A stretch of 64,000 bases of DNA from Methanosarcina barkeri str. Wiesmoor (lineage in GTDB: Archaea; Halobacteriota; Methanosarcinia; Methanosarcinales; Methanosarcinaceae). Location of the stretch: NCBI RefSeq assembly GCF_000969985.1, contig NZ_CP009526.1:4588001-4652000 (forward strand), read 5' to 3'. Under the pieces are notes generated by a model that searched no databases, was not told the origin of the DNA, and saw only the letters and a program-made list of their open reading frames with translations. The translations under genes and the position numbers were made by a program. Below, in pieces: positions 1 through 64,000 of this stretch (positions within the stretch are counted from its first letter, which is position 1; each line of letters begins with the position of its first letter).

Positions 1-362
1 TCTTCAGTTCCGGAAATCGTACAAACTTCCAGGTTTGCTTCTTTTTTCAACATTTCGAGAAGCTGAACCTTATTGCTTGCATCTCGCGTTGCTGAGGTAG
101 CCACAGCTATGACCTCTTCTGCCCTGTAGGCTCTGGCAAGTTCCATGAACTTTTTACAGACAACAACTGCGCGTTCTATCGCCTTAGGCTGCAGAATCCT
201 GTCTATGAATTCCCCATCCCCGAGTCTGACCGTTTCCTTCTGCTTGGTCAGGGGCAGGTAAGACCCATTGGGATTGATCCGGACCAGAAGAAGCCGGATC
301 GAGTTAGTGCCTATATCGATAAACGCAACAACTCTGCCTTCGGAGATTTTCTCGGGTTCCAT
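1..362 (-). CDS. ppx: Exopolyphosphatase (Ppx/GppA family), N-terminal part only
   Basis: Partial gene running off the left edge; about 120 N-terminal residues are visible from an ATG at 362. The segment FIDIGTNSIRLLLV near residue 14 is the first phosphate-binding motif of the ASKHA-fold Ppx/GppA family, and ATSATRDASN near residue 95 matches the family's second conserved stretch. Family members release phosphate from the ends of inorganic polyphosphate or hydrolyse pppGpp; with ppk on the same strand 4 kb away, polyphosphate turnover is the likelier role. A TATA-like stretch near 495-520 on the minus strand could be its promoter, which would give a leader of about 100 nt. The active-site C-terminal part is outside the window. 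Confidence 0.9.
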   Translation of the reverse strand, partial: MEPEKISEGRVVAFIDIGTNSIRLLLVRINPNGSYLPLTKQKETVRLGDGEFIDRILQPKAIERAVVVCKKFMELARAYRAEEVIAVATSATRDASNKVQLLEMLKKEANLEVCTISGTE

Positions 363-468
363 TATTACCACCTGAAAGCCCTGTCTTTCGTTTTTCTCGA
401 AGGAGTCGAGAAACTCAAAATAAGCTTCGCAATAATAGTTCATATTTTTATTCTATTTTAGATTATTT

Positions 469-943
469 GGCAGTGTGCCGAAAGTTTGCAATCGTTATTA
501 TTTTTATATATATTTTCCCCATAGATGGGATAGTTTGACTATTTATACACTTGATAAAGAAAGAGTATTAAGAGAGATCTTTTTCAGGCTTTTACTGCAT
601 TTTAGTAATTGGGAAAATTAAGCCGTCGGTTATTGAAAAAACACATATATGTGTAAATTTAAAATGATTTTTGTATTTCGTGACGAAGTAGTAAGCATGA
701 ACCCCAGTATTCATATAAATTAGATACAATTTAAGTTTATAGACACATTAAGGCTGCAAAAATTTAGTTTTTAGTTTTGTCATAGTTTTGTCATTTTGTT
801 GTTTTTGGGCAGTGTGTCGGATTTTCATTAAAACCATAAATTTCGAGAAGTTATAATGTAGCAATTCCATGTTGGGAGGTCAATTTTCCCATTGTACGTA
901 AAAACTTGACTTTAAATTTACAGAAAATTTGCGACACTGCCAC
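469..943. repeat. Inverted GGCAGTGT motif pair bounding a gene-free stretch
   Basis: The word GGCAGTGTGCCGAAAGTTT begins at 469. Its imperfect inverse, GGCAGTGTCGCAAATTT read on the minus strand from 943, sits just before the start of the surface-protein gene. A third copy, GGCAGTGTGTCGG, lies at 808 in direct orientation. The interior is AT-rich with no credible gene. The outer pair looks like degenerate terminal inverted repeats of a small non-autonomous element, but I see no clear target-site duplication, so a shared regulatory site is also possible. Confidence 0.35.
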
Positions 944-961
944 GGGAGGAGGACAATTAAA

Positions 962-2857
962 ATGACAGCTCATTTTTTAAATTCTTTAATTTCTGTATTA
1001 TTGACGATAGTAATAATTCCGGGATTAATACCCTGTATAGTATCTGCTGCAGATGAACAGTTTGCAGATGGCGGAAATTCGACAAATAGTACGCTGACCC
1101 CCAACCTTATATTAGAAGACCTCTCCACTGACCCTGAATCTCCAAAGCCTGATAGCAAAGCCGTTATTAATTCATTTGTTAAGAACGTAGGAAATGAAAC
1201 CTCAGAACCAACGAATATAATATATATAATTGGTGAAACCGAGGAAAAAGAAGAAGTCCCGGCAATAGAGGCTGGATCAGAAAAATTAATTTCCTACACT
1301 TGGACAACTCCTGACACGGAAGAAACAGTAACAATAAAGGCTTCTTTAGAAAACATAGAGAATAGTGAGAAAGAAATTACTGTGAAAATAGTACAGGAGT
1401 CACTTCCGGATCTGATAGTTGAAGACCTGTATCCAGAATCATCAACACAACCCGAAGCCGGAGAAACTTTGAACTTTACCCTGAAAATAAAGAATGTAGG
1501 AGAGGCAACTGCCAATAATAGTACTGCAAAATACAGTAGTGACGGAACTTCAGGAGAAATCTCTATCCCTGAACTTTCAGCAGGGACAAGTACAAGTGCA
1601 GAATTTTCACTGATTCCTGGAAATGAAGAGAACATGAGTGTAACAGCGGTCGCAGATTCTGGGAATACCATTAGTGAAAGTGATGAAGACAATAATGAAA
1701 TGTCAAAAACCATAAGTGTAAAACGTAAGCTTCCTGACCTGAAAATAGAATCGATTTCCCTGAGCCCTGAAAAACCGCATCCCGGGGAGAATATAACCTT
1801 TACGGCAACAGTGAAGAATAATGGTTCTGCAGCTGCAGAGAACAGCGAAATTAAGTATGATATCAAGGGAAACAATGAAAGTTATACGGGAGTTACACCG
1901 CTACCAGCTCTTGCAGCAGGCGAAACCGGAACAGGGACTTTTTTCTGGACTCCTGGAAACGAAGGGCAAATTGAAGTAAAAACAACTGTGGACACGGGAA
2001 GCGTTGTGTCTGAAAGTAATGAAACCAATAATGAGTTCACAAAAACCGCAACCATATATAAAGAAACAGTTTCAAGCGATGACGGGGGAAGCGGAAGTTC
2101 AGGGTCTTCCGGCAGCGACTCAGGAAGTAAGAGTTTAGGATCCTCCAGTAGCAGTTCAGGAGGCGCCAGCCTTTCTAAAGAACCGGTAAGCAATGTAGAT
2201 GCCAAGGAGCTTTCCACCAGGAACGTTCAAAGTGGTTATCATATCAAGTTCGATTTTCTGGAAGGTGTTACATGCATTACATATATCGAATTTGACTCAA
2301 TAAAGACATTAAAGAGGACAATTACAACTGTAGAAGTCCTTAAAGATAAATCTGCTTTTGTCTCAGAAGTCCCTCCTGGTAATATATATAAATACGTGAA
2401 TATATGGGTAGGAAATTATGGGACAGGAGTCGCTAATTATTGTGAAAATGGGGTTATAGAGTTCAAAGTTGAAAAACCATGGTTTGAAGAAAATAATATT
2501 AATCAGTCCCAGATAACCCTTCAATGGCACAATGAAAGCTGGGAGCCCCTAAATACCGAAAAAGTTAAAGAAGATACAAATTATGTTTATTTTAAATCGA
2601 AAACACCTGGTTTCTCCTGCTTTGCAATAACCAGTAATTCCATAGATGGGGAAAACGTATCTGTAGCCAGTGGACTAGCAGAAGAGGAAGCTTTGATAAA
2701 CTGGGACAGTGAAGCAAAAACAAGTATCCACAACGAAAGCGCAGAGAAGGATGGCGAAACCAAAGACCCTATGAGAAAAGCCAAAATACTTATAGCAATT
2801 TCTCTGCCCCTGTTCTTGATTCTTGTAGAGTACTTTGTGATGAAGAAAAAGATCTAA
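962..2857 (+). CDS. Secreted CARDB-repeat surface protein with PGF-pre-PGF-type domain and C-terminal anchor
   Basis: About 631 residues. The ATG at 962 is chosen because GGAGGAGG at 945-952 lies 9 nt upstream; a frame-compatible start 11 codons earlier has no such site. A hydrophobic signal peptide occupies roughly the first 30 residues. Three tandem beta-sandwich repeats follow (starting near LEDLSTDPESPKP, LPDLIVEDLYPESS and LPDLKIESISLSPEKP), typical of CARDB domains: NVG/NNG turns and SESNETNNE ends. A Gly/Ser linker comes next, then a domain resembling the archaeal PGF-pre-PGF module (YIEFDSIKTLKRT through GFSCFAIT). The C-terminus is one membrane helix ending MKKKI. It is probably an envelope adhesion or S-layer-associated protein; the ligand cannot be read from sequence. 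Confidence 0.85.
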   Translation: MTAHFLNSLISVLLTIVIIPGLIPCIVSAADEQFADGGNSTNSTLTPNLILEDLSTDPESPKPDSKAVINSFVKNVGNETSEPTNIIYIIGETEEKEEVPAIEAGSEKLISYTWTTPDTEETVTIKASLENIENSEKEITVKIVQESLPDLIVEDLYPESSTQPEAGETLNFTLKIKNVGEATANNSTAKYSSDGTSGEISIPELSAGTSTSAEFSLIPGNEENMSVTAVADSGNTISESDEDNNEMSKTISVKRKLPDLKIESISLSPEKPHPGENITFTATVKNNGSAAAENSEIKYDIKGNNESYTGVTPLPALAAGETGTGTFFWTPGNEGQIEVKTTVDTGSVVSESNETNNEFTKTATIYKETVSSDDGGSGSSGSSGSDSGSKSLGSSSSSSGGASLSKEPVSNVDAKELSTRNVQSGYHIKFDFLEGVTCITYIEFDSIKTLKRTITTVEVLKDKSAFVSEVPPGNIYKYVNIWVGNYGTGVANYCENGVIEFKVEKPWFEENNINQSQITLQWHNESWEPLNTEKVKEDTNYVYFKSKTPGFSCFAITSNSIDGENVSVASGLAEEEALINWDSEAKTSIHNESAEKDGETKDPMRKAKILIAISLPLFLILVEYFVMKKKI

Positions 2858-3009
2858 AAAACTTTTTCTTTAGAATTTTATTTTGAAATTGTGCGTGAAT
2901 TGTTGAAATCCATAAACAGAAGACTAATTTTAGAATCGAATAAAATGTTGGGAGATGTACTTGCTTTTTAGGAATTGATCAGTGACTCAAAAAACCAGAT
3001 AAAGAGTGA

Positions 3010-3137
3010 AGTTATCCCAAAACTTGAAATTTGCTTCTTGGACCTTGTATTTTGAATAATCAATCAAGCTCATGGTCATGAAAATAATTATGAAAATTCC
3101 CAATGATTAAGAGTAAAGTGGCTTTTGGGATAGGCTC
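3010..3137. mobile_element. MITE-like element, copy 1
   Basis: A stretch of about 128 bp begins TTATCCCAAAACTTGAAATT (from 3012) and ends GCTTTTGGGATAGGCTC (to 3137), so its ends are inverted repeats of the form ATCCCAAAA/TTTTGGGAT. It carries no gene. A second copy with the same ends and similar interior lies at 60561-60690. The paired structure, size and lack of coding capacity fit a non-autonomous miniature element mobilised by a transposase encoded elsewhere. Confidence 0.6.
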
Positions 3138-3183
3138 AAGTAACAAAAAATAAAAAGAAGGCTTATCATTTTCAGCCTGCCTT

Positions 3184-3347
3184 AAAGATTAAATCCCAGC
3201 TTCTGCGATTCTCAAGCATCCATACCTAAGAGTCCAGTTTTTCTCTTCAGGCTCTCTTCAGGCTGCGGGTAGATTCTTTCAGTCCTGCCGTTAGGAGGCA
3301 GAAGGGTAGATTCTTTCAGTCTTGCCATTAGGAGGCAGAAAAGTAGA
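3184..3347 (-). pseudogene. Duplicated 3' fragment of ppk
   Basis: Read on the minus strand, this stretch is closely similar to the last ~45 codons of the intact ppk at 4272-6467, including NGKTERIYP and the NSRSWDL-like tail region. It has been rearranged: the part encoding LLPPNG(K/R)TERIYP is present twice in tandem, CTCTTCAGG is duplicated, and the tail is frameshifted with an in-frame stop. It cannot encode a functional enzyme. It has the same orientation as ppk, so the cytochrome-b5-like gene at 3701 sits between two directly repeated ppk 3' ends. Confidence 0.8.
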
Positions 3348-3700
3348 TTATGTTATTTTTTTCCTTCGAGAACCGTAATTCATCAAATGTAAAAAACAAA
3401 CGAAACACATAGTACGACTCTGTAGAAAATTTTTTGTTGTTGTTAGAAATCTTTAATTAAGCTTTATTTCAAGATTAACTGAATTATAAAGCTTAAGCAA
3501 ACTGTTTTTATTACCTCTATTCGGTAAGTATGTTTATCTCTTTTTTAGACGATTAACACTCTAGGCTTAGAAGTCAATCAGCTAACTGGAATAATATATA
3601 ACAACTTAACAAATATTTAGATATAAACTACATGAATCAAGGTCAGGAACAAATTGAGGTCAGGAACAAATACAGTATCAGATGCTGGATGGGTAAAATA

Positions 3701-4099
3701 ATGAGAAAAAAACTAATTATATTGATAGTTTTGTTTTGCATGTTCCTCGCAACAGGATGCGTGGGAAATAAACTGGCAACTCCAGAAAAGGCTGGAACCC
3801 AAGATGATGCAGATACTCCAAATGGAGAAGAGGCAACTGAAACACAGAATTTGACAGAGAAAACAGAAATAAAAGAATATACACTTGAAGAACTTGCAAA
3901 GTATGACGGTACAAATGAAACGATATACGTTGCTTATCAAGGTCAGGTATATGATGTCTCATCTGATAGTTATCTTTGGAAAGATGGCAATCATGAAGGA
4001 TGTCCTGCAGGGAAAGATATAACCGAAGAATTGGACAGGACACCACATGGGGCTGAAATATTAAAGAAATATCCAGTTGTCGGGACTCTGAAAGAATAA
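3701..4099 (+). CDS. Lipoprotein with cytochrome b5-like heme/steroid-binding domain
   Basis: 132 residues from the ATG at 3701; two earlier in-frame ATGs (3632, 3689) would place charged residues before the signal peptide. MRKKLIILIVLFCMFLATGC is a lipoprotein signal with the acceptor Cys at residue 20. After an acidic Thr/Glu-rich linker, the region from EYTLEELAKYDG to YPVVGTLKE matches the short prokaryotic cytochrome-b5-like domain: Y(V)AYQGQVYDVS, then HEGCPAGKDITEEL with a candidate heme-ligand His, then HGAEILKKYPVVG. It is likely an extracytoplasmic membrane-anchored heme or small hydrophobic ligand binder. It has no operon partners and lies between ppk-derived repeats. Confidence 0.85.
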   Translation: MRKKLIILIVLFCMFLATGCVGNKLATPEKAGTQDDADTPNGEEATETQNLTEKTEIKEYTLEELAKYDGTNETIYVAYQGQVYDVSSDSYLWKDGNHEGCPAGKDITEELDRTPHGAEILKKYPVVGTLKE

Positions 4100-4271
4100 T
4101 ATAAAACTATGATAACTTTATAATAACTTTTTACGCATATTCGTTAAATTTTTTTGTTTCATACTATAACTTTTTGCCTATATGTCAGTAAACACAATTG
4201 GCACATTACCTAGGAAGATAAGTAAAAAAGGTAAAAGAAATAAGGGAAAGCGAAAAGAAGAATTCCCATAT

Positions 4272-6467
4272 TCAGTCTTTCTTATAGCTTAAATCCCAGC
4301 TTCTGCTATTTTCAAGCATCCATAACTGAGAATCCAGTTCTTCTTCTTCGGGCTGCGGGTAGATTCTCTCAGTCTTGCCATTAGGAAGCAGCAGGCGAGC
4401 TTTTACGTTATCTTTGAGGTGAACGCCAAGGATTACATCTCTCAAGACAGGAATATATTCGGAAGATACCGGAAAGAGGATTTCTACCCTGTTGTCCAGG
4501 TTGCGCGGCATGAGATCTGCACTTCCCATAAGGATCTCTTCTTTTCCACCATTCCTGAAATAATATATCCTGGAATGTTCGAGAAAACGGCCAACTATCG
4601 AGGTAACCCTGATATTTTCACTGAGCCCAATAATACCTGGCCTGAGACAGCAGATTCCTCGGACAAGAAGATCTACCTTCACTCCAGCCTGAGAAGCCCT
4701 GTAAAGTTCCCGGATACACTGGTAGTCCACAAGGGAGTTCGTCTTGAAGATCAGGTGTCCGTTACCACACTTTTCGTGAAGGTCGATTTCACGCCTGATA
4801 CGCTCTAAAATCTGATGTCTTAGAGTCTGGGGGGCTACAAGGAGTTTGATATAATGATCTTTTCGCGAATATCCGGTAAGGGCATTAAAAAGGTCAGAGA
4901 CGTCCTTACCTATGCATGGATCACTTGTCAGATATCCCATATCGGTATACAGTTTTCCTGTGACTGCGTTATAGTTACCTGTACTCATGTGCACATAATA
5001 CCTGATACCTTCTTTTTCAGCTCTGACAACCAGGCACATTTTGGCATGAATCTTACGCCCCGGGAAGCCGTAAGCTACATGGACCCCTTTGCGCTCAAGC
5101 TCTTTTGCCCATCCGATATTGTTTTCCTCATCGAAACGAGCTTTAAGCTCAACCAGGACCGCTACCTGCTTTCTCCGGTCCGCAGCCTTCATAAGGGCCT
5201 GAACAATTCTGGAATTGTCATCCACCCTGTACAGAGTCATTTTGATTGCCAGAACATCAGGATCGTCGGCAGATTCTTCCACAAAATCAATTACCGATTC
5301 GAAACTGTCATAGGGATGATAGAGAAGAATATCTCGTTTTGTCAGAGTTGCAAAAATTTTCTCCCTGTTTGCTAGCTGAGAATGTTTTTTCGGCTCGAAG
5401 GGTTCGTACTTAAGGTCAGGACGGTTGATCTTTGCAAGTTTGATTAGATTTGAAAGCCCCAGCGGAGCTGCAGACCTGAACATAAGAGAAGGGGAAAGTT
5501 CCAGGTTCTTAAGAAGAATATCCGAGACTTTTGCTGGCATTGTATAGTCGGTCTCAAGTCTGACAACCGACCCGAAATAGTTCCTGCCGACTCTCTGTTT
5601 TACAGCGGTCAGAAGGTCTTTGTCTCCATCCTCATCAAACCCAAGGTCTGCATCGCGTGTGATTCTGAAAGGATAAGCTCCAAGGATGCGCTGTCCGGGA
5701 AATAGGAGGTCAAGATTTGCAGCGATAAGCTGTTCAAGCCAGACAAAACGCCCTTTTTTCAACTCCTCCAGACTGGAAGTTATTTTCTCCTGGTCTCCTT
5801 CAGGAACAACAATTAGTCGCATAAACATTGGAGGGATCTTGACTCTGGCAAAACGTTCCCCGTAGTCCGGATCATCAATTAATACCGCAAGGTTAAGGCT
5901 GAGGTTGGAGATATGAGGGAAAGGATGCCCTGAATCAAAACCCAGAGGAGTAAGCAAAGGGAAAATGTTTCTCTCGAAATAGTTTCTCAACTTATCTCTT
6001 TCCTTCTTAGAAAGCTCAAAGTAATTAAGGACTTTAATTCCTTCTTTCCTGAGAGCAGGCTCAAGCATTTCATTCCAGCAACTGTCATTGAGAGGAAGCT
6101 GACTGAGAAGCTCTTCCCGGATGACGCGAAGCTGTTCCTGTGCGGTTTCATCTGTCCGGTCCTCTTTCATAGCCTCCACTATTCTTTTCTGGACACCTGA
6201 AACCCTGACCATGAAAAATTCATCAAGATTACTTCCAAAGATCGAAAGAAACTTGACTCTTTCCAGCAGAGGATTGCGATCATCAAAAGCCTCTTCGAGT
6301 ACCCTGTCATTGAACTGAAGCCAGCTGTACTCGCGGTCCGTATATAAACATGGATCGCTTAGTTCAGGCATACCGGAAACTTCTACCCGAGTTCCTTCAA
6401 CATTATCCATAATCAGTCTATCAAAATCTGCACACTGAATGGGGAAGTTCCGCTCCATTGCTATCAC
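4272..6467 (-). CDS. ppk: Polyphosphate kinase 1
   Basis: 731 residues, normal length for PPK1, which reversibly transfers the ATP gamma-phosphate to polyphosphate. The N-domain signature SNLDEFFMVRVSG lies near residue 80. In the catalytic C-domains, GRKIHAKMCLVV (near residue 470) carries the His expected to be autophosphorylated, and YVHMSTGNYN follows with the second conserved His. The last region holds LMGSADLMPRNLDNRVE. The reading frame opens with GTG at 6467, with AGGT five bases upstream; ATG at 6458 is an alternative. A damaged copy of its 3' end lies at 3184-3347. With ppx upstream on the same strand, it suggests polyphosphate storage and turnover. Confidence 0.95.
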   Translation of the reverse strand: MIAMERNFPIQCADFDRLIMDNVEGTRVEVSGMPELSDPCLYTDREYSWLQFNDRVLEEAFDDRNPLLERVKFLSIFGSNLDEFFMVRVSGVQKRIVEAMKEDRTDETAQEQLRVIREELLSQLPLNDSCWNEMLEPALRKEGIKVLNYFELSKKERDKLRNYFERNIFPLLTPLGFDSGHPFPHISNLSLNLAVLIDDPDYGERFARVKIPPMFMRLIVVPEGDQEKITSSLEELKKGRFVWLEQLIAANLDLLFPGQRILGAYPFRITRDADLGFDEDGDKDLLTAVKQRVGRNYFGSVVRLETDYTMPAKVSDILLKNLELSPSLMFRSAAPLGLSNLIKLAKINRPDLKYEPFEPKKHSQLANREKIFATLTKRDILLYHPYDSFESVIDFVEESADDPDVLAIKMTLYRVDDNSRIVQALMKAADRRKQVAVLVELKARFDEENNIGWAKELERKGVHVAYGFPGRKIHAKMCLVVRAEKEGIRYYVHMSTGNYNAVTGKLYTDMGYLTSDPCIGKDVSDLFNALTGYSRKDHYIKLLVAPQTLRHQILERIRREIDLHEKCGNGHLIFKTNSLVDYQCIRELYRASQAGVKVDLLVRGICCLRPGIIGLSENIRVTSIVGRFLEHSRIYYFRNGGKEEILMGSADLMPRNLDNRVEILFPVSSEYIPVLRDVILGVHLKDNVKARLLLPNGKTERIYPQPEEEELDSQLWMLENSRSWDLSYKKD

Positions 6468-7343
6468 GCGTGACCTGGGTTTTGCACTTATTCAGACTCG
6501 TCTTTAAAAATAATAAAAGATCTGAAGATAGGATCTCTGTAGATCTTATATTCAATCTCATTACCTGATTGTCGCCCGGCTTTACTGGGTTGAAAAGAAG
6601 ATATCCCTCGGGTTCACTCAAACAACTTAACAAATTAGCCTTAGAGAAATTTTTCCTTGACAACATCAACCCTGTTAGCCGATTAGAGTTTTGAATCCTT
6701 TGCATAGGGGGTAGCGCAATCTCCTTATTAAGTTATCGGACATGCATTGACACCAAAACATATATAAACTTTTGCATCGGCTGGATTTAAAGAACCAACG
6801 GAATCTCCACCAACACACTACTATTTATTAGTATATAGAACTAAAGATTTATAATATTATCTCTTGAAGCCAGTAGTTCCAATTTATTATAGTTCCGCAT
6901 GACAAATCTCATTCATTTATAATTTTTACTTTAATAGTTCATGAGAAATGTCTTCATTTCATCGATTGCTAGCTTAGAATTCCTAATTATGTCTAAAGAG
7001 CAGAAAGAATATCCCCATGTAGTTTCATTCTTTGGTTTTATTCTCCTTATAAATGAACTCTTATAAATGAAGTGTCTCTGCGTTCATAAAATGGAATGCA
7101 GTGAAAATCAATAGCAATATAGTGAACCTTGTTTTCTAATGTAATTAATACCCTAATAGGGCATTTCGGGCACAGGTTCCGTGGTCCAGTAAATTATATA
7201 TACCGGTTCTTCTGTAGAACAGAGAATATCTGGATTTCAACAATTACAAAATAATGGATCAGATGTTTTGTATCGCAAGTTATTATTACTCAGAGTTAGT
7301 ATTATTTGATTACTTGTGTAAGCAGGTAAAGAAGGAAAGTTAT
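6468..7343. other. Gene-free AT-rich interval
   Basis: No convincing gene. A TATA-like CATATATAAAC near 6760 could serve ppk on the minus strand. The small open frame overlapping the ppk 5' end (6421-6705, minus) has no ribosome site or recognisable family and is not accepted. The 3' part, just before 7344, supplies the ribosome-binding site of the next gene. Confidence 0.5.
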
Positions 7344-7646
7344 ATGCACCTTAGTCTGGAACCGATTGGCATTATTACAAAGGTTGCAAATAAGTCGGAA
7401 ATTTTGATTTATTCTGATTTTGAACAGGTTATACGAAATATCGTGTCCAAAATAGGAGAAGGGGCTGAGAAAGGGCAGAAGCTCCTGGTCGTCCATAAAA
7501 ACAACAACCAGAAACAGGTAGATGGTCACCAGGTCCAGGTCACGAAAGCGACTTTACTGGAAAGAAAAGGTAATTTGCTAACAATATCCAAAATAGAAGC
7601 AAATGAAGATTCAGTAATCGATGTCCGACTTGACCTTACCGCTTGA
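7344..7646 (+). CDS. Small protein resembling a shortened TrmO (tRNA m6t6A methyltransferase) fold
   Basis: 100 residues from the ATG at 7344, chosen because AAGGAAAG lies just upstream. The N-terminus EPIGIITKVANKSEILIYSDFE resembles the start of the TrmO/UPF0066 domain, and the C-terminal KATLLERKGNLLTISKI...VIDVRLDL resembles that family's 'Ll-i-GN-L-v-GID-ld-tPvlDIKPY' strand pair. The middle of normal TrmO, with its conserved His, Arg and Pro motifs that bind SAM, is missing and replaced by a short Lys/Asn/Gln loop. Methyltransferase activity is therefore doubtful; it may be a divergent scaffold protein or a decayed relative. The homology is my reading of weak similarity. Confidence 0.6.
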   Translation: MHLSLEPIGIITKVANKSEILIYSDFEQVIRNIVSKIGEGAEKGQKLLVVHKNNNQKQVDGHQVQVTKATLLERKGNLLTISKIEANEDSVIDVRLDLTA

Positions 7647-7765
7647 TTTTCTTAGGTGTCTTTAGGAACTATAAAGCTATTAAGTTTCTCGTCTCTTTTG
7701 TGTCCTCTTCATGTTTGAGTGGAAATACCTTAATTTCCACTCAATGAGCTTTTTTACCTGATTAT

Positions 7766-8388
7766 TTAGGCCATAGATGGCATCTCAAATTTGTTGGCTA
7801 CTCTATTACATATGTACTGATATGCACTTACTTCCAGTTTCTTTGCCGTCTGAACAATCGTCATAAATGTGTCATTTGCCTTTGTTACTTCCTCTGTTAT
7901 GGTTTGAAGGCTCACATCTCTTTTTCTGACCTTTGCTCTTGCTGCCAATTCAGCTGCATTGTTATGCAGCGGAATCTCTGGCAAAACCAGTACCTTCTAT
8001 AAATGTTCATTTTTCTCTTTCGTCTTAGATTCTTTAATCCAGCTGTTCATATCCTGTTTTAGTAAAAAACAACTTATCAAACTTAATGGATAATTGCTCC
8101 GCTACCTCTGAATCTGGGTTTATTCAAAACTCACAAAGTTCACCATAAAAGTCCAGTACATATCCATAAAAGCTTCCAGCTTTTCACTATGATAAGGAAC
8201 TATTGGCCATAATCTCTTGTAGTTTCTCCCATCATGAATCCAACAAAGAGCATGCCAACAAAGAGCATGATGAGATTTAATTTTCCGGAAGTGAAGTGCA
8301 TCATCACTCAAAAGTGCGGTAACCACAGGTATGTCTGTACATTGATGATAAGCTGTAATTGCACAGATTTCAAGAACCTTCTTCTTAG
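7766..8388 (-). pseudogene. Degenerate IS66-like DDE transposase (C-terminal half)
   Basis: Read on the minus strand, coding similarity can be followed from 8388 (KVLEICAITAYH) through VVTALLSDDALHF and ALCWIHDGRNYKRL to EIPLHNNAAELAARAKVRKRDVS and the C-terminus at 7766. Frameshifts and stops between about 7985 and 8120 break the frame, and the N-terminal half is absent. The NNAAE..AR box resembles the last part of DDE_Tnp_IS66 domains, so I call it IS66-like; the exact family is uncertain. A perfect 15-bp tandem duplication (CCAACAAAGAGCATG, near 8242) makes HALCW appear twice. No intact element ends are visible. Confidence 0.75.
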
Positions 8389-8500
8389 TAGTTAGGACTT
8401 ACGCACTTGAAGTTTCAAAAACTTTATTTCATTAGAAATATAATTATCTGATATTAATCCCCAAAAATGTACGGAGTTATGGACATAAACCCACCCAAGT

Positions 8501-8764
8501 GAAGAGCACGACAAATTTATCCGTCAAATATTCGAGGTCAAAAGAATAGGAATATTCGAGCCTTTTGCGAGGAGAGAGGAAAGAGAAAATAGCAGTCTTG
8601 ATAGGCTTGTGGTGTTCGAAGAGGGGCAGAAAACTTTCGATAATTATATGGATCTGAAGTTTTATCTGGAAGACTTATTTGGACGGGAAGTTTATCTTGT
8701 TACCTAAAAGACACTCAAGCCACAGTTAAAAGACATCATTATGAAGGATATCGTGTATGCCTGA
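8501..8764 (+). pseudogene. Broken MNT-type minimal nucleotidyltransferase (antitoxin of a HEPN/MNT pair)
   Basis: The frame from 8501 reads EEHDKFIRQIFEVKRIGIFE, then PFARREERENSSLDRLVVFE, then a well-preserved C-terminal half (FDNYMDLKFYLEDLFGREVYLVT), a premature TAA at 8705 and a further in-frame tail to a TGA at 8762. In active MNT proteins the active site is GSFARG followed about ten residues later by DxD; here GS is EP and the second Asp is Arg. With no start codon and an internal stop, this is a dead gene. In intact systems this protein AMPylates the partner HEPN toxin. Confidence 0.8.
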
Positions 8765-8788
8765 AAAAATTTCTACTTTTTATTTTGA

Positions 8789-9153
8789 GGCATCCTCAAA
8801 TCGATTGAAAAAATTAGGAGATATCTGGGCAAGGCTTCTTTTTATGAGTTTCTGAAAAACGAAATGTTAATAGACTCAGTAATCCGAAATCTTGAGATAA
8901 TAGGAGCAGCTACTGCATATGTTCCTCCTGAAACCCACATCGAGTATCCGGAAATTGAGTGGAAAAAGGTGTGGGCTTGAGAAATATCTTAATTCACAAT
9001 TACTCTGGAGTTGAACTTGAGATTGTCTGGGATATAATAAAAAATAGACTTGACTCATTATTAGAAGCAAAAGTAAGGCAGGCTTTTAATGAAGAAGAAG
9101 TACATTACGAAGGGATAGTCTTGCAGGAAATTTGGAAAAATAATCAGCTATAG
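8789..9153 (+). pseudogene. Frameshifted HEPN (DUF86/HepT-like) toxin remnant
   Basis: From 8789 one frame reads GILKSIEKIRRYLGKASFYE through IDSVIRNLEIIGAATAYVPP and EYPEIEWKKV, then stops. Near 8970 the similarity shifts to another frame and continues GLRNILIHNYSGVELEIVWD to a stop at 9153. RNILIHNY is the RX4HXY active-site motif of HEPN ribonucleases and is intact, but it lies in the second frame. No start codon is left at the 5' end. Its position right after the MNT remnant is the normal order of the HEPN/MNT module, so the whole cassette has decayed together. Confidence 0.8.
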
Positions 9154-9505
9154 AATCCCAATTGAAATTCGATTTTTGCTTCTGAAAACTGCCGCTTAAC
9201 CCTTTTCTTTTGTCTGATTAGGTTTTCTTTTAGCTCTATCCCGTTTTGCAGGGCACAGGAAATTAACTTAGGAATACTTTTTATTGCTTTATTTTCTCGA
9301 CTTTTGGTTTATATAACCCGTTTTAAATATATGTTTAGATTCTTCTCATCATTAATGCTCAGGCTTTATCTCATGTCCATTAACTAAAATGTAAATCAGG
9401 GCTTCCGAATATCATTTACGTGATCATATAAAATTCTCTCATACAGGGTCAACAACTTTTAATATCACAAACTTCTAAAGCTAGAGTCGGTGGGGTGAAT
9501 AATGC

Positions 9506-9690
9506 ATTTTCGATATGAAGATGCCTCTTTGAGATCACGTCGGATAGTGTATACTATGCAGAGTACTTTCGAACATAAAGTGCCTGTTTGAGATCTCGTT
9601 GGATTTTTAGGGTACGTACTCAGAGCAATTTCTAAAAGGAAATGCTTTGAGACGATATCAGATAGAATACATTATGAGTGGGGTTTTAAC
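9506..9690. repeat. Three degenerate ~60-bp tandem repeats
   Basis: Three diverged units start at about 9506, 9565 and 9627. Each has a TTTC-A/T-A-rich opening, then TGCCT(C/G)TTTGAGAT (TGCTTTGAGAC in the third), a CG(T/A)-rich block and GGAT or AGAT. Spacing is 59-62 bp. There is no coding potential across the units. They precede a possible small frame at 9694. Their nature is unknown; they are too few and too diverged for a CRISPR. Confidence 0.45.
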
Positions 9691-9693
9691 AAA

Positions 9694-9882
9694 ATGCTAT
9701 CAACGAGTTTAAAAGAAATCGTAAGAGCCGTAAAGGAAAAAAGAGTTATACATTCGGAAAAGCTAATAGAGACAACTCACTGGCTCCATAATCTGGAGTT
9801 TCTGGTAGTACGAGTGATGATGTTTGCTATAGGTGTTCACCACCTCTATGTGTACACCATAAAAACTGTGTTCGGAGTTTGA
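9694..9882 (+). CDS. Possible small hypothetical protein, 62 residues
   Basis: Open frame starting MLSTSLKEIVRAVKEKRVIH with a hydrophobic centre (LEFLVVRVMMFAIGVHHLY). GGGG lies about 11 bases before the ATG. I recognise no family. It lies in a decayed region immediately after three degenerate repeats and may be spurious or a fragment; no neighbour suggests a role. Confidence 0.2.
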   Translation: MLSTSLKEIVRAVKEKRVIHSEKLIETTHWLHNLEFLVVRVMMFAIGVHHLYVYTIKTVFGV

Positions 9883-9899
9883 TATCTTAACTCAGTTGC

Positions 9900-10620
9900 A
9901 CAGGTAGACTAATTCCTTTCGGATAAGAAAAACTGCTTACCACCAGAAAAACAGTTTTCGAGCCAATTGGGGAGAAACCGGTGGGGAAGTGGCAGTGATT
10001 AGCTAAAATTAGGGGGAAGATTGCCAGTGCCTAATACGGATCGGGATTCGCGCAACGAAACAAAGAAATCGCAGACCTGAAGCCCCAGATCACAAAAGCG
10101 CAGCATTTTTCAGGTGGATTGTTATACTTTGTTTCGTAGTTGCATACTATATATCCTGAAAGAAGGAGGAGTGGTACTAATCATCTAAGTCCTTTAGCTA
10201 TATTCAAAAACCTGATGACTTACTCAGTGCCTTTAGTTGATACCTCACCGATTTTAAATGTCATCGGGTTAAAGAATTGCTATCAGATCAAAGAATTGCT
10301 ATCAGGCCATAAAGAGACCTTTAAAATATAGTCTCTGAAGTAATAACACTACCTCTGAATTAATGATAAATTTGATTTGAAGAGTGTCGAAGACTAATAA
10401 TTCTCTCTTCAGAATAGATTTTTTAAAGGGAGCTCTCCTCATTCAAAAAACGAGATTTGACAAATGCCAGAGCGCAGCCATAAATTAACCTTCTTTTTGT
10501 GGTATTTTCTTTATTTTGCCACAATATTTTTTCCTAAAATTATCCTTGATATAATATACTTTCAAGTCATTCACTTTCAAGTAATGAATTTTTTCCATTA
10601 ATTTTAAATTATCCGGCAAC
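9900..10620. other. Non-coding interval, probable mobile-element debris
   Basis: No credible gene. The part from about 9960 to 10140 is less AT-rich than its surroundings and contains the word CTTTGTTTCGTAGTTGCATA plus the partly complementary CAACGAAACAAAG, so it can fold on itself. It looks like the end of a lost element, but I cannot name the family. Later, a duplicated TCAGATCAAAGAATTGCTA lies near 10280-10300. A TATA-like GATATAATATAC at about 10548 probably belongs to surE. Confidence 0.35.
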
Positions 10621-10622
10621 TT

Positions 10623-11426
10623 ATGGGAAAACTCATGGCTCCAAAAATTCTTGTTACCAATGATGATGGTGTATATTCTACAGGTTTGAAAGCTGCTTTT
10701 GACAGTGTTTCGGACCTCGGGGAAGTTACGATTTCGGCTCCTGCTGTCCAGCAGAGTGGAGTTGGGCGTTCAATTTCTATCTTTGAGCCTCTGCGGATAA
10801 CGAAAACAAATGCTGGAGGCATACCTGCATACTCTGTGGGAGGAACCCCTACGGACGCTGTAATTCTGGGCATATTTACGATCCTCAAAGAAATGCCTGA
10901 CCTGGTGCTTTCTGGCTTTAACATTGGAGAAAATATAAGCACAGATACCATCACTACCTCAGGGACAATAGGTGGAGCACTTGAAGCTGCAAGCTACGGC
11001 GTGCCTGCAATTGCTGCCTCCATGCAGGTGCTTGATGAAGGCCAGAAATTCGATGATCCCAGAGACTACCATAGAGAGCGTTTCGAGGCTGGAATTAAGG
11101 TAGTAAACAGAGTGGCTCAAAACGTCCTGAACTATGGCATGCCGGAAAATGTGGATCTTCTGAACATAAATATCCCCTATCACGCTGAAGAAGATACCCC
11201 TATAGAGATAACCCGCCTTGCACGAAAAATCTTTAAAACGGATGTTGAGGAAAGGCGTGACCCAAGGGGCAGGCCCTATTACTGGATTGCAGGCGACCTT
11301 ATCCGGGAAGAAGAAGAAGGGACCGATGTGCACGCCATTATGCAGAAGGGACACGTTTCAATAACCCCGATTTCTCTGGATTCAACTGCCAGGATAGAGT
11401 TCTCAGAAATCGAAAAATATCTCTAA
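10623..11426 (+). CDS. surE: 5'/3'-nucleotidase SurE
   Basis: 267 residues. SurE is a divalent-metal-dependent nucleoside monophosphate phosphatase. The metal-site motif KILVTNDDG is at the N-terminus, followed by SAPAVQQSGVGRSIS, GGTPTDAV (family GTPTD(C/A)V) and SGFNIGENISTDTITTSGT, the substrate and metal loop. The start is uncertain between 10623 and the ATG at 10635 (MAPKILV); neither has a strong ribosome site. It appears monocistronic: decayed DNA lies upstream, and a hairpin plus T-run follows at 11610-11640. Confidence 0.95.
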   Translation: MGKLMAPKILVTNDDGVYSTGLKAAFDSVSDLGEVTISAPAVQQSGVGRSISIFEPLRITKTNAGGIPAYSVGGTPTDAVILGIFTILKEMPDLVLSGFNIGENISTDTITTSGTIGGALEAASYGVPAIAASMQVLDEGQKFDDPRDYHRERFEAGIKVVNRVAQNVLNYGMPENVDLLNINIPYHAEEDTPIEITRLARKIFKTDVEERRDPRGRPYYWIAGDLIREEEEGTDVHAIMQKGHVSITPISLDSTARIEFSEIEKYL

Positions 11427-11609
11427 ATATATTCAGATAACCCTAGATCTCAAATTACTCCTATTTGGAAAACGACCTGGAACTTCAAACCGTTGAGTGT
11501 TCCAAAAATTAATCTGAATTACAAAATGGCAGAATAAAAGACATGTAATAATTCAAAGTTTACCTGAAACGAAAAACGAAAAGAGGAAATTTTGGTTTTT
11601 GAGAGATGT

Positions 11610-11640
11610 TGACTCTCTTTTATCCAAGAGAGCCTTTTTT
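11610..11640 (+). terminator. Hairpin plus T-run, possible terminator
   Basis: GACTCTCTTTTATCCAAGAG continues to a perfect CTCTCTT/AAGAGAG stem with a short loop, followed by a run of six T on the plus strand. It sits downstream of surE and touches the stop codon of the convergent 54-residue gene. Confidence 0.5.
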
Positions 11641-11803
11641 ATTCTTTCAGTTCATCTCTTTCTATATGAATGGAAATTTCCTTCCATTCACTATCTATAT
11701 TATGCAACGTTTCTACCATTGCTTTAATAACGTCTGCTATGATTTTCTGGACAAAGTCATTCATCGGGATTTTTTTTCCATCTAATAAAAGTTCAATCTT
11801 CAC
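11639..11803 (-). CDS. Conserved small archaeal protein, 54 residues
   Basis: Starts with GTG at 11803, preceded by AAGGAG eight bases upstream, and reads MKIELLLDGKKIPMNDFVQK...DSEWKEISIHIERDELKE. The layout (a beta strand 'KIEL-L-GK-IP-N-FV', an amphipathic helix, then 'W-EI-I-I') resembles a small protein family I recall from many archaea with no assigned function. The good ribosome site and high coding quality support a real gene. It lies 49 nt downstream of moaA on the same strand, so it may be co-transcribed with it. Confidence 0.7.
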   Translation of the reverse strand: MKIELLLDGKKIPMNDFVQKIIADVIKAMVETLHNIDSEWKEISIHIERDELKE

Positions 11804-11852
11804 TTTTTTTTCTCCTTGTTGTTATATTTATATCTGAATCTGCTTTTTCTCT

Positions 11853-12851
11853 TTAAGTCTTTTCTCCTTGTTCAAGAATACTGACAGGCATGCAATATGG
11901 TTTCCTTCGGCTTACTGCAAGCTTAAGCAGCTTTTCGATCTCTTCAGGGCTTTTTGCTTCCCTAACATCCACAAGGTTATCATTTACCAGCAGGCAGGGC
12001 TTGAACTTTCCATCTGCAGTGACCCTTAACCTGCTGCAGTAGGCACAAAACTCCGAGTTGTCCATAGGACGAACAAATTCAACTTCTACCCCATCGATAA
12101 TGTACTTTCTTCGGTGGTGTAGGTGGCGTATTCTGATTTCACTTGCTTTCTCAGCCAGCTTCTTTTCAAGAGCTTTCGAGTCAATCATGTACTTTGAAAG
12201 CCTTGGGTCAATGTCCATAAGCTCGATTAGTTGCAGGATAACCATTCCTTTATAAGGCCGGACAAACTCCATCATAGAATAAATCTCGTCATCGTTTATG
12301 CCTTTAAGGAGTACCATATTCAGCTTCACAGGAGTCAGCCCAGCTTCAACTGCACTGTCAATACCTCTGATTACCTTCTCAAGTGAGCCAGGGGGTGCTC
12401 CGGTAATTTTTTCATATTTTTCAGGAACGAGAGAATCCAGGCTTACATTTACCCTGTCCAGGCCCGCAGCTTTAAGGGTTCTTGCGCGTTTTTCAAGCAG
12501 GATGCCGTTAGTGGTCGCAGAAACTTCTTTTAACGGAGGAAGGCAGGCAAGGATTTCTTCGAAATCCTTTCGAAAAAGCGGTTCGCCCCCTGAGAATTTT
12601 ATTTTATTGACCCCGAATTTTTCAGCTTCCTTAATAATCCCACAGATTAATTCGGGTTTCATTTCATGTCCTATCGGGCCGCAGGTACAGCAATCTGCAC
12701 CTTCATTATGGCAGTACATGCAAGAAAGGTTACACCTATCAGTTATTGAGATCCTGAGCCCTGTCACTCTCCGTCCGTAAGGGTCTTCAAGAGTCATTTT
12801 TGAATTTTTTTCCACAACTTCAGGAACTTTTCCTGGATTTTTCTGCTTCAT
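11853..12851 (-). CDS. moaA: GTP 3',8-cyclase (MoaA), molybdopterin biosynthesis
   Basis: 332 residues. This radical-SAM enzyme converts GTP to 3',8-cyclo-GTP, the first step of molybdenum/tungsten cofactor synthesis. The N-terminal cluster motif is in ITDRCNLSCMYCHNEG (CxxxCxxC), and the GGEP SAM motif is in KFSGGEPLFRKDF. The C-terminal second cluster ligands are in EFCAYCSRLRVTADGKFKPC. A start at the internal Met before TLEDPYGRRVTGLR is also possible. Methanosarcina needs the product for formylmethanofuran dehydrogenase. The C-terminal GGG tail is not evident; the protein ends LEQGEKT. Confidence 0.93.
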   Translation of the reverse strand: MKQKNPGKVPEVVEKNSKMTLEDPYGRRVTGLRISITDRCNLSCMYCHNEGADCCTCGPIGHEMKPELICGIIKEAEKFGVNKIKFSGGEPLFRKDFEEILACLPPLKEVSATTNGILLEKRARTLKAAGLDRVNVSLDSLVPEKYEKITGAPPGSLEKVIRGIDSAVEAGLTPVKLNMVLLKGINDDEIYSMMEFVRPYKGMVILQLIELMDIDPRLSKYMIDSKALEKKLAEKASEIRIRHLHHRRKYIIDGVEVEFVRPMDNSEFCAYCSRLRVTADGKFKPCLLVNDNLVDVREAKSPEEIEKLLKLAVSRRKPYCMPVSILEQGEKT

Positions 12852-13770
12852 GGCTGGTTAAAATCCCCTCTTAAATATTTGGCATGCAATTCTTTATCAA
12901 CTGACAATCCGAGCCTGGCTATTTTCCTTTGCTTGCGGGACAAAAATTTCATCTCAGAAACGATCTATGAGACAATCTACGAATTGATTATGGATCGATC
13001 TATGAAATTATCTGTAAACAGGTCAGTCCATAGTAACCTTGATTTCAAGTAAATTGGCATTTTTGAGAAAGGGCCCAGAATGTCTTACTGGTTTAATGGA
13101 TAAGATACTAATGTTGACTGAATAAGTATACTGATACAAACTGGATGCTTAAGGTAAATATGAATTGAACATATATTGGTATGAATATGTGATTACTGGA
13201 ATCTAGAACTAATTATTTAATTTTAACTATATAAATGAATGCCATAATTATCTAATGATCTTAATCAACTTTAAAATCGGAGCCTCATTTCTAAATATTT
13301 TTCTGAATCTGACTGTTCTTACCTCAGAGTAGATATAATCTTTCACTTAAGATTAATGTGCACAGATACAAATATCAGGACTTCCAGATTTTCCAAAAAA
13401 GAATCAGTCAGCATGAATTGACATTTTTTGCATAGACTTTTTGATTATTTCTTTTTACTTATTTCCTGAAAACAACTATAAAGTGCTTAAAACAGTATGT
13501 TTTATCACAAAATCATTTCACTTTTTAGATATCTGTTAGTGCAGTTGTATATCATGTACAGGTGACCTATTATTTTACTCCAACTTGGAATTTGTTTTAT
13601 TTTATAGAATCATTCCACAGTACCAAGATGGAATTGGAATTACTCAAAGTTTAACCTTTTACGTCGTCTGTAGTTGTATTATATATTGAGCTTCCAAATG
13701 GTTTTGAGTCTGCGAAATTATTTCAGGATACAACAGTATAATATCTGTTTTCTGGAATCAAAAATCAAAT
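12852..13770. other. Long gene-free interval
   Basis: About 920 bp of AT-rich DNA with stops in all frames and no recognised gene, RNA or repeat. Near 12960-13020 a short run of related words (GATCTATGA, GACAATCTACGA, GGATCGATCTATGA) suggests local duplication. Nothing else stands out before the IS200 end. Confidence 0.5.
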
Positions 13771-13777
13771 TGCGTGC

Positions 13778-14485
13778 GGCCACCCCACCCTAAAGGATGG
13801 GGTATGCTTCGGGCCGCCCGCCTGGTTATTTTGGTACTTAGAACTCATTAATTCTACGTTGCCCGGATTTTTTTAACCTCTGTGATTGAGCTTCTGTTTT
13901 CGTTTTTCCCTGCGATTCCTTAATATAATGCTTGATTGTGTCAGCAGTTACATTCCCAACAGATCGATAGAACTTTCCACTTGACCATAGACTTCCACTC
14001 CAATACTGGTGTCTCATTTCAGGATGAAGCTTGAAAAGTCTGTAAGAACTTCCTCCTTTCAAGTATTGAATTACCTCTGATAGAGAAGTACTTGGATGAA
14101 ACTCTAGAAACAAGTGAACATGATCATCTACAACTTCCATTGCATGAATTTTGTAGCCTTTTTCCATGCAAATACTGCTGAGAATCAACTCGCAATCCTT
14201 TTTAATCCGCTTGTTGTAGAATATACTGTATCGATATTTAGGTACCAACACGATGTGGTAGGTAATCTGACCATAGCCATGGCTAAAACTACGTAGTTCC
14301 AACATTGTATCACATCCTAGCCATAGGTGGCTGGCACCACCTGTGGTTATGGTGCCAAAAAAAACTTTATTTTACAAAGAACTGATGATTGAAACAGTTA
14401 TGCGAATATAAAACAGCCAGCGAGGGTTCACTTCATCCCCGACCTAAAGGTCAGGGTATTCGTGACCCTCTGCGCTCCCATAGTA
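13778..14485 (-). mobile_element. IS200/IS605-family insertion sequence (tnpA only)
   Basis: About 700 bp with a single transposase gene. At the end downstream of the gene there is an imperfect palindrome CCCCACCCTAAAGGATGGGG (13785-13804) followed by TATGCTTCGGGCCGCCCGCC. The end upstream of the gene has GACCTAAAGGTC (about 14441) flanked by CACTTCATCC and TATTCGTGACCCTC. Subterminal hairpins in place of terminal inverted repeats, with one HUH transposase, define this family. Exact boundaries are estimates. A lone relative of the upstream end lies at 19556-19630. Confidence 0.85.
13838..14305 (-). CDS. tnpA: IS200/IS605 transposase TnpA (Y1 HUH nuclease)
   Basis: 155 residues, full length. 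HVHLFLEF near residue 78 is the HUH metal-binding motif, and YIKESQGK near residue 130 carries the single catalytic Tyr that attacks the DNA strand. ITYHIVLVPKYRYSIF at the N-terminus is typical of Y1 transposases. The frame has no interruption, so the element may be active. No tnpB accompanies it. Confidence 0.93.
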   Translation of the reverse strand: MLELRSFSHGYGQITYHIVLVPKYRYSIFYNKRIKKDCELILSSICMEKGYKIHAMEVVDDHVHLFLEFHPSTSLSEVIQYLKGGSSYRLFKLHPEMRHQYWSGSLWSSGKFYRSVGNVTADTIKHYIKESQGKTKTEAQSQRLKKSGQRRINEF

Positions 14486-14642
14486 ATAAGGATTAACTTT
14501 TGGATAAAACTAGAACTTTAAGGATTCACAGAAACTAAAAAATCTATCTGATAGATAGTTGCTTTTAACGTTGCATTCTAACACTTTGTGTGGAGAGTAG
14601 GTATACTCTCCAACACATATGTTATATTTTTCTGGCCTTAAT

Positions 14643-16550
14643 TTATTTACATTCTTCTGTTGAAGTTTCTGCAGCATTATTACATGTCTTGTCTTCTGTT
14701 GAAGTATCTGCAGCATTGCTGCATGTCTTTTCTTCTGTCGAAGTTTCTGCTGAGGTATCTACAGCGTTGTCACATGTTTTTTCTTCTGTCGAAGTATCTG
14801 CAGCATTGCTACATGTCTCTTCTTCTGTCGAAGTTTCTGCTGAGGTATCTACAGCGTTGTCACATATCTCTTCTTCTGTTGAAGTATCTACAGCGTTGCT
14901 ACATGTTTTTTCTTCTGTTGAGGTATCTGCAGCATTGCTACATGTTTTTTCTTCTGTTGAAGTATCTGCAGCATTGCTGCATGTCTTTTCTTCTGTCGAA
15001 GTTTCTGCTGAGGTATCTACAGCGTTGTCACATGTTTTTTCTTCTGTCGAAGTATCTGCAGCATTGCTGCATGTCTTTTCTTCTGTCGAAGTTTCTGCTG
15101 AGGTATCTACAGCGTTGTCACATGTCTCTTCTTCTGTTGAAGTTTCTGCAGCATTATTACATGTCTTGTCTTCTGTTGAAGTATCTGCAGCATTGCTGCA
15201 TGTCTTTTCTTCTGTCGAAGTTTCTGCTGAGGTATCTACAGCGTTGTCACATGTTTTTTCTTCTGTCGAAGTATCTGCAGCATTGCTACATGTCTCTTCT
15301 TCTGTCGAAGTTTCTGCTGAGGTATCTACAGCGTTGTCACATGTCTCTTCTTCTGTTGAAGTATCTGCAGCATTGCTGCATGTCTTTTCTTCTGTCGAAG
15401 TTTCTGCTGAGGTATCTACAGCGTTGTCACATGTTTTTTCTTCTGTCGAAGTATCTGCAGCATTGCTACATGTCTCTTCTTCTGTCGAAGTTTCTGCTGA
15501 GGTATCTACAGCGTTGTCACATGTTTTTTCTTCTGTTGAAGTATCTGCAGCATTGCTACATGTTTTTTCTTCTGTTGAAGTATCTGCAGCATTGCTACAT
15601 GTCTTTTCTTCTGTTGAAGTATCTGCAGCATTGCTACATGTCTTTTCTTCTGTTGAAGTATCTGCAGCATTGCTACATGTCTTTTCTTCTGTTGAAGTAT
15701 CTGCAGCATTGCTACATGTCTTTTCTTCTGTTGAAGTATCTGCAGCATTGCTGCATGTCTTTTCTTCTGTCGAAGTTTCTGCTGAGGTATCTACAGCGTT
15801 GTCACATGTCTCTTCTTCTGTTGAAGTATCTGCAGCATTGCTGCATGTCTTTTCTTCTGTCGAAGTTTCTGCTGAGGTATCTACAGCGTTGTCACATGTC
15901 TCTTCTTCTGTTGAAGTATCTGCAGCATTGCTACATGCCTTTTCTTCTGTTGAAGTATCTGCTGAGGTATCTACAGCGTTGTCACATGTCTCTTCTTCTG
16001 TTGAAGTATCTGCAGCATTGCTACATGCCTTTTCTTCTGTTGAAGTATCTGCAGCATTGCTACATGTCTTTTCTTCTGTTGAGGTATCAACGCAGCCGCA
16101 TAATTCAGAGCTACAATTTGTTGAGCTACAATTTGTGAAGCTACAATTTACTAAGCTGCAATTTGTTAAGCTGCAATTTGTTAAGCTACAATTTGCGAAG
16201 CTACAATTTGCTTGCTCACAGTCTGTAACGGACTCGCAATTACAAGAGGTACATTCCTTGTTACAATCTATGTTCTGTTTTCCATCTACAATAGAAACAC
16301 AGCCGCATAATTCAGAGCTACAATTTGCTAAGCTACAATTTGCTGAGCTACAATTTACTAAGCTGCAATTTGCGAAGCTACAATTTGCTAAGCTGCAATT
16401 TGCGAAGCTACAATTTGCTTGCTCACAGTCTGTTGCAAACTTTACAGAATTATCACAGGAAGCTGCTCCTGCGGTAATTGAAGTTGAGATCATTAATATA
16501 AACAAAATAGATCCCATAATTTTTGCAATTGATTTTCCATTAGAATTCAT
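14643..16550 (-). CDS. Secreted cysteine-rich tandem-repeat protein
   Basis: 635 residues from the ATG at 16550, six bases after GAGG. A signal peptide (hydrophobic ILFILMIST, cleavage probably after AGAA near residue 30) is followed by two Cys pentapeptide-like blocks (NCSFA/NCSLA/NCSLT units). Each block ends SSELCGCV, and a Cys-rich linker (DCNKECTSCNCE) separates them. The remaining ~480 residues are about 33 units of 13 residues (DTSTEEKTCSNAA) or 17 residues (DTSAETSTEEKTCSNAA), one Cys each, ending EECK. It is acidic and Thr/Ser-rich with regularly spaced cysteines, and has no membrane anchor after the signal. I recognise no family. Likely cell-envelope or extracellular; disulfide cross-linking or metal binding are possible. 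Confidence 0.75.
   Translation of the reverse strand: MNSNGKSIAKIMGSILFILMISTSITAGAASCDNSVKFATDCEQANCSFANCSLANCSFANCSLVNCSSANCSLANCSSELCGCVSIVDGKQNIDCNKECTSCNCESVTDCEQANCSFANCSLTNCSLTNCSLVNCSFTNCSSTNCSSELCGCVDTSTEEKTCSNAADTSTEEKACSNAADTSTEEETCDNAVDTSADTSTEEKACSNAADTSTEEETCDNAVDTSAETSTEEKTCSNAADTSTEEETCDNAVDTSAETSTEEKTCSNAADTSTEEKTCSNAADTSTEEKTCSNAADTSTEEKTCSNAADTSTEEKTCSNAADTSTEEKTCSNAADTSTEEKTCDNAVDTSAETSTEEETCSNAADTSTEEKTCDNAVDTSAETSTEEKTCSNAADTSTEEETCDNAVDTSAETSTEEETCSNAADTSTEEKTCDNAVDTSAETSTEEKTCSNAADTSTEDKTCNNAAETSTEEETCDNAVDTSAETSTEEKTCSNAADTSTEEKTCDNAVDTSAETSTEEKTCSNAADTSTEEKTCSNAADTSTEEKTCSNAVDTSTEEEICDNAVDTSAETSTEEETCSNAADTSTEEKTCDNAVDTSAETSTEEKTCSNAADTSTEDKTCNNAAETSTEECK
14646..16095. 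repeat. 39-bp / 51-bp coding tandem repeat array
   Basis: The DNA underlying the C-terminal three quarters of the cysteine-rich protein repeats in units of 39 bp (plus-strand core TCTGCAGCATTGCTACATGT plus CTTTTCTTCTGTTGAAGTA) and 51 bp (extra TCTGCTGAGG-type block). Short and long units tend to alternate into a 90-bp higher-order repeat, except for a homogeneous run of 39-bp units around 15,530-15,750. Very low divergence among copies points to recent expansion or conversion. All unit lengths are multiples of three, so length changes keep the frame. Confidence 0.9.
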
Positions 16551-16984
16551 TTTATTCCTCTAGTTCCTCTGATTCCTCTAATCTTGTTCATCTAACTCGA
16601 GAAGACCTGGAACTAAAATTCATCCTTTCAATTATATATATAACAATACTTACATTAAATACATTATATAAAATTCACAAAAATGTATCTAACACTTCAT
16701 AACCACTAATAAGAAGATAAAAATAAATTTAAAGCTTTATAATGCTTTATTTACTTTTTATAATTATTTGCACAGCACAGAACTAAATATTAATTAATTT
16801 TATTAAATATTGATATTGTTCATTCTGCTTAACTGCACTTGCTCTTAAGATTTTAAAATTTTTAGTATTTGTTAAAATTTTCAAAATTTTTTCTTTTCAT
16901 TTATTTCTTGGGCGAGATCACAAAGCGCTTAAAACAGCTGGATTAATAGCTTTAATATATTTTAACGGCAACAATATCCAGCAG

Positions 16985-18304
16985 ATGACAAAAGGAATAC
17001 TTATTGCAGGAACCCATAGCGGAGTTGGAAAAACGACAATCTCCATGGGTATCATGGCTGCCCTTAAACACAGGCAGCTAAAAGTTCAGCCTTACAAGGT
17101 AGGGCCTGACTATATCGATCCTTCTCATCACACTGCAATTTGCGGGCGCCCCTCAAGGAACCTGGACACATACATAATGGGCACTGACGGGGTCGGGCAG
17201 ACTGTAGCTCGGACTGCTGCAGACGCGGATATTGTGGTAGTAGAAGGAGTTATGGGACTCTTTGATGGAATTGATTCTACAGAAATTGCAAGTTCCGCAC
17301 ATATTGCAAAAACCCTTAACCTCCCGGTAATTCTGGTAATCAATGTGCATGGGATGTCCAGGAGCACAGCTGCTCTTCTTAAAGGGTATTCTGAGTTCGA
17401 TCCTGAAGTAAAGGTTGCAGGCGTTATCCTGAATCAGGTAGGTAGCCCAAGGCATGCGGAACTCGTAAAAAATTCGCTTCCTGGTGACATTCCTATTGTG
17501 GGTATGATTCCAAGAAGGAAAGATATCGAGGTTCCCTCCAGACATCTCGGGCTGTACATGGCTCATGAAAAGGACTACAATACTGAGGAAATGGCGGTTT
17601 TTATTGAGGAAAATGTTGACCTTGATGCAGTGATCGAACTTGCTGAGCCTATTTCGGTTCCGGAGACCAGAAGAATCCAGAGATCCGAAGCAGATCTCAG
17701 GATAGGAGTTGCCAGGGACCCAGCTTTTTGCTTCTATTACCAGGATATGTTCGATGCCTTCAGGGATTATGGAGCTGAAGTCGAATTTTTCAGCCCTATG
17801 GCAGGAGAACTTCCGGATGTGGACGGGATTTACCTTGGAGGCGGCTACCCTGAACTTTACGCAGAAGTCCTTGAGAAGTCAGAAACTACCCGAAAACTTA
17901 AAGGTCTTGCAGCTGACGATTTGCCTATCTATGCAGAATGCGGTGGTCTTCTTTACCTCTGCGGGACATATGAGGTAGATAACAGGATATATAAACTCGC
18001 AGATGTCGTGCCTGCAAACACACGTATGACAAACCGGCTTAAAGCCCTTGGGTATACTGAAGCTCGCCCTCTGGACAAAAACTTCTCTTCTCATAATATC
18101 AGAGGCCATGAATTCCATTATTCTATTACTGAATGCGATCGCGATGCAAAGTTTGCATACGAAATGCTGCGTGGAAAAGGTATACAGGACGGTTTTGACG
18201 GCCTTATAGAGCACAACACCCTGGCAGGCTATATGCATTCTCACCCTGCTACCTTCCCGGTAGAAAAATTTGTGGAAAAATGCAGGAAATACCGAAGAAA
18301 GTAA
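16985..18304 (+). CDS. cfbB: a,c-diamide synthase, CfbB/CbiA family
   Basis: 439 residues. ATP- and glutamine-dependent amidation of two carboxylates on a tetrapyrrole, either Ni-sirohydrochlorin (coenzyme F430 pathway, CfbB) or cobyrinate (CbiA). The N-terminal P-loop-like GTHSGVGKTTISMG starts at residue 9, then KVGPDYIDPSHH binds substrate. The C-terminal glutamine amidotransferase domain has YLGGGYPELYAE and the nucleophile Cys in YAECGGLLYLCG, with HSHPA near the end supplying the catalytic His. Sequence alone does not separate CfbB from CbiA; the symbol is the methanogen reading. A TATA-like TTTAATATATT about 30 nt upstream of the ATG suggests a very short leader. Confidence 0.85.
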   Translation: MTKGILIAGTHSGVGKTTISMGIMAALKHRQLKVQPYKVGPDYIDPSHHTAICGRPSRNLDTYIMGTDGVGQTVARTAADADIVVVEGVMGLFDGIDSTEIASSAHIAKTLNLPVILVINVHGMSRSTAALLKGYSEFDPEVKVAGVILNQVGSPRHAELVKNSLPGDIPIVGMIPRRKDIEVPSRHLGLYMAHEKDYNTEEMAVFIEENVDLDAVIELAEPISVPETRRIQRSEADLRIGVARDPAFCFYYQDMFDAFRDYGAEVEFFSPMAGELPDVDGIYLGGGYPELYAEVLEKSETTRKLKGLAADDLPIYAECGGLLYLCGTYEVDNRIYKLADVVPANTRMTNRLKALGYTEARPLDKNFSSHNIRGHEFHYSITECDRDAKFAYEMLRGKGIQDGFDGLIEHNTLAGYMHSHPATFPVEKFVEKCRKYRRK

Positions 18305-18817
18305 ATGTTTTTTAGAATAAAGCACAAATTCAGGATCAGTGCAGTTACTTGTTTTGCGAGCAACGGCTGACTTTATATAATTTTTGCAAAGTGATTATCT
18401 GGAGTTTTAATTGAAGTTTTTAACCAGATTATTGAAGTTTTCAACCGAATAGTAGCATTTCTTTTTTTAGGCTTTACCTAAAAGTTTTTTGGAAGTTTTT
18501 TTAAAAATATCTTTAAAGTATTCTGAGATTTCTGTTTCGTTTCTGTTCCGTTTCAATAGCACAACAGCTTGGAATTTTATAACTTGGGATTTTAACTTCG
18601 TCTAGAGTTTTTACCTTAATCTTTAAGAAAAAACACTTTCAGTTTGTTAGGCTATGATTAATAATGGCTGAAGTACCTTACAAGTACCAGAATTATTTTT
18701 GAAACAAAGGAAAATAACTAGAAGAGAACGTATCAGATGAGAATACGCTTAAAGAGAATCCAGTACAGGAGAAACACTAGAAGAGATATCATATTATTTA
18801 CAAAAGGAGAAAATAAA

Positions 18818-19282
18818 ATGAGATTTATATGCCCGCTTATTGTTGTGAATGATATAGAGGTTTCCAGAAGCTTTTACGAAAATGTCCTCAATCAAAAGGT
18901 ACAGTGCGATTTCGGTGAGAATGTATCGTTTGAAGGCGGCTTTGCTATACACTTGAAATCACATTTTTCAGATTTGATAAATATAAACAAAAATGATATT
19001 GTTCAAAAATCAAATAATTCTGAACTGTATTTTGAAGAAGACGATCTGGATAGTTTCCTTCAAAAGCTAAAAGGTATTGACTCTATCGAATATGTGCATG
19101 AACTAAAAGAGCAGCCCTGGGGGCAGCGAGTTATCAGATTTTATGATCCTGATATGCACATTGTCGAGGTTGGCGAACCTATGGAAAGCGTAGTAAAAAG
19201 ATTCTTAAGTAAAGGCTTATCAATTGAAGAAACCATAAAACGCACTCTAATGCCAGAGGAATTTGTCAGACAATGTTTGTAA
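18818..19282 (+). CDS. VOC (glyoxalase/bleomycin-resistance) superfamily protein
   Basis: 154 residues from the ATG at 18818, eight bases after AAAGGAGAA; an earlier in-frame ATG at 18737 adds a basic stretch without family similarity. One VOC domain: ICPLIVVNDIEVSRSFYENV at the start, GGFAIHLKSH in the middle, ELYFEEDDLDSFLQKL, then FYDPDMHIVEVGEP. The C-terminal addition FLSKGLSIEETIKRTLMPEE is typical of a common subfamily of stand-alone VOC proteins. Metal ligands may be H (IHLKS) and E (IVEVGE). The substrate is unknown; isolated between long intergenic regions. Confidence 0.85.
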   Translation: MRFICPLIVVNDIEVSRSFYENVLNQKVQCDFGENVSFEGGFAIHLKSHFSDLININKNDIVQKSNNSELYFEEDDLDSFLQKLKGIDSIEYVHELKEQPWGQRVIRFYDPDMHIVEVGEPMESVVKRFLSKGLSIEETIKRTLMPEEFVRQCL

Positions 19283-19555
19283 ATAAATAAACTATTTTTA
19301 TAAACTATTTTTGAGATCTAAATTACGGGTTGGCAATGCAAAAATATCGATTTTAGCAAAATATGCCGTGAAAATGTTTCTGCATGGGTAATTTGTATAT
19401 AAAAGTGGAGTTTTGTGGAAGAAAGAAATTAGAAATCACCAGATTATGGAATAGTGTCCTACAAATATTATAAAATCAAATCTATGTAATCGGAGTACTA
19501 AAAACCCTCATATTACAAAGAAACGATAGTACAGAGGTTTAAACGAAAATAAAAA

Positions 19556-19630
19556 GGGCGAGCGTTCACTTCATCTCACACCTGAACGCTGGAGTATTCG
19601 TGACCTTCCGCACTCCCGATGTAATAATAT
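19556..19630. mobile_element. Orphan IS200/IS605-type end
   Basis: This stretch matches, with scattered changes, the tnpA-proximal end at 14,415-14,490: GCGAGCGTTCACTTCATC, then an imperfect palindrome (ACCTGAACGCTGGAG), then GTATTCGTGACCTTC and a GTAATAA tail. No transposase gene and no partner right end are visible nearby. It is either a solo end left after deletion or part of a palindrome-associated non-autonomous derivative. Confidence 0.7.
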
Positions 19631-19931
19631 TACTAATTTACAGTACTTAGCAAAAGTTATTATAGGTTTTGATGAATACCATCTTAAAACCTTTGACAAT
19701 CCACTCCTGTTGATCTTTTTGTAAAGTTGGAGAAGTACTACTTTTCCCGATTAATCTGAGTTCAAATACTGACTTTCTAGATATTAAAAACATAAATTTA
19801 TCCTGACTTACTTCAATTAGGTTTGAATAATCTTCAAATAAGTCGGTATTGTTTTCAGATTAAGTTCTCACAGTGATTTGTACTTTGTACTAAATCGAGT
19901 TTATGCACAGGTTTTTAGGAAGGAATTAAAA

Positions 19932-21365
19932 ATGGCTTTGAAACCCAGAATTACAGAATCTCCTCAGGTTCGCTTGATCGACCTTAAATCAAAACCTTTC
20001 TTTATTGTAGCTTCCGTAGAGGTTGGAAACACTACAACTAAATGTATTCTTACAGCTACCAATATGGAGACTGCAAGGACTCATATTATTAATAAGGTAG
20101 TGCGGATGACCAGAGATGTCCGTCCCCCTAAACCCGGAGAAGTTGTATTCGGGAAGACACTTACCGGTGTGGAACTCACTCGTGAATCCGTTGCAGAACT
20201 TGTACGTGGAACCCTGACCGAATCAATGGAAAAAGCAAGTCTGGATATAAAAACCGATCTGGACTTTGTGGTTCGTTCCACTGGAGTTGTTGCAGGTTTT
20301 GATTCTCCAGAGGAAGTGGGTGAGTTTATTAAAGCTCTGGCAGATGGCTGCCTGATGGCAGGAGTTCCACCGAAAAACATGACCCCACCAATGTCTGTTT
20401 CAAATATTCCTAAAAAATTCCAGAAATACAGTAAACTGGAAAAGGTAATTTTTGATGGAGCAGTAGCTGGCGTACTACCCCCAATAGGTTCTACTGGTGT
20501 TGAAATTGTTGCAAACGAGATGGAAGGGGAGCTTGCAACCGCAGGGATTAAGGAAGCAGCCAAACTTACAGATGTTGATTTCAGGAACCCCTGCATCTCA
20601 ATCGACTTCGGGACAACCCTTGATGGCAGGGTCACAAATTCAGGTCAACCGTATGCAAAAACAATAGGTAACTTCTGCGGTTATGCGGGGGCAATTCCTG
20701 ACGCAATTATCCGGGGTTCGAAGATTGTGGACTCAAAAGTAGGAACTGCTCTCGAGGTTTTTGAAAAAGAAAAACCGCCTTCTTTCTTCACTTTAAAGAT
20801 GAAGGCTAAAACGATTGAAGCATATGCAAAGCGCATTCATGAACTTATTATTATAGAACAGGTCCCAGAAGATAGAACGAGATATGGAAGCGTGCCTGTA
20901 AGGCCGGATGCAGCTGAACAGATAGGTGTGACACTTATAGGCTGCGATGTAGGAGTAAACGGTTCCGATATGGGCAAGCTTAGTGCCATAGGCATGGAAA
21001 TCTGTAAAACTCACGGACTTCAGGTTGTTTCTGCTGTCATTGATGAAGTTATGGCAAGCGTGGTTTGCAGGTTGATTAAGGTTGCAAAAGAAACAAACCT
21101 TGTTTTTGAGGATACAACTATAGGGATCACTGGCAGGGCAGGGATTACAGGGAACAAACCTAAACTGATCCTGAAATGCCTGGAAAATCTGAATATTGCT
21201 CCGAAAATCGATGAGAGAGTAGTCTTCGTAGACGACGGACTTGCCAGAGGAGCAGCCGTAATGGCTCGGTGTATGAATTCTCTTGGTTCGCCGCAGAACC
21301 CTCTGGGCGGCAGACACGGTGGAAAATGTATTCTTGCACAGAGGATAAAATTACAGGAAAAATGA
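19932..21365 (+). CDS. Methanogenesis marker protein 14
   Basis: 477 residues from the ATG at 19932 (MALKPRITES), which has AGGAAGGA about ten bases upstream; 18 extra codons upstream are not family-like. ASKHA-type features: VASVEVGNTTTKCILTATN (phosphate 1 loop), ISIDFGTTLDGRV in the middle, and GITGRAGITGNKP plus FVDDGLARGAAVMARC towards the end. This protein family occurs in methanogens and is thought to take part in maturation linked to methyl-coenzyme M reductase or its cofactors; its reaction is unknown. It is free-standing, with DUF2098 and mptA convergent downstream. Confidence 0.9.
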   Translation: MALKPRITESPQVRLIDLKSKPFFIVASVEVGNTTTKCILTATNMETARTHIINKVVRMTRDVRPPKPGEVVFGKTLTGVELTRESVAELVRGTLTESMEKASLDIKTDLDFVVRSTGVVAGFDSPEEVGEFIKALADGCLMAGVPPKNMTPPMSVSNIPKKFQKYSKLEKVIFDGAVAGVLPPIGSTGVEIVANEMEGELATAGIKEAAKLTDVDFRNPCISIDFGTTLDGRVTNSGQPYAKTIGNFCGYAGAIPDAIIRGSKIVDSKVGTALEVFEKEKPPSFFTLKMKAKTIEAYAKRIHELIIIEQVPEDRTRYGSVPVRPDAAEQIGVTLIGCDVGVNGSDMGKLSAIGMEICKTHGLQVVSAVIDEVMASVVCRLIKVAKETNLVFEDTTIGITGRAGITGNKPKLILKCLENLNIAPKIDERVVFVDDGLARGAAVMARCMNSLGSPQNPLGGRHGGKCILAQRIKLQEK

Positions 21366-21497
21366 CCTCAAATTATAGAGAAATGACCTCAAATTACAGG
21401 AAAAACGACCTTAAAATGCTGGAAGTCTCAAAAATAGTAAAGACGTGGAAAAAATCGAAATATTAAAAGAGAAGATTTTTAAATGTAGCAAGAGGAA

Positions 21498-21824
21498 TTA
21501 ACCTCCTGCTCCTCCACCACCGGCTTTCCCAAGGTCGAAAGCCTGCATTGTTTCTCTCTCTTTTCTGAATCTGTCTTCCAATTCCTCGGCTGTAAACTCT
21601 CTTTCTTCTTTCTTTTCTTTAGCTTTAATCTCAGTTAGTTCCAGGTTTTCTTCCCTGTACCATAGATCTGTACTTTCGAGCAGAGCCCATACCTTCCCCT
21701 GCTCGTCCTTTTTAATTTCAGTTACGCGGCTGACCGTATCACTGTTTACGTATTTGACGGTATCTCCCGCTTTAATGGGTTTTTTATTTCGCCCTACTGC
21801 TGTGATTACTTCAGCATCAGCCAT
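21498..21824 (-). CDS. DUF2098 family protein
   Basis: 108 residues from the ATG at 21824, seven bases after GAGGT; 15 more codons are open upstream without similarity. Core: KPIKAGDTVKYVNSDTVSRV, then EIKKDEQGKVWALLESTDLW and YREENLELTE, matching the small methanogen DUF2098 family. The C-terminal half is a charged helix (KEKKEEREFTAEELEDRFRK) ending in a Gly-rich tail. Function unknown. On the same strand as mptA, 303 nt downstream of it. Confidence 0.8.
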   Translation of the reverse strand: MADAEVITAVGRNKKPIKAGDTVKYVNSDTVSRVTEIKKDEQGKVWALLESTDLWYREENLELTEIKAKEKKEEREFTAEELEDRFRKERETMQAFDLGKAGGGGAGG

Positions 21825-22127
21825 GATCTTACCTCGAAAGCTTCCAGGACGCTGGTATTTCAGGCCCAAAAGTCCTTTGTTGAATTTTGCTGCTTATAGG
21901 TTGTCCAGGCCCTCTAATAAAGCTTATGTGGATTAAGCTCTGGGAATGGTTCGGTAAAACCTTTTAAGAAAAAATTTCATCAAAAACTTTTTAGAAAAAA
22001 ATTTTATCAAAAACTTCGTGGAAAATGTTTTGGATTGAACTTTTGGAAGCCTCTGAGATCAGAGTTTTTTCCAGAGGCTTACAGGGTTCAAAAATGTATG
22101 ACTGGTCTATTTCATACTCTCCTATTC

Positions 22128-23087
22128 TTAACAGTGATTAATTTCCGACCTGAGATCTCCCATCAGGGCAACTCTTTCGGCATAAGCATTGTGCCTGTGA
22201 ATACTTTCCTCATTAGTTTGCTTGATGGTGATTACTGCATTATCAGGAAGATTCGGAAATTCTTTTACGACGTTGTCTGCCATGGTTCTTACACAGTCTT
22301 CCACAAATTTCGGGTTCATATGTGCAGTTTCCACAACGACTTTTTCGTCTGCGCGTTTCAAGACCTCATATACGCTGGAACTCATAGAGTGATCAATAAT
22401 ACTGATAATGCTTTCGAGGGAAACATCAAAATCATGTGCTACCTTGATTGATATAATTCCTCTTCCTCGCTGGTTATGGGTAGCCATGGGAACCCTTTCC
22501 AGGAATTTTATAATCGTGTCTTTATCGACTCCAAGTTCTGAAAGCTCATTTGCAGCTTTATCTCGCATGATCTCCTGAGCACAGGGGCAGGCTGTCATTC
22601 CTACAACTTCGGCACCTATCAGTTTCTTTACATCAAAATAGTCATCATTTCCCTGTCCTCTTACAGCAGACGCTTCAGCAAAGATATTCACTACTTCCTG
22701 ACATTTGATCCCGGTGGCAGGGGACGCACGCCTGATCATATATTCGCTTGTCATCCGAACTTCTGCCTGATTGGCATATTCATGTCTGCCAAGCAAGTTG
22801 TGTGCGATATCACTGCAAAGCTGCTCAATTTCGTATACGGGCATACTGAGTATTTTTTCCAGTACCTCATCTACAGCTTCGAAGTTCCTAGAGAGATTTG
22901 CTCCCTTTCGGTCCGAGGGCAGGTCAACAAAAACGTCAAAAGTTGAAATAAGTACGATGGGACGTTTGTCTTTTCGCTTGATTTCAACGAGTTTTTTAAC
23001 ATTTGTTACCCCGACACGGGTAAGGTTTATAGCTATGCTTGGTTTGCTGGCCTGGACGTCCGGGAGGTTGAAAGTGCAATGTTCCAT
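22128..23087 (-). CDS. mptA: GTP cyclohydrolase MptA (tetrahydromethanopterin pathway)
   Basis: 319 residues, FolE2/COG1469-type GTP cyclohydrolase. MptA opens GTP to 7,8-dihydroneopterin 2',3'-cyclic phosphate, the first step towards tetrahydromethanopterin/sarcinapterin. Family features: [20 protein letters not shown] at the N-terminus, [20 protein letters not shown], the metal and active-site Cys region [10 protein letters not shown], and [12 protein letters not shown] with the conserved His, then [13 protein letters not shown]. The archaeal enzyme uses Fe(II). Start ATG at 23087; the long AT-rich upstream region probably holds the promoter. Confidence 0.93.
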
Positions 23088-23425
23088 AATTAACCAGATC
23101 CATAAAAAGGTGAATGTTTGATTTTGTAAAATGAATCTTGATAAACATGCAATTTTATTCCATTTGGAAAAATATAATGGTCATAAGAAGTTATAGCATG
23201 TAAAGTTTGTGCTTTTCAGGGGTTTTTCGAGATATATAATAAAAATTAAGTTTCCGAATTGTCAAAAACTAATTTCCTAAAATATATTTGGACTGCATTT
23301 CTAACAAGATATAATTATTTAAATATTTCCCATTTTGCCAACAATATTGAAAAATTTAGTTTATATACTCCTCGCAAATTAAGGCAAATTTCGCATAAAC
23401 CAATAACTACAGGCAACATCCTGAA

Positions 23426-23441
23426 GAAAGATTTTATATAC
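23426..23441 (+). promoter_or_regulatory. TATA/BRE-like promoter of the MC1 gene
   Basis: AAGATTTTATATAC fits an archaeal purine-rich BRE plus TATA box. It is about 50 nt before the MC1 start codon, which would place transcription start near 23,465 and leave a short leader containing GAGGTGA at 23476. Confidence 0.6.
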
Positions 23442-23488
23442 TTTAAAACGTAATCAGTGTCTAGCAATACATTTGCGAGGTGACCTTT

Positions 23489-23773
23489 ATGTCCAACACA
23501 AGAAATTTTGTTTTACGAGACGAAGAAGGCAATGAGCACGGCGTTTTCACAGGAAAACAGCCTCGACAGGCTGCCTTGAAAGCTGCAAATCGGGGCGCTG
23601 GGACTAAATCCAATCCGGATGTCATCCGCCTTAGAGAACGCGGGACAAAGAAGGTGCACGTTTTCAAGGCATGGAAGGAACTGGTTGAAGCCCCTAAAAA
23701 TAGGCCTGACTGGATGCCCGAGAAAATCAGCAAGCCCTTTGTCAAGAAAGAAAAAATAGAAAAAATAGAATAA
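23489..23773 (+). CDS. Non-histone chromosomal protein MC1
   Basis: 94 residues from the ATG at 23489, seven bases after GAGGTGA (a GTG three codons earlier overlaps this site). Sequence SNTRNFVLRDEEGNEHGVFT, then PRQAALKAANRGAGTKSNPD, RERGTKKVHVFKAWKELVEA and PKNRPDWMPEKI is clearly MC1, the abundant Methanosarcina architectural protein that sharply bends DNA. The Lys/Glu tail KKEKIEKIE is longer than the core family. Strong TATA box and ribosome site suggest high expression. Confidence 0.95.
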   Translation: MSNTRNFVLRDEEGNEHGVFTGKQPRQAALKAANRGAGTKSNPDVIRLRERGTKKVHVFKAWKELVEAPKNRPDWMPEKISKPFVKKEKIEKIE

Positions 23774-24082
23774 GTCGAACAAGTCGAATAAATCAGATAA
23801 ACGTAATTTTTTTCACATGCCCTAAAAATAGGGTTCTTTCTTTTTCTTTAATATCCAGATAAGGAATTAGCCTGGGCTGGTCTTTAATTTTTAATACTAT
23901 CCGGGATGGCTTATTTCCAATGTTTTCTCAAAAATTTAAAATACTTTCTCAAAAATATCCAATAATTTCTTAAAATTATTCTTAAAATCAATAACTTTAT
24001 CCATATTTGTAGAATGTGGCGTCTGGCTATCACCAGAGTCTTTAACGATAAGTTTAAAAATAGATTTTCTGATTCCTACATC

Positions 24083-24982
24083 ATGGAACTGAAGAGAGAG
24101 AACGTGCTTATTGAAGCTCTGCCTTATATGCAGGAGTTCTATGACTCAATCATGGTTATAAAAGTGGGCGGAAATGCAATGGTTAGCGCCCAGATCATGG
24201 AGGATATTATAAAAGATATTGTGCTCCTGCGCTATGTAGGAATCAAACCTGTTATTGTACACGGAGGTGGGCCTGAGATTACGGAAAAAATGGGGCGGAT
24301 GGGCAAGAAAGCTGAGTTTTTCCAGGGCTTACGTATTACAGATGACGAGACAATGGAGATTGCCAAGATGGTGCTTGTCGGGAACATTAATACCAAAATT
24401 GTATCTCTTATTGGAGTTTGCGGAGGGAAAGGCATTGGACTTACTGGATACGATGGAAGAATGATCCTTGGTCATAAGCAAGCTGCAAAAAAGGTATTGA
24501 TTAACGGTATTGAGACTGAAGTTGATATCGGCTGGGTTGGGGAGTGTGAGGTAATTAATCCTGATATTCTCCATATAGTACTCGAAAACGGTTACATTCC
24601 GGTCATTTCTCCTATTGCTGTGGATGCAAAAGGCAATGCCCTGAATATTAATGCCGATATAGTAGCAGGTGACATCGCTGCAGCTTTGCATGCTAAAAAG
24701 CTCATTCTGATGACTGATGTTTCAGGGTTACTGAGAGATATGAATGACCCCAATAGCCATATCTCCCGTGTAACTCTGGAAGATATCGATCATCTTATCG
24801 CTGAAGGCGTTATACAGGGAGGTATGATCCCAAAACTCAAAGGCGCAGCAGTTGCAGTAAAAAACGGGGTTGAAAAGGCTCATATAATAAATGGAAGCGT
24901 TTCTCACTCCATGCTTCTTGAACTCTTTACTGATCGCGGAATCGGAACCATGGTCTATAAGTTCGAAAAGCCAAAAAATTAA
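24083..24982 (+). CDS. argB: Acetylglutamate kinase
   Basis: 299 residues from the ATG at 24083, giving the usual length; the upstream in-frame ATG at 24014 adds non-family residues. Phosphorylates N-acetylglutamate in arginine synthesis. Amino-acid-kinase features: SIMVIKVGGNAM at the N-terminus, KPVIVHGGGPEI (glycine loop), FFQGLRITDDETM, NINADIVAGDIAAAL and LILMTDVSGLL. No ribosome site precedes 24083, but a TATA-like GTTTAAAAATAG about 30 nt upstream suggests a leaderless message. Followed after 75 nt by a GNAT gene. Confidence 0.93.
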   Translation: MELKRENVLIEALPYMQEFYDSIMVIKVGGNAMVSAQIMEDIIKDIVLLRYVGIKPVIVHGGGPEITEKMGRMGKKAEFFQGLRITDDETMEIAKMVLVGNINTKIVSLIGVCGGKGIGLTGYDGRMILGHKQAAKKVLINGIETEVDIGWVGECEVINPDILHIVLENGYIPVISPIAVDAKGNALNINADIVAGDIAAALHAKKLILMTDVSGLLRDMNDPNSHISRVTLEDIDHLIAEGVIQGGMIPKLKGAAVAVKNGVEKAHIINGSVSHSMLLELFTDRGIGTMVYKFEKPKN

Positions 24983-25057
24983 TTATAAACGACCCGGCAG
25001 CTTTATAGCCATCTCTAGTTTTTGATTAATTATGATAAAAGAATTTAAGAGGTATTT

Positions 25058-25564
25058 ATGAATCTACTTATCAGGCCTGTCAGGTTAAGTGACGCTCAGG
25101 ACATCAATGAGATGCGAAGGCAAAAAGAGGTCAGGGCACACACCCTTGCCCTTCCTACTGAAACCATTGAGTTTACAGAAGGATTCCTGAGAAGTATGGG
25201 TGGTGACGACCATGTACTGGTATCCGAATCCGAAGGAAAAGTTGTCGGAATGGTAGGGATACATCTTCTAAAGGGTGTCAGGCAGAGACATTCAGCTTTC
25301 CTTGGGATCATGGTAAGGACTGAATATCAGGGCCAGGGTATTGGGAAAAACTTGATGGAAAACATTCTCGACCTTGCAGATAACTGGCTTATGCTAATAA
25401 GAATCGAGCTTGATGTTACTGCAGACAATGAAAAAGCTATCAATCTTTACCAGTCTTTTGGTTTTGAGATTGAGGGGACAAAAAAATACGCAATAATGAA
25501 GGATGGGAAATATGCCGACCTTCTCATGATGGCCAGGTACAATATTCCCGCACAGTTCAAATAA
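25058..25564 (+). CDS. GNAT family N-acetyltransferase
   Basis: 168 residues. Typical GNAT order: N-terminal RPVRLSDAQDINEMRRQ, beta strands around HSAFLGIMVRTEYQGQGIGK, in which QGQGIGK is the acetyl-CoA pyrophosphate loop, then LDVTADNEKAINLYQSFGFE, the C-terminal signature with the NxxAxxLYxxxGF motif. AAGAGGT lies before the ATG. Substrate unknown. It lies 75 nt after argB, but N-acetylglutamate synthase identity is not supported by specific motifs. Confidence 0.85.
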   Translation: MNLLIRPVRLSDAQDINEMRRQKEVRAHTLALPTETIEFTEGFLRSMGGDDHVLVSESEGKVVGMVGIHLLKGVRQRHSAFLGIMVRTEYQGQGIGKNLMENILDLADNWLMLIRIELDVTADNEKAINLYQSFGFEIEGTKKYAIMKDGKYADLLMMARYNIPAQFK

Positions 25565-25598
25565 AAGAGTCCAAATAAAAAAAGAATTTTTACGATTC

Positions 25599-26639
25599 TT
25601 AATCTAAAATGGGTGCTCCATAGGTAAAGTCTTCAAGTTCCAGGACTTTCCTCCAGAGTTCTTTGCATTCACAGTCTGTTTTGCTAAGATCTTCTGGATT
25701 CTGGGTAAGTGAAAAAGTCCTGAGAGAGTCTGCGACATCTGAGCTGCAGATTTTACAATTGTGAGGGCCGCGTTTTGAGCCTGCGCCTACAGGATCGGAC
25801 ATAATAGGAAGGTCTGGGTGAGCGGCTTTTGCCCTTTGCAAGATTTCTACAATACTCCAGAGCCAGGGAGGGCGATATTGCCCTTTTTCCCAGAGCGCTT
25901 CGACAAGAGTGCCTTTCTGGACATTACAGAGGTTGATTGAGATTGTGTCAGCGTAAGGAGCCGCATCATCTATGGAAAGGAGAATGTCCTCAAGGGCCTG
26001 GCGTTCTGAGAGAAAGAGAGGTTTTAGCATAAGATAGGCTTTAACAGTTGCCCCATTTATTCTTGATATTTCTGAGGCGCGGACAAAATCCCTGAAGGTA
26101 AAACCTTTATTAATAGAGTCCCTGCGGATTCTGTCCGAGCTTGTTTCCAGCCCGAAAGCCAACTCAAAGGGCTTATTTTTCAAGACCTTGAGACACTCCT
26201 GCACGTTCTCTTCGGTTACGAAGTTAGGGCGGGTTTCTGCAAGTACCTTTACTACTCTGGGATCATCTGCAAGAATTTTGAGGATTGCATCTCTTGCCTC
26301 AGAAGGAACCTCCTGCTCGTCAAGAAAACTGCCTGAAGTGAAAATTTTTACCATAAACTCAGGGAATTTTTCAGCTTTCTTCATTGCTCTTGCAAGCTGG
26401 GCTTTGTAATCCTCCAGAGTTGGAGGTTCACTTGCGCAGTCATAGACATAGCCGCACATAGTACACCCTCCAGCTTTTCCCCAGCGGCACCCTGCGCTCT
26501 TGAAGATTACAGTTAACGTCTTTACCTGGGTTCCATTTACCAGGTCGACTCCTGTCCAGCTTGCTGCAGGTTCATTGGTAGGAGAAGGTCTAACTTTAAT
26601 CCGCTGCCGGATTTCCATTACTGCTTTATTTAGGGTCAT
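25599..26639 (-). CDS. Archaeosine biosynthesis radical SAM protein (RaSEA)
   Basis: 346 residues. The cluster motif is the unusual CRWGKAGGCTMCGY (C-x7-C-x2-C) near residue 52, typical of this archaeal family, which partners with ArcS to convert a lysine-bearing preQ0 base into archaeosine at tRNA position 15. Other landmarks: KIFTSGSFLDEQEVP, LAFGLETSSDRIRRDSINKG, and a C-terminal Cys set (HNCKICSSD, TDCECKELW) that may bind a second metal. Single gene on the minus strand, 178 nt upstream of which guaA subunit B ends. Confidence 0.88.
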   Translation of the reverse strand: MTLNKAVMEIRQRIKVRPSPTNEPAASWTGVDLVNGTQVKTLTVIFKSAGCRWGKAGGCTMCGYVYDCASEPPTLEDYKAQLARAMKKAEKFPEFMVKIFTSGSFLDEQEVPSEARDAILKILADDPRVVKVLAETRPNFVTEENVQECLKVLKNKPFELAFGLETSSDRIRRDSINKGFTFRDFVRASEISRINGATVKAYLMLKPLFLSERQALEDILLSIDDAAPYADTISINLCNVQKGTLVEALWEKGQYRPPWLWSIVEILQRAKAAHPDLPIMSDPVGAGSKRGPHNCKICSSDVADSLRTFSLTQNPEDLSKTDCECKELWRKVLELEDFTYGAPILD

Positions 26640-26816
26640 GGGCGTAAAAACTCGCTTTGTGGCTTGCTTTATAACTATAAAAAAGATTTTTGAAGCTGAA
26701 AAACAGCTTCATTAAGTTCCTTATGTTCGGTACTTTTTCTTGTACTCGTTCTTTATTATTCTATAGTCTTTCTTATAATAGTCTAGAAACCTAATTCCAT
26801 TTAAGTTGCCTGTGTT

Positions 26817-27734
26817 TCACTCAAACTCAATAGTTGCAGGCGGTTTTGGTGTAATATCATAAACCACCCTGGCTACTTTTGGAATTTCAGAGGTAATTCT
26901 TGATTCCAACTTTTTGAGCACATCCCAGGGAAGCTCGAGCGCTTCTGCAGTCATTCCGTCTCTGGAGCCTACGGCTCTTACAGCTATGATCCAGCCGTAA
27001 GCCCGGATATCTCCCTTTACGCCTGTTCCTTTGCCAATCACAGCTGCGAAAGTCTGCCAGGGGCAGAACCTGTCAAGAAGTTCTTCTTCAACTATAGAGT
27101 TTGCTTCCCGTGCAACCTCAAGCTTCTCCTCTGTAACTTCTCCAAGAATCCGCACAGCCAGACCTGGTCCGGGGAAAGGCATCCTTTCACAAATTTCGTC
27201 AGGTAGCTTGAGCGCCCAGGCAACTTCCCTCACTTCATCTTTGTAAAGGTCCTCGATGGGCTCAACGATCTTCTTGAAATCCATTACGCTGGGCAGCCCT
27301 CCAACATTGTGGTGGGATTTGATTCCGCCTTCGGACTCGATTCTGTCAGGGTAAATCGTACCCTGGATAAGATAATCGGCTTCAAGTTTCCTTGCCTCTT
27401 CTTCAAAGACCCGGATGAATGTCTCACCTATAGCCTTCCTTTTCTCTTCAGGGTCAGTTATGCCTTTCAGGGCTGCAAGGAACCTGTCCTTTGCATACAC
27501 AATATCCAGGTTCATGTGGGAGAAAATATGCTTTATTCTCTCGGTCTCTCCTTTTCTCATGAGCCCTGTGTCAATATAGATCGGCTGCAGCCTACCCCCT
27601 ATTGCCCTGTGAGCCAGTTCCGCACAAACAGAACTGTCCACGCCGCCTGAGAGTGCAATAATTGCTCTCCCGTCCTTTATTTCCTTGCTAATTTTCTCAA
27701 CTGCTTTTGGAATGAATTTTTCGGGTTTTACCAT
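26817..27734 (-). CDS. guaAB: GMP synthase, ATP pyrophosphatase subunit (subunit B)
   Basis: 305 residues. In archaea the two halves of GuaA are separate proteins; this one activates XMP with ATP and aminates it using ammonia from the glutaminase subunit, which is not in the window. The P-loop [18 protein letters not shown] begins near residue 25. [20 protein letters not shown] and [13 protein letters not shown] are typical, and the dimerisation domain ends in KPPATIEFE, the invariant C-terminus that forms part of the XMP site. Start ATG at 27734, preceded by AAGGAGCATTTCG. Confidence 0.95.
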
Positions 27735-28238
27735 CGAAATGCTCCTTAAATGATGCTGAACTGGAAATCCTTTGAAAAAATGATCGTGATCAGTAAAGAC
27801 TTATTAGAATTATCTGTATTTGATTATTTTAGTGTGATATATGAGTTTGTGCATGGGAGTTTTGATATTTAAAGGTATAGCAAAAAAAGGTAGTCCTATA
27901 TTATTGGATCTATATGTCTCTAAAATATACTTAGTACTTCTTTTCCGATCTTTTTGTCTCGTACTTTAGTGAAGTTATAGAGCAGATTTATTCCAATGTA
28001 TGAAAACTGAATCTCTTCAAACTGGATACAGAATATTAAAACATCAATCACTTAATTACGGGCTACCAGTCATTGATGAATTAGTGAATAATAAATAATT
28101 TCCCCCATGTTTAATGGAAATAAAGATTCTTATGTTATTGTTTTTCAGTTCAAATACGTAAGTCCTAAAATACTGACGGGATGGAGTCTTGTAATATAAA
28201 ATGTGTTGAATGGCATCTTATATGCCATCCGAGCCGAC
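27735..28238. other. Gene-free interval with a short hairpin
   Basis: No gene seen. CGTAAGTCCTAA at 28158-28169 is the reverse complement of the sequence by the 5' end of the dead transposase near 8393 (TTAGGACTTACG) and may mark a lost element end. GGCATCTTATATGCC at about 28213 is a small palindrome just beyond the stop of the methyltransferase gene and may act in termination. Confidence 0.4.
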
Positions 28239-29063
28239 TTACGACTTCTCCCACCACAGCCAGGCAGTGTATGATTTTTCCTTCATCCTGACATCTCCAT
28301 TTTCGCAGGAAAAAGTCTCGGATATATATTTTTTTAGTATTTCCTCATGTTCGGCAGTAGTCGCATTGACGATCCGCTTGTAGTGAGTAACCGCGTCTTC
28401 CATTTCTGGGTAGACCAATTCCCAGTAATCAGGATATACGGTTATATTTGGATATATTCCCATGTCATACAGTACCTTGTATACACAGTCAATCTGCGGG
28501 TAAATGTTATATGGGGTGCCATGAACCCTCTGCCACGCTTCAGCATATGTCTTTTCCCAGGACGGCATACCTGCGAACCAGTTTAAGTAGACATATTTTG
28601 AGGACACATTGTTCATTTTAATCACTGCCTCTCTTATGTCCGGCATAGCAAGAGAAAACGAAGCGACAACCACATCGTACGGGGCGTCCAGGTCTTTAAT
28701 ATCCACATCTTCCCACTTCTTCTGGATCCAGGAAACATTATTCAGCCCCATTGCTTTGATGTTCTCTTTAAGGCAGTATAACATACCATCGGAGGGTTCG
28801 ACGGCAGTGACATGCTTAACCATGCCGGCGAGCGGTATGGTCAGCGTACCGGGACCGGATCCTATATCCAGGACTTTAGAATCGGTTGTGAAATCGAGCC
28901 GCTGGATCAGGCTTTTAGAAAAATTCCAGTTGTCCATCTTGATCTGCGTGTCATATTTTACTGCCTCTTCCATTGTCCAGAACCTATCACTCTCAAAGTT
29001 CGTCTTCTTACTCTCTGACATCATCGTTTTCCAGATCTCTCCATAATCGATTGTATTCATCAT
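28239..29063 (-). CDS. SAM-dependent methyltransferase (class I)
   Basis: About 274 residues from the ATG at 29063, six bases after GGAGG; the frame is open 18 codons further upstream through a repetitive F/L/E-rich stretch that is not family-like. Motif I is VLDIGSGPGTLTIPLAG and the motif II acid is in VTAVEPSDGMLYCLKEN. The motif after it, PYDVVVASFSLAMPDIREAV, is typical of small-molecule methyltransferases. It lies 73 nt after the binding-protein gene on the same strand and is probably in its operon. Methylation of a corrinoid, metal chelator or arsenic-like substrate is conceivable; the substrate is unknown. Confidence 0.8.
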   Translation of the reverse strand: MMNTIDYGEIWKTMMSESKKTNFESDRFWTMEEAVKYDTQIKMDNWNFSKSLIQRLDFTTDSKVLDIGSGPGTLTIPLAGMVKHVTAVEPSDGMLYCLKENIKAMGLNNVSWIQKKWEDVDIKDLDAPYDVVVASFSLAMPDIREAVIKMNNVSSKYVYLNWFAGMPSWEKTYAEAWQRVHGTPYNIYPQIDCVYKVLYDMGIYPNITVYPDYWELVYPEMEDAVTHYKRIVNATTAEHEEILKKYISETFSCENGDVRMKEKSYTAWLWWEKS

Positions 29064-29136
29064 AAAAATCCTCCTCACAAATTCTTCTAGAAAATTTCTC
29101 TCAAAAATTTCTCTCAAATAGTTCTCTCAAAAGTTT

Positions 29137-30363
29137 TCAAAAGTCCTCCTCTTCCATCCAATCAAGCCATTGTGCTGATCTGAGACCTCTGGCAGTTTCA
29201 TCATCGACATGATAGACATGTTTGTAGAAGTCCAGCACCCATTCGTGGACTTTGATATCCTGGAATTTGTCCGGGTAACATGCTTTTGCAGTTATCATCA
29301 GGTCGATGGGGTATTCCAGGCGTCGGGCGCAGTTTGAGGGTGTCCACGGCATCGAATAGACTTTCTTATTCTTGATCGCTCTTAGCTCTTTCAGATTCTG
29401 GTAGTAAGGTGCCTCGTAAAGTTCCCTGGTAGGATGGTATCCCCATGAGGTAGCCAGTAATATGATATCAGGGTTCATGGCCAGAACCTGCTCGGTGTTC
29501 AGTATCTTTGAACTACCTGTATCTCTGTAAGCGTTCTTCGCATGTACGATGCCTTCGATGGTGTACGATTCGGGTGTATCTATACCCCATGAGTGGCCTG
29601 AACCTCCGGCTTTTCTGGCATTGGGCGAAAGGCCGAAATACAATACCGTAGGCTTGCTAGCCTCAGGTATATCCTTTGTCCTGTCCGATATCATCTTTTC
29701 CGTGCTCTGGATGTAATCAGCTAACTCAAGAGCGTCCTTCTCTTTACCGAAAATTTGTCCGATAATTTTCATTTCTTCTCTTATAGAAGAGAGGTCTGAA
29801 TTCGAGTAATATGTAGGGGAATACAGAACTATCACAGGAATTCCAAGCGCTTCCATTGTGTCAATAGTCCTATTCATGGTATCACGGTTGTCCCATCCAA
29901 CCGAACAATCCCCAACCCTTAGAATAATGACATCCGGATTCGAACTTGCAAGCGTTTCGTAACTGATAACGTTGTACTGCTGGGGCGTCAACCTGATCGC
30001 ATCGTTTAACGAAGGATCAAGGTAAAGCATCGTGCTTTTACCATTATCATACGTATAATTTTCTCCTTTGACACTCGGGAATGCATAAGTATAATTAGTG
30101 TTGATTGTAGTGCCAACAGCCACGATAGTATCCTGAACACCCAGACTGATCATCATGCATTCGACGAATCCATCGCTTATCACAGCAGCTCTTGTAATAT
30201 TTTTCGGTACTGTTACCTGAACACCTCTCATATCTGTAATATTATTGGATTCATTGTTTGTTGATAAAGCCGTAGTTGGCAAAGTGACTTTTTCTGATAT
30301 ACATCCGGAAAAAGGCAAGCTTATGAGTAAAATCAGAAACATACAAACTGTTAATTTATTCAT
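29137..30363 (-). CDS. ABC transporter substrate-binding lipoprotein, metal-chelate type (paralogue 1)
   Basis: 408 residues. Lipoprotein signal MNKLTVCMFLILLISLPFSG followed by Cys21. The BtuF/FecB-like fold starts at ITDMRGVQVTVPKNITRAAV, with NPDVIILRVGDCSVG, GIPVIVLYSP and VLAMNPDIILLATSWGYHP. The C-terminus SAQWLDWMEEEDF is nearly the same as that of the divergent paralogue at 32305. Such proteins deliver siderophores, heme, corrinoids or other metal chelates to an FecCD-type permease. It presumably shares the permease and ATPase at 33631-35485, since none is encoded on its own strand. Confidence 0.85.
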   Translation of the reverse strand: MNKLTVCMFLILLISLPFSGCISEKVTLPTTALSTNNESNNITDMRGVQVTVPKNITRAAVISDGFVECMMISLGVQDTIVAVGTTINTNYTYAFPSVKGENYTYDNGKSTMLYLDPSLNDAIRLTPQQYNVISYETLASSNPDVIILRVGDCSVGWDNRDTMNRTIDTMEALGIPVIVLYSPTYYSNSDLSSIREEMKIIGQIFGKEKDALELADYIQSTEKMISDRTKDIPEASKPTVLYFGLSPNARKAGGSGHSWGIDTPESYTIEGIVHAKNAYRDTGSSKILNTEQVLAMNPDIILLATSWGYHPTRELYEAPYYQNLKELRAIKNKKVYSMPWTPSNCARRLEYPIDLMITAKACYPDKFQDIKVHEWVLDFYKHVYHVDDETARGLRSAQWLDWMEEEDF

Positions 30364-30722
30364 AAAGACCTCAACTTCAATCGTTTATTCATTGACCATT
30401 ATTTGCAGCCTTTTGTGCCCGGCCAAGAAATAAAACTTCTGAAAGTGCTATTTTTTATGATAAACACTAGTTTCAATAAGGAAATCACTGCATAAATATT
30501 CAAAAATTTTAAAATAAATATTAATAATAAAAAGATTTGTAGCACGTTAATAGCTGTGATCCTTAATAAACTTGCCTAGTATCAGAACCTATATGTTACT
30601 AAATGTTATAAATGATCAAAAAAGTCATACCACATCCTACATTTATATACTTATTTATTGACAAAGTATGTGGTTAATAAAAATCTAGTTAATTTTATTG
30701 TGCATGTATTTTTTGCTTATTT
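30364..30722. other. Intergenic region
   Basis: AT-rich, no gene accepted. It contains the upstream region of binding protein 1 (minus strand) and, at 30640-30665, an AT-rich patch TATACTTATTTATTG. The open frame that starts at 30658 on the plus strand runs antisense to the CcdA-like gene and is a shadow. Confidence 0.5.
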
Positions 30723-32138
30723 TTACACTCCATTAAATGCCAGCAATGCAGCCAGAATAAAAAGAGTGATCCCGGTTGCGATGTTTATAAAAGCCCGGTA
30801 TTTTATCCTGATCGCATCTAATCTGCGGGTGGAAAGCCCAGTGGTGAGCAGTATCCCAAGCCCCAATATTGGAAACACGATACCTGCATTATAGGCCAAA
30901 AGGTAATATAATCTCTGAAATGAGCTGTTCTGGTCGGCCATCATGCCGAGTATTGCAAGATATGGCCCGCCGGTGCAGGGTATTTTTATCAGGCCAAATC
31001 CTGCTCCAATTACAAAGCTGAAACCAGCCATACTTATTTTGTCATAAGGCTTCAGCAGAGCAACTAATTTCCGGAACCCCGCATCTGAGAAACTGCGTTC
31101 ATAATGAAACAGTGTCTTGAGTATCATGGCAGAACCGATGGCGAGCATTGAAAGGATGATCGCATGTTTGGCTAGATTATACATTGAGGGCATGGTTATA
31201 CTGATCTTGTAGAAACAGACACCGATCAGTGAATACATAAAGAGCAGCCCTGCCGAAAAAGCTATTATATTAATCAGCAGCAAATGCCGTTTCTCGCCAG
31301 AGGCTACCAGCGTGGCCATATATGCCATGACTGCGAGGATACATGGGGAAAAAGAAGCCACGATTCCAGATGCAAATGCAATGGCAATTGAGTGCATCGG
31401 AATTGTAACGGGCACATAATTGTCTGTGATAACGTAACCGCCGCAGTCATCCTCATAATATAAGGTAGAAGGACATACGTAGGAGGTATTTCCTCCCGAT
31501 AACACATATGTGACTTTTTCCTCAGCACCCGGTTGTAATGGTCCACTCCAGTAAAACTGTCCTGAAACTAATCTAGAGCCCTCTGTCAACCCTCCAGAGA
31601 GACTGGCATTAATAGCTGTGTTACCCTGGTTGGATATATATACCGTTACTGTGACATTACTGTCGCTTTTACTCTTTTTTTCCGCAATCGTATGCACAGT
31701 CACTGGCAAAGAATACCCGTAAGAAAACACTATTTTATCCTTAATATCACTTAGAACTGTTCCATATTCTCCTTCCAGGCTTGCTGGGCCAATGACCGTA
31801 TAGTTATCAATGATAAGATCCGGGATCTCTATCAGATTATAACGATCAATATAAGATGCACCTTTTCGTGAATTGACCCTGATTTCCTGGTAATCGAGAT
31901 ATAAACCTTCTTCACGAGCTTCTTCAATTGCCTGCCTGACTACTGGCATTGCTTCGGTACATCGATGACAGCGTTCATCATAGAGATATATAACAGTGAC
32001 CGGTTTTGTATTGTCCGCGTAAACGATCAAAGGCAGCGCAGTAAGGAGTAAGAAAACAATTATTAAAAATATAAATATCTTCCATACTGTTTTCCCAATG
32101 CGGTTCTCGGAAAAATAGTGACCGTTAGCTCTTACCAT
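30723..32138 (-). CDS. CcdA/DsbD-like membrane thiol transporter with extracytoplasmic thioredoxin-like domain
   Basis: 471 residues. An N-terminal membrane segment (IFIFLIIVFLLLTALPLIVY) leads to a thioredoxin-like domain with the redox pair in YLYDERCHRCTEAMP and a cis-Pro candidate in IEIPDLIID. A beta-rich region (residues ~150-235) follows, then six predicted helices of the CcdA domain: FASGIVASFSPCILAVMAYM and GAGFGLIKIPCTGGPYLAIL carry the conserved Pro-Cys pairs. This design should pass electrons from the cytoplasm to extracytoplasmic disulfides. It sits between the two binding-protein genes, on the strand of paralogue 1, and may keep a ligand or cysteine-containing partner reduced. 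Confidence 0.85.
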   Translation of the reverse strand: MVRANGHYFSENRIGKTVWKIFIFLIIVFLLLTALPLIVYADNTKPVTVIYLYDERCHRCTEAMPVVRQAIEEAREEGLYLDYQEIRVNSRKGASYIDRYNLIEIPDLIIDNYTVIGPASLEGEYGTVLSDIKDKIVFSYGYSLPVTVHTIAEKKSKSDSNVTVTVYISNQGNTAINASLSGGLTEGSRLVSGQFYWSGPLQPGAEEKVTYVLSGGNTSYVCPSTLYYEDDCGGYVITDNYVPVTIPMHSIAIAFASGIVASFSPCILAVMAYMATLVASGEKRHLLLINIIAFSAGLLFMYSLIGVCFYKISITMPSMYNLAKHAIILSMLAIGSAMILKTLFHYERSFSDAGFRKLVALLKPYDKISMAGFSFVIGAGFGLIKIPCTGGPYLAILGMMADQNSSFQRLYYLLAYNAGIVFPILGLGILLTTGLSTRRLDAIRIKYRAFINIATGITLFILAALLAFNGV

Positions 32139-32304
32139 TTTTAATCCTTTATACTAAATTTACATATTAGTCTTCTACATATCGCATAGATTTTTAATAC
32201 TATTTCTTACTATCTGATTTAATCATAACTATAAAATCTAATTAGGCAGGATTATGTAGTAAAAAGTAGTACACAGGAGTAATTTATTGTGATAGGGATT
32301 GTAT

Positions 32305-33621
32305 ATGAGCAGCAAGCCTAATAATAATGGTGGAATCGGTAAGTCTTTGAGTTATTTAAATTCTAAAAAGGGCTTTGTGTTGAGTGTACTTATCATTCTC
32401 TTTATTGTATCGGTAGAAGGATGCAGTGAACAGACAGGTCAGGTTACGACAACTGCTACAAACTCATCGACGATAGCAGACTCGCCTGATGAACAATATC
32501 ATTACGTGACGGATATGCGTGGAGTACAGGTGAAAGTGCCAAAGGATATCCAGCGTATAGCTACAATCGACGACGGGTTCGTTGAGGGTGTCCTGACGAA
32601 TCTTAGCGAGGTTGATAAAATAGTCTCAATCGGCTCAGTTGGGTTGGGTTCCAGTTCATTTAAACAGTCAAATATTACTCTGAACTCCGGCAAAAATTAC
32701 ACTGTTAGCGGTGGGTCAAATACAATGTGCGTTGTTAACCCATGGTTATCTAATGTGTCCTGTACGGAGTCTTCGTCAGGCATGACGATCGTTAACTACG
32801 AAAAACTGGCCAGTGCGAACCCTGACATACTCATTATAAGAGTCGGCGACTGCTCGATGAGTGCCAACAATATCGAAAATAACAATAAAAAGATATCAAC
32901 GATCGAGTCACTGGGTATACCCGTAATTGTTCTCTATTCACCGAACAACTACAATAATTCCGGCCTGAACACCATGCGCGATGAGATGCGCATAATCGGG
33001 CAGTTATTCGATAAGGAGAAAGAGGCAATGGTCCTGGCAGATTATCTGGAAAATACGGAAAAGATGATCACGGACAGAACCAAGGATATCTCCGAAGATG
33101 AGAAAGTCACAGCTCTGTATCTCGGGCTCTCTTCTAAGGCCAGACAAAGCGGTGGTGCAGGGTATGTAAGTGGCATTGATACTCCTGAATCGTACATCCT
33201 CGAGACTGTTGCCAAGGGCAAGAATGCCTACCATGATACCGGTTCAGGCAAGCTACTCAATGCCGAACAGGTGCTGACATTAAACCCAGATGTGATTTTT
33301 TTGCCCACGTATTCCGGGTATCATCCACCTATCGAACTTCAGGATGCGATATATTACCAGAATATGCAGGAGCTCAAGGCCGTGAAAAACAAGCGCATCT
33401 ACTCCATGCCTTACACGCCGAGAAACTGTGACCGCCGTTTAGAGTATCCTCTGGATTTGCTGATCGTCGCTAAGGGTTGCTATCCAGATCGTTTCCAGGA
33501 TATCAAGGTCAATGATTTTGCGTTGAAACTGTACCAGGACATATACGGAGTGGATCTCGCAACAGCAGAAAAAATCAGGTCGGCCCAGTACCTTGACTGG
33601 ACGGTAGAGTCTGATTTTTAG
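32305..33621 (+). CDS. ABC transporter substrate-binding lipoprotein, metal-chelate type (paralogue 2)
   Basis: 438 residues from the ATG at 32305; a TTG two codons earlier is less likely. Residues 20-43 form a lipoprotein signal ending SVEGC. The mature part mirrors paralogue 1: VTDMRGVQVKVPKDIQRIAT, NPDILIIRVGDCSMSAN, LGIPVIVLYSPNNYNN, NPDVIFLPTYSGYHPP, and the end SAQYLDWTVESDF. First gene of a compact operon with permease (9 nt gap) and ATPase (4 nt gap). The shared VGDCS motif puts a Cys near the expected ligand cleft in both paralogues, which is unusual for this fold. Confidence 0.87.
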   Translation: MSSKPNNNGGIGKSLSYLNSKKGFVLSVLIILFIVSVEGCSEQTGQVTTTATNSSTIADSPDEQYHYVTDMRGVQVKVPKDIQRIATIDDGFVEGVLTNLSEVDKIVSIGSVGLGSSSFKQSNITLNSGKNYTVSGGSNTMCVVNPWLSNVSCTESSSGMTIVNYEKLASANPDILIIRVGDCSMSANNIENNNKKISTIESLGIPVIVLYSPNNYNNSGLNTMRDEMRIIGQLFDKEKEAMVLADYLENTEKMITDRTKDISEDEKVTALYLGLSSKARQSGGAGYVSGIDTPESYILETVAKGKNAYHDTGSGKLLNAEQVLTLNPDVIFLPTYSGYHPPIELQDAIYYQNMQELKAVKNKRIYSMPYTPRNCDRRLEYPLDLLIVAKGCYPDRFQDIKVNDFALKLYQDIYGVDLATAEKIRSAQYLDWTVESDF

Positions 33622-33630
33622 GTGTAAATC

Positions 33631-34701
33631 ATGGAAGAAGCATCAACTGACGTGAAAATCTCTACCCATGCTACCCTCAATTTTTTTGAAGCTAGAAAGA
33701 TGTGTATAATATTCTTTCTAGCTTTTGTTATGGTGGCAGGCGGGATGGTCACGATCTGTCTGGGAACATATCAGATTTCTTTTGTGGAAGTATATTCTAT
33801 CATTGCCACTCATATATTCTCACCTAATATCGTGGGTTCCCTAGATAAACTAAAAAATATGATTGTCTGGAACATCCGCTTCCCAAGGGTCATTATGGCT
33901 ATAACCGTTGGTATCGGCCTTTCTGTGGCTGGGGCAGTTTATCAGGGATGTTTTCGCAACCCTCTTGTCGAACCATACATCCTTGGAGTATCTTCAGGCG
34001 CAGCGTTCGGCGCAGCTCTGGGGATTGTTTATCCTCAGATATTTCTTTCTATACAGCTAGGTGCTTTCTTGTTTGCTTTGCTCTCTGTATTCCTGGCGTA
34101 CACGCTGGCAAGGAGCAGGGGACAGACGCCAGTGGTCACGCTGGTACTTGCCGGTATCATCATAGGCTCGATATTTTCCGCGTTTGTTTCCATCATGAAA
34201 TACCTTTCAAATGATACACAACTAAGAGAGATTGTCTTCTGGATGATGGGTGGCTTCTACTATACCCAATGGGATGACGTGAAGCTGACTGTGCCTGTGG
34301 TGCTAATATCCGTAGCTATTATGTGGTTCTTCGGGTGGAAGCTGAATGTCCTTTCCATGGGTGACGAGGAAGCTCGTGCACTGGGTGTGAACCCGGAAGT
34401 CTTCAAGTTTATATTCATTGTCCTGGCAACACTTGTGACTGCTGTCTGCGTATCTTCGGTAGGGATTGTCGCATGGGTTGGCCTGATGATGCCACATGCA
34501 GCCCGCCTAATTCAGGGACCGGATAATCGTTTTGTTATTCCCACAGCGGCGTTAATGGGTGGGGTTTACATTATCTTTTGTGATACACTTGCACGTACTC
34601 TGACCTCGGCAGAAATCCCTATAGGAATCATCACGGCTATTGTGGGTGCACCTTACCTCCTGTATCTGCTGCGTAGCAAAGAAAAGGAGATCTTTGGGTG
34701 A
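33631..34701 (+). CDS. FecCD-family ABC transporter permease
   Basis: 356 residues with about nine or ten hydrophobic segments. Family signatures: IRFPRVIMAITVGIGLSVAG (the typical 'R-PR---a---G--La-aG'), GAVYQGCFRNPLVEPYILGV, SSGAAFGAALGIVYP and VGIVAWVGLMMPHAARLIQG, which contains the coupling-helix region contacting the ATPase. It starts nine bases after the binding-protein stop. With the neighbouring ATPase it forms an importer of the BtuCD/FhuBC type. Confidence 0.93.
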   Translation: MEEASTDVKISTHATLNFFEARKMCIIFFLAFVMVAGGMVTICLGTYQISFVEVYSIIATHIFSPNIVGSLDKLKNMIVWNIRFPRVIMAITVGIGLSVAGAVYQGCFRNPLVEPYILGVSSGAAFGAALGIVYPQIFLSIQLGAFLFALLSVFLAYTLARSRGQTPVVTLVLAGIIIGSIFSAFVSIMKYLSNDTQLREIVFWMMGGFYYTQWDDVKLTVPVVLISVAIMWFFGWKLNVLSMGDEEARALGVNPEVFKFIFIVLATLVTAVCVSSVGIVAWVGLMMPHAARLIQGPDNRFVIPTAALMGGVYIIFCDTLARTLTSAEIPIGIITAIVGAPYLLYLLRSKEKEIFG

Positions 34702-34705
34702 TTAT

Positions 34706-35485
34706 ATGTTAAAAGTAGATAACCTGAGTTTTGGATACGACAGAGTGCCCGTATTCAAGGGCATTTCATTTGGGGTCGAGAAAGGTTCTTTATGTGGACT
34801 CTTCGGGCCAAATGGTTCCGGGAAAACAACCCTGTTCAAGTGTTGTATGGGGTTCCTTAAGTACGACAGCGGTAGTGTATCCATCGATGGGTGTAACGTT
34901 AAGAATAAAAAGATCGAGGAGCTGGCAAAACTTGTCGCTTACGTACCCCAGGAACACAAGCCCCCTTTTCCATATCTCGTCAAGGAAGTCGTGCTGATGG
35001 GTCGGACTCCTCATATGGGTGGTATCTTTGGCATTTCCGAAGATGATAAGAGTAAGGTCAAGGAAGCCATGGAAATGCTTGAAATTTCCCATCTCGCCGA
35101 CAAACCTTATAATCAGCTCAGCGGCGGTCAACGCCAGCTTGTGCTCATCGCAAGGGCTCTGGCACAGGAAACACCGCTGATGCTGCTGGACGAGCCTACA
35201 TCCGCTCTGGACTTCTGCAACCAGATAAGGATATGGAATATTCTGAAAAAGATTTCCGCGAAGGGGACGACCATACTGGCCTGCAGCCATGACCCAAACC
35301 ACATTTCATGGTTCTGTGACGATGTCATTGTCATGTATCGGGGAGGTCTGGTTGCAAAGGGGAATCCAAAAAGCGTAGTATCCGAGCAATTGCTCAGCAC
35401 TATATTTAATGGTATTTGCAGTGTAGGTTATATGGACCACCTAATGATGGTGTATCCGAAAAATATCCAGTCGGGTGTCCAGTAG
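34706..35485 (+). CDS. FecE/BtuD-type ABC transporter ATP-binding protein
   Basis: 259 residues from the ATG at 34706, four bases after the permease stop; an upstream in-frame ATG lies inside the permease gene. Walker A GLFGPNGSGKTTLFKC, Q-loop in VAYVPQEHKPPFPY, signature LSGGQRQLVLIARALAQ, Walker B PLMLLDEPTSALDF, switch His in ACSHDPNHI. All catalytic residues are present. It energises the permease; last gene of the operon. Confidence 0.95.
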   Translation: MLKVDNLSFGYDRVPVFKGISFGVEKGSLCGLFGPNGSGKTTLFKCCMGFLKYDSGSVSIDGCNVKNKKIEELAKLVAYVPQEHKPPFPYLVKEVVLMGRTPHMGGIFGISEDDKSKVKEAMEMLEISHLADKPYNQLSGGQRQLVLIARALAQETPLMLLDEPTSALDFCNQIRIWNILKKISAKGTTILACSHDPNHISWFCDDVIVMYRGGLVAKGNPKSVVSEQLLSTIFNGICSVGYMDHLMMVYPKNIQSGVQ

Positions 35486-35681
35486 TTGTGACAAATAACG
35501 GCTCTCCATAGGATTATTAAAGACAGGCACGATGTCAATAACGATGGTAATGTAAGGTGATTTTAAGTTATATGTCGCTGACTATATACGAGAATCCTAG
35601 CTCTTTCTAGAAAATTAAAAATTAGAATTATATACAAAGCTTTTCCAAAAAGATTTCTACTAAAATACCGGAGAGAAATTG

Positions 35682-35825
35682 GTGATAGGAATGGGTAGTG
35701 AGAACTATGAACTTATCGATGCTCTTGAAAGCATTGAAAAGTCCCTAGAAAGCCTGGCAGAGTCACAGAAAAAAATAGCTGACACCCTGGAGTGGATGGT
35801 AAAAGACAAGGGATTTGTAGACTGA
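35682..35825 (+). CDS. Small coiled-coil-like protein, 47 residues
   Basis: The GTG at 35682 lies eight bases after GGAG; an ATG three codons on (35691) is the alternative. Sequence GSENYELIDALESIEKSLES then LAESQKKIADTLEWMVKDKG has heptad-like spacing of Leu, Ile and Met and should form an amphipathic helix. I recognise no family. A TATA-like TTATATAC at about 35626 is placed about 55 nt upstream. Function unknown; it may be a small oligomerising regulator. Confidence 0.5.
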   Translation: MIGMGSENYELIDALESIEKSLESLAESQKKIADTLEWMVKDKGFVD

Positions 35826-36057
35826 AGCGGGCTAAATTTTTGGAACAAGAAAAATATATCAGGAATGAAAAGCTGCAGAAAACTGAAAAAAAATAGCTGT
35901 TAGTAAAAGGGATTATCTTAAGAGGAAGATAAGAAGTGCCTGGGTGTAGCCGCACTCCTCATCTTCCTATCTTTACCTCAGATCAAACATTAATAATGTT
36001 GACGCTAGAAATCAGTAAACCACTTGCTTATTACCGCTTTTCAATCCTGTTCCGAAT

Positions 36058-36131
36058 TTTCCTAATTTGGTGATGTGATTTTCATTTCTAAACTTTTTCC
36101 TAATTTGGTGATGTGATTGTCCTTTCTAAAC
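36058..36131. repeat. Two-copy 38-bp direct repeat
   Basis: Copies at 36058-36093 and 36096-36131 share TTTCCTAATTTGGTGATGTG then ATT(T/G)TC(A/C)TTTCTAAAC. Located in the roughly 700-bp gap between the small coiled-coil gene and recQ; no gene lies in the rest of that gap. Confidence 0.8.
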
Positions 36132-36535
36132 CCTTTTTTAAACTTTACTATCTTGAGAGATCTCTGGTATGCATCCAGAGCTTACAGCTAATCCCTTTGA
36201 ATACTTTCATCCCGCAAACCTGCAACTTAAATACAATGAGCTTGAAACATCACAGCATTATGATTCCATACATGACACATTTATACTGATATCTAATTCC
36301 TCTCTACACGGGAATAACCTACCATAGAGGAATAGTTTCATAAAAATAAGAGAAATCTATTATAAAATTGGAATGTTAAGGATATAGCTGTGTATGAAAG
36401 CGTATCCATACCTTAATTTCCCTGGATCTTCTGGGGTTTATATTCTGGCATGACATTGATTTTACAGGTCAGGGGGATTCGAAAACGAGCACTGAGTATG
36501 ATTTCTTGAAGGCAAGTAAACGTGAGCTTGAGCCA

Positions 36536-39181
36536 ATGCCTTCCCTGTCCGCTAGAATGTATTCAGCCCTGCACCAGTATTTTGGATACACTTCCTTTCG
36601 CCCATTGCAGGAGGAAATTATCAAGGATGTTCTGGAGAGGAAAGATGTTTTCGTGCTCATGCCTACCGGCGGGGGCAAGTCGATGTGTTATCAGTTGCCT
36701 GCCCTTCTCATGGAAGGCGTTACTGTTGTTGTGTCTCCTCTGATTTCCCTGATGAAAGACCAGGTTGACGGGCTTGAAGCAAACGGGATTGCTGCAGCCT
36801 GCATGAACAGTGCCCAGAGCGCCAGAGAAAACAGGGATGTAAAAACGGCTTTTCTCGAAAACCGGTTAAAAGTTCTTTACGTTGCTCCTGAAAGGCTTAT
36901 GATGCCAGGAACCCTTGCCTTTTTAAAGAAAGGAAAGGTCAGCCTCTTGGCAATCGACGAAGCGCACTGCATTTCCGAGTGGGGGCATGATTTCCGGCCT
37001 GAGTACAGGAAATTGAAACTTTTGAGGGATCCTAAAACAGGCTTTCCTGATATCCCAATTATTGCGCTTACGGCAACAGCCACAGAAAGGGTTCGAGAAG
37101 ATATCATATCACAACTCAATCTTCATCTTCCTCCGGAAAAAGGTCCTTACGTAGCCAGTTTTAACCGGAAAAACCTTTACTATGAAGTCAGGCCAAAGAA
37201 AGAGACTTTTTCCGAGATTACTGACTACCTGCGCAGGCATAGAGGTGAAGCAGGAATTATTTACTGTCAGAGTCGAAATAGTGTCGAAGCACTTACAAAA
37301 AAACTGAACCTTGCGGGTTTCAGGGCCCTTCCCTACCATGCGGGTCTTTCGGATACCGAGAGAAACCGAAACCAAGAGATGTTCATAAAAGATGACGTGG
37401 AAATCATAGTAGCTACAATCGCTTTTGGAATGGGGATTGATAAGTCCAACGTACGTTTTGTAATACACTATGACCTTCCCAGAAATCTTGAGAGCTACTA
37501 TCAGGAAACCGGTAGAGGAGGAAGGGATGGAAGCCCATGCGAATGTATCCTTTTTTTCAGCAGGGGGGACCGTTTCAAGATTGAGTACTTTATTTCACAG
37601 AAGACAAATGAAAAGGAGAAGGACATTTCTCTAGTGCAGTTAAGGCAAATGGTAGCTTATTGCGAGGGAAATAAATGCAGGCGTCAGACCTTGATGGAGT
37701 ACTTTGGTGAAGAGCTCTCAGAACCCTGCGGGAATTGTGACTGCTGCCTTACTCCGAAAGATACCTTTGACGGAACTGAAGCTGCAAAAAAATTTATAAC
37801 CTGCGTCCAGGAACTGAACCAGCGCTTTGGTACTAACTATGTTATTGATGTCCTCACAGGCTCAAAGAATAAAAAAATCCGGCACAACCGTCATGAAAGG
37901 TTGAAAAGTCATGGCAGTGGCCTGGAGTTCACAAAAGAACAATGGAAATCATTAGCTTCCGAAATGATAAACACCGGTCTTCTGGACGTAAGTGGGACAA
38001 AGTATCCTTTATTGAAGCTTAACGCCATGAGCAGAAAAATACTGAAAGGTCTGGAACAAGTAGAACTTGTCTGCCCTGAAGGCTTTGTTCCTGAAGCTGA
38101 AGAAAGTTTCATGCCTTCTACAGTGGCCGGTACAAAAGGCAAAAAAGCCGACGATCTAAGTTCCTCTGAGGAAGAGGTTTTTCCAGAAAAATTTTCAGTT
38201 GCTTCTGACATCCTGAAAGCGTCAGAGGCGAGAAAAACTATAATATCCGAAAAAGAGCCTGACCCCATCCTTTTTGAGCGGTTAAAAGCTCTGAGAAAGA
38301 AAATTTCTCTAAAGAGAAATCTTCCTCCTTACATTGTTTTCTCTGATACTTCCCTTAAGGAAATGGCTACAAGATTTCCGCATAACCTTGAAGAGTTCCA
38401 TTCTATTACAGGAGTTGGAGAACATAAGCTAAGGAAATACGGGGACATTTTTCTCAAGGAAATCGAAAACTACTGCAGAGATTACAGTTTGGTTCCCGCT
38501 GAAAAGCCTGCTGACAAACCTGCTGAAAAACCTGAACAATTAGAGGTTGCTTGTAAAGACTCTGAACAAGAAGGAATAAGCTCGAAAGAAATTGTTCAAA
38601 ATGATGAAAATCCCAAAGCTGAGGTCGAGATATTCGGGACTAAAATGTCCGATCCTGAGTCTGACACCATCAACAGCTTGGAAGCCTGCAACTTACAGGC
38701 AAAAAAGACAAGGTATCTGGATACGAGCATTCAGGATTGGTCAGAGCGGAATTCTTCAGCATGCGGCTTCAGGGAAATAGATTCGGCAACGATCTCGCCT
38801 GAGTTAGAGGCTTCAAGTGTCACCAGAGCGGATTCTCCTACCTCCGGTTCTTTTGAAACGGATTCTCTGCAAAGAACTTTCTCTCTTTTTACGAAAGGGC
38901 TTGGAATCGATGAAATTGCTGACATCCAGGGCACGAATACTAGAGCCATTTTCAGGCAACTTGAACAGCTCACTCTTTCTGGAAACGTCAAGGGTATTGG
39001 AGGACTTTTACCTCCTGAAAGACAAAAGCAGATAAATGCTACCCTGAAAAGCTTAGAAATTGAGCTGGATTCCCTGCTTCGGACAAGATTGGGTGAAAAC
39101 TGCCAGGAAGAAGAAATGAAATTTATCAGGGCTCTCCTTCTGTCCAGAATCTGCTATTCTCAGTCTGAAGACGGTAAGTAA
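36536..39181 (+). CDS. recQ: RecQ-family ATP-dependent DNA helicase
   Basis: About 881 residues from the ATG at 36536; a TTG at 36506 and an ATG at 36557 (MYSALHQYFGY) also fit. 3'-5' helicase for repair and recombination. Motif 0 FGYTSFRPLQEEII, Walker A MPTGGGKSMCYQLP, DEAH in LAIDEAHCISEWGHDFRPEY, motif VI YQETGRGGRDGSPCECILFF. The RecQ zinc site is in CEGNKCRRQTLMEYFGE and CGNCDCC, then a winged-helix region, an HRDC domain (LFERLKALRKKISLKRNLPP) and an acidic/Lys-Pro linker of about 130 residues. A C-terminal helix-turn-helix-like domain (FTKGLGIDEIADIQGTNTRA) ends the protein. Longer than bacterial RecQ because of linker and tail. Confidence 0.92.
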   Translation: MPSLSARMYSALHQYFGYTSFRPLQEEIIKDVLERKDVFVLMPTGGGKSMCYQLPALLMEGVTVVVSPLISLMKDQVDGLEANGIAAACMNSAQSARENRDVKTAFLENRLKVLYVAPERLMMPGTLAFLKKGKVSLLAIDEAHCISEWGHDFRPEYRKLKLLRDPKTGFPDIPIIALTATATERVREDIISQLNLHLPPEKGPYVASFNRKNLYYEVRPKKETFSEITDYLRRHRGEAGIIYCQSRNSVEALTKKLNLAGFRALPYHAGLSDTERNRNQEMFIKDDVEIIVATIAFGMGIDKSNVRFVIHYDLPRNLESYYQETGRGGRDGSPCECILFFSRGDRFKIEYFISQKTNEKEKDISLVQLRQMVAYCEGNKCRRQTLMEYFGEELSEPCGNCDCCLTPKDTFDGTEAAKKFITCVQELNQRFGTNYVIDVLTGSKNKKIRHNRHERLKSHGSGLEFTKEQWKSLASEMINTGLLDVSGTKYPLLKLNAMSRKILKGLEQVELVCPEGFVPEAEESFMPSTVAGTKGKKADDLSSSEEEVFPEKFSVASDILKASEARKTIISEKEPDPILFERLKALRKKISLKRNLPPYIVFSDTSLKEMATRFPHNLEEFHSITGVGEHKLRKYGDIFLKEIENYCRDYSLVPAEKPADKPAEKPEQLEVACKDSEQEGISSKEIVQNDENPKAEVEIFGTKMSDPESDTINSLEACNLQAKKTRYLDTSIQDWSERNSSACGFREIDSATISPELEASSVTRADSPTSGSFETDSLQRTFSLFTKGLGIDEIADIQGTNTRAIFRQLEQLTLSGNVKGIGGLLPPERQKQINATLKSLEIELDSLLRTRLGENCQEEEMKFIRALLLSRICYSQSEDGK

Positions 39182-39328
39182 AACCCTTTTCTGCAAATTT
39201 CGCTGTTTTTCTTCGATTTTTATGATTATCTGGTCTCTTTTATCTCACTGTTTTTTGTTCTCACCGCTTTTTGTTCTTACTTATGTTTTATTCTTGTTTT
39301 TTGTCTGAGTTCCTGAAAATAGGGTTGC

Positions 39329-40609
39329 TCAATGTTTTTCCCACTTCTTCAGATCCATAATCTCAGACAGTGTCCCGCCTCTCTTGATTTCATCGAAGAG
39401 TCTTTTTTCGGTTTTGTAAACTTCTTTTGCTCTTCTTGCCAGCTCGTATGCTCTCTCTGCTGGAATTACCACAACACCGCTTTCATCGCCCACTATATAA
39501 TCTCCTGGCTTCACGGCCTGACCACCACAGGTAATTTCAGCATTGATTTCTCCAAAACCTTTAGGATCTCCGGCGTTAGGTACGGTATTGCTCGTATAAA
39601 TCGGAAGTCCCAGGGTTTCGACTTCGTCAATATCTCTGACAGCGCCTTCTATTACCAAACCTGCAATTCCCTTGTTCAAGGCGCTCCAGGTTGCAAGCCC
39701 TCCCCAACAGGCAACATCCTTATTTTCGTTGTAAATAACGATTACGTCTCCTTCTTTTGCAATATCAATTGCTTCCACGGGCTTTGCCCAGTCTCCAGGA
39801 AAAGTCTGCACGGTAACTGCGGTTCCTACCATTTTTCCTCTTACCAGAGGGTGAATGCCTTTCATTGCACCTTTCCGGTGCATGGCATCAGAAATATTTG
39901 AAGTGGATACTTCCTTAAGAATTTCTCTGATTTCCTGGTCTACAGTGCTGACACTGCAGATTTCTACAGCGTCTGGGGAGTCCACACTCTGCCGGATTTT
40001 TCTGGCGGCTTCGGTTACGTTGTCAGAATGGGTGATATTCCCTCCAACAATTACGACCTTTGCTCCAGCTTTGACAGCCTGCACTGCACTATTTGCATCA
40101 AGCCCACCAGCGACTGCAAGCTGTACGTTGACTCTCTGTGAAATTTCCCTGAGAAGTGCTATGGGATCTTTTCCCATCATCTGCTGGTCTATTCCTATGT
40201 GTACATTAACATAGTCCACGCCCAGAGCCTCAAGTTCAACGACCCTCTTTACAGGATCAGGAGCCGAAATTAGGTCTGCCATTAACCTGACTCCATATTT
40301 GTGGGATGAACGGAGTGCGTCAAGTAATGTAGAATCATCTGCACTCCCTAGCACAATAACAACATCAGCTCCAGCTTTTGCTGCCATCTCGACTTCTATA
40401 GCGCCTGTATCTACAGTTTTCATGTCTGCCAGAATCGTCCGATCTGGAAAAGCTTTCCTCATGGTGCGGATTGCGTCCATCCCCTCACTTTTGATCAGAG
40501 GGGTTCCAATTTCTATCCAGTCCGCACCCCCTGCTATTGCCTCTTTTGCAATCTCTACCGCACGATCCAATTCCAGAAGATCAAGTGCAACCTGAATTAT
40601 GGGAACTAT
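39329..40609 (-). CDS. Fused 3-hexulose-6-phosphate synthase / RraA-like protein
   Basis: About 427 residues if translation begins at the ATA at 40609. The HPS half (OMPDC fold) has [40 protein letters not shown] with the DxKxxD motif, and [10 protein letters not shown]. The C-terminal RraA-like half has [15 protein letters not shown] and [17 protein letters not shown] joins formaldehyde and ribulose 5-phosphate or runs backwards to make pentoses in archaea. The first beta strand, with its substrate Asp (VALD), lies upstream of the first canonical start (TTG at 40570). The frame upstream offers only ATA at 40609, five bases after GAGGTGAT, before a TGA at 40621. Confidence 0.88.
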
Positions 40610-40740
40610 AGTATCACCTCAAGCGGGAAATAGGAAAAGTTGATATTTCTAAATATTTCTATATCAGCTGTCCTGTATGTTTTCATTCCTGTTTTACTCC
40701 GGATTTATTCTTTTGGACTTCCGGGTTTTATATCGCTTCT

Positions 40741-40837
40741 TTTAATTTAATTCTCTTTCTTTTAATTTAATTCTCTTTCTTTTAATTTAATTCTCTTTCT
40801 TTTAATTTAATTCTCTTTCTTTTAATTTAATTCTCTT
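40741..40837. repeat. 20-bp tandem repeat, about 5 copies
   Basis: Perfect head-to-tail copies of TTTAATTTAATTCTCTTTCT, the last one truncated after TTCTCTT. It lies in the gap upstream of the minus-strand HPS-RraA gene and the plus-strand DUF5788 gene; no coding potential. Confidence 0.95.
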
Positions 40838-41045
40838 AAATTTATCCTTTTATTTTTACTCGAATTATCTAATTTTTATATGTGAGTTTTTCATTACCTA
40901 TATTTCTTTTTATTTACGACTGTTTATTTGCGACCGTTTTTGTGTTCACGGCGTTGTTTTATCTGGCATTCACAGGTAAAAAATAAATATTAGCCAGTTA
41001 TCATAGGAATTTAATTAATGTTATAATATTTACTGGGGGAGGAAG

Positions 41046-41522
41046 ATGGAAAAAAATCTTGGAATATACGAAAAGAATGATTCTGGAAATTATATTACAG
41101 ATGAGGAACGCAAACAATTGCTTTCGGCTCTGCATTCTCGCCTTTTCTGGGTCGGTCAGCGTATCCCGAATTATGTTGAGGTTGAGGGAGAAACTTATCC
41201 TCTACACAACTATGTATGGGAACTGGTTCAAAAAGAAGAACTCAGCGAATCTGAGAAATCCAGGATAAATAAATGCATTGAAATGCTTTCAGCAAAGGAA
41301 ATGAAGGATGAAAAAGAACTTGAAAAAGAGACCCTTACTTCGGAAGAATCAAGAAATCTCTATCATGAGACTGCAGGCTTATTGCGTGCAATCACAAATT
41401 TGAAGGAGATCGAGAGCGGAATCTTCAAACAAAATACGAAACGCTTTCAGGAAAAGTTCGCTAATCAGAGGGTTAAAGACGCAAAGCTCTGGCTGGAATT
41501 TATTAATAAAGTGTCCAAGTAA
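41046..41522 (+). CDS. DUF5788 family protein, copy 1
   Basis: 158 residues; GGGGGAGGAAG lies just before the ATG. An all-helical, charged, soluble protein: LLSALHSRLFWVGQRIPNYV, then EVEGETYPLHNYVWELVQKE, and LYHETAGLLRAITNLKEIE. A paralogue at 43210 shares the framework 'RSD/SRLFWVGQRIP--V--G--Y-L---V-EL--KE' and 'LYEEA-GLLRA---L'. The pair flanks pyrBI. Matches the archaeal DUF5788 family as I remember it; function unknown. Confidence 0.75.
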   Translation: MEKNLGIYEKNDSGNYITDEERKQLLSALHSRLFWVGQRIPNYVEVEGETYPLHNYVWELVQKEELSESEKSRINKCIEMLSAKEMKDEKELEKETLTSEESRNLYHETAGLLRAITNLKEIESGIFKQNTKRFQEKFANQRVKDAKLWLEFINKVSK

Positions 41523-41624
41523 CGTGTTAGCGCTCAGATATAAAGCATGATTTAATTACTCCAATACTCTTAGAAATTTCTGGAGCAAAGGTTATATCTC
41601 TGGGAACTACTTTATGAAAATAGG

Positions 41625-42551
41625 ATGTCATTTAAGAACAGAAACGTCATTTCTATGAAGGACTTTTCGCGGAAAGAAATCAATTACATTCTGGATACGG
41701 CAGAAAAGCTTGAACCTGTGGCCAGAGGTAAAAAGAGGTCCCGGTTGCTGGATGGAAAAATAATAGCTCTTCTTTTTTTTGAACCAAGCACAAGGACAAG
41801 GCTGTCTTTTGAATCTGCTGCGCAGAGACTTGGAGGGCAGGTTCTCAACCTGGGTTCTGTGGAAGCAAGTTCAGTAATGAAAGGAGAAAATCTTGCCGAT
41901 ACTATTCGCGTAATCAGCAAATATGCAGATCTTATTGTTTTGCGTCATCCTCTTGATGGTTCGGCACGAATGGCTGCGGAATTTGCAAGTGTTCCTATAA
42001 TCAATGGTGGAGACGGCTCTTTACACCACCCTACACAAACTTTCCTTGACCTCTATACCATTCGCAGGGAAAGCCACCTAGAAGGTCTGAAGATCGCTAT
42101 GGCAGGAGATCTGAAGTATGGAAGAACAGTTCATTCCCTGTGTCATGCCCTATCCCTGTACGGAGCTGAAATTACCTTAGTTTCGCCTCCTGAACTCCGG
42201 ATGCCCCAGGAGATTATCAGGGATCTTCAAAAGAACAATATTCGAATTAGAGAAACCGATGCTCTTGAAGAAATAATTGGAGACGTCGAGGTTCTTTATA
42301 TGACAAGGGTTCAAAGGGAACGTTTCCCTGATCCTGAAGAGTATGAAAAGGTCAAAAACAAGTTGAAGGTTACAGGTGACCTACTGAAAAACGCAGATCC
42401 TAGCCTTAAGATTCTTCATCCCCTCCCACGGGTCAACGAAATCTCTCCTGAAGTGGATTCAACACCATATGCATGTTATTTCGAGCAGGCTTTTTATGGG
42501 GTTCCTACGCGGATGGCACTTCTTGCTCTTGCTACGGGAGTGATTGAATGA
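41625..42551 (+). CDS. pyrB: Aspartate carbamoyltransferase catalytic subunit
   Basis: 308 residues, standard size. Makes N-carbamoyl-aspartate in pyrimidine synthesis. The carbamoyl-phosphate motif FFEPSTRTRLSFESAAQRLG is near residue 50, VLRHPLDGSARMAAEFA and HHPTQTFLDLYTI follow, and KILHPLPRVNEISPEVD with YFEQAFYGVPTRMAL form the aspartate site. AGG precedes the ATG at 41625. Its stop overlaps the pyrI start (ATGA, 42548-42551), so the two subunits are translationally coupled. Confidence 0.97.
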   Translation: MSFKNRNVISMKDFSRKEINYILDTAEKLEPVARGKKRSRLLDGKIIALLFFEPSTRTRLSFESAAQRLGGQVLNLGSVEASSVMKGENLADTIRVISKYADLIVLRHPLDGSARMAAEFASVPIINGGDGSLHHPTQTFLDLYTIRRESHLEGLKIAMAGDLKYGRTVHSLCHALSLYGAEITLVSPPELRMPQEIIRDLQKNNIRIRETDALEEIIGDVEVLYMTRVQRERFPDPEEYEKVKNKLKVTGDLLKNADPSLKILHPLPRVNEISPEVDSTPYACYFEQAFYGVPTRMALLALATGVIE

Positions 42552-43018
42552 AGGAAAAAAGAGACCTGAAAATTCAGGCAATTGAAAATGGAACGGTGAT
42601 CGACCATATAAAGGCTGGGCAGGCCTTGAATGTTCTGCGTATACTTGGGATTTCCAGTGCTTTTCGAGCTACTATCAGTTTCGTTATGAATGCACCCGGC
42701 GCAGCAGGCATAAAAGACGTTGTGAAGATTGAAGGTAAGGAACTCAGCGTCGAAGAGCTTAACAGGATTGCCCTCATATCTCCAAAAGCCACTATCAATA
42801 TTATAAGGGATTTTAAAGTAGTTCAGAAAAATAAGGTTGTACTTCCTTCTTATGTTGAAGGTGTTGTACGCTGTATCAATCCAAACTGTATTTCCAATAG
42901 CAGTGAACCCATAAAATCCAAATTTTCCGTGCTCCAGTCCGAAGAAGAAGGGGTAACTCTAAACTGCCTTTACTGTGAACACGTAATTTCGGAAAATATA
43001 GCCGAAAATTTGCTATAA
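42548..43018 (+). CDS. pyrI: Aspartate carbamoyltransferase regulatory subunit
   Basis: 156 residues. The allosteric domain begins IQAIENGTVIDHIKAGQALN, where the Asp and His/Lys residues belong to the nucleotide site, followed by KIEGKELSVEELNRIALISP. The C-terminal zinc domain carries four cysteines in CINPNCISNSSE and LNCLYCEHVI, which hold it to the catalytic trimers. It overlaps pyrB by 4 nt. Confidence 0.97.
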   Translation: MKEKRDLKIQAIENGTVIDHIKAGQALNVLRILGISSAFRATISFVMNAPGAAGIKDVVKIEGKELSVEELNRIALISPKATINIIRDFKVVQKNKVVLPSYVEGVVRCINPNCISNSSEPIKSKFSVLQSEEEGVTLNCLYCEHVISENIAENLL

Positions 43019-43209
43019 ATGAAAATTTGCTGCAAATATATGACTTTCTGCAGGATAAAAATCAACCTTTGTTTTTATTTTGAGGTTCTCTTATAGGACT
43101 GAAGTGATCGGGAATTAATTCACAGGATATTAGTTCAGTGTAGTTCGTATATTATCAATTAATATAATTTTGCAGTTTTAACTGCTATTGTCTTCAGGGG
43201 AAATTGCTC

Positions 43210-43683
43210 ATGATAAAAAGAGATAATGATACGGAAGAGGCAGATAAAGAATATATTGGGTACGAAGAGCGCAATAAGCTACTCTGGAGTCTCAGGAGTG
43301 ATTTTGCCTGGGCAGGAAAGAAAATCCCTGAAAGCGTGGAGATTGATGGGCGTGAGTACAGACTCAGGGATATGGTTCGAGAGCTGAGCGAGAAAGAATC
43401 ATTGGATACAGATAAAGCTGCCGAAATCAGGGCTCTTATCCCAAAATTGAATGAAAAATCAAAAGTAGACGAAGAACTGCTAGAGACCGAAGAGCTTACA
43501 AAAGCAGAGGCTGAAGCCCTCTATGAAGAAGCAACTGGGCTTCTGCGGGCTTCAATGGAATTAAAAGACAAACTTGAGGGGAAAGGTGGGGAAAAAAGCG
43601 TCGACGAGTTTAAGCGTATGCTCAATACCCAGAAGATAGTGGACGAAAAGCATTTTCAGAATCTTATTAAAAGTTTAAAGTAA
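43210..43683 (+). CDS. DUF5788 family protein, copy 2
   Basis: 157 residues from the ATG at 43210; AGGGGAA lies about eight bases upstream (a TTG at 43204 overlaps this region). Paralogue of the 41046 protein: RNKLLWSLRSDFAWAGKKIP, VEIDGREYRLRDMVRELSEK, ALYEEATGLLRASMELKDK. Rich in Glu and Lys, predicted all helical, no membrane segment. Located 191 nt after pyrI on the same strand; convergent with the DUF1673 array. Function unknown. Confidence 0.75.
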   Translation: MIKRDNDTEEADKEYIGYEERNKLLWSLRSDFAWAGKKIPESVEIDGREYRLRDMVRELSEKESLDTDKAAEIRALIPKLNEKSKVDEELLETEELTKAEAEALYEEATGLLRASMELKDKLEGKGGEKSVDEFKRMLNTQKIVDEKHFQNLIKSLK

Positions 43684-43718
43684 TGAGTTTGTTTGTGATT
43701 TCTTCAGTAGGTCCAGCT

Positions 43719-44513
43719 TCAGGGAATTTCAATTCCAGGATAGTTTTCTATTTCTTCTTTATTTTCAATTTTCTGCTCATTCTTATTTTTGAAGGTCGAC
43801 ATAATTTCTTCCGGTTCTTCGGTATAGAATTCCAAATTTAAGTTTGAACGTGTAGTAATTTTAAGGATCTGTTGATAGGGCACTGTGAATTCGAAGATAT
43901 AAAAATAAATAACAAGAACATATGCAATTATCCAGAAATCTACCATAACTGAGCTTAGTTTTATGAAAGCCGGAGCTGCTTCCATCTGCAAATCTCTGGT
44001 TATACTTTCTATGGTATGAGGTAGTTGAATTGCAAGGAAAACAAGGAGAAACAAACGTAGTGGCCAACGTAAAGAATTGCCTTTGTTCTTAGATACTGAA
44101 GTCTGCACGATATCCTCTTTCCTTAATACGAGAGACCTGAACAGATGCCTGCGAATGATTATTTTTTCAGGAATTAACAGTACAGTAGTACGATTATAAA
44201 GAATAAAAGCCAAAAAAGCCAGATAAGGGATTAAGGAAGAAAAGAGATCGAAAAAAGAGCCTACTGGACTGCATAATCCCAAAATTAAACTGATTACTAA
44301 CGCTGTAACGATGATTTTTACAGTTCCATAGCCTCTATACAGGGCCCGCCCTTTCAGAACTTTACTTTCTTGCAGACTTGCAGGAGAGGAGGCCAGCCAG
44401 CTTCTGCTTTCCGGTTTGAAACCAGAAAAGTAGTTTTCTTGCTTTTCTTTTCTAAAAGAATTTTTCATCGGGCACCAGCCCATCAGTTTTCTGAAGTATT
44501 TCACAAAAATCAT
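43719..44513 (-). CDS. DUF1673 membrane protein, array member 12 (last, divergent)
   Basis: 264 residues, the longest member. The N-terminus FRKLMGWCPMKN keeps the family motif. Four hydrophobic segments (about residues 66-85, 90-106, 150-168, 190-212) lie between basic loops; IIIRRHLFRSLVLRKEDIVQ is a soluble stretch. The tail is acidic (EEPEEIMSTFKNKNEQKIEN) and lacks the YWEKKNH motif of the other members. A 23-bp tandem duplication around the start (44497-44545) supplies two copies of the ATG context. It is separated from member 11 by 116 nt, more than the rest. Confidence 0.72.
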   Translation of the reverse strand: MIFVKYFRKLMGWCPMKNSFRKEKQENYFSGFKPESRSWLASSPASLQESKVLKGRALYRGYGTVKIIVTALVISLILGLCSPVGSFFDLFSSLIPYLAFLAFILYNRTTVLLIPEKIIIRRHLFRSLVLRKEDIVQTSVSKNKGNSLRWPLRLFLLVFLAIQLPHTIESITRDLQMEAAPAFIKLSSVMVDFWIIAYVLVIYFYIFEFTVPYQQILKITTRSNLNLEFYTEEPEEIMSTFKNKNEQKIENKEEIENYPGIEIP

Positions 44514-44629
44514 CTAACGACTTTCACAAAAATCATCTAACGACTTCACAAATGCCTTTCAATAGATGATTTAAGCTCTGCAGCCAGGGTTTCATCCGTG
44601 ATTAAGGAATAGTAAGAGTCCAACTCATA

Positions 44630-45271
44630 TCATTTTTTGTGTTTAGTCTTGATGTACAGCTGTGTATTCAAATTCCCAAATTGGGTTTTTTGCTTTTCCA
44701 TTGCAAACAGAATGAGGGGGAGCAGTGAGATTAATAGCAGAAGTATTTTCCATTCTCCTTTTACTACAGCCATGTAGACCACGAATCCGCAGAGGGCAAT
44801 TCCTCCAATTATCAGGAGAAGGGACATTTTCTTTGAACGCTTTTCAAGCCTGTACGACTTTATGCTTTCTATTTCTTCATAAGGAATATTAAATTTCTTC
44901 AATCTGAAGGCCTGAAGGCGTACTCCTGATCTGTCTACCAGAACTGCCGCCTCGAAGGTTTTGAGAACTAACAAATAATAAGAGAAGTTAAATAAAAGGA
45001 GATCCACCAGGAAAAGAAAAGTTTCTTCTGGAAACTTCAGGCGCAGGAGCAGGTTGAAGCTTATCATAAAATATGCTAAAGAGATAGTTGTATTTGCAGG
45101 AAAAACTACATTCGAAATTTGGAACTCCAAGAAGTTTCCTGTTTTTCCGGAGATTGGAACCATATTTGCAAAGTCATGGAATTGCTTTGTCTGCTGTGCT
45201 GTTTTTTTGTAAACCGGGCACCAACCCATCAACTTTTTGATCTGCTCAAAAGCGACAGTTTTAGCAGGCAT
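44630..45271 (-). CDS. DUF1673 membrane protein, array member 11
   Basis: 213 residues. Starts MPAKTVAFEQIKKLMGWCPV, close to the N-terminus of type A members (F/EQIKKLMGWCP), but the rest is divergent: helices near residues 58-78, 83-103, 150-168 and 172-190, with a PH-like middle (LVDRSGVRLQAFRLKKFNIP) instead of the usual loop, and a short basic tail ending KTKHKK. Its ATG follows the TAA of member 10 directly (TAAATG). Confidence 0.75.
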   Translation of the reverse strand: MPAKTVAFEQIKKLMGWCPVYKKTAQQTKQFHDFANMVPISGKTGNFLEFQISNVVFPANTTISLAYFMISFNLLLRLKFPEETFLFLVDLLLFNFSYYLLVLKTFEAAVLVDRSGVRLQAFRLKKFNIPYEEIESIKSYRLEKRSKKMSLLLIIGGIALCGFVVYMAVVKGEWKILLLLISLLPLILFAMEKQKTQFGNLNTQLYIKTKHKK

Positions 45272-45871
45272 TTATTTTTTCTCCCTGATAATATACGAAG
45301 TTTTCCAGGTTTCGTGTTTTTTGTCGAAATAAATGGTTTTGTGGTTCTTTTTCTCCCAGTATATTAGCTGGAAATAACCAATCCACATTGCAACCGTGGA
45401 ACCTCCCAATAATGAAAATATTGCTTGCATAGCAAGTTCTTGGCCTTTAAACCAAAAGTAGAAAATCACAATCATAAACGCATATGCGAGTATGTAATAC
45501 AGTGTCTTCTTACCTGAATAATCAATTACTGGTTGTTTTACCAGAGAGTCATATCTTTGCATTTGAGCATTCCAGTCAAATATAATGAAAAACAGGGAAA
45601 TCAAAGATCCGGCAAGTAAAAAAAATAGATTTACACCTAGTTGATTAATTACAAGGAGAGACGCAAGTGTAAGAAAAGTGTTAATCAGAAAAGTTTGGAC
45701 ATTTGTTTTTTGGAGCCATCCGAGATTTTTCTGACCTCCGTCATTTCCACCTGTTCTACTCGAAATACCATATTCAAAACTTTCAAAGTTAATGAGTTGT
45801 CTTCCCTCAGGCGCTTTTGCGTTTGGGCACCATCCCATCAACTTTTTTATGTATCTGGACTCCCGGATCAT
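45272..45871 (-). CDS. DUF1673 membrane protein, array member 10 (type C)
   Basis: 199 residues from the ATG at 45871, which follows AAAGGGGGAAG and overlaps the stop of member 9 as ATGA. The frame is open upstream into member 9, but the family motif fixes the start: MIRESRYIKKLMGWCPNAKA. Type C features: INFESFEYGISSRTGGNDGG, GWLQKTNVQTFLINTFLTLA, and the C-terminal YFQLIYWEKKNHKTIYFDKK followed by a Thr-Trp-Lys tail ending REKK. Unlike the other units, no type B gene separates it from the type A gene upstream. Confidence 0.8.
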   Translation of the reverse strand: MIRESRYIKKLMGWCPNAKAPEGRQLINFESFEYGISSRTGGNDGGQKNLGWLQKTNVQTFLINTFLTLASLLVINQLGVNLFFLLAGSLISLFFIIFDWNAQMQRYDSLVKQPVIDYSGKKTLYYILAYAFMIVIFYFWFKGQELAMQAIFSLLGGSTVAMWIGYFQLIYWEKKNHKTIYFDKKHETWKTSYIIREKK

Positions 45872-46497
45872 AGTTCTTCCCCCTTTTCTCCAAGGACATA
45901 CAACTTTTGCTGTCCCTTTTTTCTCTTTGTATAAATTTTCACATGGTTTTTCTTCTCCCAGTAAATTAGCTGGAAATAGAAGCCCCACATAAGAATCAGA
46001 ACTCCTGTAGTGAAAGAATACAGAACCTGATCGTTAAGAAGATAAACTGCATGAGACGAGATATAGGGCAATAAAGCCATGAGCAAAGTGAAACCCAAAA
46101 ATAGGAATAAGACCACGCAGGCAAGCGTTCTTCTAAAGGAAGGAGAAACAACAGGATTTATTTTCACGGCATCGTATTGATGCATCTGTTTTTTCCAGCC
46201 GAGCAAATAGATCGGTAAAGAAAGTGAAAGGCCAAGAAGGAAAGCCTCTGTATTTATACCTTTTTGAAATAATTTTATGTAAACAGGAGTTAAGAAAATT
46301 GGTAGTAGAAGGAGTTGGGTATCAAGCCTGGAATGCTGGCTTGGAACCATTGGATTTTTTGCTTTTTCTCCTTCCGATTGATCATTTGCTTCAAAATTAG
46401 CAGAGCTAATCCGGGGTCCGGTATCAAGTGCTTTTGCATAGGGACACCAGCCCATAAGCTTTTTAATCTGATCAAAAACAAAAGTTTTATTGGACAT
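45868..46497 (-). CDS. DUF1673 membrane protein, array member 9 (type A)
   Basis: 209 residues. Type A features: MSNKTFVFDQIKKLMGWCPY, SSANFEANDQSEGEKAKNPM, SRLDTQLLLLPIFLTPVYIK and a WGFYFQLIYWEKKNHVKIYT end. Four hydrophobic segments. The ATG directly follows the TAA of member 8; its TGA overlaps the start of member 10. Closest relatives are members 6 and 3. Confidence 0.8.
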   Translation of the reverse strand: MSNKTFVFDQIKKLMGWCPYAKALDTGPRISSANFEANDQSEGEKAKNPMVPSQHSRLDTQLLLLPIFLTPVYIKLFQKGINTEAFLLGLSLSLPIYLLGWKKQMHQYDAVKINPVVSPSFRRTLACVVLFLFLGFTLLMALLPYISSHAVYLLNDQVLYSFTTGVLILMWGFYFQLIYWEKKNHVKIYTKRKKGQQKLYVLGEKGEEL

Positions 46498-47103
46498 TTA
46501 TTTTCGCTCCAGGATTACGTACGACTTCTTCCATGTTCCGTAGCTTTTGTCAAAATAAATCGTTACGTGATTAATTTTCTCCCAATATATTATTTGGAAA
46601 TAGCTAAGCCAAATTCCAACCAGTAAACCCGCGCCGAATGAAACTATTACTTGCGGGATATGTTCGTGACCAACAATGATACTAAGGAAAAATATCACAA
46701 AATAAAGCGCATACGGGATCGTGAGTATAATACTTTTCTTCTTGTCTGAATGTTCAATAACTGACCGCTTTATCAGGGCATCGTATCTTTCCATTTGAAT
46801 CTTCCAGTAAAATGCAACATCAACCAACGCAGTGAAAAATCCGGCAAGTAAAAAGATCGGGTTTATGCTTGTTTGATTAAGTACCAGAAAACACACGGAC
46901 GTATAAAAAATGCCAAATAGAAGAATTCGAGTACTTGCTTTCCGGAGCCTTTCTGGACTTTTCATATCTCCGCCTTCTCTTCCTGCTCCGGCTGGAATGT
47001 CTAACTCAAAACGCTCAAGATTAACGTACTGACTGGTTTCAGATATTCTGGCATTCGGGCACCATCCCATAAGCTTTTTTATGTTTTCAACTCTAAGGCT
47101 CAC
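46498..47103 (-). CDS. DUF1673 membrane protein, array member 8 (type C)
   Basis: 201 residues starting at GTG (47103), which overlaps the TGA of member 7 as GTGA. MSLRVENIKKLMGWCPNARI, then VNLERFELDIPAGAGREGGD and LSYFQIIYWEKINHVTIYFD; the end TWKKSYVILERK is the same as in member 5. The soluble Gly/Arg-rich linker between motif and first helix is typical of type C. Confidence 0.8.
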   Translation of the reverse strand: MSLRVENIKKLMGWCPNARISETSQYVNLERFELDIPAGAGREGGDMKSPERLRKASTRILLFGIFYTSVCFLVLNQTSINPIFLLAGFFTALVDVAFYWKIQMERYDALIKRSVIEHSDKKKSIILTIPYALYFVIFFLSIIVGHEHIPQVIVSFGAGLLVGIWLSYFQIIYWEKINHVTIYFDKSYGTWKKSYVILERK

Positions 47104-47699
47104 ATTTTTCCCTCCTTTTCCCCAATAGCATATGCCTTTTGGAAGCCATTTTCACTTTCAATATAAATTCTCATATGGTTTTTCTTCTCCCAGTGAATTA
47201 GCTGGAAATAAAAACCCCACATGAAAAAACAAAGAATTGAAAGTCCGAATAAGGCTGAGTGCCAGGATTGTCTTATCATATAAGTGAGCAACATAAGCAG
47301 AGCAATAAAAACTATGATTATCAAAACCCAAAGATATGATAATTTAGAGACATAACGGACAATAGGTTTTTTCGCAATGTCGTTGAACCGCTGAATCCGC
47401 TCATTCCAGTGAAATACAAAATAAAATAGGGGAGGTAATGATGCGAAAAAGGATGGGAGAAGGCCCATGTGATTGTATATAAGGAAATGAACAAATGTTA
47501 AAAAAATAGCAAATAGAAGAATTTGATTGCTTTCTCTCTGGAGCCATCCGGAGTTCTTTAAACAGCTATTATCTCCCCTTGCTCTGTCCGGAACATTGGA
47601 ATCAAAATATTCAAGGTCAATATTCCTTCTAGCTTCAGGTGCTCTGGCGTTAGGGCACCATCCCATCAGCTTTTTTATACTTTCGACTTTAAGGCTCAC
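47100..47699 (-). CDS. DUF1673 membrane protein, array member 7 (type B)
   Basis: 199 residues starting at GTG (47699), overlapping the TGA of member 6. MSLKVESIKKLMGWCPNARA, NIDLEYFDSNVPDRARGDNS, then helices within ILLFAIFLTFVHFLIYNHMG and LWVLIIIVFIALLMLLTYMI, ending WEKKNHMRIYIESENGFQKA. Nearly the same as member 4 (48,928-49,530) at the DNA level, 1.83 kb away, so a recent duplicate. Confidence 0.82.
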   Translation of the reverse strand: MSLKVESIKKLMGWCPNARAPEARRNIDLEYFDSNVPDRARGDNSCLKNSGWLQRESNQILLFAIFLTFVHFLIYNHMGLLPSFFASLPPLFYFVFHWNERIQRFNDIAKKPIVRYVSKLSYLWVLIIIVFIALLMLLTYMIRQSWHSALFGLSILCFFMWGFYFQLIHWEKKNHMRIYIESENGFQKAYAIGEKEGKM

Positions 47700-48322
47700 T
47701 TTCCCCCCTCCTTTTCCCCGATAGTATACGTCTTTTGGAATCTATTTTCATTTTTGATATGAATTATCATGTGATTTTTTTTCTCCCAGTAAAATAGCTG
47801 AAGGCAAGTTCCCCACATAGTAAGAATCCAGGTTGCTGCAATAAAAGAATACATTGATTGAGAGCTAATAGAAGAAGGCGTGTAAGACAAGAAAACTATA
47901 GGTGGGAAACTCAAAAACAAAATTAGAGAGAAGAAAACAAAGAAGAGTACTATTTTAGAGATATAACGAACAGTGGGTTTTTTTGCGGCGGCATCGTATT
48001 CACGTATCTGATTTTTCCAGAAAAGTAAATTTATCATCAAAGAAAACAAAATGCCCAAAAAGAGGAACTCAAAATTTACACCCTTTACTAACAGCATAAC
48101 TGTGTAAAGAGGAGTTAGGAAAAGGGTTGGTAGGAGTAGTCTGACATCAAGCCTGGAAAAACGGTTCAGAGCCAGCGGGCTCCTGGCCTTTTCTCCTCGA
48201 GACCGAGCATATGCTTCAAAATTAACAGGGCTACTTCTAGATCCTGTTTCAAGTGGTTTTGCATTCGGGCACCATCCCATCAGCTTTTTGATCTGATCAA
48301 AAACAAAAACTTTAGCTGACAT
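47696..48322 (-). CDS. DUF1673 membrane protein, array member 6 (type A)
   Basis: 208 residues. MSAKVFVFDQIKKLMGWCPN, SSPVNFEAYARSRGEKARSP, FSRLDVRLLLPTLFLTPLYT, and LQLFYWEKKNHMIIHIKNEN at the end. The ATG abuts the TAA of member 5. The tail FQKTYTIGEKEGGK resembles type B tails, so the 3' part may have been exchanged between types. Confidence 0.8.
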   Translation of the reverse strand: MSAKVFVFDQIKKLMGWCPNAKPLETGSRSSPVNFEAYARSRGEKARSPLALNRFSRLDVRLLLPTLFLTPLYTVMLLVKGVNFEFLFLGILFSLMINLLFWKNQIREYDAAAKKPTVRYISKIVLFFVFFSLILFLSFPPIVFLSYTPSSISSQSMYSFIAATWILTMWGTCLQLFYWEKKNHMIIHIKNENRFQKTYTIGEKEGGK

Positions 48323-48931
48323 TTATTTTCTCTCCAGGATTACGTACGACTTCTTCCATGTTCCGTGGCTTTTGTCAAAATAAATCGTTTTGTGGTTCTT
48401 TTTCTGCCAATATATTAGCTGGAAATAGCTAAGCCACATTACGACTAGGAGACCACTCATAAATGAAATTATTACTTGCATAGAATGGTTCCTTTCCACA
48501 TCTCCAGAAAAAATCCAATAAAAAAGAAATGCATAAAAAATTAGATTCATTATTTGAGATACTTTTTTCATGAAGGAGTTATCACAAATGTGTTTCTGTG
48601 CGAGAGTGTCGTATCTGCGCATCTGCTTCTTCCAGTCAAAGACAATAACTGCTACAGAAATGGAAAATCCTGCAAGTAAAAAGGTTAGATTTAGACCCAG
48701 ATGATTAATCGCCAGGAGATATGCAAGTGTAAATAAAATGTTAATCAGGATAGTGTAAGCACTCGTTTTCCGAAGCCATCCGGGATTTCTTTGATCCCCG
48801 TTATCTCCCTTTGCTTTGTCCGGGATATCAGAATCAAAATTCTCAAAGCTAATGTTTCGTCTGGATTCAGATGCTTTGGCATTAGGACACCATCCCATAA
48901 GCTTTTTTATGTTTTTAACTCTAAGGCTCAC
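48323..48931 (-). CDS. DUF1673 membrane protein, array member 5 (type C)
   Basis: 202 residues from GTG at 48931, overlapping the TGA of member 4. MSLRVKNIKKLMGWCPNAKA, ISFENFDSDIPDKAKGDNGD, INILFTLAYLLAINHLGLNL and YFQLIYWQKKNHKTIYFDKS. Here the second residue of the WEKKNH motif is Gln. The C-terminus matches member 8. Confidence 0.8.
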   Translation of the reverse strand: MSLRVKNIKKLMGWCPNAKASESRRNISFENFDSDIPDKAKGDNGDQRNPGWLRKTSAYTILINILFTLAYLLAINHLGLNLTFLLAGFSISVAVIVFDWKKQMRRYDTLAQKHICDNSFMKKVSQIMNLIFYAFLFYWIFSGDVERNHSMQVIISFMSGLLVVMWLSYFQLIYWQKKNHKTIYFDKSHGTWKKSYVILERK

Positions 48932-49530
48932 ATTTCTCCCTCCTTTTCCCCAATAGCATATGCCTTTTGGAAGCCATTTTCACTTTCAATATAAATTCTC
49001 ATATGGTTTTTCTTCTCCCAGTGAATTTGCTGGAAATAAAAACCCCACATCAAAAAACAAAGAATTGAAAGTCCTAATAAGGCTAAGTGCCAGGATTGTA
49101 TTATCATATAAGTGAGCAACATCATCGGAGCAATAAAAACTATGATTATCAAAAAAACCCAAAGATATGATAATTTAGAGACATGGCGGACAATAGGTTT
49201 TTTCGCGATGTCGTTGAACCGCTGAATCCGCTCTTTCCAGTGAAATACAAAATAAAATAGGGGAGGTAATGGTGCGAAAAAGGATGGGAGAAGGCCCATG
49301 TGATTGTATATAAGGAAATGAACAAATGTTAAAAAAATAGCAAATAGAAGAGTTTGATTGCTTTCTCTCTGGAGCCATCCGGGGTTCTTTAAACAGCTAT
49401 TATCTCCCCTTGCTCTGTCCGGAACATTGGAATCAAAATTTTCAAGGTCAATATTCCTTCTGGCTTCAGATGCTTTTGCATTTGGGCACCATCCCATCAA
49501 CTTTTTAATATATTTTGCTTCCCAATTTAT
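48928..49530 (-). CDS. DUF1673 membrane protein, array member 4 (type B), start codon ATA or lost
   Basis: About 200 residues if read from ATA at 49530. From there the frame gives NWEAKYIKKLMGWCPNAKAS, seven codons before IKK, exactly as in member 7 (GTG start). A ribosome site GGAGG ends seven bases upstream. The ATA overlaps the TAA of member 3 as ATAA, where other junctions are ATGA or GTGA. The first canonical starts, TTG 49500 and ATG 49497, would remove the IKKL part of the family motif. The body is nearly the same as member 7. Either AUA initiation or a recently silenced gene. Confidence 0.75.
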   Translation of the reverse strand: MNWEAKYIKKLMGWCPNAKASEARRNIDLENFDSNVPDRARGDNSCLKNPGWLQRESNQTLLFAIFLTFVHFLIYNHMGLLPSFFAPLPPLFYFVFHWKERIQRFNDIAKKPIVRHVSKLSYLWVFLIIIVFIAPMMLLTYMIIQSWHLALLGLSILCFLMWGFYFQQIHWEKKNHMRIYIESENGFQKAYAIGEKEGEM

Positions 49531-50144
49531 ATCTCTCCCTCCTTTTCCCCAATAACATACATCTTTTGGAATCCCTTTTCATTTTTTACATAAATTTTCA
49601 TATTGTTTTTTCTTTCCCAATAAATTAACTGAAGATAACTTCCCCACATAAAGATCCAGGCTCCAGCACCTAAGGAATACAATGATCTAACGTTAAGAAA
49701 AGAGGATATCTGAGATAAGAAAACCATAGGCAAAATTAATAACAAGATTATTGCTAAGAAAACCCAGAAGAATGTTTTTTTAAGGGAAGAACCAACAACA
49801 GGCTTTTTCGTCAGGGAATCGTAATGATGTATCTGCTTTTTCCAGCCAAGCAGATAAATCAGCAGAGAAAGTGAAAAACCTAAAAAGAAGGCCTCTGCAT
49901 TTATACTTTTTTGAAATAGCAAATTTATGTAAAAAGGAGTTATGAATAGTGTTGGTAGGAGAATTCGAATATCAAGCCTGGAAAAAAGCTTGGAAATACG
50001 ACTTGTAATCTCTGGATTCCTGGCTTTTTCTCCTCCAGATTGACCATATAATTCAAAATTAGCAGAACTAATCCTGGGTCCGTTTTCAAATGCTTTTGCA
50101 TTCGGGCACCATCCCATCAGTTTCTTGATGTATTCCAGAGTCAT
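49527..50144 (-). CDS. DUF1673 membrane protein, array member 3 (type A)
   Basis: 205 residues; GGGGAGATGCT precedes the ATG, 13 nt after the stop of member 2. The first residues MTLEYIKKLMGWCPNAKAFE are like member 2, but the rest is type A: SSANFELYGQSGGEKARNPE, SRLDIRILLPTLFITPFYIN, LQLIYWERKNNMKIYVKNEK. A hybrid N-terminus suggests recombination between types 2 and A. Its stop is the TAA of the ATAA junction. Confidence 0.8.
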   Translation of the reverse strand: MTLEYIKKLMGWCPNAKAFENGPRISSANFELYGQSGGEKARNPEITSRISKLFSRLDIRILLPTLFITPFYINLLFQKSINAEAFFLGFSLSLLIYLLGWKKQIHHYDSLTKKPVVGSSLKKTFFWVFLAIILLLILPMVFLSQISSFLNVRSLYSLGAGAWIFMWGSYLQLIYWERKNNMKIYVKNEKGFQKMYVIGEKEGEI

Positions 50145-50157
50145 AGCATCTCCCCGT

Positions 50158-50859
50158 TTATGTATTTACAATGTAGATTCCCGGCATTTTGCGCCCGTAC
50201 ACAATTATTATTTTCCCATTCCTCTTTTCCCAGTATACATCCGTAAGGTAATACAGAAAAGCCGTCAAACAAAAGCCAGATAGAAATGCTATAATGTATT
50301 TCCAGTCAAGCCATAAACTTAAGCCGAGAAGCACTACTAAGCCAGTTGAATCAAAATTAAAATAATAAAACAAAGCTATCAAACAAAAGGCAGAAATAAA
50401 AAACACAATGAGTCCCCAATTAAACTGTGAAAAAAAGAAATACAGTAATACCAGGGAAAGCATTAGATTTATAACTCTCCATTTTGGATACACAATATTC
50501 TTCTTTATTTTCTTGCCTGTGCTTTTTATTTTATTCAAGAAATGCCAGTTCCAGATGCACAAGAGCAGGTTAAAAATGGTTCCGATAGTTAACCCAAATA
50601 TGAAACCTTTATCCATAGGATGAATGCCCAGAAAGCCAATTCCCAACAAGGATACAAGAGTCAGCCCTGAAGACATCATTAAGGTCCTGTTATGGCGTCT
50701 GCTCCACCAACCAGTGGGTAAAACCGGAAGACTTCCAGCATCTCTCCCTTTAGCTTGGTCACTTGCTTCAAAATATTTTGAATGGATGGCATGTTGAGTT
50801 TCAAGCATTTTTGCATTCGGGCACCATCCCATCAGTTTCTTAATGTATTCCAGAGTCAT
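50158..50859 (-). CDS. DUF1673 membrane protein, array member 2
   Basis: About 233 residues from the ATG at 50859, chosen because member 3 starts with the same MTLEYIKKLMGWCPNAK; an ATG at 50877 overlapping the stop of member 1 is an alternative. Shares with member 1 the stretch RRHNRTLMMSSGLTLVSLLG and the end YLTDVYWEKRNGKIIIVYGR. It has extra hydrophobic segments (LMLSLVLLYFFFSQFNWGLI, VLLGLSLWLDWKYIIAFLSG), so probably six membrane helices rather than four. Confidence 0.8.
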   Translation of the reverse strand: MTLEYIKKLMGWCPNAKMLETQHAIHSKYFEASDQAKGRDAGSLPVLPTGWWSRRHNRTLMMSSGLTLVSLLGIGFLGIHPMDKGFIFGLTIGTIFNLLLCIWNWHFLNKIKSTGKKIKKNIVYPKWRVINLMLSLVLLYFFFSQFNWGLIVFFISAFCLIALFYYFNFDSTGLVVLLGLSLWLDWKYIIAFLSGFCLTAFLYYLTDVYWEKRNGKIIIVYGRKMPGIYIVNT

Positions 50860-50873
50860 AGTGTCCATTCCAT

Positions 50874-51455
50874 TCATGCATTTACAATGTAGATATCTGG
50901 CATGTAACTCCCTTCCAGAAGCACGATTTTTTCGTTTTTCTTTTCCCAGTATACATCTGTAAGGTAATACAGAAAAGATGTCAAACAAAAACCGGAAATA
51001 AATGCCAAAACAACTCTCCAGCCAACCAGTGAAGACTGTGTAAGCAGTGTTGTAAAGCCTAATAACCCAGATATGACTATCAATTTATTTTTTGTCTGAA
51101 CTCTTTTGCTGGAGTTTTTTATTTTATTCAAAAAATGCCAGTTCCAGATGCAAAGAGGCAGGTTAAAGATAGTTCCGATAATTAGCCCAAATATGAAACT
51201 TTCATCTCTGAGATGCACCCCAAAAAATCCAATTCCCAACAAGGATACAAGAGTCAGCCCTGAAGACATCATTAAGGTCCTGTTATGGCGTCTGTTCCAC
51301 CACCCGGAGGATAAAGGCGAATTTGCGGCATCTTTTCCTCTGGACTGATTGTTCGCTTCAAAATATTCAGGGTGGATGGCATGTTGATTTTCAATCGTTT
51401 TTGCGTTTGGACACCACCCCATAAGCTTCCTTATACTTTTTGTGAATACGTCCAT
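50874..51455 (-). CDS. DUF1673 membrane protein, array member 1
   Basis: 193 residues; GTGAAGGG lies about eight bases before the ATG, 40 nt after the regulator gene. MDVFTKSIRKLMGWCPNAKT, then HPEYFEANNQSRGKDAANSP, RRHNRTLMMSSGLTLVSLLG, and the end LYYLTDVYWEKKNEKIVLLE. Pairs with member 2: about 90 bases around 50,640-50,730 and 51,230-51,320 are almost the same. First membrane-protein gene of the operon. Confidence 0.8.
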   Translation of the reverse strand: MDVFTKSIRKLMGWCPNAKTIENQHAIHPEYFEANNQSRGKDAANSPLSSGWWNRRHNRTLMMSSGLTLVSLLGIGFFGVHLRDESFIFGLIIGTIFNLPLCIWNWHFLNKIKNSSKRVQTKNKLIVISGLLGFTTLLTQSSLVGWRVVLAFISGFCLTSFLYYLTDVYWEKKNEKIVLLEGSYMPDIYIVNA

Positions 51456-51495
51456 CTTTAACCCTTCACTTAATTTTACCTGCCTTTACTCAGGC

Positions 51496-51945
51496 CTATT
51501 CTATCGATTCTTTTAATTTCTCAAACAATTCATCAGCTATCTTTGTGGGATCATCCGTACTCTGTAGTTTGAGCTGCATCTCTTCTGCAAAGTCCCAAAG
51601 GAGTTCGATGCATTCTCTGTACCTCTCACAAGACCCGCATTCACCTTCGTGTTCATACCAGACCTGCATTCCGTGTTTTGCCGAAACAAAGATTATTGCA
51701 TTGGCTTTGAAAGGTATCGATTTCCCAAAGAGTATCCCTTTCTTTGAGTCAAGTTTTTCAACTTCGATCCTGTTTGCACTGGCCATTTCAAGCAGGGTTT
51801 CCTCAATGCGTTTATTCATACTGAGAAGGGCTCGCGAGACTGCCTGCCTGGAGACCCCGAAACGCTTTGCGATATTGATATTCGGGAGCCCGTTTCGGCG
51901 CAGAACCCAGAATTCAAACTGTTTTTCACCTGCCGGTATGAACAT
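51496..51945 (-). CDS. HTH transcriptional regulator (Tfx-like) heading the DUF1673 operon
   Basis: 149 residues. The N-terminal half holds a sigma-region-4-like helix-turn-helix, FWVLRRNGLPNINIAKRFGV followed by SRQAVSRALLSMNKRIEE; the C-terminal half is a small alpha/beta domain (LFGKSIPFKANAIIFVSAKH) ending in a Cys group GECGSCERYREC that may bind metal. The layout resembles archaeal Tfx-type regulators. ATG at 51945 lies about 27 nt from a strong TATA box, so the message is nearly leaderless. It is only 40 nt upstream of the first DUF1673 gene on the same strand, and probably controls its own operon. Confidence 0.8.
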   Translation of the reverse strand: MFIPAGEKQFEFWVLRRNGLPNINIAKRFGVSRQAVSRALLSMNKRIEETLLEMASANRIEVEKLDSKKGILFGKSIPFKANAIIFVSAKHGMQVWYEHEGECGSCERYRECIELLWDFAEEMQLKLQSTDDPTKIADELFEKLKESIE

Positions 51946-51966
51946 ATGTAAACATCTGAACGTTGA

Positions 51967-51978
51967 CTATATATAACT
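51967..51978 (-). promoter_or_regulatory. TATA box of the regulator/DUF1673 operon
   Basis: AGTTATATATAG on the minus strand, preceded by purine-rich AGCAGAA. Its centre is about 27 nt before the ATG at 51945, which implies a leaderless or very short-leader transcript. Confidence 0.65.
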
Positions 51979-52195
51979 TTCTGCTCTGAAAACTTTTGAA
52001 GCTGTCTGCCTAAAAAATTATACACTATGAAAATAATTCTAAAATATTATTAAAAGCAGTTTAATGATCTGGCCATAAAAAATATATAGAAAGTGATCAA
52101 AGCTTGCCCCATAAGTGAATATTTTTACGCAAATTTGACCACAAAATAACGTATAAAATTATATAAAAAGGTAATAGAACCAACGAGGCTCTTTT

Positions 52196-52606
52196 ATGCA
52201 AAAAGAGGGCGAGTTTGAATCAAATCCTGAAGTTATATACCTCTCTGAAGACTCAAAAACCAAAAATGAAGACGAAAGACCAAAAAAGGAAAGTGAAGAA
52301 TTTGGAGTTGAAGCTAAAGCAGCGGTTGATTCCAGAATCTATGAACGTCCATTTTATTTTCTTGGTATACCTTTTGTTATTGTCTTTGGAGGCATCGGAA
52401 GCAAATATGAAAGTATCTTTTCCATTGAATATGAAGGAAAAACAGTTGTTGTACTCTACCATGGCCTCTGCCTTGTCTCAGCAACGGACAAGCTCCTTAT
52501 TCATGGAAAATGGTATAAGGGTAAAAAGCTTGGGATAAAGGGAAATGTCATTATAGCGAACAGGGTTGAAGACCTGAGTTCTGGGCTTGTCTTCAGTCGT
52601 GAATGA
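52196..52606 (+). CDS. Hypothetical soluble protein, 136 residues
   Basis: GAGG ends eight bases before the ATG, and a TATA-like ATTATATAAAAAG lies at about 52157-52169, so expression is credible. The first 45 residues are very charged (PKKESEEFGVEAKAAVDSR). The rest is beta-rich: RPFYFLGIPFVIVFGGIGSK, YEGKTVVVLYHGLCLVSATD, IHGKWYKGKKLGIKGNVIIA, which looks like an OB- or SH3-like barrel. I recognise no family. It diverges from the regulator of the DUF1673 operon. Confidence 0.7.
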   Translation: MQKEGEFESNPEVIYLSEDSKTKNEDERPKKESEEFGVEAKAAVDSRIYERPFYFLGIPFVIVFGGIGSKYESIFSIEYEGKTVVVLYHGLCLVSATDKLLIHGKWYKGKKLGIKGNVIIANRVEDLSSGLVFSRE

Positions 52607-52830
52607 CTTTGCATGACAACTGTTCTATCAGGATTCTAGTGTCATGGCAATTTAATTATTTAGCATAATCTTTGATAGCTTCTTATCAACATATAGCGAT
52701 TCAGAGTTAACATGTGACCAATAACTAAATTTTCAAGATACTAGTCTATTATAATTCATGATTTTTCTTTTAGTTTTGAGCTTCTTTGTCCAAGCTTACA
52801 ATTTTTCTTAGAATAGTTTTTATGGAATAT

Positions 52831-52912
52831 TGCTTGCAAGCAAGTATCCCTATTGTTGTGGGATGATATTTTGAGATTTCAGGGCTATATACTTACAAGC
52901 AAGCAGTATCCT
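52831..52912. repeat. Paired TTGC/AAGCAAG palindromic words
   Basis: TGCTTGCAAGCAAGTATCCC at 52831-52850 and TACTTACAAGCAAGCAGTAT near 52889-52908 are imperfect inverted (and in part direct) repeats. The first contains the perfect palindrome CTTGCAAG. The spacer is gene-free. Possible hairpin or protein-binding site; part of the 550-bp gap between the 52196 gene and dapB. Confidence 0.45.
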
Positions 52913-52992
52913 ATTTCCCACATTATAATATATATAACTTTCCAGAGAACTGATTAATATTAATCTTCTAAAAAGTAAACCTGCTTGGCTTG

Positions 52993-53094
52993 AGTTAAAA
53001 AAATTAGAAAAAAGAGAGTAAACAGCTCTTTTCTAAGTTAAAAAAGATTAAAAAAAGAGAGTAAACAGCTCTTTTCTAAGTTAAAAGAGAGTAG
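52993..53094. repeat. 43-bp tandem repeat with AAAAGAG/CTCTTTT hairpins
   Basis: Two nearly perfect 43-bp units (52993 and 53036) and a truncated third (53079). Each has AGTTAAAAAA, then AAAAAGAGAGTAAACAGCTC followed by TTTTCTA. AAAAGAG and CTCTTTT can pair, with a T-run after the stem on the plus strand, so each unit resembles a terminator for the plus-strand gene at 52196 or for dapB from the other side. Confidence 0.75.
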
Positions 53095-53163
53095 GCCTGA
53101 TAAGGAAAATCAGAGCCCAACTAGTTGTTCGAAATTTTTTTTAATTGCTGATTAAAGATGTTC

Positions 53164-53955
53164 TTATAAACCAAGCACATCGTCCATTGAATAAATTCCT
53201 GGTTTTTGCCTGCAGACCCATTCGGCTGCACGGACTGCACCTTTGGCAAAGATCTGGCGGGAGTGAGCTATGTGCTTGATCTCAATTCTTTCAGAATTCC
53301 CCGCGAAAAGCACAATATGGTCGCCTGTGATATCTCCAGCGCGGACTCCATGAATTCCAATTTCTTTTCCGCGTGGGGCAATACCTTCCCTGCCGTAGAC
53401 ATATTCCCTTCCGCCGACAGCCTCACTAATAATGTCGGCTGCTCTAAGGGCGGTTCCACTTGGGGCATCTTTTTTCTGGTTGTGGTGAGCTTCAATAATC
53501 TCGATATCATAATCTGCGAGATATTTTGCAGCTTCCCTGATAATCTTGAAAAAGACATTAACGCCTACTGAATAGTTAGGGGAAATGACGGCACTTACCT
53601 GACCTTCCTGAATAGCTTCGTCAATTACTGCTCGCTGCTCAGGAGTCAACCCTGTGGTTCCTATTATGAGATTTACCCCGGCTCTGGCTGCTATCGGAGC
53701 GTTAACTACGGTTGCGCCGGCTGCGGTGAAGTCGATAAGGACATCAGCCTTGCTTTCTTTCAGAACAGTTTCAAGGTTTTTTACATCCGAGATCTGGACT
53801 CCAAGTTTCCCTACACGGGCAAATTCTCCTGCGTCCCTTCCAAAATAGCTGATGTCAAAAGCCGCAACAAGCTGCATATCCTTAGAGTTGATAACATTCT
53901 CCACAATTAAAGAGCCCATCCTGCCGCAGGCTCCGAGTACTGCTACGTTAATCAT
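53164..53955 (-). CDS. dapB: 4-hydroxy-tetrahydrodipicolinate reductase
   Basis: 263 residues. Reduces the DapA product in lysine/diaminopimelate synthesis. N-terminal NAD(P)H loop VAVLGACGRMGSLIVENVIN, then DVLIDFTAAGATVV, GTTGLTPEQ, the substrate loop ISPNYSVGVNVFFKI, and the family signature EIIEAHHNQKKDAPSGTAL, with the catalytic His and Lys. GIHGVRAGDITGDHIVLFAG follows. ATG overlaps the dapA stop by 4 nt (53952-53955). Confidence 0.97.
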   Translation of the reverse strand: MINVAVLGACGRMGSLIVENVINSKDMQLVAAFDISYFGRDAGEFARVGKLGVQISDVKNLETVLKESKADVLIDFTAAGATVVNAPIAARAGVNLIIGTTGLTPEQRAVIDEAIQEGQVSAVISPNYSVGVNVFFKIIREAAKYLADYDIEIIEAHHNQKKDAPSGTALRAADIISEAVGGREYVYGREGIAPRGKEIGIHGVRAGDITGDHIVLFAGNSERIEIKHIAHSRQIFAKGAVRAAEWVCRQKPGIYSMDDVLGL

Positions 53956-54827
53956 TCTATAACCCCCAATTTTCTGAGTTCATCTGCAACCTTCTGAGTA
54001 TTTGTCTCGCTAAGAGGCGCGAGTGGAAGTCTCAGGTTCCCACTTGCCAAGCCTGCAAGTTCCGCAGCTTTTTTAACTGGGATAGGGTTCGTTTCCAGGA
54101 AAAGGGCGCGAATCAGAGGGGCAATTTCAAAATGAATCTTCCTTGCAGTTTCGTAGTCTCCGGCAAGAGCTGCATTTACCATTCTGGACATTCTGTCAGG
54201 CACTATATTTGCAGCGACAGAAATGACTCCTTGGCCCCCTACAGAGAGAATCGGAAGAGTCAAATTATCCTCACCTGAAATAACCACGAAGTCTTCATCT
54301 ATGGTATTTTCCAGAATCTGGGAAACCTTACCGATATTCCCACTGGCTTCTTTAATTCCCACGATATTTTCAACTTTTGCAAGTTCGACAATAACTTCTA
54401 GTGGCATATCCTGTCCTGTACGGGAAGGGATATTATACATAACCATAGGAACATCGACTGCTTCTGCAATTTTCTTAAAATGCGTAAGCAGGCCTGCAGG
54501 ATTTGGCTTGTTATAATAGGGAGAAATCAGAAGTACACCGTCAACACCCGCATCTGCAGCGTGTTTTGTAAACTGGAGAGCTTCTCCTGTGTTATTTGAA
54601 CCCGTTCCTGCAATCACAGGAACCTTTGAACACTCCACTGCAATATCTATTACTTCTTCGTGCTCAAGTGCAGAAAGAGTCGCTGATTCTCCAGTAGTGC
54701 CACATGGCACAATCCCTGCAACTCCTCCCTCTTCAACAAATTCAATATTCCTTTGTAAACCTTCCCTGTCAATCCTGTCATCCTTTGTAAAAGGAGTTAT
54801 CAGGGCAGGCATTGCTCCTTCAAACAT
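53952..54827 (-). CDS. dapA: 4-hydroxy-tetrahydrodipicolinate synthase
   Basis: 291 residues from the ATG at 54827, with GGTGGGGAT about eight bases upstream; the GTG at 54842 lies within that site. Condenses pyruvate with aspartate semialdehyde. GTTGESATLSALEHEEVIDI is the substrate loop, the catalytic Tyr is in MVMYNIPSRTGQDM, and the Schiff-base Lys is in NIVGIKEASGNIGKV. Middle gene of the S17e-dapA-dapB run; S17e ends 40 nt upstream. Confidence 0.97.
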   Translation of the reverse strand: MFEGAMPALITPFTKDDRIDREGLQRNIEFVEEGGVAGIVPCGTTGESATLSALEHEEVIDIAVECSKVPVIAGTGSNNTGEALQFTKHAADAGVDGVLLISPYYNKPNPAGLLTHFKKIAEAVDVPMVMYNIPSRTGQDMPLEVIVELAKVENIVGIKEASGNIGKVSQILENTIDEDFVVISGEDNLTLPILSVGGQGVISVAANIVPDRMSRMVNAALAGDYETARKIHFEIAPLIRALFLETNPIPVKKAAELAGLASGNLRLPLAPLSETNTQKVADELRKLGVIE

Positions 54828-54867
54828 TTTAGATATCCCCACCTGTGTCCAGAAGTAAATCTTCTGC

Positions 54868-55089
<222 letters not shown>

Positions 55090-55451
55090 TTAGTCCAGTT
55101 ATTCAATTCTACTTCTAGTTTATCTCACATGTTTTCCTGTGAATTCTGGTTAACGTGAAGCCCGAGGTAGAAAAATAGTTGTTTTTGATGCTATTTTTCT
55201 TCTCTGGAATTGATAGGTTTAGCGAAAACTGGATACAATAATTTGATTGATCATGATTTTGTCGACTAATAAGATCACTTGAGATTTATAAGTTTTGGGG
55301 TAGACACCCTGGTAAACATATGAAGCTTATCAATCTTTTCTCAATTAATTGATGTGTAATTAGATGCTGACAATTCCCATTTAAATATATACTTTTTGCA
55401 GTATCAGTGCAAAAGCTATAGTTAGATTCGAGGTACAGTTTCGTTATGTGA

Positions 55452-55680
55452 CATTTGGATGTATCCTACATCAAATATGTTCTGTGCCTTTATGTGGGCA
55501 TTTGGATGTATCCTACATCAAATATGTTCTGTGCCTTTATGGTGGGCATTTGGATGTATCCTACATCAAATATGTTCTGTGCCTTTATGGTGGGCATTTG
55601 GATGTATCCTACATCAAATATGTGTGCCTCTATGTGGCATTTGGATGTACCCTACATCAAATATGTGTGCCTTTATGTAT
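55452..55680. repeat. Five-copy ~48-bp tandem repeat with internal palindrome
   Basis: Copies begin at 55452, 55499, 55547, 55595 and 55638 (CATTTGGATGTATCCTACAT, then CAAATATGTTCTGTGCCTTT and a short G/T joint). The last two units carry a shortened TGTGTGCC joint. Each unit contains the dyad GATGTA-TCC-TACATC. The frames open across it are repeat artefacts. The 55063-55440 stretch before it has no gene and probably carries the S17e promoter. Confidence 0.9.
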
Positions 55681-55688
55681 GGATCTCT

Positions 55689-55988
55689 TTATCTCCTCTT
55701 TACATAATCTGTTTTACCAAGAAAACGGTCAAGAGTTCCTGCACTAGTAAACACACGTTCTCTTATCCCTTTACGATTAATAAAGAGTCCTATTAATACG
55801 AAAAGCAGTCCAAGATCTGGTTTTGCTTCGACAGCAACTGCTCCTATCAAAATCAAAGAAGAAGCTGCAAGTCCCTTCATGGCTCCTTTTCTGTAAGAAA
55901 GGTAACCTGTTCTCTTAAAAATCCGGACATCCCGAAGGGTCAGGAAAAGAACTACAAAATAAGCAAACATTGCAATTTCTAGATACAT
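55689..55988 (-). CDS. Hypothetical small membrane protein
   Basis: 99 residues from the ATG at 55988, six bases after GGAG; an ATG four codons earlier overlaps that site. Three hydrophobic segments: YLEIAMFAYFVVLFLTLRDV, LAASSLILIGAVAVEA and LGLLFVLIGLFINRK, with positive loops and a soluble tail (VFTSAGTLDRFLGKTDYVKR). No family recognised. Downstream of it is the five-copy repeat array. Confidence 0.65.
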   Translation of the reverse strand: MYLEIAMFAYFVVLFLTLRDVRIFKRTGYLSYRKGAMKGLAASSLILIGAVAVEAKPDLGLLFVLIGLFINRKGIRERVFTSAGTLDRFLGKTDYVKRR

Positions 55989-56281
55989 TCTTTTCTCCAT
56001 CTTCTGTTTTTAATTTTGCCTTCCTGCTCCTTTACCGGATTGAAGATATGAGTCTTATTTCTTTTTGGCCTTTTATCCCGATACCTTTTATCCTGATTAT
56101 TTTTCAGCGAGCGGGCGAAGATTGATAAATATATCAGTGTAAGCAGACAGATACACAACTTAAGTCTGTTACATAATATAAAACCAGCAGGTTTTGGATC
56201 TACTGGTAATTTTGAGTCGTAAAGAAAGCTATGAGAATATAATTTTTTAGGTATTTTTTAGACTTATTTTTTCACTAAATT

Positions 56282-57070
56282 TTACAGCATATTCAGATTA
56301 AGTAGCCCGCTTAAGAATAAAAGCCCGAGAAAAAGTGGTTGATGAATGAAGTATATGAGCAGAGAATGTTGCCCCGTTCTTGAAAATAGTCTGATAAGAG
56401 GATCTTTTCCAATATAGGGAACTTCAAACTGCCTTTTTCCGCCTGAGTAAAGAAAATTACCCAGGAAAACACCTGCTAGCAATACCCCAAACCAGGGAAA
56501 TACAGGAAAGTAGTCAAGAGTACTGAAATTTTTGGGAGTAAAGCCTAGCCAGAGCAGGTTGGAAAACCCAAAAGTCGTATTCCTTAGGTAAAGCCCTATA
56601 AGGCCAAAAAACAGGCTAAAAAGGAGATTTTCTTTTCCATATCTCAGGAAGGGATAGACAAGTACTGCCGAGACTCCAAAAAAATGCAGGATTCCAAAGA
56701 CAATATACTCTTCAGGTAAAAAGATCCAGGTTATACCTGTGAGCAAAAGACCCATTAAATAGAGTTTTATTCCTCTTTTCAGGTACTTCGAAAAATTTTC
56801 TGCTCCATTTCCAGCAGACTCTTGGTTAAGGGCTCTTGAATGGCTTATAGAAAGGGCAACTCCTGAAATCAGGATGAAAAGTAAAGCTGAGAATCTGCCT
56901 GCATACAGGATAACACCGGACCTGAGCTGAATATCCGCAAGCTTGAAAAAATCCAGGTCATAAAGAAAATGATAAAGGAGCATCAAGAGAACAGCAAGTC
57001 CTCGCAGACAATCAATCTCCCAGAAGCGGTCTGCATATCTGGCCATAAATTTATCTCCGAAGCGCATCAA
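56282..57070 (-). CDS. DUF1624/HGSNAT-like membrane acyltransferase
   Basis: 262 residues, about seven hydrophobic segments. RFWEIDCLRGLAVLLMLLYH with the following FLYDLDFF is the N-terminal signature of the DUF1624 family, related to heparan-alpha-glucosaminide N-acetyltransferase and acyltransferase-3 proteins. YFPVFPWFGVLLAGVFLGNF and the C-terminal HSLLIYFIHQPLFLGLLFL are also typical. A role in acylating envelope glycans or lipids is likely by family; the substrate is unknown. M9 (MARYADRF) is an alternative start. Confidence 0.85.
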   Translation of the reverse strand: MMRFGDKFMARYADRFWEIDCLRGLAVLLMLLYHFLYDLDFFKLADIQLRSGVILYAGRFSALLFILISGVALSISHSRALNQESAGNGAENFSKYLKRGIKLYLMGLLLTGITWIFLPEEYIVFGILHFFGVSAVLVYPFLRYGKENLLFSLFFGLIGLYLRNTTFGFSNLLWLGFTPKNFSTLDYFPVFPWFGVLLAGVFLGNFLYSGGKRQFEVPYIGKDPLIRLFSRTGQHSLLIYFIHQPLFLGLLFLSGLLNLNML

Positions 57071-57324
57071 ATTCCATTCATACAGAATGGCTGTCTTCTT
57101 TTAAAGACGTATATTTATAATTTCTTGTTCTTTCAGGAGAATACGGAAGGTATCTTACTCTTTAGTCTTTTACTCTTTTTATGCAGTGGCAATAGGCTCG
57201 ATCGGTTCAGAATTCCGATCAGCATACTGCTCTGCCAGATAACTTCTCTTGCAACAGGAAAAAGGTAATCCATGTAAGCAAATGGCTGCGTAAATAGTAA
57301 GGACTGAGGATCTACCTCATTTCT

Positions 57325-57384
57325 ATTAAGATTGATTCCATTAAGATTGATTCCATTAAGATTGATTCTATTAAGATCGAATAC
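57325..57384. repeat. 15-bp tandem repeat, four copies
   Basis: ATTAAGATTGATTCC repeats head-to-tail at 57325, 57340, 57355 and 57370; the last copies carry single changes. A minus-strand open frame crosses it (57133-57396) but has no family similarity. Lies between the DUF1624 and CPBP genes. Confidence 0.85.
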
Positions 57385-57425
57385 TCCAACTTTCATGGAC
57401 TTTTTAAATCAACCATTACAGTGCC

Positions 57426-58307
57426 TTACACCAATCCAGGTATGGTTCCTGTATGTGGGATTATCCCAAACAAGAACACATTTATTGAGCCATGAATCAT
57501 TACTATAAGAGAAAGACTTCGAGTTCTATAAAATAAGTATCCTAAAAAACCTCCTAAAAGGAAGGTATATGCCATTTCGTAAGGAGTGCCGTAAGTAGAA
57601 TGCATTATCCCGAAAAGGAGGCTTGAAATAAAAATTCCCCAGGCTGGTCCCAAGAATTCTTCCAAGCTTGTCTGGAGAATTGACCTGAAGATGAGTTCTT
57701 CGATAAGCCCTACAATAAAAACCATTATAATTATGAGTATCAGCAAGTTTGTTAATGAGAGATCTGGTATAAGTTCTCTGGCCCCTATCAATAAATATTC
57801 TACCTGTCCAAAAGCCAGACCTGCAAGGATAGATAGAGGAAGGTAGATCCATATCTTCCTCAAGGCGTCTTTTTTTCTCTCATATATCACCTTCTGATGC
57901 ACGGTAGCAAGAGTTATTGGAATCGCCATAGGTGCGTAAATAAATATGAAAGAATAAAGATTCCTCTCAAAAAAAACTGGCATTGAAAAATTTACCAATC
58001 TGAAAATTGTCAGAAGCAAGAGAGCCTGGTAGATTTTCCGTATCTCAGTCTTTTTCATAACTGCTATTGAATATGAAAGCGAGAGCAGAAGCAAGGTATA
58101 AGCTATTGAAGCTTCTCTTAACCGTCCTCCGAAAATCAACAATTCTATAAGAGTAATTGCAGCTACAGGAATTCCTGCATAAATTATCTTTTTCAGAAAT
58201 CGGTTTTTTTCTTCAGTTTGCATTTTAAGCATTTTCCCGAGCTCCGGCAGAGAGACCTTTCCCGCTTCCAGCTCTGAAGATATAAAATCCGAAATTGCCA
58301 TCTTCAA
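57426..58307 (-). CDS. CPBP-family intramembrane glutamic protease
   Basis: 293 residues, about eight hydrophobic segments. The three catalytic motifs of the CPBP (CAAX prenyl protease 2/bacteriocin-processing) family are all present: GLIEELIFRSILQTSLEE (EExxxR type), SSLLFGIMHSTYG with His, and SLIVMIHGSINVFLFG with His and Asn. ATG at 58307 overlaps the stop of the DUF1616 gene (58304), so the two are coupled. The substrate is unknown; archaeal members may process surface proteins. Confidence 0.88.
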   Translation of the reverse strand: MKMAISDFISSELEAGKVSLPELGKMLKMQTEEKNRFLKKIIYAGIPVAAITLIELLIFGGRLREASIAYTLLLLSLSYSIAVMKKTEIRKIYQALLLLTIFRLVNFSMPVFFERNLYSFIFIYAPMAIPITLATVHQKVIYERKKDALRKIWIYLPLSILAGLAFGQVEYLLIGARELIPDLSLTNLLILIIIMVFIVGLIEELIFRSILQTSLEEFLGPAWGIFISSLLFGIMHSTYGTPYEMAYTFLLGGFLGYLFYRTRSLSLIVMIHGSINVFLFGIIPHTGTIPGLV

Positions 58308-59185
58308 GCCTCCTCAGTAACATTAATCCAGAGATGAAGGTTCCGGTAAGGTATGGTTTTTTCAGTTTCATTAAAGAGCAGAAACTCTAGTTTCATATTC
58401 TTTCCTTCAAGAGGTGGCGTAAAAGTAACTGGTTGTTCCCAAGACATATTATGCCCAAGGCTTATCTGTTTCTGACTTTCCGAGAGAGACCTATTTTCAA
58501 GCCTTACATCTATTGTATAATCCATTGGCCTGTACTCGTGATTTATGATCCCTACAGTGACTGTTCCTTTTTCTCCATGTACAAACTCCGTAGGATAGTT
58601 TCCGATCTTACTGTTGTTTCCAAGAATATAAAATTCTGTAAAGTGCTCTCCCTCTTTAGGATTTCCTATAATGTAGGCCAGGCTCCCCATAGAGGCCAGA
58701 ATAGAAAGGACAAGGATAAACGCAATAACCTTATCAGTTTTCGATTCGTGTTTTTCAAGAACTTTGGCCTTCATGCTAAGGTAACATCTTTTGAATGGAA
58801 CTCCAAAGACTTCGGTTTCAGGCAGCAGTCCTCTTCTGTAATAAGCAACTGCACATATTAGGAGAGTAAAAATCGAAAATTCTGTCAGTAGTGGAATCTC
58901 TCTGACCCCCCAGCTGGAATAGTTCAGGCCAAGTCCCAGTAACGGAGCGATTGAAATACTCAGTCCGAAGGAAATTGCAGCTCTCTCAATTCCGTCAAGG
59001 TCTTTTTTTGCCGGGAAGAGAGCTCCAGTGAGAGCATAGCCCGGCAAGAAGAGCACCAGAATTATTCCCAGGTACGTGCGCAGGAAACTGTCGCTAAGTA
59101 CAGGTACGAGTATGAAGATGTTAGTAATAAGCACAAAACCTGCAACAAGCAGCAGGTCCATGGAAAGTTGTCTATTTCCGGACAT
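58304..59185 (-). CDS. DUF1616 membrane protein, copy 1
   Basis: 293 residues from the ATG at 59185 (MSGNRQLSMDLLLVAGF); the frame is open 25 codons further without similarity to the paralogue. Four N-terminal helices with VLFLPGYALTGALFPAKKDL and ERAAISFGLSISIAPLLGLG are typical of DUF1616, then another helix and an outer C-terminal beta-sandwich: EGEHFTEFYILGNNSKIGNY, GTVTVGIINHEYRPMDYTID, GKNMKLEFLLFNETEKTIPY. The C-terminal domain resembles those that accompany archaeal glycan or surface-layer assembly. Paralogue at 61091. Confidence 0.85.
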   Translation of the reverse strand: MSGNRQLSMDLLLVAGFVLITNIFILVPVLSDSFLRTYLGIILVLFLPGYALTGALFPAKKDLDGIERAAISFGLSISIAPLLGLGLNYSSWGVREIPLLTEFSIFTLLICAVAYYRRGLLPETEVFGVPFKRCYLSMKAKVLEKHESKTDKVIAFILVLSILASMGSLAYIIGNPKEGEHFTEFYILGNNSKIGNYPTEFVHGEKGTVTVGIINHEYRPMDYTIDVRLENRSLSESQKQISLGHNMSWEQPVTFTPPLEGKNMKLEFLLFNETEKTIPYRNLHLWINVTEEA

Positions 59186-59658
59186 TTTTACCACTGATTG
59201 AATTATTTCATATTGTGCCCTCTTTGAATTTATATCTATGCAAGCCTTCCACCAACCCACTCATCATATTTTATGTTAAGTACCCCTCGTTCATTCAGAT
59301 GATCCTTTCAGGTGGTTCTTGCAGGAAAATAAGGGAAAACATGCCTTTTCGTTTGAGTTTAATTTCTGCTGGTATTGTTCTCTATTTACGAAATCTAGTT
59401 TCGAGGATAATTTACTTCTTTCTCAGGCTCAATTTTCTAAAAAACACCTCAATTCCCAAATTTTTTAAATTCCCCTTTTCTTGGTAAGGTCTCCTTGTAT
59501 GAAAAAGTTTCCCTCTTTTAAGAACGTTTTTCCTCTTTTGAAAGAGATCTTTTCCAGCCTGTGCCATATTTTGTACTTCAGGAACATTTCAACTTTATCG
59601 TATAAACCTCTGGGCATGCACAGAAAATTTTATTTTGTATTTTTCCCTTTCTGCAAGC

Positions 59659-60555
59659 ATGAAAGTGCTGGTTACTGGAGGAGCAGGTTTTATAGGCTCC
59701 CATATAGCTGAATATTTTGCAGAAGCAGGACACACTGTCAGGATTTTGGATAATCTTGCCACAGGTTTTCTCAGAAATATTCCGCAGTATAAAAACGTCG
59801 AGTTTATTAAGGGAGACATCTGTGATTTTCCCTTAGTCGAAAAGGCGGCTTTGGGCATGGATTATGTCTTTCACGAAGCTGCCCTTGTATCAGTACCGTT
59901 AAGCTGTGAAAAACCTTCTGAAGCTTTCCAGATTAACACGCTTGGAACCCTTAATGTACTGCAGGCCTGCGTTAAAGCTGGTGTCAAGAAATTTGTAACA
60001 GCGTCTTCAGCTGCGATCTATGGAAATAATCCTGTCCTTCCAAAGCGAGAGAGCATGTATCCTGAACCGGCTTCTCCTTATGCTATTTCTAAACTTGATG
60101 GAGAATATTTGGCAAGGATGTTTTATGAAAATCATGGGCTTCGTACCACTTGCCTGCGTTATTTCAACGTCTACGGCCCTCGCCAGGACCCAAAATCTCC
60201 ATATGCAGCCGTCATTCCAATTTTCCTTGAGAGGGCGAAACTAGGAAAGGACCTTGTTATTTATGGAGATGGGCTTCAGAGTCGAGATTTTGTTCATGTT
60301 AAAGATGTAGTCAGGGCAAACGTTGCAGCTCTTGAACATGGGGATGGTCAGGTCTTTAATGTGGCTATGGGAAAAAGCGTGACAGTTCGGGAACTTGCTG
60401 AAAATATTAATAAATTAACGGATTCTTCTAGCAGGATCATACATGCCGCTTCAAGGGCAGGTGATGTTCGGGACTCAAAAGCCGATGTCTCAAAAATCTC
60501 AGACTGGTGGAAAGGAGAGATCGAGCTGCAGGAAGGGTTAAAAAGCCTGGTTTAA
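59659..60555 (+). CDS. NAD-dependent sugar-nucleotide epimerase (UDP-glucose 4-epimerase-like)
   Basis: 298 residues from the ATG at 59659. Extended SDR: nucleotide loop VLVTGGAGFIGSHIAEYF, DICDFPLV acid, catalytic Ser in VTASSAAIYGNN and the Tyr/Lys pair in SPYAISKLDGEYLARM. CLRYFNVYGPRQDPKSPYAA is typical of epimerases and dehydratases of UDP-hexoses. The family cannot be narrowed to galactose or N-acetyl sugars by eye. Divergent from the DUF1616 gene and close to a GT2 glycosyltransferase; probable supply of sugar for envelope glycans. Confidence 0.9.
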   Translation: MKVLVTGGAGFIGSHIAEYFAEAGHTVRILDNLATGFLRNIPQYKNVEFIKGDICDFPLVEKAALGMDYVFHEAALVSVPLSCEKPSEAFQINTLGTLNVLQACVKAGVKKFVTASSAAIYGNNPVLPKRESMYPEPASPYAISKLDGEYLARMFYENHGLRTTCLRYFNVYGPRQDPKSPYAAVIPIFLERAKLGKDLVIYGDGLQSRDFVHVKDVVRANVAALEHGDGQVFNVAMGKSVTVRELAENINKLTDSSSRIIHAASRAGDVRDSKADVSKISDWWKGEIELQEGLKSLV

Positions 60556-60560
60556 TAGAT

Positions 60561-60690
60561 GAGTCTATCCCGAAACTCAAAATTTGAGTTTTGAATCTCG
60601 TATTTGGGACGATCAATTAGATACCTAATCACTAAAATGGTCCTGAAAACTCATGATGATTTAGAATAAAATAGGTTTTGGGATAGGCTT
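60561..60690. mobile_element. MITE-like element, copy 2
   Basis: 130 bp, starting GAGTCTATCCCGAAACTCAA and ending ATAGGTTTTGGGATAGGCTT, so the ends are inverted repeats (GCCTATCCCAAAAC type). The interior matches copy 1 at 3010-3137 in several blocks: TTG(G/A)ACC or TTGGGAC, GATCAATTAGAT against AATCAATCAAG, and ATGGTC(A/C)TGAAAA. It begins five bases after the epimerase stop. No coding capacity. Confidence 0.65.
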
Positions 60691-61085
60691 GATTGTAAGA
60701 GTGGCTTACTTTTTAATATAAAAACAAAAATTGCTATCGGTAAAACAGTAGCTTTTTCATTGGTTCAAGGCAGTTTCTTGCCCGGAGTAAAGATCCAAGC
60801 TGAGTTTTCAGCGTACTATACAAGATTCCTATACAACTGAAGCTAAACCTTCTTGAAAAAGATTCAGTCTGGATGACTGGAGTTATATAATCTCAAACTC
60901 TTTAACTGGAGAGCTCTTAAAATGCAGGTATGCAGCTTAAAGACTGTACTATAGTCACACCTGTAATTGTTGCAACAAAAACTCATTGTGCCTCATTGAG
61001 TAGTTGCATTATTTATCCTCGTGATTATAGAAACTACTAGCCTGGTAATTTAAGAGCTTTTCCTATAAAACTATCTTTCCCACCT
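60691..61085. other. Gene-free interval
   Basis: No gene recognised. A short A-run with GGTAAAACAGTAGC near 60740 and no palindromes of note. It separates the MITE-like element from the end of the second DUF1616 gene. Confidence 0.4.
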
Positions 61086-61090
61086 GACAT

Positions 61091-61987
61091 TTAAGTTTTC
61101 AGTTGTTTTGGTGCGTTCACATTTACCCATAGGTGAAGGTCTCTATAAGGCACAGTTTTCTCAGTGTCATTAAAGAGCAGGAACTGAAGCTTCATGTTCT
61201 TTCCCTCAAATGGAGGCATAATAGTAACTGATTCTTCCCAGGTCTCATTATGGGCAAGACTGATATGCTTCACATTTTCCGGAAGGAACAGTGATTTATT
61301 TTCAAGCTTTACTTCCATTGTGTAATTTACAGGCCTGTATTCATGGTTTACAACTCCAACAATTACGGTTCCACTCTGTCCAAGCGTGTAATTTGTAGTA
61401 TAATTATCTGCTTTTCCTTCAGGTCCAAGAAGATAGAACTCTGTGAAATGTTCTCCTTCTTTTGGGCTCACAACCACATAAGCTAGAGTTACTACGGACA
61501 GGAGAATGGAAATTATCAGGAAAACCGTAAGAGCTCTATCCAGCCTTGACTCTGAGGTTTCCATGACCTCGGCTTTAAGTGAAAGTGCTGCTGCTTTGAA
61601 AGAGACCTTAAAAGCTTCGTTTTCTGGGAGACTTGCCCGTCTAAGATATGCAAGGCCACACATAATAAAGGTAAAAGCAGACAGACTTATGAGAATCGGT
61701 AGAGTCCTGATTCCCCATGGAGTATAATTAAGACCAAGGCCTATTAATGGCACAACTGCAATACTCAGTCCGAAAGAAAGAGCGACCCGTTCGATTCCGT
61801 CAAGATCAGATTTTGCAGGAAAAAGAGCTGCAATCAGAGCATACCCTGGCAGAAATAGCACAAGAGGCAATCCAAGTATATTCCGGAACATTGTTTCATT
61901 TATACCAGGAGTGAGCACAAAGATATCTGTAAGGAGCACGAGCCCCATAACAATAAACAGATCTGAGGAAACTTTTTTTCCAGTCAT
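61091..61987 (-). CDS. DUF1616 membrane protein, copy 2
   Basis: 298 residues from the ATG at 61987 (MTGKKVSSDLFIVMGLVLLT), matched to the start of copy 1; the frame is open to 62011. Same plan as copy 1: VLFLPGYALIAALFPAKSDL, ERVALSFGLSIAVVPLIGLG, a middle basic cytoplasmic loop, a fifth helix and the outer beta domain with EGEHFTEFYLLGPEGKADNY, GTVIVGVVNHEYRPVNYTME and FNDTEKTVPYRDLHLWVNVN. Strong similarity along the full length shows a recent paralogue; the epimerase and MITE lie between the two copies. Confidence 0.85.
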   Translation of the reverse strand: MTGKKVSSDLFIVMGLVLLTDIFVLTPGINETMFRNILGLPLVLFLPGYALIAALFPAKSDLDGIERVALSFGLSIAVVPLIGLGLNYTPWGIRTLPILISLSAFTFIMCGLAYLRRASLPENEAFKVSFKAAALSLKAEVMETSESRLDRALTVFLIISILLSVVTLAYVVVSPKEGEHFTEFYLLGPEGKADNYTTNYTLGQSGTVIVGVVNHEYRPVNYTMEVKLENKSLFLPENVKHISLAHNETWEESVTIMPPFEGKNMKLQFLLFNDTEKTVPYRDLHLWVNVNAPKQLKT

Positions 61988-62011
61988 GTAGGTCATCCAG
62001 CTTGTGATCAA

Positions 62012-62740
62012 AATTATACTTTTTTCAGTTTATTTTAGGCGAGTAAGTACTTTTCTAATCCATTTCATTCTTTCGATTTATTTTTCCAAGATGTAAAATA
62101 CTCAGATTTTTTCTTTGATTTTTGTGCCCACATTTTCCAATCCATGTCAATTATCTGCCATTATCCTATCAAAGGCTTCTCTCTTTATTTGCAACTTCCC
62201 TTTTATTTCTTTTCCTGACTTTTTTCTCAACTTTTCTGGCTGATACTTTTCTAATAGGGCAGCTTAATTACTTTACGTAGAATATTTTTGATGCTGCTTT
62301 ATTTTTAAATAGCTCTCTTCTCCTCCAGCTAAGACAAACTCCGTAATTTGTTTTATCTCTTACAATTTTCGTTATTTATTAGTCTCCAATGTTAAAATTT
62401 GCGGCAAGTGATGAGCGGAAATAATATAGTTTTGAAACTTAAAGCACCTATAAGTAAATTATAAAGAAAATCAATAAGTTTGCGGGACTGAAATCTTAAA
62501 GTTCTGAGCTTTCGTACTATTGATTCTCAAGCTTATTTTTTATCGATTTACTTATATTTTTATAATCTGTCAGTTAATACAAATCTTCAATAACTGATAT
62601 TTCAATTGTCTAATATTATATATATACTAACATAAGGCCGGAGCATGCGGATACATACTGTATATTATATTTTTTAAGGTAGGACTATCAATAAATTTAT
62701 ATATGTATTTTTCCAGATTTTACTTTGAAAAACAAATATT
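62012..62740. other. Long AT-rich intergenic region
   Basis: No gene seen in about 730 bp. The plus strand has a TATA-like TATTATATATATACTAACAT at 62614-62633, which could start the glycosyltransferase transcript with a leader of about 200 nt. No strong hairpin seen. Confidence 0.4.
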
Positions 62741-62851
62741 TTGGTAATGTTTAAAATATCTAATTTCTTTCCAGATTCAACAACTTTTAAGATTTTGAGA
62801 TCTAAACTTACTCTAAATATATACATAGCTACACAAAGGGGGTTATCAAGA

Positions 62852-63817
62852 ATGAATGATCAGCTACTTATGGAAAATGATACAGGACACATAATAAATA
62901 AAAGAAATAAATGTATTGTAAGAAGAGCTTCTAAAAATGTCACAGTTGTCCTTTCTTCCTACAATGAAGAAACGTCTATAGGAAGCATTATACTTCTCAC
63001 GAGGCTCTATGCTGATAGGGTGATTGTAGTTGATGATGCCAGTTCAGATCAAACAGCCGAAATAGCAAAAAAAGCTGGGGCTGAAGTGATTATAAACAGA
63101 ACTAACAGGGGAAAAGGTGCGTCTTTCGAAACAGGTTTTAAAGCTGCAGTCCATCTCGGCGCTGATATAATTGTGACAATGGACTCAAGAGGTCACCATA
63201 ACCCTGACGACATCCCTAGGCTCATTGACCCGATAATAACAGGAAGTGCAGACGTGGTAAATGGGACTCGACATTTAAACAATGTGAACAGTAACATTCC
63301 TGTTTATCGCCGTGTTAGGCAAACGATTCTGAGTAGATTTGCTAATAAAAAATCTGACAAAATTAAAGATTCTCAGGTCACTTTTCGCGCCTTTACAGCT
63401 TCTACAAAAGATATTATTCACCTCGATGCCCAGGACCCGGCGATAGAAAGTGAGATGCTTGCAGATGCAGGCAAATCTGGTCTTCGCATAACAGAAGTCA
63501 AAATAGGTGCCTATTATAACTTTGAAGATCCGGTACAAGATCCAGTCAAGTATTTATTTGGAGTCCTGAAAACTGTAGTTAGAGATATAGAGGCCAATAA
63601 GCCGCTGTACTTTTATGCAGTGCCAGGTTTTGCCCTTGCCACATGCGGTTTTTACATGGGTTTAAAATTTCTTGAAGCTTGTATCCTTGGAATAGAAAAT
63701 CTTCATTTCGGGCCCATACTTTTGATGGTTTTTTTATCTGTTGCAGGAGTATATATGACAGTAACAGGAATTGTAATGCATTCCCTGGTAGAGGTGACCC
63801 AAACAGAGGCTACATAA
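62852..63817 (+). CDS. GT2-family glycosyltransferase (dolichyl-phosphate sugar synthase-like) with altered DxD motif
   Basis: 321 residues from the ATG at 62852, nine bases after GGGGG; 37 codons upstream are open but not family-like. GT-A fold: VTVVLSSYNEETSIGSIILL, RVIVVDDASSDQTAEIAKKA, NRGKGASFETGFKAA. In dolichyl-phosphate-mannose synthases the metal site is DADGQH; here it is MDSRGHHNPDDIP, so the second Asp is Arg. The C-terminal part (residues ~230-321) has two membrane helices (FYAVPGFALATCGFYMGLKF, LLMVFLSVAGVYMTVTGIVM). It may transfer sugar to a polyprenyl phosphate for surface glycans, or have lost activity. Confidence 0.85.
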   Translation: MNDQLLMENDTGHIINKRNKCIVRRASKNVTVVLSSYNEETSIGSIILLTRLYADRVIVVDDASSDQTAEIAKKAGAEVIINRTNRGKGASFETGFKAAVHLGADIIVTMDSRGHHNPDDIPRLIDPIITGSADVVNGTRHLNNVNSNIPVYRRVRQTILSRFANKKSDKIKDSQVTFRAFTASTKDIIHLDAQDPAIESEMLADAGKSGLRITEVKIGAYYNFEDPVQDPVKYLFGVLKTVVRDIEANKPLYFYAVPGFALATCGFYMGLKFLEACILGIENLHFGPILLMVFLSVAGVYMTVTGIVMHSLVEVTQTEAT

Positions 63818-64000
63818 TACCCTTAATATACAATCACTCACCCCACTTTCCACAGATGTCCTATCAATTTTCATAATATTTCCTGCTCTCGTTTTTTAAA
63901 TTTTCAGGTTTTACTGTTTGAACAAATTCTTCAATTTCGAAATTCTCTAATTATCTTTTTCATCTGTTCATCTTTTTTCAAGATATATAGATAGTAAAAA

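Follow-up and report, generated by a model that had tools for sequence, protein, structure and literature searches.

The window analysed here, a 64,000-nucleotide stretch of the Methanosarcina barkeri genome, carries on its minus strand twelve head-to-tail ORFs (43719-51455) whose products all start with KLMGWCP, directly preceded by the gene of an HTH regulator (51496-51945). That these form a genuine array of DUF1673 genes, as proposed in the initial annotation, is borne out by Pfam profile matches: eleven of the twelve score above the 30.4-bit cut-off of the family (PF07895), and the remaining one, gene 11, is marginal, falling just under it with 26.7 bits. Read downstream from the HTH gene, the junctions measure 40, 14, 13, -4, -4, 0, -4, -4, 0, -4, 0, and 116 nt, the value of -4 nt at gene 4 assuming a start at the ATA at 49530. 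With genes that overlap or abut and a single TATA-operator in the region, the locus would represent one polycistron led by the HTH gene, as was first suggested from its layout.

Numbered from the regulator, the tagged DUF1673 genes are gene 1 (50874-51455; 193 aa, 4 TM), gene 2 (50158-50859; 233 aa, 64% identical to gene 1), gene 3 (49527-50144; 205 aa), gene 4 (48928-49530), gene 5 (48323-48931; 202 aa), gene 6 (47696-48322; 208 aa), gene 7 (47100-47699; 199 aa), gene 8 (46498-47103; 201 aa), gene 9 (45868-46497; 209 aa), and gene 10 (45272-45871; 199 aa), the latter starting from the ATG at 45871, as the listed GTG start at 45988 is too long. Genes 1-10 have the YWEKKNH-type end that had been attributed to most of the array, and genes 11 and 12 lack it. 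In gene 4, an ATA (49527-49530) stands where relatives have an ATG (MNW...), indicating that the start is damaged or non-canonical; either this ATA or a later TTG may be used, or the gene may be decaying. In every protein, lysine and arginine residues occur at both termini and in the middle loop, and hardly ever in the remaining two loops, which by the positive-inside rule points to four transmembrane helices with a cytoplasmic C-terminus and an equally cytoplasmic N-terminus, tag included. The cytoplasmic side initially assumed for the Cys of GWCP is consistent with this distribution, but the invariance assumed along with it is not complete: the residue is nearly invariant, the exceptions being a few copies with MRWHP and one HTH subtype that is paired with G[LV]LC[RP].

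Genes 11 (44630-45271) and 12 (43719-44513) are also tagged and of a PH-like type. Gene 11 is shortened by a TGA at the position of a Trp in its relatives, and comparison of the translation with theirs shows that the lost C-terminus, 27 codons and a stop, is still readable beyond the TGA (44546-44629, minus strand). The 264-aa product of gene 12 is predicted to form seven strands, two inserted TM hairpins, and a C-terminal helix. When this model was compared to the PDB with Foldseek, many of the best matches were PH/PTB domains, at weak E-values (0.15 to 1.5); a few relatives matched bPH_5/bPH_6, equally at weak E-values, and searching PDB sequences with a profile of the PH-like set gave no match. 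Based on the predicted structure, gene 12 would possess a PH-like cytoplasmic domain, and gene 11 probably does as well.

The array paralogues are 16-64% identical to each other, with the exception of genes 4 and 7, whose proteins are 89% and whose DNA is 96% identical, and array size ranges from 2 to about 15, with broken copies present, in agreement with the earlier suggestion of a diversifying family. For genes 4 and 7, the closest pair, we obtained a dN of 0.037 and a dS of 0.061, a ratio of about 0.6 that indicates weak or relaxed constraint and gives no sign of positive selection. At the DNA level, the pattern ATGGGNTGGTGYCC has 14 matches in the genome, 12 of which are within the array, and its reversed control has none. 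Just past the array lie two DUF5788 genes (41046-41522 and 43204-43683) on either side of an aspartate carbamoyltransferase-like pair (41625-43018), and elsewhere in the window two very long overlapping ORFs of 657 and 635 aa occupy opposite strands (14590-16563).

The leading HTH gene codes for a protein of 149 aa which does contain the cysteine cluster initially noticed, as part of the motif H99-x3-C103-x2-C106-x5-C112. All 107 distinct sequences retain the three cysteines, and 99% retain H99. Against TIGR00721, the protein scores 18.2 bits, where the curated cut-off is 60.25, a weak match to the Tfx family by sequence. Its predicted structure (pLDDT 89.5) has the order helix, helix, long helix, alpha+beta, as in EnfR, a repressor of the Tfx family whose binding site is a pseudo-palindrome in the vicinity of a start codon; the top PDB match of the model (8hno) is weak (E = 0.088, TM 0.34). 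We call the protein Tfx-like, an assignment that, together with the PH-like and AglB-like ones, lies under curated or E-value thresholds.

Homologues of the HTH are found in 71 of 393 sampled genomes of the phylum, and are conserved across several archaeal families. Among the genomes of the order, 72 possess both the HTH and DUF1673, 2 and 15 possess one alone, and 97 neither, a co-occurrence with p = 1e-33 in a test that ignores phylogeny. A search of viral contigs for the HTH and gene 5 gave no relatives of either, and a viral origin was rejected on this basis.

Upstream of the operon, a TATA box TTATATATA (51968-51976, minus strand) is located about 27 nt before the ATG, and the interval between the two contains a 20-bp imperfect palindrome GTCAACGTTCAGATGTTTAC (51948-51967, minus strand) that is the predicted operator of the HTH. 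The TATA box adjoins the palindrome in the aligned Methanosarcina regulon sites, except the G152 site, and this TATA-palindrome-ATG geometry suggests that the operon transcript is probably leaderless. The palindrome, whose commonest form is GTCAAC[AG]T-N4-ATGTT[GT]AC, is present within 2 mismatches in 87 of the 88 testable HTH promoters, belonging to several families. Of random windows, 6 in 2800 come within 1 mismatch of it, and five Methanosarcina genomes that do not have the HTH contain no such site. Control of the predicted operator by the HTH is well supported.

Concerning the tag, a reading of the MGWCP start as defining DUF1673 is not supported, since the same tag is common to unrelated membrane proteins. 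Of the 105 distinct HTH loci having enough downstream sequence, which come from Methanosarcinales, ANME-2 and related archaea, and Methanomicrobiales, 95 have the tag at the start of genes that follow the HTH; among the ten loci without the usual tag, three show the GLCR variant, and at least two others are decayed or rearranged. The parts of the proteins that follow the tag fall into many groups with no mutual similarity by BLAST. These include classical DUF1673, PH-like types, and a 5-TM type that has a WWD motif and an AglB/STT3-core-like domain scoring below cut-off, as well as SdpI/DUF1648 (1e-17), Yip1 (7e-15), and DUF6159 (8e-7) bodies, and a polysaccharide flippase in the genome of the window (3e-21) and in genome G151. 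Synonymous variation at the Gly, Cys, and Pro codons of the tag indicates that it is conserved as protein; the possibility of a DNA-level conservation for recombination was rejected for this reason. To judge from these sequences, MGWCP is a tag at the cytoplasmic N-terminus of membrane proteins with unrelated bodies, and not a DUF1673 signature.

Methanoperedens proteins (L152:11136-12155 and L129:3783-5618) carry the tag twice per chain, ahead of different membrane bodies. In the same genome as the window (C2), at about 2.2 Mb (L001:3127-5614), a second HTH copy, 89% identical, is found with a decayed DUF1673 remnant and an MGWCP fused to a Wzx-like flippase, next to an ABC exporter that has an operator to itself, and a matching arrangement exists in G151 (L194). 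At about 3.16 Mb of the same genome (L002:4964-5410), a TATA-operator and a remnant of the start of the HTH gene precede a lone shortened tagged gene.

Operator and tag vary together with the regulator. In an HTH subtype (HTH2) with the recognition helix TRQGVSQ, all six HTH genes (6/6) are associated with the operator GTAAAY...ATTTAC and the tag G[LV]LC[RP], whereas helices of the S[RK]QxVS type, and one KKAVSR, are associated with the usual operator and with [GS]WCP in all cases where the two were read. Such a joint change suggests that regulator, operator, and tag are tied together, although the HTH2 cases come from one group of related genomes and perhaps reflect a single event.

The site of the HTH is not confined to the array, and also precedes other envelope genes. 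In Methanosarcina, there are eight further exact sites, ahead of Yip1 genes (three), LolA-like lipoprotein genes (three), a lone tagged gene, and an HTH fragment, and a near-exact site lies upstream of an ABC exporter in the three genomes (3/3) that have this exporter. One genome, G149, combines the array with operators at LolA-like and ABC exporter genes. Several of these extra sites (lone tag, LolA, ABC exporter) precede relics of the HTH start, and some may therefore be decayed copies and not recruited promoters. Moreover, sites were not found before all Yip1 and LolA paralogues: they are limited to sub-clades, and most LolA and distant Yip1 paralogues are without one.

In 24 genomes of other archaea, where the reversed control pattern has no match, sites precede S-layer-like secreted proteins, a Yip1 gene, and, directly, a tagged gene, and a minority (e.g. 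L265, L256) have no evident target. Five S-layer-like genes have their ATG 2 nt past the palindrome, same as the HTH gene, and the TATA-palindrome module is present before Yip1 in two orders. The Methanoregula cases, where the operator is found before both S-layer-like genes and a Yip1 gene, are the cleanest sequence evidence for a true regulon. One regulatory site is shared by several envelope genes, as in a SigW-like regulon.

Based on these data, we favour with moderate confidence the interpretation that an archaeal cell-envelope regulon, autoregulated by the HTH, has the array as its core operon and the tag as a docking element. With regulator, site, and tag recurring among methane-metabolising archaea, and the site also found ahead of other cell-surface genes, it looks like an undescribed envelope control system and not just a gene expansion. 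The Tfx-type HTH would probably repress its own promoter by binding the palindrome between TATA and ATG, and copies of the TATA-operator would bring Yip1, LolA-like lipoproteins, the ABC exporter, and S-layer-like proteins under the same regulator. DUF1673 proteins would act in membrane protection or sensing, and the MGWCP tag would dock the HTH, or else some shared partner, at the membrane, most likely via the three-cysteine cluster of the HTH; the state of the membrane would then set the availability of the regulator. The envelope role of the regulon is moderately supported, while docking by the tag is something that we only infer, and the docking partner is conjecture. More tentatively, any protein acquiring MGWCP might hold the HTH at the membrane, with the Cys of the tag completing a metal or Fe-S site, which would provide interchangeable sensors for one transcription factor; this version is possible at best. 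A few tagged proteins have lost the Cys, and H99 could make a complete metal site with the three cysteines in the absence of the tag.

Alternatively, the HTH may be a simple autoregulator acting locally on a fast-evolving membrane-protein family, the extra operators being old relics of HTH-array loci and the tag a motif for hetero-oligomer assembly. The HTH relics after several extra sites would fit such a scenario, as would the birth and death seen in broken copies and size variation, and subunits made from the same operon could co-assemble. However, the S-layer-like genes of Methanoregula, with their ATG 2 nt from the operator, lead directly into a secreted protein, the Yip1 site recurs in two orders, and the presence of the same tag on unrelated bodies argues for a common outside partner and not for a family interface, making this scenario rather doubtful. 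A different role for the tag, as a redox or metal sensor in itself, unrelated to the HTH, for example through a modified thiol switching each membrane protein, may be suggested by a near-invariant cytoplasmic Cys beside Trp and Pro, but appears unlikely, as the tag changes together with the HTH subtype and the two nearly always co-occur.

We also considered that the array could be an anti-virus or toxin-immunity cassette diversifying under attack, its proteins being effectors or immunity proteins. The family is among archaeal dark-matter island families, its arrays vary and recombine, and in Bacillus SdpI and Yip1 relatives protect against the SdpC toxin. Yet PADLOC gave no convincing match, the best being to a generic 2TM effector (E = 4e-4), and a known anti-phage defence system was rejected given such weak matches only; viral contigs gave no relatives of the HTH or gene 5, and the regulator is conserved in several archaeal families, which sets it apart from a mobile defence cassette. 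We thus hold a defence cassette to be very unlikely, noting that its immunity version overlaps with the envelope regulon that we favour.

Envelope stress control, a well-known subject in bacteria, is to our knowledge poorly described in archaea. By analogy, the proposed archaeal envelope-homeostasis regulon would resemble in repertoire the SigW regulon of Bacillus subtilis, with which it overlaps in Yip1 (YknW), SdpI/YfhL, and bacterial PH-like membrane proteins, represented in the SigW repertoire by YdbST. In Bacillus, YknW (Yip1) and YfhL (a SdpI paralogue) are parts of systems that protect against a membrane-active toxin. The regulator is a Tfx-type HTH protein here and a sigma/anti-sigma system there, and the archaeal, probably leaderless promoter and the MGWCP tag set the present system further apart. 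With the Tfx family (Tfx/MTH0916, EnfR/TON_1525), the HTH protein has in common the HTH, long helix, and alpha+beta of the predicted model and a palindrome near the start codon; it differs by a sequence match far under the cut-off, the extra CxxC-x5-C, and a link to the envelope and not to energy metabolism. Transcription factors held by a membrane protein or complex are known from Mlc-PtsG and PspF-PspA, and the logic proposed here is the same, except that the putative interaction would rely on one tag carried by many bodies.

The expansion of this same family in Methanosarcina (DUF1673, PF07895; arCOG06827 / SC.00027) and its MGWCP motif have been recorded previously, without a regulator, operator, regulon, or function, and with the motif read as a family mark (PMC4158269, PMC4390880); the initial remark that no function is established for the family holds. 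Beyond expansion and motif, our findings appear to be undescribed in the searchable literature, where we found nothing relevant on M. acetivorans MA4475-MA4486 (guessed locus numbers) or on the antimicrobial-peptide response, and no expression data bearing on induction by membrane-active agents.

The regulator, its DNA site, the predicted targets, and the tag are all testable in genetically tractable Methanosarcina, and offer a role for a family so far recorded only as an expansion. Should the tag dock the regulator, it would represent a modular coupling of many membrane proteins to one transcription factor.
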